Assembly: GCA_009840135.1 (NCBI GenBank)
Contig: VXOH01000071.1
Span: 48,545-81,361, forward strand
Origin: Chloroflexota bacterium
GTDB taxonomy: Bacteria > Chloroflexota > Dehalococcoidia > Lucifugimonadales > UBA3495
Reading direction: 5' to 3'
DNA: 32,817 nt
Position 1 is the stretch's first letter; every line of letters starts with the position of its first letter. Shown one piece after another: positions 1 through 32,817 of this stretch. Under the pieces are notes generated by a model. It did no database searches. It had not been told where the DNA came from and saw nothing but the letters and a program-made list of their open reading frames with translations. A program made the position numbers and the translations under genes.

Positions 1-113
1 ACCGGGAATGGCGGGCCTGGTATAACCGCATGACTGATGCCAGGCTGAGGGGAGAGCAGTTCGATGAACCCCCACCTGCTTCCAGCCTCGATGATGAGCG
101 GTCCAGCGCCTGA
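1..113 (+). CDS. 3' end of an unidentified gene (partial)
   Basis: The window opens inside a plus-strand reading frame. Reading from base 3 gives 36 residues (REWRAWYNRM... ending DDERSSA) before a TGA at 111-113. The Trp-rich start and charged, Pro/Ser-rich tail look like the C-terminus of a real protein, but too little is present to name a family. Its stop abuts the stop of queA on the other strand, so the two genes converge with no gap. The frame could still be chance because it is short. Confidence 0.45.
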   Translation, partial: REWRAWYNRMTDARLRGEQFDEPPPASSLDDERSSA

Positions 114-1214
114 TCACCGGATCAGCATGGCGTCCCCGAAACTGTAGAACCGGTACTTCTGCTCAATAGCTTCCTGGTAGGCCGCCAGGATGTTTTCCTG
201 CCCCGCAAATGCAGATACCAGCATTACCAGTGTGGAACGGGGCAGGTGGAAATTGGTAATCATCCCGTCCACCAACCGGAACTGGTGCCCCGGCAGGATG
301 AACAAATCCGCCTGACCACTGGCCGCCCGAATTGCTTCACTTTCTTCCATTCCCGCCTTGTCCCTGTCCCTGCCCACCTGCTCCAGTGTCCTCACCGAAG
401 TTGTGCCCACCGCGATTACGGGTCGGCCGTCAACGCGGGCTCTTGTGAGAACCACTGCCGTTTCCTCCGGCAGTTCATAGTACTCGGTATGGATGGCGTG
501 TTCCTGCGGGTCATCCTCAGTAACGGGACGGAAGGTATCCAGCCCCACATGCAGGGTCACATAAGCGGTCTGTATCCCCTTGGCCACCAAAGATTTCAGC
601 AGTTCGGGCGTAAAATGCAGCCCCGCCGTGGGGGCGGCCGCGCTGCCCTGCCTGTCTGAGTAAACCGTCTGGTAGCGTTCGGGGTTGGTCAGGCGCTCGT
701 GGATATAAGGAGGCAGGGGCATCTCCCCCAGGCGTTCGACTCCCGACTCTGGGGAAAGACGAACACGACGCACGCCCCCGTCTCCGACAGACAGTACTTC
801 TGCTTCCGCCACATTCGATTCGTCCATCGCCGTCGAGGAGGGAACCGTTGGCCTTATTCCGGTGACCGAAGATTCCGCCGGTTCCAGCCTCACTACCGAA
901 CCCTTGCGCAGGCTTCGTCCCGGCTTGCCCAGGGCCTGCCATACGCCCGGCTCCTCCCTTCGCAACAGCAACAACTCTACCCTGCCGCCGGTGTCCTTGC
1001 GCCGGCCGTAGAGACGGGCCGGTATGACTCGGCTGCGGTTAAGCACCAGGACGGCCCCCGCCGGCAGAAGCTCCAGGATGTCGGAGAACTGCTGGTGCGT
1101 GACACCGCCGGAAGCCCGGTCCAGCACCAGCAGGCGGGAAGCGTCGCGGGGCTCCAAAGGAGTCTGGGCGATCAACTCCGGTGGCAGGTGGTAGTCAAAG
1201 TCCTCAGTACGCAT
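114..1214 (-). CDS. queA: S-adenosylmethionine:tRNA ribosyltransferase-isomerase QueA
   Basis: QueA transfers and isomerises the ribosyl group of SAM onto preQ1 in the tRNA wobble position, giving epoxyqueuosine. The 366-residue protein has the family N-terminus (DFDYHLPPELIAQTPLEPRD), the internal PTAGLHFT block, the GTTSVRTLE block and the C-terminal TNFHLPRSTLVMLVSAFAG segment. Length is slightly above the usual 340-360 because of a variable insert around residues 115-140. The ATG at 1214 fits the family start, although no strong ribosome-binding site is visible. Other queuosine genes are not in the window. The identification is secure. Confidence 0.97.
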   Translation of the reverse strand: MRTEDFDYHLPPELIAQTPLEPRDASRLLVLDRASGGVTHQQFSDILELLPAGAVLVLNRSRVIPARLYGRRKDTGGRVELLLLRREEPGVWQALGKPGRSLRKGSVVRLEPAESSVTGIRPTVPSSTAMDESNVAEAEVLSVGDGGVRRVRLSPESGVERLGEMPLPPYIHERLTNPERYQTVYSDRQGSAAAPTAGLHFTPELLKSLVAKGIQTAYVTLHVGLDTFRPVTEDDPQEHAIHTEYYELPEETAVVLTRARVDGRPVIAVGTTSVRTLEQVGRDRDKAGMEESEAIRAASGQADLFILPGHQFRLVDGMITNFHLPRSTLVMLVSAFAGQENILAAYQEAIEQKYRFYSFGDAMLIR

Positions 1215-1240
1215 GCCAACTAGGACAAACCGCTAGTGGG

Positions 1241-1654
1241 CTATTCGCCAATCAGGGCCGCCACGGCGCCGGCGGGGTCCTGGATTACGCAGAAGGTTTG
1301 GCCTCCCATCTCGCGGGGGCCGTCAATCACCCGGCCTCCCAGCTCAACGCACTTGCTGGCGCTTTCCGCCACATTCTCAACCACTATGTACACCAGCCAC
1401 TGCGGGGGAACGTTTGCATTGGGACCCCTGGCGTGGCAAATGCCGGCCACTGTCTGGCTGCCGTCGGGCAGGTTGATATTGAAGTCGTTGTAGTCGCCCA
1501 TGTCGTGGTCGGTGTAAGACCAGCCAACAACCTGGCAATAAAAGTCACGGATCTCTGGCGCGTTGGGAACCGTGAGATCATGCCAGGCGATGCTGCCCGG
1601 CGGCGGCATTTGAAACTCCTGGGGTTCATCTTCAGATTGGTGCGTTTCGGTCAT
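1241..1654 (-). CDS. VOC (glyoxalase/bleomycin-resistance fold) family protein
   Basis: A 137-residue single-domain protein with the vicinal oxygen chelate pattern: WHDLTVPN near residues 24-31 with the first potential metal ligand His, FYCQVVGW near 38-45, and the C-terminal QDPAGAVAALIG strand. Small VOC proteins bind a divalent metal and act in diverse isomerase, dioxygenase or resistance reactions; this one cannot be assigned a substrate. It begins with an acidic, disordered-looking stretch of about 20 residues before the fold. It lies upstream of queA on the same strand with a 26-bp gap and may be co-transcribed with it. Confidence 0.85.
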   Translation of the reverse strand: MTETHQSEDEPQEFQMPPPGSIAWHDLTVPNAPEIRDFYCQVVGWSYTDHDMGDYNDFNINLPDGSQTVAGICHARGPNANVPPQWLVYIVVENVAESASKCVELGGRVIDGPREMGGQTFCVIQDPAGAVAALIGE

Positions 1655-1746
1655 TGTTGATAATCCCGTTCGGCAAGAATATTGATGGTCCGGAAAGAAG
1701 GCCTTGATGGTTGTTCTTACGATTGTAAGCCACGTTTCAACGGAGG

Positions 1747-2634
1747 CTATCGCCCGTGAATGCTGATGCGCGCGGCAGTCAGGGTATTCACCATCAGCAT
1801 CGCGATGGTCATGGGCCCGACTCCGCCAGGCACCGGCGTAATAGCCTCGGCCCTGGCGGATACTGTTTCAAAGTCCACGTCGCCCTCCAGCCGGTAGCCC
1901 CTGCGGCGGCTGGGGTCGTCCACCCGGTTCACCCCCACGTCAATCACGACCACCCCGTCTTTAACCATGTCCTCGGTGATGGCCCGGGGCTGGCCAATGG
2001 CCGCCACCAGTATATCCGCCTGCCTGGTGATGTCCGAGAGGTTGGCGGTTCGGGTATGCGTTACGGTGACGGTGGCGTTGGAGCCCTCCCGCCGCTGCAG
2101 CAACAGGGTGGCGAGAGGTTTGCCGACGATGTTGCTCCGGCCGCAAACCACCACGTGCCTGCCGGCCGGATCATAGCCATTACGCAGCAGAATCTGCTGG
2201 ATGCCTGCGGGCGTTGCCGGAATAAAGTCGGGCACTCCCTGCAGCAGCTTGCCCAGGTTGAAGGGATGCAGGCCGTCCACGTCCTTGGCGGGGTTCAGGG
2301 CTTCTATGATTACCGTTTCCTCAATCTGGGGCGGCAGAGGCAACTGCACCAGTATGCCGTGGAATCGAGGGTCACTGTTGAGGCTCGCCACCAGTTCCAG
2401 GAGTTCCGTCTCGGTAGTCTCTTCGGCCAGGTGAAAAATCTCGCTGAACATGCCCGCTTCATCGCAGGCCCGGCCCTTGTTTCGCACATATATGGCAGAG
2501 GCGGGGTCGCCGCCCACCAGCACCGCTGCCAGGCCGGGCGTAACACCGTGCTTTTCCTGCATTTCCAGCACGCCGGCGGCTACCTCGGACCGGACTTCCT
2601 GCCCCAGCGCGGCGCCGTCCAGAATCTTGGCCAT
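1747..2634 (-). CDS. folD: Bifunctional methylenetetrahydrofolate dehydrogenase/cyclohydrolase FolD
   Basis: FolD interconverts 5,10-methylene-, methenyl- and 10-formyl-tetrahydrofolate in the cytosol and supplies one-carbon units. The 295-residue sequence carries the full set of family motifs: YVRNKGRACDEAG with the catalytic Lys near residue 54, ILVQLPLP, DVDGLHPFNLG, PATPAGIQ, the nucleotide-binding GRSNIVGKPLA, and the C-terminal PVPGGVGPMTIAMLM. Length is normal. The ATG at 2634 follows a plausible promoter at 2665-2693. Confidence 0.97.
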   Translation of the reverse strand: MAKILDGAALGQEVRSEVAAGVLEMQEKHGVTPGLAAVLVGGDPASAIYVRNKGRACDEAGMFSEIFHLAEETTETELLELVASLNSDPRFHGILVQLPLPPQIEETVIIEALNPAKDVDGLHPFNLGKLLQGVPDFIPATPAGIQQILLRNGYDPAGRHVVVCGRSNIVGKPLATLLLQRREGSNATVTVTHTRTANLSDITRQADILVAAIGQPRAITEDMVKDGVVVIDVGVNRVDDPSRRRGYRLEGDVDFETVSARAEAITPVPGGVGPMTIAMLMVNTLTAARISIHGR

Positions 2635-2664
2635 GCTCCCTGCTCCAGTTCGGAAATCGTAAAA

Positions 2665-2693
2665 ATTCTATCATGGGGCCGAATGGGCCTCAA
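2665..2693 (-). promoter_or_regulatory. Probable sigma-70 promoter of folD
   Basis: Read on the minus strand, TTGAGG (2693-2688) is followed after exactly 17 bases by TAGAAT (2670-2665), good matches to -35 and -10 boxes. Transcription would start near 2658 and give a leader of about 25 bases before the folD ATG. Confidence 0.5.
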
Positions 2694-2770
2694 TGAATCC
2701 CCAATTCCAGCCAAGGTATTTGGTTTGTTTGAAGACAACCGTCATGAACCGATGATTGATTACCTCCCTC

Positions 2771-2878
2771 AAGATCCGCTGTTTGAGGACGGCCTTCAAG
2801 ATCCGCTGATTGAGTACCTCCCTCAAGATCCGCTGTTTGAAGGCGGCCCTCAGGATCCGCTCATGGTGAGCTTGTCGA
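2771..2878. repeat. 27-bp tandem repeat, four units
   Basis: The core AAGATCCGCT recurs at 2771, 2798, 2825 and, as AGGATCCGCT, at 2852, so the period is exactly 27 bp (nine codons). Spacer parts alternate between a CTGTTTGA-type and a CTGATTGA-type version, suggesting growth by duplication of a 54-bp pair. The 390-bp gap between folD and the next gene (2635-3024) holds this array, a shared palindromic half-repeat and the folD promoter, but no gene I can support. Confidence 0.85.
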
Positions 2879-2886
2879 ACCATGCC
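2861..2886. repeat. Dispersed intergenic repeat half (GTGAGCTTGTCGAACCATG type)
   Basis: The segment around GTGAGCTTGTCGAACCATG follows directly from the last 27-bp unit. The same sequence type, as a two-armed inverted repeat, occurs at 23351-23408. I recognise it as a palindromic element common between genes in many bacterial genomes. Here only one arm is evident. Confidence 0.6.
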
Positions 2887-3024
2887 CCGCTGTCGAGAGT
2901 ATCTTTCCACAATCTGCCCAGGACGGATGGAGGGCAGGCCCATACCTGCTTTGAGCCATCCCTTCTCAATTTTGGGCGTCATAAACAGGGCGGACTTTCC
3001 TGTTAGTCCCGCTCGTGGGAAGCT

Positions 3025-3480
3025 CTATTCCTGCGGGACTCGGGGCAGCCCGGGCCGGAAGCTGAATACGACGGCTGCAACGGTCAATGCCAGGGCTGAT
3101 GGAACGAAGAGGGCGCCGAACGACAGTGAGGCCAGGAGGCAAAACGCCAGCAGTAAAACTGTAATCACCCAAATGACGAACGTATTTCCCATCCCTCTGG
3201 CCCTCCAGGACAAAAGGATTATGAGCGCCAGCCCCGTCAGCGCAATGGGAACAAGCATAGAGGCCAAAGCCCCGAACCCGTTGACCTCCACGAAGGACGC
3301 AGAGTACTGGACTACTTCACTCTGCGCCGTGCCCACCGGATTGCCAACCTCATCAACCTGGACCGGCGTGGTCGAAACGCCCTGATAGGCGTAGGGCCAA
3401 AGCGCCAGCAACAGAAAAGCAACCCAGGCCAGAACATGGGCAACGGTGGCCGATGCAACGGCAGCGCGGCTGAGTTTCAT
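3025..3480 (-). CDS. Small integral membrane protein of unknown function
   Basis: A 151-residue protein starting MKLSRAAVAS. The ATG at 3480 was chosen because GGAGGG lies 7-8 bases upstream; the frame could extend to a TTG at 3519 but without support. There are four hydrophobic segments: about residues 7-30, 68-92 (ASMLVPIALTGLALIILL), 98-115 (TFVIWVITVLLLAFCLLA) and 118-138 (FGALFVPSALALTVAAVVF). The region between the first two is a polar loop of about 35 residues. I do not recognise the family. It is divergent from the BtuF-like gene across about 70 bp that may hold promoters for both. Confidence 0.7.
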   Translation of the reverse strand: MKLSRAAVASATVAHVLAWVAFLLLALWPYAYQGVSTTPVQVDEVGNPVGTAQSEVVQYSASFVEVNGFGALASMLVPIALTGLALIILLSWRARGMGNTFVIWVITVLLLAFCLLASLSFGALFVPSALALTVAAVVFSFRPGLPRVPQE

Positions 3481-3551
3481 GGCACGGCTCCCTCCATCAA
3501 TAAATCGGGTTATACTCAATACAGTCTAAGCCCACTCGCGAGTAGCCGCAC

Positions 3552-4472
3552 ATGCGAATCTGTTCCTTATTGCCCAGCGCCACCGAGATCGTCTATGCCC
3601 TGGGTTTGGGTGACCAACTGGTGGGAGTGTCCCACACCTGCGACTACCCCGCCGATGCCCGCTCCAGGCCGGTAGTCAGCCGCAGCGTCCGCAGCGTATC
3701 CCATTTGGGCAGCCAGGAAATTGACGCCATCATCCGGCAGGCCCGGGAGACTAACAATCCCGTCCACTGGATTGATGGGGATCTGCTGCGGGAACTGCGC
3801 CCCGACCTCATAATTACCCAGGAAATATGCGAGGTCTGCGCCATAGACCAAGGCTCCGTGTACGCCACCTCGGCCCGGTTCCTGGACTACGAACCGGAGA
3901 TTGTGGTCACTCGGCCAGTGGGGCTGGAGGAGATTTACCGGAACATCCACCTCATCGCCGCTGCCGCCAGTGTGCCTGAACGGGCCGACACGCTGGTGGC
4001 CGAGCTACGGCAGCGGGCTAAGCGAGTGACCGACGGTATAGGACCGGTAGAGGCACGCCCCAGGGTCTTTTGCATAGACTGGCTGGAACCCCTGCGCAAC
4101 ACCGGTCAGTGGACTCCCGAGTTGGTGGAGCTCGCCGGGGGAGAGGAGGGGCTGGCCGAGAAATGGGGCAAGTCCCGGGAAATCGGCTGGGACGAGGTGC
4201 TGGCTTACCAGCCGGACTACTTGATGGTAATGCCCTGCGCCTTCGACATGGTCCGCACCGAGGCGGAGACACGGGAGCGGTTGTACTCCCATCCGGCCTG
4301 GGCATCGCTGAGGGCGGTTCAGGAAGGGCAGGTGTACCTGTTTGACGGCCTGATTCCCAGCCGCCACGGCCCGCGGGTTATTGATGTTCTGGAAGGTCTG
4401 GCTGAGGCCATGCGCCCGGACAAGTTCAATGGGTTGGCCAGGCCAGGTATATTCCGAAGGGCTGATTTGTAG
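3552..4472 (+). CDS. BtuF-like (PF01497-type) cobalamin/metal-chelate binding protein without signal peptide
   Basis: This 306-residue protein has the periplasmic-binding-protein fold of BtuF/FecB-type proteins: RICSLLPSATEIVYALGLGDQLVGVSHTCDYP at the N-terminus (first half only of the ligand site), LRPDLIITQEICEVCA, and GQVYLFDG near the C-terminus. Members bind cobalamin or iron chelates for ABC importers. It starts directly at the first beta strand, with no signal peptide or lipobox, and no permease or ATPase gene is adjacent. A cytosolic role in corrinoid handling, or a missed export signal, are both possible. The ATG at 3552 fits the family start. Ligand assignment is uncertain. Confidence 0.85.
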   Translation: MRICSLLPSATEIVYALGLGDQLVGVSHTCDYPADARSRPVVSRSVRSVSHLGSQEIDAIIRQARETNNPVHWIDGDLLRELRPDLIITQEICEVCAIDQGSVYATSARFLDYEPEIVVTRPVGLEEIYRNIHLIAAAASVPERADTLVAELRQRAKRVTDGIGPVEARPRVFCIDWLEPLRNTGQWTPELVELAGGEEGLAEKWGKSREIGWDEVLAYQPDYLMVMPCAFDMVRTEAETRERLYSHPAWASLRAVQEGQVYLFDGLIPSRHGPRVIDVLEGLAEAMRPDKFNGLARPGIFRRADL

Positions 4473-4569
4473 GACAATTTACTCGGGAATGGGCTCAAAT
4501 AACCACTGATGTCTCAGCAAGAATTGGTGACAATCAGTGGATACTCGTGGACACATGAAGGGGAGACCG

Positions 4570-4881
4570 ATGCTGTTTTTCATAGAATTGCGCCACGCGC
4601 CGGAACGTTGCCCGGGGGTAGCCCCTGAAATTCGGAACCGGTTGCTGCGCATGGCCCAGACCCGGGACCAGGTGCTGGACTCGCACGGCTGCAAGTGGAT
4701 TGGCGGCTGGGTAAGTCCCACGCCCCACCTGACCTTCATTACCCTGGACGCTCCCGGAGCCCACGCCGTGGATTCGGCGGTTAGAGACCTGGGCCTGGCC
4801 GTCTGGAATTCGACCACCATTCATCCCGTGGTGGACTTCGACGACGCGGTTACAGCCCTGGCCAATCAGCCCCAGAACTGA
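4570..4881 (+). CDS. Small DUF3303-like protein
   Basis: A 103-residue protein beginning MLFFIELRHAPERC. I chose the ATG at 4570 because AAGGGGAGA lies just upstream; the frame extends to a GTG at 4537. The pattern of a short beta strand, a helix with Arg/Met residues, IGGWVSPTPHLTFITLDAP, and a final strand-helix ending in DFDDAVTAL resembles the DUF3303 ferredoxin-like fold, whose function is unknown. It sits 97 bp after the BtuF-like gene on the same strand. The family call is from pattern memory and is moderate. Confidence 0.65.
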   Translation: MLFFIELRHAPERCPGVAPEIRNRLLRMAQTRDQVLDSHGCKWIGGWVSPTPHLTFITLDAPGAHAVDSAVRDLGLAVWNSTTIHPVVDFDDAVTALANQPQN

Positions 4882-4979
4882 TCCTCACCGCCGATCTTCA
4901 GGGACAATTCCCGGAACCGGCCCCCGGAACTGATAAGGTCGCCCCATGTTACGGCGGCAGCGCGGAAACGCGGAGTGCA

Positions 4980-5096
4980 TTTAGAAACAATCTCAAATGT
5001 CCCCTCTCCCTCTGGGAGAGGGTTAGGGTGAGGGTCACCAGGTAGGATGGAGGCCCATTGGGACAGGCAGCACCGATTTTGAGATAGTTTCTTAGT
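4980..5096. mobile_element. MITE-like element with terminal inverted repeats, copy 1
   Basis: About 115 bp with imperfect terminal arms: left TTAGAAACAATCTCAAAT (4981-4998) and right ATTTTGAGATAGTTTCTTAG (5076-5095), which match as inverted repeats at about 15 of 19 positions. Inside, CCCCTCTCCC...GGGAGAGGGTTAGGGTGAGGG (5001-5034) forms a strong hairpin. The same core occurs at 21847-21886 and 32706-32741. There is no open reading frame. It lies between convergent genes, a typical site for non-autonomous elements. Confidence 0.6.
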
Positions 5097-5122
5097 GGAA
5101 ACCCCGCCGGGTTTCAGAGTCT

Positions 5123-5455
5123 CTACTTCCTCTCGGGGATCGAAGCGAACAGGTGGCCGTTGCGGGCCGAAACTTCGAAGGTGTACATCTGGGCTATTGG
5201 GCCGTTGATGCAGTTCCCCGTGTAGTACTCGAACCGCCACCCGTGGGAGGGGCACATGAAGCAGGTATCCTCCAGGTAAACGGTTCCCCAGCTGTGGGGG
5301 CAAAGTGACGACAATAGCCTTAGCACCCCGTCCTTGCCCTTGGCCAGGTAGAAGTCGTCCCCTTCTACCTCTACCTCAGAGGGAAACTTGGTAAATGAGT
5401 CTGCCGGCCCCAGGTCAACTTCCTTCAGGCCCTTTGAAAAGTCCGGGTACACCAT
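5123..5455 (-). CDS. Rieske [2Fe-2S] protein
   Basis: A 110-residue protein that is essentially one Rieske domain. The cluster ligands are visible as C52-P-H54 and C68-P-S-H71 followed by GW, the two-Cys two-His arrangement that binds a [2Fe-2S] cluster. There is no membrane anchor or signal, so it resembles soluble Rieske ferredoxins that pass electrons to oxygenases, although no oxygenase gene is adjacent. The ATG at 5455 was chosen because AAAGGGGA lies about 6 bases upstream; the frame continues to 5518 without a better start. The next gene on this strand is a carboxymuconolactone-decarboxylase-like protein 124 bp upstream. Its cluster would be supplied by a system such as the SUF operon at the other end of the window. 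Confidence 0.9.
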   Translation of the reverse strand: MVYPDFSKGLKEVDLGPADSFTKFPSEVEVEGDDFYLAKGKDGVLRLLSSLCPHSWGTVYLEDTCFMCPSHGWRFEYYTGNCINGPIAQMYTFEVSARNGHLFASIPERK

Positions 5456-5565
5456 CGTGGTCCCCTTTGCACTGTTAAGATTGGTGGGAGTATAGCGGGA
5501 AAGGCCACGGGCGGGCAAACGGAGCCCCGCCCTGGAATTGATAACCTTGACACGCCGCTTCGATC

Positions 5566-5595
5566 TATACCCGTTTCGGCTATACCCGTTTCGGC
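5566..5595. repeat. Direct 15-bp duplication at a gene end
   Basis: TATACCCGTTTCGGC occurs twice back to back (5566-5580, 5581-5595). The stop codon of the neighbouring minus-strand gene lies on the junction, so the last codons of that gene are copied just after its stop. Confidence 0.9.
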
Positions 5596-6134
5596 AAAAC
5601 TGGGGCGCCTTCGGGCGGCCGCATGTCCATGCCGAGCAGGGTGCAGCTGATGAACGAATAGTAACCCATCAGCGCCCCTAAAACGATGGTATTAGCCTCG
5701 CCAAATTGCGCCAGGGCCGCGTCAAAGGTCTCCTGGGAGACCTGGTGGTCGTCCATCAATTCCCGTCCGTAGCGCACGATTGTCGCCTCTTCTTTGGTGA
5801 GACCCTCCAGGCTGCTCCTGTTGGCGATTATCTCCACCGCCTCGGGCCGAGCCCCCGCCCGCAACGCCGCGGCGGAATGAGAGGCCCATACATAGTCGCA
5901 ATCCCAATGACGGGCGGCGGTAATTATCGCCAGTTCCGTGTCATGATCGGATAGATTGCCACCGAAGCGCAGGGCGTCGCTGAGGGCTGTAGAACAACGG
6001 GCAACTTCCGGCGCGTACAGCATCATCGAATGAGGTCCGTTGATAGCGTTCCTGGACTCTATGATGGCGTCGAAGGCTGGCAAGGCGTCTCCGCTCACCT
6101 GCTCTCGCTTTGTTATAGGCGTCAGTCTTGGCAT
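5580..6134 (-). CDS. Carboxymuconolactone decarboxylase / AhpD-fold family protein
   Basis: The 184-residue protein has the all-helical CMD core: residues around 70-95 read AIITAARHWDCDYVWASHS, matching the family pattern of a conserved Cys-Asp-Tyr, Trp and His. Classical AhpD peroxidases use a CxxC pair; only the first Cys is present, so peroxidase activity of the AhpD type is unlikely. Family members act as decarboxylases, peroxidase-like enzymes or stress proteins. The N-terminal half includes INGPHSMMLYAPEVA, typical of the larger single-Cys subgroup. The ATG at 6134 is preceded by GGAGGT at suitable spacing. Confidence 0.88.
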   Translation of the reverse strand: MPRLTPITKREQVSGDALPAFDAIIESRNAINGPHSMMLYAPEVARCSTALSDALRFGGNLSDHDTELAIITAARHWDCDYVWASHSAAALRAGARPEAVEIIANRSSLEGLTKEEATIVRYGRELMDDHQVSQETFDAALAQFGEANTIVLGALMGYYSFISCTLLGMDMRPPEGAPVLPKRV

Positions 6135-6201
6135 GAATGTACCTCCTGCCGAAAGTCCATGTTTATCGCTAGTATAGCGGCCGGTGCAAATCTCGGCACC
6201 A

Positions 6202-6450
6202 TCACTCTATTTGTTTGTCCACACCTTGAGCTGCAGTAAGGGCCAAATAAACGCTGTCCTGGGAATTGAACCAAGGTCCGTGGGCCGACCGGTAGCCGGC
6301 CGCCACAGCCCGGTCATCAGGGATTTCCGCTAGCGCCTCGTTCTTCCGGCGCGCCAGGGGAAGCTGTAGCCGACCGGCCGCATGCGCAAGCTGCTGACCA
6401 TCCCAACCCCATGCTCAAGCGCGGCACGTCCTGGCAACGCCCGGAAACGA
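6202..6450 (-). pseudogene. Possible remnant of a degraded gene
   Basis: On the minus strand a 72-codon stop-free frame (down to a TGA at 6204-6202) has protein-like composition and GC-rich third positions, including AGYRSAHGPWFNSQDSVYL. It has no in-frame ATG and is cut upstream by a TGA at about 6418. A different frame just upstream reads MGIVSGRCQDVPRLSMGLGW (6450 to about 6391), as if a frameshift separates two pieces of one gene. I recognise no family. The 552-bp gap 6135-6686 otherwise contains only short tandem repeats. Confidence 0.3.
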
Positions 6451-6567
6451 TGCCCATCACCCATTCCCATTGACTTTCAAGACGATTACCTCACACCCTG
6501 GGCATCGCTTTATCAACATAGCGCTGCGTGCCAAGGGTGAGTATTCCCCTCATATTCCGCATTACTC

Positions 6568-6619
6568 GCGTTTCCGTGGTGCGTTTCCGTGGTGCGTTTC
6601 CGTGGTATCTTTTCCGTGA
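6568..6619. repeat. 13-bp tandem repeat
   Basis: GCGTTTCCGTGGT occurs three times without a gap (6568-6580, 6581-6593, 6594-6606), followed by a degenerate fourth unit (ATCTTTTCCGTGA). It lies about 70 bp upstream of the antiporter gene, in its presumed leader or promoter region. Confidence 0.85.
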
Positions 6620-6686
6620 TATCGTTGCCTGTGCCCACTACTGTACCGCCCAAGTCCTACCCTCGACCCGAAGTTACGTGTGACTC

Positions 6687-8333
6687 ATGGAGATATTCGA
6701 CGCCCTTTTTGCCATAGGATTGCTGCTGGTGATGGCCAAGCTGCTGGAGGGGCTCTTCAAGCGCATTGGCATCAATTCCATTTTCGCCTACGCCATCACC
6801 GGGGTCATTCTGGGTCCGGTAACCGGCCTGATTGACGCGGAGAACGACTTCCAGATCATTCTCAACATAGGAATTTTCATCTTCTTCTTCCTGGTCGGAC
6901 TGGACGAACTGGACATATCCGGCTTTCTCCGGTCAATTCGCGGCCGCCTGTTTATCGCCGCCATACTCTCCGTTGCCATCTCCATGGCCGCCTCCCTGGC
7001 AGTTACCACCAACGTTATTTTCGACGTGGGCCTGGACCTGAACTTCACCGACGCCATGGCCGTCGCGGGGGTTTTGTCACTATCCAGCCTGGGTATCGTT
7101 GCCAAGGTGCTGATTGACGAAGACCGGCTGAAAGAGCCGGTAGGCATCCAGATATTCACCGCGGTGGTCATCGCCGAGCTGCTGGTTCTCTTCATCGTCG
7201 GTTTCGCCATCAGCGAACACACCTTCCTGGACGCCCAGGGCCACCTTGATGTGGCGACCAGCGTCGGCCTGCTGCTGGGCCAGTTGGCGGCGTTCACCAT
7301 CGTTACCTGGATAGTCTGCAACAAGCTCATTCCCCGGTTGCTGGTCCTGCTGCATCGGGTATTGCAGGTGCCTCAGCTTTCCTACGGCCTGTTGCTGGGA
7401 GGCCTGTTCCTGGTCATAGTGCTGGCCGAAAAGGTGGGACTGCACGGTACACTGGGCGCCCTGTTGTTCGGCGCGGCCCTTTCACCCCTGCCATATCAGC
7501 TGCGCCACGACTCCATGCCCGGTATGCGAAGCACCGCGGAGGGCCTGTTCGTGCCCTTATTCTTCGCATCGGCAGGACTTAACCTGAACCTGGACTTTCT
7601 GAACCTGCCTCCCGTTACCATCGTGGCCTTGGTGTTTGTGCCCCTGGCCGGAAAATTCGCCGGCGCCATTATCAGCGCCTACATCACCCGGCTGGAAGCG
7701 CCCATTGCCATCGCTTCCGGTTTGATGGCCAAGGGTGTGGCCGAGATTGCCCTGCTGCTGGTTATGCTGCACGGCCACGTTATTAGCGAGGCCCTCTTCT
7801 CGTTGCTGGTCGTCATCATGTTCGGCTATATTCTGCTTACTCCCATGGGAATCAGTCTTGCGATGCGCAGGACCCGTCCTTCGGAAGTAGAAAGCGGGGA
7901 CATGGCGCAGTTGCACCTGCTGGAACGATTTGTCCTGGGCGAAATCCAGGTTAAGGACGTACTGGACAAGACAAGGGTATACCCCGACCAGGATATTACC
8001 GTCCGGAACTTTGTGGACCACTGGACAACACCCGAGCAGCACGATTACGTGGTGGTGGACGGCGGGAAGCTGGCCGGTGTGGTATCCATAAGCCTGCTGC
8101 GTTATCTGCCCCGCACCCAGTGGGCCCAAACCTCGTTGCAGGACGCCCTTCGTCGAGCCACGCCAACGGCGGGGCCGGATGATCAGGTGGAGGACGTATT
8201 GCAGAACATGATTGATAACTCTCTCACAGTGATGCCGGTGGTTGATCCCGACAACGAGCAGTTCCTGGGGTCCATATCCAGCTACGAAATCCTGGAAATA
8301 GTCCTGTTGAACGCCAGTGGACGAGACATTTAG
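6687..8333 (+). CDS. CPA2/Kef-type cation:proton antiporter with C-terminal CBS pair
   Basis: A 548-residue inner-membrane protein. Residues 1 to about 395 are a row of about 12 hydrophobic segments typical of monovalent cation/proton antiporters, with GVILGPVTGLI near the N-terminus, the LSLSSLGIVAKVLIDEDRLK segment around the transport core, and GLMAKGVAEIALLLVMLHG near the end of the membrane part. Instead of the usual nucleotide-binding RCK/TrkA-N domain, residues about 420-545 form two CBS motifs (QVKDVLDKTRVYP... and ...NSLTVMPVVDPDNEQFLGSIS), which often bind adenosine ligands. This predicts Na+ or K+/H+ exchange gated by nucleotide or ionic strength. It seems to be a single-gene unit; the next gene starts 158 bp downstream. 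Confidence 0.93.
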   Translation: MEIFDALFAIGLLLVMAKLLEGLFKRIGINSIFAYAITGVILGPVTGLIDAENDFQIILNIGIFIFFFLVGLDELDISGFLRSIRGRLFIAAILSVAISMAASLAVTTNVIFDVGLDLNFTDAMAVAGVLSLSSLGIVAKVLIDEDRLKEPVGIQIFTAVVIAELLVLFIVGFAISEHTFLDAQGHLDVATSVGLLLGQLAAFTIVTWIVCNKLIPRLLVLLHRVLQVPQLSYGLLLGGLFLVIVLAEKVGLHGTLGALLFGAALSPLPYQLRHDSMPGMRSTAEGLFVPLFFASAGLNLNLDFLNLPPVTIVALVFVPLAGKFAGAIISAYITRLEAPIAIASGLMAKGVAEIALLLVMLHGHVISEALFSLLVVIMFGYILLTPMGISLAMRRTRPSEVESGDMAQLHLLERFVLGEIQVKDVLDKTRVYPDQDITVRNFVDHWTTPEQHDYVVVDGGKLAGVVSISLLRYLPRTQWAQTSLQDALRRATPTAGPDDQVEDVLQNMIDNSLTVMPVVDPDNEQFLGSISSYEILEIVLLNASGRDI

Positions 8334-8491
8334 AGAAACACCTCCTGAATCCTTTTACCCCTGGAGTGGGTGGAACGCCCGCCTGCGTCGGAAAGTAAGG
8401 ATGATGGTGATTTTGGTCAAGAAATTCCCTGCCATTGCCGCCCAATACCGGAAAGATAAGCGCCCCGACCCTTTGTCGAAAGGAGACTGAA

Positions 8492-9421
8492 ATGCCGATA
8501 GACCTGCGCGACCTGGTCAAAAACCCGGAAACAACTCCCTTCTCCCGCCTCAAGTACCTGGTGCGCCAGTCCGAGGAAGACGTAACCCGGTTCATGAACG
8601 AACTGTTCAACCTGGCGGCCCTGGCCAGGGAGGAAGACAACTGGCAGCCGGTGGAGCAGTTCCTGAACCGCTGGGAGGAAATCCTGACGGCGCGGCTGGA
8701 CCTGCCCATGGCCTTTGATACCACACCCTGGGCGCCCTTCACCAAGCCCCTTGCCCAGGCCCGCATCGCCGTCCTGACCACCGGAGGCGTCCACACCTGC
8801 GACCAGGAACCCTTCAACGTGGATGGGGACTGGAGCTTCCGGGAAATCTCCCTGGACACTCCCCTGGAGGACTTTCGGGTGGCCCACACCCACTACGACA
8901 CCAACGGCGTGGCCGAGGACGTGGACGCGGTTTTCGCCATCCACCGCCTCCAGGAACTGGCGGAGGCAGGAATTGTGGGAGAAGCCCACAGTCCCACCTA
9001 CAGCTTCATGGGATATATCTACGACGTGGCCGGCCTGATAGAGGTCAGCGCCCCGGAGGTGGCCCAAAGACTAAAGGATGAAGAGGTGGACGGCGCCGTC
9101 ATCGGCACCACTTGACCCCGCTGCCATCAGTCCGGCGGACTGATCGCCCGCGCCATAGAATCGGTGGGAGTGCCCACGGTGGTGGTAATGGTGGACCGGC
9201 AGAAGGCAGCCACCATGGCTGTGCCCCGGGGTCTCATCCTTCGTTTCCCCTTCGGCCGCCCCTTCGGCGCCCCCGGCAACCCCCAACAACAAAGGGTCGT
9301 CCTGGAAGACGCGCTAGAGGTACTGGCCACAGCCACAGAGCCGGGGAAAATCGTGGCGTCGCCTTACAGGTGGAGAAGGGAAGACTATGGGGAGATTCTA
9401 AGAGAGAGGTACGGGGGATAA
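8492..9421 (+). CDS. GrdB-like reductase family protein, candidate selenoprotein (Sec208 encoded by TGA)
   Basis: Conceptual translation reads through TGA at 9113-9115 as selenocysteine, giving 309 residues. Residues 1-207 end in GAVIGTT. After the TGA the same frame continues PRCHQSGGLIARAIESVGVP and later LRFPFGRPFGAPGNPQQQ, to TAA at 9419-9421. Both halves match the glycine/sarcosine/betaine reductase selenoprotein B family (PF07355 type), including VLTTGGVHTCDQEPFNVDGD and REISLD before the site. The TGA falls exactly where a redox U-x-x-C motif (Sec208-Pro-Arg-Cys211) is expected. A perfect hairpin 10 bases after the TGA has its loop at SECIS-like distance. The ATG at 8492 follows AAAGGAGA. 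True GrdB acts with GrdA and GrdC; neither is nearby, so the substrate is unknown. If not decoded, only a 207-residue product is made. Alternatives are a nonsense mutation or a base error. Confidence 0.8.
9113..9145 (+). promoter_or_regulatory. In-frame TGA with bacterial SECIS-like hairpin
   Basis: TGA at 9113-9115 is followed by ATCAGTCC (9126-9133), loop GGC (9134-9136) and GGACTGAT (9137-9144), a perfect 8-bp stem. The loop begins 19 bases after the TGA and starts with G. From memory, the bacterial SECIS model asks for a stem-loop shortly downstream with a G among the first loop bases and an apical loop about 16-37 bases from the UGA, so it fits. SelB binding is inferred, not shown. Confidence 0.65.
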
Positions 9422-9430
9422 CGGAAAGCT

Positions 9431-10090
9431 CTATTCCTGCGCTGGGCTCACGCTTTGCTCTTCGTTGTTTTCCTCAGCCGGAGCCGGCGGCAGCAAATCA
9501 TCCACCGCAAACTCCACGTCTGGCAGCATGGAAGAAGAAAAACGGTCGCCCCGCCGGTAGATAGTGTGGGTGGAATAGCCACCAGGGCCCGGTCCGGTGA
9601 AGGACTCTATGCAATCTTCAACTAGGTTCATTATCCAGGTTTCGGGGATGTTAGCCTCGGCATAAAGGTTGACTTTGACCTCCCGGTCGTAGGCCAGGGT
9701 AGTGTCGGATATTTCAACGAGCAGCAACACATCCTCGGCGCTGGGAGGTTTGCCCGAATAATCATCTTCTCGAAACCGCAAGATAGCAACATCTGGCTGG
9801 GGAGTGGAGTGTTCGCCTACGAGCACAGGATTCTGGCCGCTAATGGTTACTGCATCCCCCAAGACTCGGCCAAAGACCCTTTCAATACGGCGTACGCCGG
9901 TGGCATGGGGATTACCAATAGGGGCCATAATTATGATCTCTCCGTCAATCAGCTCCAACCGCTCATCCGGTTGCAATATACCCACTTCGGCCATGCGGTA
10001 GTATTCTTCCACCGTGAACTTGCGGGTAACGGGCGCCCTGGAAGTACCGGAAGTTTCCGGCAGGGCCGGAGCCTTGGTTGACGTAGTCAT
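9431..10090 (-). CDS. Uma2 family (DUF820) restriction-endonuclease-fold protein
   Basis: A 219-residue protein with the Uma2 layout: FTVEEYYRMAEVGILQPDERLELIDGEIIIMAPIG (first helix and strand), then TPQPDVAILR, LLLVEISDTTLAYDREVK and YAEANIPETWIMNL. Asp in QPDVAI, Glu in VEIS and Lys in REVK form the expected PD-(D/E)xK catalytic set. These proteins are widespread in Cyanobacteria and Chloroflexota, often in many copies; their role is unknown and a DNA-processing or mobile-element function is usually guessed. The ATG at 10090 was chosen because AGGGTGAGG lies just upstream and the 49 extra residues of the longer frame do not look like protein. It converges with the candidate selenoprotein gene across 9 bp. 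Confidence 0.88.
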   Translation of the reverse strand: MTTSTKAPALPETSGTSRAPVTRKFTVEEYYRMAEVGILQPDERLELIDGEIIIMAPIGNPHATGVRRIERVFGRVLGDAVTISGQNPVLVGEHSTPQPDVAILRFREDDYSGKPPSAEDVLLLVEISDTTLAYDREVKVNLYAEANIPETWIMNLVEDCIESFTGPGPGGYSTHTIYRRGDRFSSSMLPDVEFAVDDLLPPAPAEENNEEQSVSPAQE

Positions 10091-10279
10091 AGCCTCACCC
10101 TCGCAAGGATGTATGTGCTCGCCTGATGGGCTGGCGTTGCTGGTGAATAAACTGATGATAAACTGTCTCCAATAGGCATTCAACCGCTGTTTGTCACTCT
10201 TCTCCGATTGCCCACCCCACTTCCACTTTATAATCATTATTAAAAGCCATCCGATATCTGAGAAATTGCCCCAAAACTG

Positions 10280-10308
10280 TTGACAGCCTTTCCAAGTTTG
10301 CCTACAAT
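10280..10308 (+). promoter_or_regulatory. Strong sigma-70-like promoter of the DUF1800-DUF1501-NHL unit
   Basis: TTGACA (10280-10285, exact consensus) and TACAAT (10303-10308, five of six) are separated by exactly 17 bases. Transcription would start near 10315, giving a leader of about 60 bases before the ATG at 10377, which has GGAGG eight bases upstream. This is the best promoter in the window and agrees with the uniform C-ending codon use of the genes it drives. Confidence 0.75.
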
Positions 10309-10376
10309 CCCCGATAAGTCATTGGGTAGAATTGCGACCCGTGAACAGGCAACTAAAATCTAATAGGAGGCATCGG

Positions 10377-11777
10377 ATGTCAAATAAAGAAGACCTGGCG
10401 TTAATGGCTCACCTGATGCGGCGTGCCGGCTTCGGCGCCAACCGGGACGAGTTGGAAGCCCTTGTTGAAAAGGGTTACGACGCGGTGGTGGACGAATTGG
10501 TCGATCCCCCCGAAGATCGCCATGGCGGCAAGGCCGAATTGCTGCTTCGCTATCATCCCGGCGTCCTTCTTCCCGGCGGCAACCCGGTGATGGGTCAGGC
10601 CAACTGGCTCTACAACATGGTCAGCACCGACAAGCCCCTGGAAGAGAAGATGGCCCTTTTCTGGCACCATGTGTTCGCCACCGGCAACTCCAAGCTGGAT
10701 AACTGCGACCAGATGCTCACCCAGATTGAAATGTTCCGCGAGCTTGGTATGGGCAATTACCAGGACCTGATCCTGGAGCTTTCTCGCAACCCGGCCATGA
10801 TTTACTGGCTGGACAATAACGAGAACCACCGCGACGCTGTGAACGAGAACTGGGGACGTGAACTGCTGGAGCTCTTTACCATGGGCGTCAGCAACTACAC
10901 CGAGGTGGACGTTCGGGAGGCCTCCCGCGCCTTTACCGGCTGGACCATCACCCCCAAGCTTCCCCGCCAGCCCTACGGCCGCTATCCCTGGCGGTTTGAG
11001 TACCGGGAAGAGGACCACGACTTCGAGGAGAAGACTTTCCTCGGACAGTCCGGCAACTTCAATGGCGAGGACATCATTGACATCGTGGTGAAGGAGCCGG
11101 CCACCGCCCGCTTCATTTGCCGCCACCTTTACAACTTCTTCGTGGCCGACGAGCCCCAGGTTCCCGCCTGGACCATCGAGCCCGCCCGCGACGAGGAAGC
11201 ACTGGACGCGATGTGCAACGTCTTCGAAGAGTCCAACTACGAGATTCGCGAAGTCCTGCGCTTCATGCTCAAGTCCGACTTCTTCAAGGAAGCCCGCTAC
11301 CAGAAGATCAAGAGCCCGGCTGAAGTTGTAGCCAGCACCATGAAGATGGTCGGCTCCTACCAGTTCCCGGATCCTGGTCTTGCCAAGATCTGCCGTGAGC
11401 CCGGCTACATGGGACAGGACATCCTGGATCCCCCCAGCGTGGAAGGCTGGCACACCGGCTCCGAGTGGATTAACAGCGGCTCCCTGCTGGCCCGCATTAA
11501 CTTTGTCGCCGACAGCGTGACCAAGACCTCGCTGCCTGGCATGCAGAGCATCATCGGCCACATGAAGAGCCAGAACGTCACTACTCCCGAGGAACTGCTG
11601 GAAGGCTGTCTCGACAGCATGGGTTTCCTGGCCCTCAGCGAAGAGACCCGGAACGAGCTCAGCAACCATGCCCGGGCTGGTGGCAACATGGACTGGAGCG
11701 ATGAGGCCGCCGCCGGTACCCGTATCGGCGAGATGATGGCCCTGATCAGCGCCACCACCGAGTACCAATTCGCCTAG
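10377..11777 (+). CDS. DUF1800 family protein
   Basis: A 466-residue protein beginning MSNKEDLALMAHLMRRAGFG, the usual DUF1800 start, then PLEEKMALFWHHVFATGNSK (about residues 83-102), NENWGRELLELFTMG (about 156-170) and AFTGWTI. The ATG at 10377 follows TAGGAGG; an upstream frame start at 10332 is not supported. DUF1800 proteins are nearly always paired with DUF1501 proteins, as here, 49 bp downstream. Their biochemical role is unknown; they are common in Planctomycetes, Proteobacteria and Chloroflexota. Codon use is strongly biased to C/G-ending codons (GAC, CGC, CTG, ATC), as in highly expressed genes. No signal peptide is seen at the N-terminus. Confidence 0.92.
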   Translation: MSNKEDLALMAHLMRRAGFGANRDELEALVEKGYDAVVDELVDPPEDRHGGKAELLLRYHPGVLLPGGNPVMGQANWLYNMVSTDKPLEEKMALFWHHVFATGNSKLDNCDQMLTQIEMFRELGMGNYQDLILELSRNPAMIYWLDNNENHRDAVNENWGRELLELFTMGVSNYTEVDVREASRAFTGWTITPKLPRQPYGRYPWRFEYREEDHDFEEKTFLGQSGNFNGEDIIDIVVKEPATARFICRHLYNFFVADEPQVPAWTIEPARDEEALDAMCNVFEESNYEIREVLRFMLKSDFFKEARYQKIKSPAEVVASTMKMVGSYQFPDPGLAKICREPGYMGQDILDPPSVEGWHTGSEWINSGSLLARINFVADSVTKTSLPGMQSIIGHMKSQNVTTPEELLEGCLDSMGFLALSEETRNELSNHARAGGNMDWSDEAAAGTRIGEMMALISATTEYQFA

Positions 11778-11826
11778 CCGGTCCTGCATACGGACCATCC
11801 GAACTGACTTTAAGAAGGAGGAACCA

Positions 11827-12957
11827 ATGACTTCAACGAAGAAGGATCCGGTCATCGTAGTACTGCAGCTCACCGGCGGCAACGACTACATGAACACGGT
11901 TATTCCCTACAACGACCCCCTCTATTTTGAGAACCGGCCCAACGTCGGTTACAAGATGGAAGACATCATTAAGGTGGACGACAACCTCGGCTTCATGCCC
12001 GCCATGGGTCCCATCAAGGAAATGTATGACCAGGGCAAGGTCGCAGTCATCCACGGAATCGGCTATCCCGATTCCCCGCGCTCCCACTTCCGCTCCATGG
12101 ACATCTGGCACACCTGTGAGCCGGACAAGGTCGGGACGGAAGGCTGGGCCGGCCGCCTGGCTCGCGAACTGGACCCCAACAAGGAAAACGTTTTGACCGC
12201 CATTAACTTCGGTCATGGCCTGCCCCGGGCCCTGGCAGTGCCGGGCGTCCCCGTTGCCGCCATCTCCGACCTGGGCACCTACGGCCTTCTGACCGGCATC
12301 AGCGACCAGGACCAGCGGGCCAAGGCCCTCGACCTGTTCAGCCGCATGTACTCCCCCACCGTGGGCGGCAGCTTCGTCACTGACTACCTGCGCTCCACCG
12401 GCACGGAAGCCATGATCGGCGCCGACATCGTCAAGGTCGCTCCCGAGCGCTACAGCTCCAACGTAGAATATCCCAGCTCTGCCATCGCCCAGCACCTGCG
12501 CGACATCGCCCAGGTTTACATGGCCGACCTCGGCACCCGGGTCTTCTACACCCAGCACGCCAGCTTCGACACCCACGCCGGCGAGTATGCTGCTCACCCG
12601 GCCCTGTGGAAGGACATCTCCGAGGGCGTGTCCGCTTTCTTCGAGGACCTGAAGGAGCACAACACCGGCGAGAACGTGATCATGTACCTGTTCTCCGAGT
12701 TCGGCCGCCGCGTCCGTGACAACGGCTCCGGCACCGACCACGGCGCAGCCGGCGTAGCCTTCGCCATCGGCGACGGCGTCACGGGCGGCATGTACGGCGA
12801 GTACCCGTCCCGCGAAGCCAAGGACCTGGAGCAGGGCGACCTGGTCCCCAACTACGACTTCCGCGGCGCTTACACCACCATCGTGGAAGACTGGTTCGGC
12901 ATGGACGCCACTCCCCTCGTCAATGGCAACTTCGAGAAGATGAGCTACCTGAAGTAA
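11827..12957 (+). CDS. DUF1501 family protein lacking the usual Tat signal
   Basis: A 376-residue protein of the sulfatase/alkaline-phosphatase-like DUF1501 family. It shows LQLTGGNDYMNTVIPYNDPLY at the start (first 20 residues of the motif), HGIGYPDSPRSHFRSMDIWH near 77-96, TQHASFDTHAGE near 242-253, and LFSEFGRRVRDNGSGTDHGA near 288-307, a probable metal-site region. Family members usually carry a twin-arginine signal; this one starts MTSTKKDPVIVVLQL, directly at the first strand, so it may be cytosolic. GGAGG lies 6 bases before the ATG. It is coupled with the DUF1800 gene. The enzymatic activity is not established for the family. Confidence 0.92.
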   Translation: MTSTKKDPVIVVLQLTGGNDYMNTVIPYNDPLYFENRPNVGYKMEDIIKVDDNLGFMPAMGPIKEMYDQGKVAVIHGIGYPDSPRSHFRSMDIWHTCEPDKVGTEGWAGRLARELDPNKENVLTAINFGHGLPRALAVPGVPVAAISDLGTYGLLTGISDQDQRAKALDLFSRMYSPTVGGSFVTDYLRSTGTEAMIGADIVKVAPERYSSNVEYPSSAIAQHLRDIAQVYMADLGTRVFYTQHASFDTHAGEYAAHPALWKDISEGVSAFFEDLKEHNTGENVIMYLFSEFGRRVRDNGSGTDHGAAGVAFAIGDGVTGGMYGEYPSREAKDLEQGDLVPNYDFRGAYTTIVEDWFGMDATPLVNGNFEKMSYLK

Positions 12958-13036
12958 TCGGGTGCCCGAACTCGAAACCTGGCGCTCAATCGAGTAGCCC
13001 GATTCCAGAATCGCAGCCAACCCAGATTGAGTTTGA

Positions 13037-13077
13037 GGGCCGGGTGAACTCTCCCAACCGGGGCGGTTCCCCGGCCC
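13037..13077 (+). promoter_or_regulatory. Branched inverted repeat between DUF1501 and NHL genes
   Basis: GGGCCGGG (13037-13044) pairs with CCCGGCCC (13070-13077), and the intervening bases contain a second small hairpin (AACCG...CGGTT). A TTATT stretch follows but no run of Ts. It could be a leaky terminator, a processing site or an mRNA-stabilising structure that sets different levels for the two upstream genes and the NHL gene, which has its own AGAGGAGG site 36 bp later. Confidence 0.45.
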
Positions 13078-13112
13078 TTATTACTGAAAACTAACGCCAA
13101 GAGGAGGCGAAA

Positions 13113-14144
13113 ATGGCACAGAATACTGTAGCCGCCGGGCGAGCCTGGCTTTACAGCCACAACATCGGCCGCAATGGCGCCGCCGGTATGGGCTTCAGCC
13201 AGCCCGTCAGCATTGCCGCTGCCAAGGATGGTGTCCTGTATGTGACCAACCGGGCCACTGAGCAGAATCCGGGCGGCATCCGCGTTACCAAGTTTACCGC
13301 TGACCAGGAGTACCTGGGCGAGTTCGGCCGCCAGGGCCTGGCCTACGGCAGCGACGAACCCACCACCTTCACCTGGATTTCCGGCGTGGCCCTGGACAGC
13401 GAGGGCAACGTCTACGTAGCCGACGAGTGGCAGTGCCGCGTGGCCGTCTTTGACGCTGACGGCGCACCCCTTAGCGGCTTCGGAGTTAAGGGCGAGGGCG
13501 AAGGCGAATTGAGCGGTCCCGCCGGCATGGCCTTCGACGCCGACGATAACCTGTGGGTCGTCAACTCCTTCAACAGCCGCATCCAGAAGTTCACCAAGGA
13601 CGGCCAGTTCATCAGCGGCTTTGGTTCCAAGGGCGACGCCGAGGGCCAGTTCGAAATGCCCGACGGCATCGAAATCGACGCCAACGGCGACCTCTACATC
13701 GCTGACTGGGGCAACAACCGGATCCAGAAGTTCACCCCCGGTGGCACCCACCTTCGCACCTTTGCACACCAGGTCAACGGTCGGGATGCCCTGAATCATC
13801 CCACCGACGTTACCGTGGACGGCGAAGGCGATGTGTATGTCACCGACTGGATGAACGACCGCGTGGTCATTTATGACCCCGAAGCCAAGCCTATCGCGTA
13901 CCTGGAAGGCGACGCCGTTGAGGTCTCCAAGTGGGGCCAGATGGGTCTGGACGCCAACCCGGACATGGTCAAGGCCCGCCGACGGGTTCCCGACCTGATC
14001 GAGCAGCAGCGCCGCTTCGTTAAGCCGGCCGCTCTGACTTTTGACCGGGACACCAACATGCTCTTCGTGGTGGACACCGCCCGCAACCGCGTGCAGGTGT
14101 ACGAAAAGGACCACGAGTACATGGACCCGCAGATTAACCTGTAG
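13113..14144 (+). CDS. NHL-repeat beta-propeller protein
   Basis: A 343-residue protein made of repeating units such as GVALDSEGNVYVADEWQCRV, GMAFDADDNLWVVNSFNSRI, GIEIDANGDLYIADWGNNRI and DVTVDGEGDVYVTDWMNDRV, each preceded by FGxxGxxxGxF-type turns. This is a six-bladed NHL propeller, related to SMP-30-like and TRIM-NHL folds that bind ligands, RNA or protein, or act as lyases. No signal peptide is visible (MAQNTVAAGRAWLYSH), in line with the two genes upstream. A strong terminator follows, so it is the last gene of the unit. Codon use matches that of the DUF1800 and DUF1501 genes. The exact function is unknown. Confidence 0.9.
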   Translation: MAQNTVAAGRAWLYSHNIGRNGAAGMGFSQPVSIAAAKDGVLYVTNRATEQNPGGIRVTKFTADQEYLGEFGRQGLAYGSDEPTTFTWISGVALDSEGNVYVADEWQCRVAVFDADGAPLSGFGVKGEGEGELSGPAGMAFDADDNLWVVNSFNSRIQKFTKDGQFISGFGSKGDAEGQFEMPDGIEIDANGDLYIADWGNNRIQKFTPGGTHLRTFAHQVNGRDALNHPTDVTVDGEGDVYVTDWMNDRVVIYDPEAKPIAYLEGDAVEVSKWGQMGLDANPDMVKARRRVPDLIEQQRRFVKPAALTFDRDTNMLFVVDTARNRVQVYEKDHEYMDPQINL

Positions 14145-14171
14145 GCCCAGGGCAGAATCGGCACAAACCCA

Positions 14172-14203
14172 AGGGGCGGGAAATGTTCCCGCCCCTGTTT
14201 TTT
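14172..14203 (+). terminator. Rho-independent terminator after the NHL gene
   Basis: AGGGGCGGGAA (14172-14182) and TTCCCGCCCCT (14186-14196) form a perfect 11-bp stem with loop ATG, followed by GTTTTTT. It lies 27 bp after the NHL stop codon. Confidence 0.92.
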
Positions 14204-14233
14204 CGGTAGAAATGAGCCCCCGCAGATGCCCAG

Positions 14234-14629
14234 CTAAAGCTCGGTAAAGCGAATCACTCCGGAAGCAGCATTCATGGTGAACTCGTACCGGCAGATTACG
14301 TCCCTTCCGACTACTGCGTCCAGTTCGTGTCCAATCCCTCGCAACGGCAGGCTCCGAATAGGACCGTTAACCGTAAAATCCAAGACCGGAATATACATAT
14401 TGGTTCCAAATGTGGGAAAAGTGCCCCTGCCTGTTGCGCTCACCGTCTCGTGCGATTGACCTCGGGGCAACAATAGGCTTTCCGCGAGGTCTAAATCAAT
14501 GCTCGACCACGCAGCTCCAGTGTCCAGCAGTGCCGTACCGTCGCGCCCCTGTACATTAATGCGAATTACTGGACCGATGACTCTGATGTAGTCGGCCGGT
14601 GAGATGCTGTACTCGATAACGTTGCCCAA
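14234..14629 (-). CDS. Retropepsin-like aspartic protease
   Basis: A 131-residue protein with a single retroviral-type protease domain. The catalytic motif is LLDTGAAWSSID (Asp at about residue 36), followed by the flap region and the GIGHELDAVVGRDVI segment that carries the psi-loop hydrophobics and a Gly-Arg-Asp. Such proteases work as homodimers. The frame begins with a TTG at 14629 and no ATG is available upstream of the fold, so the start is provisional. The gene follows the DUF5678 gene by 3 bp; such pairs look co-translated, and the small partner may be a substrate or regulator. The target is unknown. Confidence 0.82.
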   Translation of the reverse strand: MGNVIEYSISPADYIRVIGPVIRINVQGRDGTALLDTGAAWSSIDLDLAESLLLPRGQSHETVSATGRGTFPTFGTNMYIPVLDFTVNGPIRSLPLRGIGHELDAVVGRDVICRYEFTMNAASGVIRFTEL

Positions 14630-14632
14630 AGT

Positions 14633-14881
14633 TTACAGACCCAACAAAATGAGTGGCAACGGCTCGGCGCCCACTTGCCTTATGCAACAGCTCAAGTAAT
14701 CAAATCCCGCTTCAATGGCCGCCTGCTGGGCTTCGCTTCGGGATTCGTACGTGCCTTGTAGTTCCAGATTGTATATAACAACCCATTTGCCTGAATGGTC
14801 TTCCATTAGAGCTTCTTTCATCTCGTTAAAAGCCAAGAAGTTAGCAATGTGTGGGTCTTCATGCAGATTCAAGACGTTCAC
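14633..14881 (-). CDS. DUF5678-like small protein, partner of the retropepsin
   Basis: An 82-residue protein with KEALMEDHSGKWVVIYNLEL in the middle and SRSEAQQAAIEAGFD after it, the DUF5678 pattern of a short beta meander (GKWV..YN.EL) and an Ala-rich helix. GTG at 14881 was chosen as start because AGGGAGG lies about 6 bases upstream; a TTG at 14938 and an ATG at 14821 are alternatives. It is immediately upstream of the retropepsin-like gene. Function is unknown; pairing of these two families in Cyanobacteria and Chloroflexota is from memory. Confidence 0.7.
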   Translation of the reverse strand: MNVLNLHEDPHIANFLAFNEMKEALMEDHSGKWVVIYNLELQGTYESRSEAQQAAIEAGFDYLSCCIRQVGAEPLPLILLGL

Positions 14882-14997
14882 AGCCGTCCTCCCTTGGTCA
14901 GTTATTCCCTTCCCAAAGTCTAGCACACCCTGAAACAAGCCGTTATGGGGGCGAAAGCTGGAATGACCTTGTTCCGAGGTTCCTTAGCACACAACCC

Positions 14998-15351
14998 CTA
15001 TCTGTTCCGGTCAATAATGGCCCGCTTGTGGGTCCCCTCGCCAATCTTTCGGTCGCCGTCGTAGGCTTCCACCTGGAAGGTCAGCCGGTTGCGGTTCACT
15101 TCCGCCAGCTCTGCATGGGCGATTACCGTCGCCCCGATGTCCGACGGGGCCAGGTGACGCACGTGCACCTCGTAACCCACTGATGTTTGCGCCTCTTCCA
15201 GGTATGGATGAACGGCGGCGATGGCCGCCTGCTCCATCAGGCTGATCATGGAGGGGGTGCTGTACTTGTCCACATGGCCGGCTACGTTGTGCTCGCTTAC
15301 CACGGTCTGCTGCTGCCCCTTAAGGCCGGGGACTATTTTTTCGCTCACCAT
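14998..15351 (-). CDS. Hotdog-fold thioesterase (FlK-like)
   Basis: A 117-residue protein starting MVSEKIVPG. It has STPSMISLMEQAAIAAVHPY (about residues 30-49), the long central helix of the hotdog fold with a Thr and a Glu in the catalytic positions of fluoroacetyl-CoA-thioesterase-like enzymes, then VHVRHLAPSDIGATV with the His, and FQVEAYDGDRKIGEGTHKRA. It would hydrolyse acyl-CoA thioesters; the natural substrate is unknown. The ATG at 15351 follows GGAGG by 9 bases; the 33-residue upstream extension of the frame is not protein-like. It is divergent from argF. Confidence 0.9.
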   Translation of the reverse strand: MVSEKIVPGLKGQQQTVVSEHNVAGHVDKYSTPSMISLMEQAAIAAVHPYLEEAQTSVGYEVHVRHLAPSDIGATVIAHAELAEVNRNRLTFQVEAYDGDRKIGEGTHKRAIIDRNR

Positions 15352-15543
15352 ATCGGGTTGCCTCCTGGATTGCGTGGATACTAATGCGAATTCCAATATG
15401 GTTACAAAGGATAGTCGGGATGCGGTGAAATTACAAACCGCCGCGATCACCGGCCATCGGGCCGACTCCCCGGCGTCCCAGTCCGCCCATCAGTATGCCT
15501 TTGAGTCGCCACAGGCCAGGACCCATTGAAGTAATGTTTTGCC

Positions 15544-15572
15544 TTGAACGGCCTATAAAATTGATATATGAT
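15544..15572 (+). promoter_or_regulatory. Probable promoter of the ornithine carbamoyltransferase gene
   Basis: TTGAAC (15544-15549), 17 bases, then TATGAT (15567-15572). Transcription would begin near 15579, leaving about 19 bases to the ATG at 15598, which is preceded by AAAGGGGGAA. No arginine-repressor box was recognised. Confidence 0.55.
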
Positions 15573-15597
15573 TGCGCCGCCGGGAAAGGGGGAATTC

Positions 15598-16518
15598 ATG
15601 CCTGACAGTCGCCATCTTTTATCGGTAACCGACATCAACCCTGCGGAAACCGGGGCCCTGGTACAACGGGCCCTGGAAATGAAGCAGCCCGACCAGGGTG
15701 GCGCCGCCAGGGCCCTGGAAGGAAAGAGCATCGCCCTGCTCTTCGAGAAACCCTCCCTGCGCACCAAGGTCAGCTTCATGGTGGGCATCCAGGAAATGGG
15801 TGGCTACTCGCTTTACCTGGGTCCCGAGGAAGTTGGCCTGGATACGCGGGAGCCCGTCTCCGACGTGGCGCGGGTGCTGTCCGGCTACGTGGACTGCATA
15901 GTGGCCCGGGTAAACTCTCACCGCAGCCTGGAGGGGCTGGTGGAACACGGCTCCGTGCCGGTAATCAATGCCCTGTCCGACTGGGAGCATCCCTGCCAGA
16001 TAATGGCGGACCTGTTGACGGTAGCCGAGTGCCAGGGAGGACTGGAGGGTCGCAAGCTGGCCTTCATCGGCGACGGCAACAACGTGGCACGCAGCCTGTG
16101 CCTCGCCCTGCCGGCGGTGGGCATGAATTTTTCCATAGCGTCTCCCGCCCCTTATGCCCTGGAAGAGGCCACCCTCCGCCAGGCTGGAGAGATTAATGGC
16201 TCGACCAGCATCGAGTCGCTGCTGGAACCCGCCCGGGCGGTGCGGGATGCCGATATTGTCTATACTGATGTATGGACCAGCATGGGAGACGAGGCAGAGC
16301 GGGGGGCGCGGCTGGAGGCCTTCCAGGGTTATTCGGTAAATCCGGAGTTGATGCGCCAGGCCAGGCCCACTGCCAACTTTATGCACGACATGCCGGCCCA
16401 CTACGGCGAAGAGGTGCCTCCGGGAATGCTGGAGCATCCCCAGTCCGTCGCCTACCGGCAGGCCCATAACCGCAAGCACGCCCAGAAAGCCATCCTGGAA
16501 TTCCTCCTCGCGAGCTAA
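15598..16518 (+). CDS. argF: Ornithine carbamoyltransferase
   Basis: The enzyme joins carbamoyl phosphate to ornithine, giving citrulline, in arginine synthesis. The 306-residue protein carries the carbamoyl-phosphate loop FEKPSLRTKVSF (about 49-60), ARVNSHRSLEGL, SDWEHPCQIMADL with the HPCQ signature, FIGDGNNVARSL, TDVWTSMGDE and the C-terminal FMHDMPAHYGEEV. In most relatives the last motif is HCLP; here the catalytic Cys is Asp. I recall Asp in some other bacterial OTCs, so activity is still likely. The substitution should be kept in mind against a different carbamoyl acceptor. The start at 15598 has a good ribosome-binding site. The gene looks monocistronic; other arg genes are absent. 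Confidence 0.93.
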   Translation: MPDSRHLLSVTDINPAETGALVQRALEMKQPDQGGAARALEGKSIALLFEKPSLRTKVSFMVGIQEMGGYSLYLGPEEVGLDTREPVSDVARVLSGYVDCIVARVNSHRSLEGLVEHGSVPVINALSDWEHPCQIMADLLTVAECQGGLEGRKLAFIGDGNNVARSLCLALPAVGMNFSIASPAPYALEEATLRQAGEINGSTSIESLLEPARAVRDADIVYTDVWTSMGDEAERGARLEAFQGYSVNPELMRQARPTANFMHDMPAHYGEEVPPGMLEHPQSVAYRQAHNRKHAQKAILEFLLAS

Positions 16519-16523
16519 TCTAT

Positions 16524-16980
16524 CCACTAAGGACACGAAGAATCACGAAGGGAATGAATATTATTGCCTATGGCGAACCTGACCTTAGGGGAAGAAGTTT
16601 ATTCGGTGGTAGGAGCCGCCATTGAAGTACACAGGCAGTTGGGGCCAGGGTTCCTGGAAGCGGTTTACCAGGAAGCCATGGAGTGGGAGTTATCCGAGCG
16701 CGGCATCGCCTTTAGTGCCCAAGAGGCTCTGAAGATCTACTACAAGGGCAAGCCCTTAGCAAGTACATATATAGCCGACTTGCTCTGCTTCGGCCAGATT
16801 ATAGTCGAACTTAAGGCCCTAAATCGCCTATCAGGAACCGAGGAAGCGCAAGTTCTCAACTATTTGAAGGCTACCGGTCTGAAAGTTGGCCTTCTGATTA
16901 ACTTCGGCAGCCACGGGCGATTGGACTGGAAACGCCTTATAATGTAACTGTCCCTTCGTGAAGCTTCGTGCCCTTCGTGG
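16524..16980. mobile_element. GxxExxY cassette bounded by 29-bp inverted repeats
   Basis: The left arm (16524-16552, starting CCACTAAGGACACGAAG) and the right arm (16952-16980, CCCTTCGTGAAGCTTCGTG...) are inverted copies, identical at 25 of 29 positions. They enclose exactly one gene of the GxxExxY family, leaving 17 bp on the left and 4 bp on the right. Similar CACGAAG-rich borders around GxxExxY or four-helix-bundle genes are known from intervening sequences inside rRNA genes; here the unit lies between protein genes. No target-site duplication was established. Confidence 0.65.
16570..16947 (+). CDS. GxxExxY family protein
   Basis: A 125-residue protein with VGAAIEVHRQLGPGFLEAVY (about 15-34), holding the family signature G-F-L-E-A-V-Y, then KGKPLASTYIADLL, and IIVELKALNRLSGTEEAQV, where the D/E-x-K pattern (VELK) suggests a PD-(D/E)xK nuclease-like fold. 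The end, LINFGSHGRLDWKRLI, is also typical. Function is unproven; these genes are mobile-looking and often sit in intervening sequences. The ATG at 16570 and a TTG at 16564 are both possible; there is no clear ribosome-binding site. Base composition is lower in GC than its neighbours, which fits recent arrival. Confidence 0.9.
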   Translation: MANLTLGEEVYSVVGAAIEVHRQLGPGFLEAVYQEAMEWELSERGIAFSAQEALKIYYKGKPLASTYIADLLCFGQIIVELKALNRLSGTEEAQVLNYLKATGLKVGLLINFGSHGRLDWKRLIM

Positions 16981-17003
16981 CTAAAAATGGGAACAGAAGA
17001 AAT

Positions 17004-18440
17004 ATGGTTCAGATTACTGAAGATGCGCTGCCTATTGTAGCGGTGGTGGGAAGGCCCAACGTCGGCAAGTCCTCCCTCTTTAACCGTATCCTCTCCCGCC
17101 GTCAAGCCATTGTTTCAGATGTGGCCGGTACCACCCGCGACCGCCTCATGTCAGAGGTGGACTGGGAGGATTACCGTTTCATCCTGGTGGACACCGGCGG
17201 TCTTGAATCCGACCCGGAAGGCCACATCCGGGAAATGGTTCAGGAACAGGCCGACATGGCCATGTCCGGCGCCGAGGTGATTGTTTTTGTCACCGACGCC
17301 GCCGACGGCATGACCGCCACCGACCAGGAAATCGCCGACCGGCTTCGGCGGGCAAAGAAACCCGTCATCCTGGCCGTAAACAAGGTGGACAACGACCGCC
17401 GTGAAATGTCCGCTTCCGAGTTCTACCAGATGGGCATGCCCGAGACGGTGATGATCAGCGCCTATCACAATTACGGCATCTACGACCTGATGGACCGGGT
17501 TATGTTCCATCTGCCGGCCCCTCCGTACGTCCCCCCTGATGACGAGGATGAATGGTGGGAAGAAGAGGGAGACGCCGACAGCGAGTCCGCCGCTCCTGGG
17601 CTTGTGGAGGGCCGCCCCGTCTCCTCCCCCAAGGAGTTGCGCCTGGCCATTGTGGGCCGCACCAACGTGGGCAAGTCCATGCTCCTCAATGCCATCCTTG
17701 GCCAGGAACGGGCTATCGTAAGCAATGTGGCCGGCACCACCCGTGACGCTCTTGATACCCAGATGACCTATCGCGACCGTCCCGTTACCCTGATTGATAC
17801 CGCCGGCATCCGTCGCCCCGGCCAGGTAAAGCCCGGGATTGAGAAGTACAGCGTCCTCCGGTCGGTAAACGCGGTAAACCGAAGTGATATCACCCTCCTG
17901 ATTACCGATGCCACCGAGTTGGCCACCGCCCAGGATGCCCACATCTCAGGCCTGGCCTGGGAAATGTGCCGGGGCATGATCGTGGTCATCAACAAGTGGG
18001 ACCTGGTCGGCGACGAGCACCGGTACGCCCGTGAAGAGGCCATGGCCCGCGTGCTGGAGCGTCTCCACTTCATGCCCTACGTGCCCATCTGCTTCACATC
18101 GGCGCTGAATCGGCAGGGCATCACTACCCTGATGAACACCGCCATCGACCTCTGGGAAGAGCGGATGCGCTGGATCCCCGGGCGAGACCTCCAGTATTTG
18201 CTGGCCGACGCCTTGACCGACCACAATCCTCCGCCGGTCAAGGGCAGGGGAATCCGGCGGGGCGAGTTCCTGCGAATTTCCCGGGTCAACCAGGTGGGTG
18301 TCAATCCGCCAACCTTCCTCTTCACCTGCAACAACCCCAGGCTGGTCCACTTTACTTACCAGCGTTACCTGGAAAACCGGATTCGAGACAAGTTCCGGTT
18401 CGACCGTACCCATTTGAAGCTCGTGTTTCGACGACGATGA
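17004..18440 (+). CDS. der: Ribosome-assembly GTPase Der (EngA)
   Basis: Der is an essential double-GTPase for 50S ribosome maturation. In the 478 residues, the first G domain shows GRPNVGKSSLFN, DTGG and NKVD; the second shows GRTNVGKSMLLN, DTAGIRRPGQVKPGIEKYS and NKWD; the KH-like C-terminal domain ends FRFDRTHLKLVFRRR. A long acidic linker (about 180-205, rich in Asp, Glu and Trp) separates the G domains. In the second P-loop Thr replaces the usual Pro (GRTN), a mild change. The ATG at 17004 was chosen; the longer frame starts inside the right inverted repeat of the GxxExxY cassette. Its stop overlaps the plsY start by 4 bp. Confidence 0.95.
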   Translation: MVQITEDALPIVAVVGRPNVGKSSLFNRILSRRQAIVSDVAGTTRDRLMSEVDWEDYRFILVDTGGLESDPEGHIREMVQEQADMAMSGAEVIVFVTDAADGMTATDQEIADRLRRAKKPVILAVNKVDNDRREMSASEFYQMGMPETVMISAYHNYGIYDLMDRVMFHLPAPPYVPPDDEDEWWEEEGDADSESAAPGLVEGRPVSSPKELRLAIVGRTNVGKSMLLNAILGQERAIVSNVAGTTRDALDTQMTYRDRPVTLIDTAGIRRPGQVKPGIEKYSVLRSVNAVNRSDITLLITDATELATAQDAHISGLAWEMCRGMIVVINKWDLVGDEHRYAREEAMARVLERLHFMPYVPICFTSALNRQGITTLMNTAIDLWEERMRWIPGRDLQYLLADALTDHNPPPVKGRGIRRGEFLRISRVNQVGVNPPTFLFTCNNPRLVHFTYQRYLENRIRDKFRFDRTHLKLVFRRR

Positions 18441-19174
18441 AGGGATACTTGACACCTTCGGCCCTGAGTTCTCTTTTCGCCGTGCCCATCCTGGTGGCGG
18501 CCTCGGTGGCGGCATTGTTTACATTGTCCGGGACACCGATTCTATACCGGTATGCCGCCGTTCTTCCTCTGGCTTACCTGATGGGCGCGCTCCCCTGGGG
18601 CTACCTGGTACTACTGCTGCGCCGGGGCATAGATATCCGTGAATACGGCAGCGGCCGCACCGGCATGTCCAATGCCCTGCGCACCGCCGGATTAAAACTG
18701 GCCGGACTGGTACTCCTGCTGGACCTGGTCAAGGGAGTGGGGGCCGTGTTGCTGGCCCGTGTCCTGATTGGCGACCCCATTTCCGAGGTTGTTGCCGGGC
18801 TGGTAGCGCTGGCGGGACACAACTGGCCGGTTTTCCTGGGCTTCCGGGGTGGACGGGGCATCGCGCCCGGCCTGGGTGGCATGGCCGTGATTTCTCCCCT
18901 GGCGGCAGCCTGTGGCGTGGTAGTCTTCCTGCCCACCTGCCTGCTCACCCGCTATCTTTCCCTGGGTTCCATCCTGGGCGTGGTATCGGCGGTGGCGGTC
19001 CTGCTGACCCTGGTGTTGATTGAGTTTAACCCCCTGGGCTTCAGCTCCTACCTGTATCTCATCTACGGCCTCCTCGGTGGCGCGGTAATCATCTGGCAGC
19101 ACCGCGACAACATACAGCGGCTGCTTAACGGCACCGAACGCCGCATAGGTAACCCGGCGGCCCGCATACAGTAG
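18437..19174 (+). CDS. plsY: Acyl-phosphate:glycerol-3-phosphate acyltransferase PlsY
   Basis: PlsY is the inner-membrane enzyme that acylates glycerol-3-phosphate from acyl-phosphate, the first step of phospholipid synthesis. The 245-residue protein has about six or seven hydrophobic segments and the motifs GIDIREYGSGRTGMSNALR, ALAGHNWPVFLGFRGGRGIA and a third in the C-terminal half. The usual forms are GSGNPGATN and FKGGKGVAT, so these are lineage variants. About 35 extra N-terminal residues add one hydrophobic segment. ATGA overlap with der shows translational coupling. gpsA, which makes its substrate, follows after 305 bp. Confidence 0.92.
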   Translation: MKGYLTPSALSSLFAVPILVAASVAALFTLSGTPILYRYAAVLPLAYLMGALPWGYLVLLLRRGIDIREYGSGRTGMSNALRTAGLKLAGLVLLLDLVKGVGAVLLARVLIGDPISEVVAGLVALAGHNWPVFLGFRGGRGIAPGLGGMAVISPLAAACGVVVFLPTCLLTRYLSLGSILGVVSAVAVLLTLVLIEFNPLGFSSYLYLIYGLLGGAVIIWQHRDNIQRLLNGTERRIGNPAARIQ

Positions 19175-19253
19175 AGAGACCCCTGGTAGAAAAAGCAAGC
19201 CTCCTAAGCAGGGCACATAGGGCAATCGCATTCTAATTTTGGGAAATATCGTC

Positions 19254-19273
19254 GTTCCTGCGAAGGCAGGAAC
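19254..19273. repeat. Dispersed intergenic hairpin (GTTCCTGCGAAGGCAGGAAC)
   Basis: GTTCCTGC and GCAGGAAC form an 8-bp stem with loop GAAG. The motif is familiar as a widespread intergenic palindrome. The 305-bp gap 19175-19479 holds this hairpin and little else; a weak AT-rich TAATAT near 19395 might be a -10 box for gpsA, but I see no convincing -35 box. Confidence 0.7.
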
Positions 19274-19479
19274 CTCGAACTTGGCGGAGAACGCACTTCC
19301 TCTCGTGGAAGCCCGGAAAATACGGTTTGGCGGAAGAATGCGGTTGCCCTGGGCCAGGGGTTACACTTTCGGCAAAACAGCCTGCCCTGTGCTAATATTA
19401 AAGCTGTAGCCACCCTACTTATCAGGGCGCCTCCCATTGCTGGACAGGATATGGGCGCGCCCCGCCACGGAAACCCCTC

Positions 19480-20484
19480 TTGACTGCACAAGCCGCCATA
19501 GTAGGAACCACAACCTGGGGAACTACCCTGGGAATCATCCTGGCGCGGAACGGTGTTCGGGCTGGTATCCTCGCCCGCACTCCCCAGGAAGAGGACCAGC
19601 TGAACAGCCGTCGGGAAAATCGGAGATTTCTGCCCGGAGTTTCATTCCCCGAGGCCCTTTCCGTAGGCAGCGATCCGGAGCAGGTGATTGGTCCCGCCGA
19701 CGTGGTGATTCTCGCGGTCCCCTCGGAGCACTTTCGGCGAAACGCCTCCTGGGTCGCCCCCTTTGTCTCGTCCGGGACTACGGTGGTCAGCGCCGCCAAG
19801 GGCCTGGAACTCCCCAACGGCAACCGGATGAGCCAGGTCCTCCAGGAAGTCCTCCCCCCGGCGGTCAGCGAAAATGTGTGCGTCATTTCGGGCCCCAACC
19901 TGGCCCGGGAAGTTGCCGAAAAGAAGCCTTCCGCCACGGTTGTGGCCAGCGGCAACGAGGAAAAGGCGGCCTATGTCCAGGAACTCCTGATGTCGCCCAC
20001 ACTGAGGGTATATACCAGTGAAGACGTCACCGGTGTGGAGTTGGGCGGAACCTTGAAGAACATTATTGCCATCGGCGCCGGCATCGCCGATGGAATGGGA
20101 ATGGGACAAAACAGCAAGTCCACCCTGATTACTAGGGGGTTGGCCGAGATGACCCGCCTGGGTACGGCGGCCGGCGCCCAGTACCTTACTTTTGCCGGCC
20201 TGGCCGGCCTCGGCGATCTCGTGGCTACATGTTACAGCCAGTTGAGTCGCAACCGCTTTACCGGTGAGCAACTGGCCCTGGGCCGGACCTGGCCGCAGAT
20301 TCGGGACATAATGGAGAACGTGGTGGAAGGGGTGAATACCACCGGCGCGGCGCTGGCCATGGCGGAAAGGCTGGACGTGGAGATGCCCATCGCTCAAGTG
20401 ACCTACCGCATTCTCTTTGAAGACCTGCCGCCCCGGGAGGCCATGGCTGAACTCATGAGCCGTCCGCCTCATTCGGAGTGGTAG
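19480..20484 (+). CDS. gpsA: NAD(P)+-dependent glycerol-3-phosphate dehydrogenase GpsA
   Basis: GpsA reduces dihydroxyacetone phosphate to sn-glycerol-3-phosphate, the substrate of PlsY encoded just upstream. The 334-residue protein has a Rossmann domain (AAIVGTTTWGTTLGIILARN), VVILAVPSEHFR, VVSAAKGLEL, the VISGPNLAREVAE active-site segment, GTLKNIIAIGAGIADG with the catalytic Lys, and TFAGLAGLGDLVATCYSQLSRN. The nucleotide loop reads VGTTTWG where most have VGAGSWG, so the middle Gly is Thr. The start is TTG at 19480; no ATG precedes the fold and the ribosome-binding site is weak. Otherwise normal length. Confidence 0.94.
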   Translation: MTAQAAIVGTTTWGTTLGIILARNGVRAGILARTPQEEDQLNSRRENRRFLPGVSFPEALSVGSDPEQVIGPADVVILAVPSEHFRRNASWVAPFVSSGTTVVSAAKGLELPNGNRMSQVLQEVLPPAVSENVCVISGPNLAREVAEKKPSATVVASGNEEKAAYVQELLMSPTLRVYTSEDVTGVELGGTLKNIIAIGAGIADGMGMGQNSKSTLITRGLAEMTRLGTAAGAQYLTFAGLAGLGDLVATCYSQLSRNRFTGEQLALGRTWPQIRDIMENVVEGVNTTGAALAMAERLDVEMPIAQVTYRILFEDLPPREAMAELMSRPPHSEW

Positions 20485-20725
20485 TATTCGCCGCATGAAC
20501 TATTGGTCTGACTTTGCGTGAGGGATTTCGGCTTTCTTGCCCAACTTTCTCTGGTTAAAGCAAAGGTACTTGCGACCTTCTCGTAACCAACCACCTCCCA
20601 GGGAACCCCCTTCTTCTCCTTTGGTGCTCACAATTCCACTTCAGTATTTGTTAGTATTGGGATGTACAAAAGCCAGTCACCCTCAAATGTTACATAAGAA
20701 GCCACGTTAGCAAGGAGCCGAGGAA

Positions 20726-21001
20726 ATGTACCCGAGATCCGGACCCGCTAAGGTAGTGCCTATCAGCATTTACAACAGCGATGATGGCAAGCGCTGGTAT
20801 GCATACGTTATCGGCCGGGACGAACTATGGGGCCGGGGAAAGTCGCCTTCCGAGGCGATAAAGAAACTGGAGAAGCGGGCACAGAGCAGTTACGATGAGC
20901 CCATCGAACTCAAGGTCAGGGTCGAAAACGTGGTGTTTCCTGACTTGATTACCTTGCAAGAATACGAGGAGTGGGAACATATACGTGAGCATCACTCGTG
21001 A
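20726..21001 (+). CDS. HicB-like small protein
   Basis: A 91-residue soluble protein. The first half (PISIYNSDDGKRWYAYVIG, then ELWGRGKSPSEAIKKLEKRA) has the strand-strand-helix pattern of the HicB antitoxin/DUF1902 fold, where a beta hairpin is followed by a Gly and a helix starting SPSEA. The second half is acidic, with ITLQEYEEWEHIREHHS at the end; a typical HicB DNA-binding tail is not seen and no HicA toxin is adjacent. The ATG at 20726 follows GGAGCCGAGGAA. It overlaps the next gene by 4 bp, so the two are probably translated together. The HicB link is by pattern only. Confidence 0.6.
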   Translation: MYPRSGPAKVVPISIYNSDDGKRWYAYVIGRDELWGRGKSPSEAIKKLEKRAQSSYDEPIELKVRVENVVFPDLITLQEYEEWEHIREHHS

Positions 21002-21174
21002 CGGATGACCCTGCCAGCCAAGACTCCCGCGATTTCTTTGAGCGAAGAACCGCGAACCACGAAACCTATGTGCGAATTCTTGAGCACGACTTATCCAACT
21101 GTAAGTGGGCCTCCGCGATACTCGTCGATATCATACTGGCATTGATTGGTATCGTGGTTACTCTATGCCTCTGA
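20998..21174 (+). CDS. Tail-anchored 58-residue microprotein, coupled to the HicB-like gene
   Basis: The GTG at 20998 overlaps the TGA of the upstream gene (GTGA), a standard translational-coupling arrangement. The 58 residues start TDDPASQDSRDFFERRTANH, a highly charged soluble half, and end in one hydrophobic segment (residues 37-58, WASAILVDIILALIGIVVTL) with almost nothing after it. This is the layout of a small tail-anchored membrane protein. I recognise no family. Charged-head, membrane-tail microproteins next to antitoxin-like genes suggest a toxin or membrane tether, but this is inference. Confidence 0.6.
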   Translation: MTDDPASQDSRDFFERRTANHETYVRILEHDLSNCKWASAILVDIILALIGIVVTLCL

Positions 21175-21321
21175 AAGAGACGCTCCGTGCGGTAACTCTG
21201 AAAACGCCGTATGTGCCATCGCGGCGGGCCCCTTTTCCAGGGTTCTTAGAATGGGTGGGATCAATGTAGGCAATTTGCAAGCGGGGTTCGGGAGCATGGC
21301 AGGTTGCCGAGATACGGGCCG

Positions 21322-21789
21322 CTATCCCCTGTTGGCCCGCCGCCATTTTTCCAGCCCTTCTTCCAGCGCCGTCCAGGGAAGCAGCGCGCACTTGATTCTT
21401 ACCGGATACTGGCGCACCACCTGCAAGGCGGCCAGGTCCCTCAGTCTTTCCAACCCCTCCGGAGCTATCTCCTTGCCCCGCATCATCTCCCGGAAGAGCC
21501 GGGCCATTTCCTCAATTTCCTCGGCGGACTTCCCTTCCATGCACTCGGCCATCATTGAGGCCGAAGCCTGGATTATGGAGCAACCCTGGGACTGGGAAGA
21601 AACGCGCGCCACGCGACCGGCGTCGTCCATCTGGGCGCGCAGGGTCACCTCGTCGCCGCAAAAAGGGTTGAATTCGTGGGCGAATAGCTGGGCTTCTTCC
21701 AGGGGAGCCCGGTGCCGGGGGTTGCGGTAATGGTCCATTATGGCCGCTCCATATAGACCATCAAAAGCTACGTCGGAGAACTGTGTCAT
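21322..21789 (-). CDS. Stand-alone SufU/IscU-like iron-sulfur scaffold protein
   Basis: The 155-residue protein has the three cluster-site cysteines of the family: NPFCGDEV (Cys44, Asp46), SQGCSIIQASAS (Cys70) and VRIKCALLPW (near residue 134). SufU proteins accept sulfur from SufS, usually through a zinc site formed by these residues, or assemble clusters. The insert between helices and the REMMRGKEIAPEGLERL segment match the SufU type rather than classical IscU. A second SufU lies inside the SUF operon at 26599-27048, with clear sequence difference (its site is NPLCGDQ). This copy stands alone, between the microprotein gene and a mobile-type element. It may serve another desulfurase or specific clients. 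Confidence 0.9.
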   Translation of the reverse strand: MTQFSDVAFDGLYGAAIMDHYRNPRHRAPLEEAQLFAHEFNPFCGDEVTLRAQMDDAGRVARVSSQSQGCSIIQASASMMAECMEGKSAEEIEEMARLFREMMRGKEIAPEGLERLRDLAALQVVRQYPVRIKCALLPWTALEEGLEKWRRANRG

Positions 21790-21828
21790 TCCTCGCTGAA
21801 TCCGCCTGCCAGGTAATTCGGTTGCCTT

Positions 21829-21972
21829 CTAAGGAAGGTCTGAATAAGTCCCCTCTCCCCTGGTGGGAGAGGGTTAGGGTGAGGGGGAAATAGTCTTTGG
21901 CAAGCTATCACCCCCATCTTAACCTTCCCCCGTCAAGGGGGAAGGGATTTGTTCAGAGGTTCCCTAAAGGGT
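21829..21972. mobile_element. MITE-like element with terminal inverted repeats, copy 2
   Basis: About 140 bp with matching ends: left TAAGGAAGGTCTGAATAAG (21829-21847) and right TTTGTTCAGAGGTTCCCTAA (21948-21967), inverted with a few mismatches. Inside are two hairpins: CCCCTCTCCC...GGGAGAGGGTTAGGGTGAGGGGG (21850-21886) and CTTCCCCCGTCAAGGGGGAAG (21923-21943). The first core is shared with 4980-5096 and 32701-32817. No reading frame is present. The 473-bp gap 21790-22262 holds this element, the hairpin at 22068-22089 and otherwise nothing I can assign. Confidence 0.6.
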
Positions 21973-22067
21973 TTAATCCTTTGCGGTTATAGCTTACCAC
22001 AGTCACGCTGAAGGATTGATGACAAGGCGAAAATGTCTCCAGCCAATCGCGCCCTACTTTCGTCGTC

Positions 22068-22089
22068 CACCGGACTGATGAGTCCGGTG
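22068..22089. other. Perfect intergenic hairpin
   Basis: CACCGGAC and GTCCGGTG form a perfect 8-bp stem with a TGATGA loop. There is no T-run on either side, so it is not an obvious terminator. It lies 174 bp before the substrate-binding lipoprotein gene and could be a regulatory leader or an operator. Confidence 0.5.
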
Positions 22090-22262
22090 CCGCCTCTCGG
22101 GGCAAACCTCGAAAACCTTCCACGCCCTCAAACTGCCGCTTTTCCGCTGGCCATTCCGCTGGCATTCTCCGGCGGGTTCCGGCTAACCTTTACCTGCAAT
22201 AGTTCAGCGCTTAGTAACCGGCCAACACGCGTCAGTGGCGGTCAGGGTTTTGGAGGAGGGGT

Positions 22263-23309
22263 ATGACGCGAGCTTTTTCCATTGTTTTGCTCTTGGCCCT
22301 TGGTCTGCTTATGCTGGGACTGGCCGCCTGTTCATCGCAGGAGGCGCCCGCCCAGCCCTTGACCTTGGAAGATGAACCGGCGCCCGGGGCAAGGCAATCC
22401 ACCACACCTTCACCGGCCGCTGCCGACACTCCCCTGGCGGAGCAGGTCGAGGAAGAGGAACCCCGGCGAGGCGGACATCTCTTGCTGGCATCCATGGCCG
22501 ACATCCCCCACCTGGACGTACACCGGTCGGGGCAGGAAACCCTGGCAACTCTGGGCCCGGGCCTTGCCTACAGTCGTCTGCTGCGGCTCAGCGCCGGACC
22601 GGAGGTGCAACAGCCCAGCCTTACCCTTGAATGCGACTTGTGTGAAAGCTGGGAGCTGACCTCCGACATGTCCTATGCCTTCCAGCTGCGTTCCGACGTT
22701 TACTGGCATGACACGGCGCCGGTAAATGGCCGGCAGCTGAGAGAGGGCGAGTTGCTGGCCAACTACCTCGGTTCCGCCAGCGGGGCCAGGGATATCCTGG
22801 AGGATAATGCAATCTTCTATCCGCCAACCCTGGACATCGCGGTTGCCGATCTGGGACCGGAATACCGGGGCGTCGCCGACCAGATGGCTCAGGACCTGGA
22901 ATACGTGGGATTCGATGTCAACGTGATGCCCATCGCGCCCGAAGTGCTGCAGGAGAAGATGTTTGGGCAGGAGCGCGATTATCAGATAGCATTGAGCCCG
23001 ATGCCGCCGCATCCCACCACCAACGGATACCTGTACTCGGTGCTGCACAGCCGGGGACCGGGCAACGTCTCCAATCACCAGGATGATGTGGTCAATGCCT
23101 TGATTGAAGCCCAGGCCGCCGAACTGGACCCGGCAAAGCGTCAGCAACGCCTTCTGGACCTGCAGCGGCGGGTGCTGGACCAGGCCTATATGTTTAGCCC
23201 CATTACCGGCTCATACCGCTGGGTATTCGACTGGGACTTGCAGAACTTCTACCCCAACACCGCCCTGTCCGAGTACCACTATTGGTCCGAGGCCTGGCTG
23301 AGCCAGTAG
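22263..23309 (+). CDS. Substrate-binding lipoprotein (SBP family 5), apparently internally deleted
   Basis: A 348-residue lipoprotein. It has a signal peptide with the lipobox LAAC (Cys23 is the lipid site), followed by a Pro/Ala/Glu-rich linker to about residue 70. The mature part begins HLLLASMADIPHLDVHRS, then CESWELTSDMSYAFQLRSDV with YWHDTAPVNGR, as in peptide/oligopeptide ABC-transporter binding proteins. The next part (QMAQDLEYVGFDVNVMPIA... GPGNVSNHQDDVVNALIEAQ) belongs to the end of that fold. Family members are usually 500-600 residues, and the middle, including the central ligand-binding lobe, is missing at about residue 160. No permease or ATPase genes follow. It could be a decayed gene still in frame, or a repurposed small binder. 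GGAGGAGG precedes the ATG. Confidence 0.8.
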   Translation: MTRAFSIVLLLALGLLMLGLAACSSQEAPAQPLTLEDEPAPGARQSTTPSPAAADTPLAEQVEEEEPRRGGHLLLASMADIPHLDVHRSGQETLATLGPGLAYSRLLRLSAGPEVQQPSLTLECDLCESWELTSDMSYAFQLRSDVYWHDTAPVNGRQLREGELLANYLGSASGARDILEDNAIFYPPTLDIAVADLGPEYRGVADQMAQDLEYVGFDVNVMPIAPEVLQEKMFGQERDYQIALSPMPPHPTTNGYLYSVLHSRGPGNVSNHQDDVVNALIEAQAAELDPAKRQQRLLDLQRRVLDQAYMFSPITGSYRWVFDWDLQNFYPNTALSEYHYWSEAWLSQ

Positions 23310-23350
23310 CCTGGTAGTCCAACAACTTTGAAATGATGGATGATTTTCCG

Positions 23351-23408
23351 CTCGTCCTGAGCTTGTCGAAGGGCCGCCCATTCATGGTTCGACAGGCTCA
23401 CCACGACC
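23351..23408. repeat. Palindromic intergenic element (TGAGCTTGTCGAA type)
   Basis: CGTCCTGAGCTTGTCGAAGGG (two arms of about 20 bases) is followed after about 13 bases by its inverted copy ending TTCGACAGGCTCACCACGA. One arm of the same family is at 2861-2886. It forms a long hairpin and lies just after the lipoprotein gene. Confidence 0.75.
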
Positions 23409-23469
23409 GGACTCTTGCTCCAAACGTCAGAATCCGCCTCTGGCGGAATGGCCTACTAGGAGAATAGTA

Positions 23470-23582
23470 TCGCAAACCTAGGCGGCCCCAACAGGGTTGA
23501 GCGGGGGAGCCTGCTCAAAGCTCGGCCCACGGTCCGCAGTACCGCAAAAATGCAGGGGCAGCCCTAGTGGCTGCCCTCTTTT
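23470..23582 (+). ncRNA. Candidate structured RNA ending in a terminator
   Basis: About 110 bases between the lipoprotein gene and dinB can fold into successive hairpins: TTGAGC/GCTCAA (around 23496-23517), CGGT/ACCG (around 23530-23544), and the terminator stem at 23556-23576. The sequence is not protein-like. It matches no RNA family I know; it may be a small RNA, or merely the trailer of the upstream gene. Confidence 0.3.
23556..23582 (+). terminator. Rho-independent terminator
   Basis: GGGCAGCC (23556-23563), loop CTAGT, GGCTGCCC (23569-23576), then TCTTTTCC. It lies about 250 bp after the lipoprotein stop and 36 bp before the convergent dinB-type gene, and could serve the structured RNA candidate. 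Confidence 0.8.
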
Positions 23583-23617
23583 CCTCTGGACATCTCGATG
23601 GCAAACCCCATTCTCCC

Positions 23618-24154
23618 CTACCCCGGCGTCGAATACGTCGGCGGCAGCGCCCCTGAACCCCGCTTCAATCCCTTAAGATAGGCTATCTGTCCCTGGTGCT
23701 GGTAAAACTCGGCTAGCAGTTGGCGCAACACCTTGCCCACCGTCAGTTCAGGTCGCCGCTCCCTCGGCGCAACCTCAAAGTCCTCTGCGGAAAGGCCCTG
23801 TAGATACTCCAGGGTACCGGCGCGTACCGCCTCCCCGTAGCGAAGCAATTCACCCAGGTCCAGCGCCGGGAAGTTCGCTACCTGCTCGGGAGTGTGGCCA
23901 AAACCGTTGTCGCGGGTGGGCAGCCCGAACTTCTCATTCCAGCCATCCCTCTCCCACATCTCGATATCGCCCTGGATGAAAAACTGGATCCACATGTCCT
24001 CCACGCGAAGGGTATGCCACAGCATCCACCCGATGGGATTAGCGTCCGGGGATGGCTGCCAGGTCAACTCCTCCGGCGTCAGGTCCTCCACCGCCTCCAC
24101 AAGCAGGGAATGCTCCAGTTCCAGGGCCGTTTCGATAAATTCGTTAAGCGTCAT
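23618..24154 (-). CDS. DinB family protein
   Basis: A 178-residue four-helix-bundle protein of the DinB/YfiT-like metalloenzyme superfamily. Metal-ligand His residues are seen in IGWMLWHTLRVEDMW (about residue 47) and LLAEFYQHQGQIAYLKGL (about 152, HQGQ), with a further His near 88. In the wider family such proteins act as thiol-dependent transferases with mycothiol, bacillithiol or glutathione; the substrate here is unknown. It follows the alpha/beta hydrolase by 46 bp on the same strand and is probably co-transcribed with it and rnhA. Confidence 0.88.
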   Translation of the reverse strand: MTLNEFIETALELEHSLLVEAVEDLTPEELTWQPSPDANPIGWMLWHTLRVEDMWIQFFIQGDIEMWERDGWNEKFGLPTRDNGFGHTPEQVANFPALDLGELLRYGEAVRAGTLEYLQGLSAEDFEVAPRERRPELTVGKVLRQLLAEFYQHQGQIAYLKGLKRGSGALPPTYSTPG

Positions 24155-24200
24155 TCCGCGGCCTCTTGTTGGTTGATGAATGTTGGCCGGAGCCTTTCAA

Positions 24201-24995
24201 CTAGTCCCGCAAAAACCCCGTAATCGCCTCAAAAAACTCGTCCGGCCGTTCCACCTGCGGAATGTGGCCGCACCGGTCAATTATCTGCAGTGTCGCGTTG
24301 GGCAATAATGCCTGGAATGCCGGCCCATAGGCTGGCGGCACCACCCCGTCCGAATCTCCCCACAGCAGCAGGGTGGGCATGGTGATGCGATGGGCCCGCT
24401 TGGGAAGCCCCTTGTCCGGTATGGGCCATACGAACTTGCCCACCGACGCCAGGGTCTGGGTCCGGGTCAGGTCCGCCTCCATTCGTTCCGCCGGGTCTTC
24501 CGGCGCCGCCATGTAGGCTTGGGCAACTTCGGACTCCCCGTCATGCCATAGCAATTCCGTCCGTTCCGAACGGGTAAGGATAAAGAAATCGGCTACGGGA
24601 GTATCCTCCAGCCACAACCCCAGGGAACCGACCAGCGCCAGCCGCCGTACCCGTTGGGGGCACTGGGCCGCCAGTTCCGCCGCCAGCAGGCCGCCGTAGG
24701 AATGGCCCACCACGAAGGTGCGGTCCAGGCCCAGTTCATCCAGCAGTTCCTCGTAGAACAGCACCAGGTCCCACAGATCATCCAGGTGCTCCAGTCCCTC
24801 CGACTGGGCTACGCCGGGGTGGGCAGGGGCAATGACGTGAAACTCGCTGGCCAGCCGGTCCAGGCAATCGTCCCAGCCGGTAAAGCCGCCGGCGCCGTGC
24901 AGGTACAGCAGGTGGTCGCCAGTGCCGCCCTCCACCAGTTGGACGTTAAACTTGCCGTTCCTGAAGGAGACGAATTTTTCCGTGTGCTGGGCCAA
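24201..24995 (-). CDS. Alpha/beta hydrolase
   Basis: A 264-residue alpha/beta-hydrolase-fold protein. The nucleophile elbow is VVGHSYGGLLA with Ser near residue 100, the oxyanion-hole strand reads YLHGAGGFTGWDD, the acid is in LLWGDSDGVVPP, and the catalytic His is in RCGHIPQVERPDEF. It could be an esterase, a lipase or a C-C hydrolase. The start is TTG at 24995: GGAGG lies 8 bases upstream, and the longer frame would run back through the end of rnhA. Position 40 bp after rnhA suggests one transcript. Confidence 0.93.
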   Translation of the reverse strand: MAQHTEKFVSFRNGKFNVQLVEGGTGDHLLYLHGAGGFTGWDDCLDRLASEFHVIAPAHPGVAQSEGLEHLDDLWDLVLFYEELLDELGLDRTFVVGHSYGGLLAAELAAQCPQRVRRLALVGSLGLWLEDTPVADFFILTRSERTELLWHDGESEVAQAYMAAPEDPAERMEADLTRTQTLASVGKFVWPIPDKGLPKRAHRITMPTLLLWGDSDGVVPPAYGPAFQALLPNATLQIIDRCGHIPQVERPDEFFEAITGFLRD

Positions 24996-25035
24996 GAGTA
25001 TTACCTCCGAGTGGATCGTGATTGAGCGATTGAAT

Positions 25036-25509
25036 TCAGTTGCGCGGCGGGTAGCCCGGGTCTTCTGCCAGCTTGGTTTGCTTGGCCGCTGCAACGGCCA
25101 GCTTGTCGCAGCGTTCGTTGTCGGCAATGCCCGAGTGACCCTTGACCCACCGGAATTCCACGTCGTGGGCGCCGCAAAGCTCCAGCAGCCTCGACCACAG
25201 GTCGGGATTTACCGCCTTTTCCCGTTTGTTCCGCATCCACCCGTTGGCCCGCCATTTAACGGCCCAACCCTTCTCTACGGCGTCAACAACGTACTTGGAG
25301 TCGCTGTAAAGTACAACCTGGCAGGGCTGGTTCAGGGCCTCCAGGCCCTTGATAACGGCCAGCAACTCCATGCGGTTGTTGGTGGTCAGGCGGTAGCCGC
25401 CGCTCAACTCTTTCTGCTTGTTTCCGTAACGGAGAACAACGCCATAACCGCCCGGGCCGGGGTTGCCCAGGCAGGCGCCGTCGGTGTGTATTTGAACGCG
25501 GTCAGGCAG
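25036..25509 (-). CDS. rnhA: Ribonuclease HI, apparently with a CTG start
   Basis: RNase HI cuts RNA in RNA-DNA hybrids. Complete translation gives 157 residues: [20 protein letters not shown] (first catalytic Asp), [16 protein letters not shown] (Glu), [15 protein letters not shown] (Asp) and [17 protein letters not shown] (His, Asp). The full fold is only obtained by starting upstream of the TTG at 25407, yet the frame back to a TAG at 25552-25550 holds no ATG, GTG or TTG. The best candidate is CTG at 25509, 6 bases after GGAG and giving a typical [11 protein letters not shown]-like start. Otherwise the 5' end has suffered a mutation. Length matches the family. Confidence 0.85.
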
Positions 25510-25581
25510 GGGGCGCTCCAGTTTATAACCGAGGTCAGGGAGTTGGTACTACTACAACGGCAAAAATAGGTCGATGTGTCT

Positions 25582-25812
25582 CTAATGCTTATTATTTTTG
25601 GCCGAGTGCTCAGCAAGAAGGTTCCTCACAGTGGGAACCAACTCGTTGGGAATGAGCATAACTGATTAGTCCGCATTATCAAAGGCTGCAAGGATTTCCG
25701 CCAACGCTTCATCGTCGGACTGGGACTCATAATATTGCAGAACTTTGTTGACTCGTTCCTCGTCCCAGCCGGGAGGGAAAATATTCGCCGGCGGTTCCTG
25801 TTCGTCATTCAT
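25582..25812 (-). pseudogene. Small antitoxin-like gene interrupted by an in-frame TAA
   Basis: From ATG at 25812 the frame gives 48 residues, including NIFPPGWDEERVNKVLQYYE and ALAEILAAFDNAD, then TAA at 25668-25666. The same frame continues SVMLIPNELVPTVRNLLAEH to TAG at 25584-25582. Both parts fit a small antitoxin-like family that I recall as PPGWDEERV...VMEIP..LVP.VRELIAKH, so the TAA splits one protein. A C-to-T change in a CAA (Gln) codon would explain it. It could be expressed as a 48-residue fragment. No matching toxin gene is adjacent. Family recall is from memory. Confidence 0.65.
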
Positions 25813-25950
25813 AATAGCAGATGTCCCCTTTGAAATGATCGGTGTTCAATCTCAAGGACCAATTGTAAATGAAATTCGTCGCAATATGGGTTACAGTTAA
25901 TGGTAACAAGGTCAACCTTAAGTTTCCCAATGAATCGGGGCAACGTCAAA

Positions 25951-26259
25951 ATGCTTGCCACAGTTGAAGAACATGCTAACGAACTGAAAGAACTCTGCCT
26001 TCGCCACAGTGTGGCCCAACTGGAACTCTTTGGCTCGGCAGCTACTGGGAAGTTCAGGGACGGGGAAAGCGACCTGGACTTTCTGGTAGAGTTCCTGCCC
26101 GCGGCTATCGGTAGTTATGCCGACAACTATTTCGGTTTGCTGGAAGGACTGGAAGTGTTGTTTGGCTGCCCGGTGGACCTGGTAGTCGAGGGCGCCATCC
26201 GGAACCCTTATTTCCGCCAGTCCGTTGAAGAGACGAAGAGCCTCATTTATGCGGCTTGA
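25951..26259 (+). CDS. mntA: MntA-type minimal nucleotidyltransferase (antitoxin)
   Basis: A 102-residue protein with the minimal nucleotidyltransferase signature ELFGSAATGKFRDGESDLDF: the Gly-Ser loop and the Asp-x-Asp metal pair (DLD). In the HepT/MntA system this enzyme AMPylates the HepT ribonuclease and neutralises it. The ATG at 25951 was chosen; the frame extends to a GTG at 25900 but the extra residues are not protein-like, and the ribosome-binding site is weak at either. The gene overlaps hepT by 11 bp, typical for such pairs. The TA role is inferred from family and gene order. Confidence 0.88.
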   Translation: MLATVEEHANELKELCLRHSVAQLELFGSAATGKFRDGESDLDFLVEFLPAAIGSYADNYFGLLEGLEVLFGCPVDLVVEGAIRNPYFRQSVEETKSLIYAA

Positions 26260-26587
26260 AACCAGGAAATACCTTTCTGATATTCAACAAGCTGCCGGGC
26301 GAGTGCAAAGATTCACCTCCGGCAAGACCCTGGCCGATTACCAGGGAGATGACCTGTTGCGCTCCGCAGTGGAACGTCAGTTTGAGATTGTCGGAGAAGC
26401 AATGAACAAACTGGCGGGAATAGATGAAGGCACGGCCCGGCGAATTACCAACTTCCAGCGAATTATCGCCTTCCGCAACATTCTGATTCACGGGTATGCC
26501 GATGTGGATGACAACCTGGTGTGGAATGTGGTGGAAACCTATCTGCCCCTGCTGGTAAACGAAATCAACGCCCTGCTGGACGAATAG
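26249..26587 (+). CDS. hepT: HepT-type ribonuclease toxin (DUF86)
   Basis: A 112-residue all-helical HEPN-fold protein starting MRLETRKYLSDIQQAAGRVQ. The HEPN ribonuclease motif R-x4-6-H is clear in IIAFRNILIHGYADVD (Arg, then His-Gly-Tyr), the Tyr being the target of AMPylation by MntA. VERQFEIVGEAMNKL is typical of the family. The ATG at 26249 lies within the end of mntA (11-bp overlap) and is preferred to an earlier start at 26225. It converges with sufU with an 11-bp gap. Confidence 0.9.
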   Translation: MRLETRKYLSDIQQAAGRVQRFTSGKTLADYQGDDLLRSAVERQFEIVGEAMNKLAGIDEGTARRITNFQRIIAFRNILIHGYADVDDNLVWNVVETYLPLLVNEINALLDE

Positions 26588-26598
26588 CACCCACTCCC

Positions 26599-27048
26599 CT
26601 ACTCTGTAGTGACCGAATCTCCCTTGCCCTCTATCGCGGCGGTCAGCGTGTGCCAGGCCAGTACGGCGCACTTGATGCGCGTGGGGTAAGCGGATACGCC
26701 GGATAGCACTTCCAGGTCGCCCAGCAAATCGAAATCCACGTCGGCATCCGGGTCCGTGATAAGGGCATGGAATCCCTCGAAGATTTCCTCTGCCTTGGCA
26801 ACGGTCTGGCCCATTACGCTTTGGGTCAGCATGGAAGCCGACGCCCGGGATATGGCGCACCCAACCCCCTGGAAGGCCGCGTCGGCAATTACGTCGTCCT
26901 CCACCCTGAGGTAAACGGTAATCTGGTCGCCGCAAAGGGGGTTGTAGCCGTCGGCCTGCCGGTTGGCGTCTTCGAGAATGCGGAAGTTGCGGGGCCGGTT
27001 GTTGTGTTCCAGCAGGATTTCCTGGTAAAGGTCGTGCAGGTTGGACAT
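26599..27048 (-). CDS. sufU: SufU, sulfur acceptor/zinc scaffold of the SUF system
   Basis: The last gene of the SUF operon. The 149-residue protein has NPLCGDQITVYL (Cys39, Asp41), FQGVGCAISRASASML (second Cys) and TRIKCAVLAWHTL (third Cys), the residues that hold zinc and exchange a ligand with the SufS active-site Cys. It accepts persulfide from SufS and passes sulfur to SufBCD. Its ATG overlaps the sufS stop (TGATG), so the two are coupled. It differs clearly from the stand-alone SufU paralogue at 21322-21789. Confidence 0.95.
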   Translation of the reverse strand: MSNLHDLYQEILLEHNNRPRNFRILEDANRQADGYNPLCGDQITVYLRVEDDVIADAAFQGVGCAISRASASMLTQSVMGQTVAKAEEIFEGFHALITDPDADVDFDLLGDLEVLSGVSAYPTRIKCAVLAWHTLTAAIEGKGDSVTTE

Positions 27049-28295
27049 CAGCGGCTGAATACCTCAATAACCCGGTCTATTCCCTTGACCAGGGTATCAA
27101 TCTCTTCCCTGGTGTTGTAAAAAGCCAGCGAGGCCCTTACCGTGGCTGGAACCCCGTACCGGTCCATCAATGGCTGGGCACAGTGGTGACCCGTGCGGAC
27201 GGCGACGCCCTCCGAGTCCAGGATTGTCCCCACGTCGTGAGGATGGGCGTTCTCCATCACAAAGGACAAAATGCTGCCCTTGTTCCGGGCCGTCCCGATC
27301 AACCGTACCGGCTCAATCTCCGACAGTTTCTCAGTCCCGTAAGCCACCAGCTCATTCTCATAGGTGGCGATGTTTTCCATGCCCACGCCGTTAACGTAAT
27401 CAATGGCTGCGCCCAGGCCAACGCTGCCGGCTATGTTCTGCGTTCCCGCCTCGAACTTGGCCGGTATCACGTTGTACAGGGTCTTTTCGTAAGTAACGGA
27501 GCGGATCATTTCCCCGCCGCCCTGGTAGGGTGGCATGGCATTGAGCAGGTCGGCCCGCCCGTACAGGGCGCCGACGCCGGTGGGGCCATACAGCTTATGG
27601 CCGGAGAAGGCGTAGAAGTCGCAACCGATCTTCTGCACGTCAACGGGCACGTGGGCCACTGCCTGCGCCCCGTCCAGCAGAACGGGTATTCCCCTGGCGT
27701 GGGCCAGTTCAACAATCTGCTCCACCGGGTTGATGGTCCCCAGCGCGTTGGACTGGTGGACTATGGAGACCAGCTTGGTTCGAGGACTCAGGAGATTCTC
27801 AAATTCGTCCAGCAGCAACTCTCCATCGTCATTGATGGGGGCAACCTTAAGGCGCGCTCCTTTCTCCTCGCAAAGAATCTGCCAGGGCACAATGTTTGAG
27901 TGGTGTTCCATGGCCGATATGATTATCTCGTCGCCGGGGCCGATGTTCTCACGGCCGTAGGTCTGGGCCACCAGGTTGATGCCCTCGGTGGTGCCCCGCA
28001 CAAAAATAACCTCTTTGTCTTCCTTGGCGTTAATGAACTCCTGGACCTTGGTTCGGGCCTCTTCGTAAGAATCGGTTGCCCGCTGGCTCAGGGTATGCAC
28101 ACCCCGGTGTACGTTGGAGTTTTCGGTCATGTAGTAGTTAACCAGGGCGTCAATAACCACCTGGGGCTTCTGGCTGGTAGCAGCGTTGTCCAGGTAAACC
28201 AGCGGCTTGCCGTTGATCATTTCCTTGAGGATGGGGAAATCTTCCCGAATCCTGGCCACGTCAAAAGTGTTGGCGGTCGTTGACAATCTAGGCAC
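27048..28295 (-). CDS. sufS: Cysteine desulfurase SufS
   Basis: A 415-residue PLP-dependent desulfurase that takes sulfur from cysteine for Fe-S assembly. The PLP-binding Lys is in YAFSGHKLYGPTGVGALYGR (residue about 235), and the persulfide-forming Cys is in RTGHHCAQPLMDRYGV near the C-terminus. PLVYLDNAATSQKPQ and HHSNIVPWQ are also family signatures. Length is typical of group II desulfurases. It overlaps sufD by 8 bp and sufU by 1 bp, showing tight operon packing. Confidence 0.97.
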   Translation of the reverse strand: MPRLSTTANTFDVARIREDFPILKEMINGKPLVYLDNAATSQKPQVVIDALVNYYMTENSNVHRGVHTLSQRATDSYEEARTKVQEFINAKEDKEVIFVRGTTEGINLVAQTYGRENIGPGDEIIISAMEHHSNIVPWQILCEEKGARLKVAPINDDGELLLDEFENLLSPRTKLVSIVHQSNALGTINPVEQIVELAHARGIPVLLDGAQAVAHVPVDVQKIGCDFYAFSGHKLYGPTGVGALYGRADLLNAMPPYQGGGEMIRSVTYEKTLYNVIPAKFEAGTQNIAGSVGLGAAIDYVNGVGMENIATYENELVAYGTEKLSEIEPVRLIGTARNKGSILSFVMENAHPHDVGTILDSEGVAVRTGHHCAQPLMDRYGVPATVRASLAFYNTREEIDTLVKGIDRVIEVFSR

Positions 28296-29685
28296 CTCCC
28301 TGGCGTTGGCGGGAACCGGAATTGCTGTTGCCCATGCCGCTGATGGTCTTCCCGGTTACCGTGTCGAGAAACAGCCGGTCCAGGTGCTCGCGCACCACCT
28401 CATGGGTTACGGTGTCGATAATCTCGCTGGCAAAGGCATGAATTAATATCTGGCTGGCAGTCTGCGGGTCAATGCCCCGGCTGCGCATGTAGAACATGGT
28501 GTCTTCGTCGATATGGCCGGCGGTGGCGCCGTGGCCGCACTTCACGTCGTCGGCGTAAATCAGCAGGCTTGGCTTGCTGTCCACCTCCGCCCGGTCCGAC
28601 AGGATCAGGTTCTTGTCCGTCTGCTGGGCGTCGGTCTTCTGGGCGTCCTCCCGCACCATCACAGTGCCCCCGAACACCGCCCGGGAGCGGCCGTCCAGGA
28701 TGCCCTTGTAATACAGGCGGCTGGTGCCGTGGGGATGAGCGTGGTCAATGGATATCAGGTTGTCCATGTGCTCGGCATTGTCCGTCAAATACAACCCGTT
28801 CAGCGAACAGTAGGCCCCGGTGCCGTCCAGAAGCACCGACAGGTCGTGCCGGCCCAGGGCGCACCCCAGGGCGAAGGACCCCGACTCATAGCTGCTGTCC
28901 CTGGCCTGAGTGACCCTGGTGGTACCCACGTGGTAGGCGGCGCTACTCTCATCCAGCAAGCGGTAGTGGTTGACCTTCGCGCCCTCGCCCACGGCAATCT
29001 CTGTAACGGCATTGGTGAAGTACTGGACAGCCTTGGCCGGGTCAGCGCCCACGTATGACTCAAATACCGTCAGCCGCGTGTTGCGACCCGCAACTATCAG
29101 GGTACGGGGATAGCCTGCTGAATCCGGACTATTCTGCACGTGAACCAGGTTCAGAAAGACCTCTTCGTCGTAGTCATCGGGCAACCTGACATACGCCCCA
29201 TCATTGAGAAAGGCCGTGTTCAGGGCGACAAAGGCATCCTCTTCAACCCTGGCGTGTTGTCCCAGGTTCTCCGGAAGACCGCCTGTGTTCACGTCCCCGG
29301 TTGTCCAACCCTGCTCCAGCGTGCCGACAATACCCGGGCGGGTCTCGGGAGTAACCACCGGCTTCCCGTCAACAAAGACCAGGTTCAGCCACTCCGGTTC
29401 AAAACCGGTGGACGGCAACCTGTTGCCAGCGGCAAGCAATAACTCTACAGGGTCCTGGCCGCTCGCCGAAGCGTCAAACCGGCCCTGGGCAATGGGTCGG
29501 ACGTTGGTGTACTTCCAGGGTTCGTTGCCCCGCCGGGCCGTCGGGAATCCCTTGCCGTCGAAGCTATCCCAGGCAGCGGCCCGCAGGTCGTTGAGCCACG
29601 CCGGGCTGTTGGCGGAAAGCTGCTCCCGCAGGGCATGGTAGTCGGCGTAGTAGGATGGGTGGTTGATGGTGGGCGCGGTGCTCAT
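28288..29685 (-). CDS. sufD: SufD, FeS assembly scaffold subunit
   Basis: The 465-residue SufD forms the SufB-SufC2-SufD complex. The N-terminal part includes the LNDLRAAAWDSFDGKGFPTA helix and NEPWKYTNVRP, typical of SufD; the C-terminal beta-helix carries RAVFGGTVMVREDAQKTDAQ, KPSLLIYADDVKCGHGATAG, with the conserved His, and FYMRSRGIDPQTASQILIHA, the SufC-contact region. Its start lies 2 bp from the sufC stop, and its end overlaps sufS by 8 bp. It ends with a Gly/Asn/Ser/Gln-rich tail of about 15 residues (GNSNSGSRQRQGG). Confidence 0.95.
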   Translation of the reverse strand: MSTAPTINHPSYYADYHALREQLSANSPAWLNDLRAAAWDSFDGKGFPTARRGNEPWKYTNVRPIAQGRFDASASGQDPVELLLAAGNRLPSTGFEPEWLNLVFVDGKPVVTPETRPGIVGTLEQGWTTGDVNTGGLPENLGQHARVEEDAFVALNTAFLNDGAYVRLPDDYDEEVFLNLVHVQNSPDSAGYPRTLIVAGRNTRLTVFESYVGADPAKAVQYFTNAVTEIAVGEGAKVNHYRLLDESSAAYHVGTTRVTQARDSSYESGSFALGCALGRHDLSVLLDGTGAYCSLNGLYLTDNAEHMDNLISIDHAHPHGTSRLYYKGILDGRSRAVFGGTVMVREDAQKTDAQQTDKNLILSDRAEVDSKPSLLIYADDVKCGHGATAGHIDEDTMFYMRSRGIDPQTASQILIHAFASEIIDTVTHEVVREHLDRLFLDTVTGKTISGMGNSNSGSRQRQGGA

Positions 29686-29687
29686 CG

Positions 29688-30455
29688 TTAGTTGCCGGCC
29701 TCCACCGCTTCCTTGATCCAGTCGTAGCCTTTCTCTTCCAGCTCCAGGGCCAGCTCCGGCCCGCCCGACCGCACAATTCGGCCGTCCAGCAGGACGTGTA
29801 CCTGGTCGGGGGTGATGTAGTTGAGCAGCCGCTGGTAGTGGGTCACCAGCACTATGGCATTCTCGGAATTGCGCAAGCTGTTCACCCCGTCGGAAACGAT
29901 GCGCAGGGCATCAATGTCCAGGCCCGAGTCCGTCTCGTCCAGCAGGGCCAGGGTGGGTTCCAGGATGGCCATCTGCAAAATCTCGTTGCGCTTCTTTTCA
30001 CCCCCGGAAAAGCCCTCGTTCACCGAGCGCCGCACCAGTTCCGGGTCGATATCCACCAGCTTGACCTTCTCCCGCAGCAACCGGTCAAACTCCCTCGCTC
30101 CGTACTCCTCCTCGCCCCGGTGAATACGTTTGGCGTCGGCCGCGGCCTTCAGGAACTGGAATGCCCGCACCCCGGGCAGTTCCAGCGGGTATTGAAATGC
30201 CAGGAACACGCCCTCCCGCGCCCGTTCCTCCGGCTCCATGGCCAGCAAGTCCTTGCCGCAGTAAACGGCCTCGCCCTCCGTCACATCGTAATCGGCGCGA
30301 CCGGCCAGGGTACTGGCAAGAGTGCTCTTCCCGGACCCGTTGGGCCCCATAATCGCGTGGACCTCCCCCGCATTTACGGTCAGGTTTACGCCGCTGAGTA
30401 TTTCCTGGTCCTCCACGGAAACGCGGAGGTTCTTGACTTCCAGAATGGGTGGCAT
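29688..30455 (-). CDS. sufC: SufC ATPase
   Basis: A 255-residue ABC-type ATPase that drives conformational change of the SufB-SufD scaffold. It has Walker A GPNGSGKST, the Q-loop FLAFQYPLELPGV, signature FSGGEKKRNEI, Walker B LALLDETDSGLDIDAL, and the H-loop LVTHYQRLL. The EKKR form of the signature and the ETDSGLD form of Walker B are the SufC hallmarks that separate it from transporter ATPases. It lies directly upstream of sufD and follows the membrane-protein gene by 62 bp. Confidence 0.97.
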   Translation of the reverse strand: MPPILEVKNLRVSVEDQEILSGVNLTVNAGEVHAIMGPNGSGKSTLASTLAGRADYDVTEGEAVYCGKDLLAMEPEERAREGVFLAFQYPLELPGVRAFQFLKAAADAKRIHRGEEEYGAREFDRLLREKVKLVDIDPELVRRSVNEGFSGGEKKRNEILQMAILEPTLALLDETDSGLDIDALRIVSDGVNSLRNSENAIVLVTHYQRLLNYITPDQVHVLLDGRIVRSGGPELALELEEKGYDWIKEAVEAGN

Positions 30456-30517
30456 TTAACGGTTTTGCTCCTTCTTGGGCGGTATTTCAAAAGAATTGTG
30501 CCATTTGGCCTGAATTT

Positions 30518-30928
30518 CTACCGTTCAGGGTCGGCGCTTTCGTCGTTGCTATTGGGCGGTGGAGTACTGGGCGGACGACCGGCCTCCAGGTCTTCTTTGA
30601 TGGATTCGTACCACTCCCGCCACTCTTTCCGGCTTTCTTCCCTTCCCGCTTCGTGTCCCTCAGCCCGAGCTGTTTTCTCAGCTTCCATCATTCTCTGCCG
30701 CTGCTGCCGTTGTTCCTGCTGTCGAATCAACCAGGAAACTACCATGTATATCACCTCCGCGGTGAGTAATATGGACAGGACACTGGCGCCAAAGGCGTTA
30801 AAACCGTTGCCGCCAAGAGCGCCTTTCCATACGTTCAGCCACCACACCTGATGGGGATTGGTGATGGCTTCGATGTATATTCCGACGCCAAACCATAGCC
30901 ACCAGACAACCCAAACCACAAACAGCAA
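30518..30928 (-). CDS. Two-transmembrane protein with charged coiled-coil tail, inside the SUF operon
   Basis: About 136 residues with two hydrophobic segments, FVVWVVWWLWFGVGIYIEA (about 3-21) and LSILLTAEVIYMVVSWLI (about 52-69), followed by a long highly charged helix (QQEQRQQRQRMMEAEKTARA) and a disordered Pro/Asn/Ser tail. I recognise no family. The frame has no ATG; TTG at 30928 is the first usual start, but the open frame runs further upstream with a hydrophobic stretch (LRWVFNLPLVLQPLLF), so a CTG start near 30949, after AAGGTGG, is possible. It is placed between sufB and sufC, normally adjacent genes, with the same strand; a membrane anchor or iron-related accessory is a guess. Confidence 0.7.
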   Translation of the reverse strand: MLFVVWVVWWLWFGVGIYIEAITNPHQVWWLNVWKGALGGNGFNAFGASVLSILLTAEVIYMVVSWLIRQQEQRQQRQRMMEAEKTARAEGHEAGREESRKEWREWYESIKEDLEAGRPPSTPPPNSNDESADPER

Positions 30929-31065
30929 CGGCTGGAGAACCAGCGGCAGGTTAAAAACCCACCTTAGTAAGTCCGAATGTTCAGTTTCCTGATGGTTCGG
31001 GTCGATAAGTACGCGGTCCTTTTCCCATGGTTAACCTGGCAGCCACGAATCGGCCTCCCTGGGCA

Positions 31066-32523
31066 TCAGCCCACCGTCCCCTCCAAACTCACCTTCATCA
31101 ACTGCCCCGCCTCCATGGCAAACTCGAAGGGCAGTTCCTGGAAGATGCCCCGGCAGAAGCCGTTGATGATCATGTAGTTGGCTTCCTCCGGGGAAATTCC
31201 CCGCTGCTGGCAGTAGAAGAGCTGGTCGTCGCTCACCTTGGAGGTGGTGGCCTCGTGCTCCAGCTGGGCCGTGGGGTTCTGCACCTCGATGTAGGGGACC
31301 GTATGGGCCCCGCACTTGTCGCCGACCAACAGGGAATCGCACTGGGTAAAATTCCGGGCGTTGGTGGCCGACGGCATTATCTTCACCAACCCCCGGTAGG
31401 TGTTCTGCCCCTTGCCGGCGGAAATCCCCTTGGCCACGATGGTGCTCTTGGTGTTCTTGCCCAGGTGTATCATCTTGGTGCCCGTATCGGCCTGCTGGTA
31501 ATTGTTGACCAGCGCCACCGAATAGAACTCCCCCGTAGAGTTGTCCCCCTGCAAAATCACGCTGGGGTACTTCCAGGTAATGGCCGAACCCGTCTCCACC
31601 TGCGTCCACGAAATCTTGGAGTTCCGGCCCTGGCACTTGCCCCGCTTGGTCACGAAGTTGTACACCCCGCCGTTGCCGTCCTTGTCGCCGGGGAACCAGT
31701 TCTGCAGGGTGGAATACTTTATCTCCGCGTCGTCCAGCGCCACCAGTTCCACCACCGCGGCGTGCAGCTGGTTGGACTTGCGCATGGGAGCGGTGCAGCC
31801 CTCCAGGTAGCTGACGTAGGACCCTTCCTCCGCCACGATCAGCGTGCGCTCAAACTGGCCGCTGTCCAGGGCGTTGATGCGGAAGTAGGTCATCAGCTCC
31901 ATGGGGCACCGCACGCCCTTGGGGATGTAGGCGAAAGAGCCGTCACTGAACACGGCCGAGTTCAGGGCGGCGTAGAAGTTGTCGGCGTAGGGCACCACCG
32001 ACCCCAGGTACTTCTGCACCAGGTCCGGGTGGTTGCGGATGGCCTCGCTCATCGAACAGAAAATGACCCCGGCCTTCTCCAGCGTCTCCTGGTAGGTGGT
32101 GGCCACCGAGGAGCTGTCCAGCACCGCGTCCACCGCCACGCCGGCCAGCCGCTTCTGCTCGTCCAGGGGAATGCCCAGCTTGTCGAAGGCCTCCAGCAGC
32201 TCGGGGTCCACCTCATCCATGTTCTTGGGGCCTTCCTTCAAGTTGGGCGAGGCGTAGTAGATGATGTCCTGGAAATCAATGCGGGGGTGCTGGATGTTCG
32301 CCCACTTGGGTTCCTCTTCGTTCAGGGTCACCCAGTAGCGGTAGGCCTTCAGCCGCCACTCCAGCATCCATTCCGGTTCCTCCTTCTTGGCGGAGATGAA
32401 CCGGACTATGTCCTCACTGAGTCCCTTGGGGGCCACATCCTGCTCGATGTCAATGGTAAAGCCCCACTTGTACTCGGTGTCAATGTCTGTGGATTCCCGG
32501 GAAATGACCCGCTGGGTCGTCAT
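31066..32523 (-). CDS. sufB: SufB, FeS assembly scaffold
   Basis: A 485-residue scaffold subunit on which Fe-S clusters are built with SufC and SufD. It starts [20 protein letters not shown], then [49 protein letters not shown]-type motif (seen as [20 protein letters not shown]), [20 protein letters not shown] with the conserved Cys-Thr-Ala-Pro, [20 protein letters not shown], and the C-terminal [20 protein letters not shown] motif. The ATG at 32523 follows GGGAGGAG; the frame extends to 32610 without support. It is the first gene of the operon, downstream of the palindromic promoter at 32614-32640. Confidence 0.97.
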
Positions 32524-32613
32524 ATGGCACTCCTCCCACGGATGGCGTTGCAATGGCCGGAACAACCTGCCAGGAGCTCCGGCCCGGCCTATCTGCGCCA
32601 ATGGACACAATAT

Positions 32614-32640
32614 AATTGTTGACCAATTCAGTCAACAATT
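32614..32640 (-). promoter_or_regulatory. Palindromic operator over the suf promoter (Rrf2/IscR-like)
   Basis: AATTGTTGAC (32614-32623), spacer CAATTCA, and GTCAACAATT (32631-32640) are perfect 10-bp inverted arms. On the minus strand, TTGACT in the palindrome can be a -35 box with TATTGT 17 bases later as -10 box, so a bound protein would block the polymerase. A TTGAC-N7-GTCAA core is like operators I recall for Rrf2-family iron-sulfur regulators (IscR type). No regulator gene is in the window. The 5' leader to sufB would be about 70-80 bases. Confidence 0.65.
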
Positions 32641-32700
32641 AAGAATAGCATCGGACACATAGGCTGTCAACGGATTTCGCCGACCGCACATAGGGATTGC

Positions 32701-32817
32701 AAAGTCCCCTCGCCCCTGGCGGGAGAGGGTTAGGGTGAGGGGGTGTTGCTCAGAACGACGCGGACTCCACCCCCATCCTTGTATATTGAACTGTAGGTGG
32801 GCGGAGCAAAGGCCGTA
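32701..32817. repeat. Third copy of the CCCTCTCCC-type element (cut by the window end)
   Basis: AAAGTCCCCTCGCCCCTGG then CGGGAGAGGGTTAGGGTGAGGGGG (24 bases as two parts, 32701-32741) repeats the core of the elements at 4980-5096 and 21829-21972. CCACCCCCATCCTTG further on resembles the second half of copy 2. The far end is not defined. The 294 bp from 32524 to 32817 otherwise hold only the suf leader, promoter and operator. Confidence 0.6.

Follow-up and report, generated by a model that had tools for sequence, protein, structure and literature searches.

Selenoproteins that are labelled PrdB and carry a UxxC motif are abundant in the sea, with 42 sequences in the Sargasso data and 235 in the GOS data (PMC1088965, PMC2398784), and they are included in recent selenoproteome reviews. 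In ocean surveys, PrdB is among the most abundant selenoprotein labels and is read as a subunit of proline reductase. The chemistry of a pyruvoyl subunit, PrdA or GrdE, is established as a requirement of the Stickland-type reaction (PMC13188914). The gene described here lies in a window of 32,817 nucleotides, the whole stretch of DNA that was analysed, and its product shares with the marine metagenomic 'PrdB' selenoproteins the UxxC motif, the PF07355 label, the marine setting and a bacterial SECIS element. It likely belongs to them, a placement made by description rather than by direct sequence comparison. The present case differs in that the absence of partner genes was tested, no such test being apparent in the accessible portions of the surveys. 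We read the product as a selenoprotein with a Sec208-Cys211 pair that would act as a stand-alone thiol/selenol reductase of the PrdB/GrdB superfamily, and give this reading, which is drawn from sequence, a probability of about 0.6.

An earlier note on this DNA had proposed a GrdB-like gene read through an in-frame TGA. Its reading frame was recovered exactly, from ATG at 8492 through TGA at 9113-9115 (codon 208) to TAA at 9419-9421 with no further in-frame stop, and the U-x-x-C motif placed at the TGA is U208-P-R-C211 (Table 1). The expected truncation by gene callers to 207 residues applies when translation starts at the ATG, but a caller that allows TTG starts gives 226 residues before the TGA. 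The 3' half, described as non-random, is kept in frame in dozens of genomes. Comparison with four close relatives gave 34-52 synonymous versus 5-18 non-synonymous codon differences after the TGA, a large excess that shows strong selection at the protein level downstream of it. In the same window queA, der, sufS and sufB are among the genes that terminate at TGA, so the genetic code is not reassigned. A promoter scan of 8250-9600 found no sigma-70-type site.

Table 1 Features of the PrdB-like locus (window coordinates)
Feature	Position	Strand	Basis
Full-length PrdB-like selenoprotein gene, 309 residues, Sec at 208	8492..9421	+	Frame, family models, homologues
Added N-terminal region, largely helical, spanning about residues 1-69	8492..8698	+	Alignment, AlphaFold model; unmatched by Bifidobacterium PrdB
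In-frame TGA, almost certainly the Sec codon, first position of U-P-R-C	9113..9115	+	TGA in relatives' matches, TGA/Cys in named loci
Codon TGC for Cys211, which probably supplies the resolving thiol in UxxC	9122..9124	+	Unchanged in an alignment of 40 homologues
SECIS-type hairpin, 8 bp, loop GGC	9126..9144	+	Fold, covariation, model match

The perfect 8-bp hairpin reported earlier is present, with 9126-9133 pairing to 9137-9144 around the loop at 9134-9136, and it begins 10 nt past the TGA. Its RNA fold has an energy of -16.6 kcal/mol (z -2.55 versus shuffles). Across 29 distinct homologues, 97.9% of the cells in the inner stem (columns 16-20 with 26-30, numbered from the T of the TGA) were paired, compared with 77.9% in column shuffles and 18-39% with a slid partner; kinship of the sequences inflates the shuffle controls, whereas the slid controls retain that kinship yet drop far lower. 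Both-sided changes were seen in four of the five stem pairs (such as G-C to C-G and U-A to G-C), and RNAalifold recovered the identical stem unprompted. Within the window clade, the stem codons CAG TCC ... GGA CTG are near-constant at the third position, where neighbouring codons vary. The apical loop holds a G and fits the published bacterial SECIS model (PMC1088965). The window hairpin matched a SECIS model at 64.3 bits (E 9e-14), its own sequence being within the training set. When the genome was scanned with the model for more selenoproteins, the only matches with a sensible TGA were two PrdB-like genes; a third match (contig C21, E 0.33) was rejected, there being no gene with a sensible TGA at that place. 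An Rfam search of the window gave no match.

Homologues were present in 41 of 59 related genomes. Among the matches listed, all those extending across residue 208 contain an in-frame TGA, two of them with a TAG as well, and the two matches lacking an in-frame TGA both fail to cover residue 208. At 30 inspected loci of relatives the TGA sits in the UxxC motif, one further locus (L032) being left uncalled under the length rule of this inspection. The earlier note had named a genome without selABCD, and homologues without Cys or Sec at this position, as testable findings that would count against its proposal, and neither was observed. A GTDB scan supplied 54 named loci, of which 42 carry TGA at codon 208 and 12 carry a Cys codon there. 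The TGA form occurs mostly in Dehalococcoidia/SAR202 and other Chloroflexota, and also in Bacillota, Acidobacteriota, Nitrospinota, Latescibacterota, Armatimonadetes and Wallbacteria, while the Cys form comprises nine Bifidobacterium and three Chloroflexota loci (one of these Anaerolineaceae), the two Cys groups sitting on separate tree branches. Cys211 is unchanged across 40 aligned homologues. The closest named relative, at 91%, is L077 (MPMM01000002.1) from a sponge-derived SAR202 bin; MPMM00000000 is bin22 (PMC5649159). The window very probably comes from a SAR202-type Chloroflexota. A pattern scan of viral contigs found no homologue.

All four selenocysteine genes are present in the window's genome: profile searches detected selA (537.7 bits), selB (351.7 bits) and selD (386.2 bits), and tRNA-Sec (selC) was found at 66.2 bits with the anticodon UCA. 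Of the 59 search-set genomes, 52 have selA above cut-off. The selD gene on contig C118 (L020) in turn encodes a selenoprotein, its own in-frame TGA lying in HCAGUAAK. Since selABCD are present, Cys and Sec exchange among homologues and the SECIS hairpin covaries, selenocysteine at codon 208 is strongly supported, and the TGA almost certainly encodes it.

The GrdB-like identity was not borne out. The nearest model is PrdB (TIGR04483), matched over residues 78-296 at 178 bits, under the equivalog cut-off of 300; GrdB-type models scored 52-60 bits, TIGR01917 (GrdB) giving 56.6 bits against a cut-off of 602.2. PF07355 (GRDB), the family suggested in the earlier note for a search, matched residues 71-207 at 41.5 bits, above the gathering score of 22. 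This alignment occupies window positions 8702-9112, and because the model's last position coincides with the residue preceding Sec, PF07355 itself seems to be truncated at the Sec codon. The second half is thus lost to gene callers and, in this case, to the Pfam model too, since both stop at the Sec codon. As a positive control, a Bifidobacterium PrdB homologue scored 421.5 bits with TIGR04483; it adjoins PrdA (853.5 bits, cut-off 700), and its locus also encodes a PrdC-type protein (413.6 bits, short of the 490 cut-off) as well as one of proline-racemase type. The tree keeps the window clade apart from GrdB and from Bifidobacterium PrdB, each of which is reached by a long branch, and keeps these two apart from each other; its deepest splits have low resolution. 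The window protein thus resembles PrdB in its homology over the matched region, a UxxC at the equal position and the existence of Sec or Cys forms, but differs in its score, a genome without PrdA, an extra N-terminal region and a separate clade; matches at named loci outside the window clade start mostly near residue 75-81. With GrdB, GrdF and GrdH of glycine, sarcosine and betaine reductase it shares the superfamily, UxxC and Sec, but its low scores, a genome without GrdA or GrdE and a far tree branch set it apart.

The claimed lack of glycine reductase genes beside the locus holds genome-wide for GrdA and GrdE, and also for PrdA: PF04723 (GrdA), PF09338 (GrdE) and TIGR04480 (PrdA) had no match in the window's genome. 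The Grd models work in this lineage, since they yielded GrdA and GrdE together in seven relatives. PrdA was above cut-off in none of the 59 relatives, 30 of which are at least 90% complete, and one sub-threshold match was seen. The assembly (3.45 Mb, 190 contigs) has a completeness of 93% and may for that reason lack a partner gene, but same-genus genomes at 96-98% completeness are also without the partner subunit. These models detect the known partner families, and a partner of an unrelated family would escape them. In the window clade no gene neighbour is conserved beyond near relatives, the upstream Na+/H+ antiporter being common only to genus members, which fits a free-standing enzyme.

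Several further gene arrangements were recorded. In several relatives from the same family and order, GrdA, GrdE and a Sec-form GrdB are clustered at four loci (L131, L132, L136 and L137), an arrangement absent from the window's genus. The window's genome holds a second PrdB-like gene on contig C125 (L002:784-1980, -) that encodes 399 residues, with an in-frame TGA in TPTUPLC and its own SECIS hairpin; it scores 168.9 bits with the PrdB model and falls in a separate clade from the window gene. This paralogue lies directly downstream of a zinc alcohol dehydrogenase gene, and its neighbours vary among relatives. In Bifidobacterium apri (L114:2743-8599), a prd operon encodes PrdC-type, PrdA, Cys-form PrdB and proline-racemase-type proteins, and hence a selenium-free PrdB; several other Bifidobacterium species likewise have a prd operon, judged by neighbour clusters. 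At L112 (Anaerolineaceae), L113 and L115, three genomes in all, a Cys-form PrdB-like gene is tightly clustered with genes for an 86-residue protein and a relative of the MtaA/CmuA-type methyltransferases. Within the window, a DUF1800-DUF1501 pair stands beside an NHL-repeat protein at 10332-12957 (+), an order kept in close relatives, and 14998-15450 (-) encodes a thioesterase of the fluoroacetyl-CoA-specific (FlK) family (121.6 bits). Two putative SufU/IscU-like scaffold genes, read from translations, lie on the minus strand: that at 26599-27048 belongs to a suf cluster (27048-32610), and that at 21322-21789 stands apart.

An AlphaFold model with Cys in place of Sec208 had a mean pLDDT of 87.6 and a pTM of 0.80. 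In this model residue 208 lies between strand 201-205 and helix 209-224. Helices predominate in the predicted N-terminal region of about 70 residues, whose beginning is modelled less confidently. A sequence search of the PDB gave no convincing match, and fold searches returned nothing beyond general matches to Rossmann-like folds or periplasmic binding proteins, which are uninformative on function (the best had a Foldseek E of 0.008 and, with VIA-align, a Z of 8.8 across 132 residues). As the PDB has no close structural match, the catalytic geometry is that of a prediction made with Cys.

For the stand-alone reductase, SelB very probably uses tRNA-Sec to decode UGA 208, signalled by the hairpin that closely follows. 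The core is predicted to be alpha/beta and Rossmann-like, with Sec208 behind a strand and at the head of a helix whose first turn holds Cys211, a placement in which the two probably form a redox pair. The selenolate may attack an electrophilic substrate, a peroxide or a disulfide; a Sec208-Cys211 selenenylsulfide would then form and be reduced, presumably by thioredoxin.

This reading was weighed against four others. That the TGA is a true stop, a sequencing error or the mark of a pseudogene whose 3' half is a relic is hardly credible: TGA does serve as a stop elsewhere in the window, but this one is shared by dozens of separately assembled genomes and is accompanied by downstream selection, SECIS covariation and selABCD. 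A real D-proline reductase PrdB subunit, its PrdA and PrdC genes hidden in assembly gaps, would suit the best family model and the fragmented, incomplete assembly; it is nevertheless very improbable, given the score of 178 bits against a cut-off of 300 and 421.5 for the operon-borne Bifidobacterium PrdB, and the count of zero for above-cut-off PrdA among the 59 relatives. With no pyruvoyl subunit encoded, D-proline or glycine reduction is unlikely, and for the same reason the stand-alone reductase is the best reading.

It is also rather unlikely that the protein relies on a partner that went unrecognised, such as a pyruvoyl or flavin enzyme from another family, in the reductive cleavage of C-N or C-S bonds of dissolved organic compounds. 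Such a role would agree with the chemistry of the GrdB/PrdB superfamily and with flavin-enzyme neighbours in relatives, namely a luciferase-like flavin enzyme downstream of the PrdB-like gene in L098, L100 and L130, and an acyl-CoA ligase followed by a flavin enzyme beside it in L093 and L104. The window clade, however, is without such a neighbour, and because SAR202 genomes are rich in flavin monooxygenases, according to the accessible part of the source (PMC5395668), the proximity may be due to chance; the link to the luciferase-like enzyme in other clades was therefore left as weak. Somewhat more doubtful still is a narrower version of the stand-alone model, in which the protein would serve broadly as a thiol peroxidase or disulfide reductase directed against oxidative stress, like other UxxC marine selenoproteins. 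The UxxC at a helix start speaks for it, and so does the prediction that the majority of marine selenoproteins are thiol redox enzymes (PMC1088965). Against it, many residues distant from UxxC are invariant in the alignment (G99, R117, H132, D143, M173 and G174), which suggests a specific substrate pocket over a bare redox motif.

The selenoprotein nature of the stand-alone reductase proposed here is not new in kind, as the family is already known and abundant in the sea, and the locus is less unusual than first thought. What is new is the orphan state of its SAR202 branch, together with the helical region added at the N-terminus, and these features make it a variant of the known family. Among the open-access papers searched, no report was found on SAR202 selenoproteins or on PrdB-like proteins without PrdA. 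The proline-reductase reading is probably wrong for these bacteria, because PrdA is above cut-off neither in the window's genome nor in its relatives. We tentatively propose, at slightly less than even odds, that the large, mostly marine 'proline reductase PrdB' branch is a family of partner-free selenoenzymes with a substrate of its own, perhaps serving the use of dissolved organic matter by SAR202. If the PrdB reading is wrong, these bacteria would have a selenium-dependent activity other than proline reduction.
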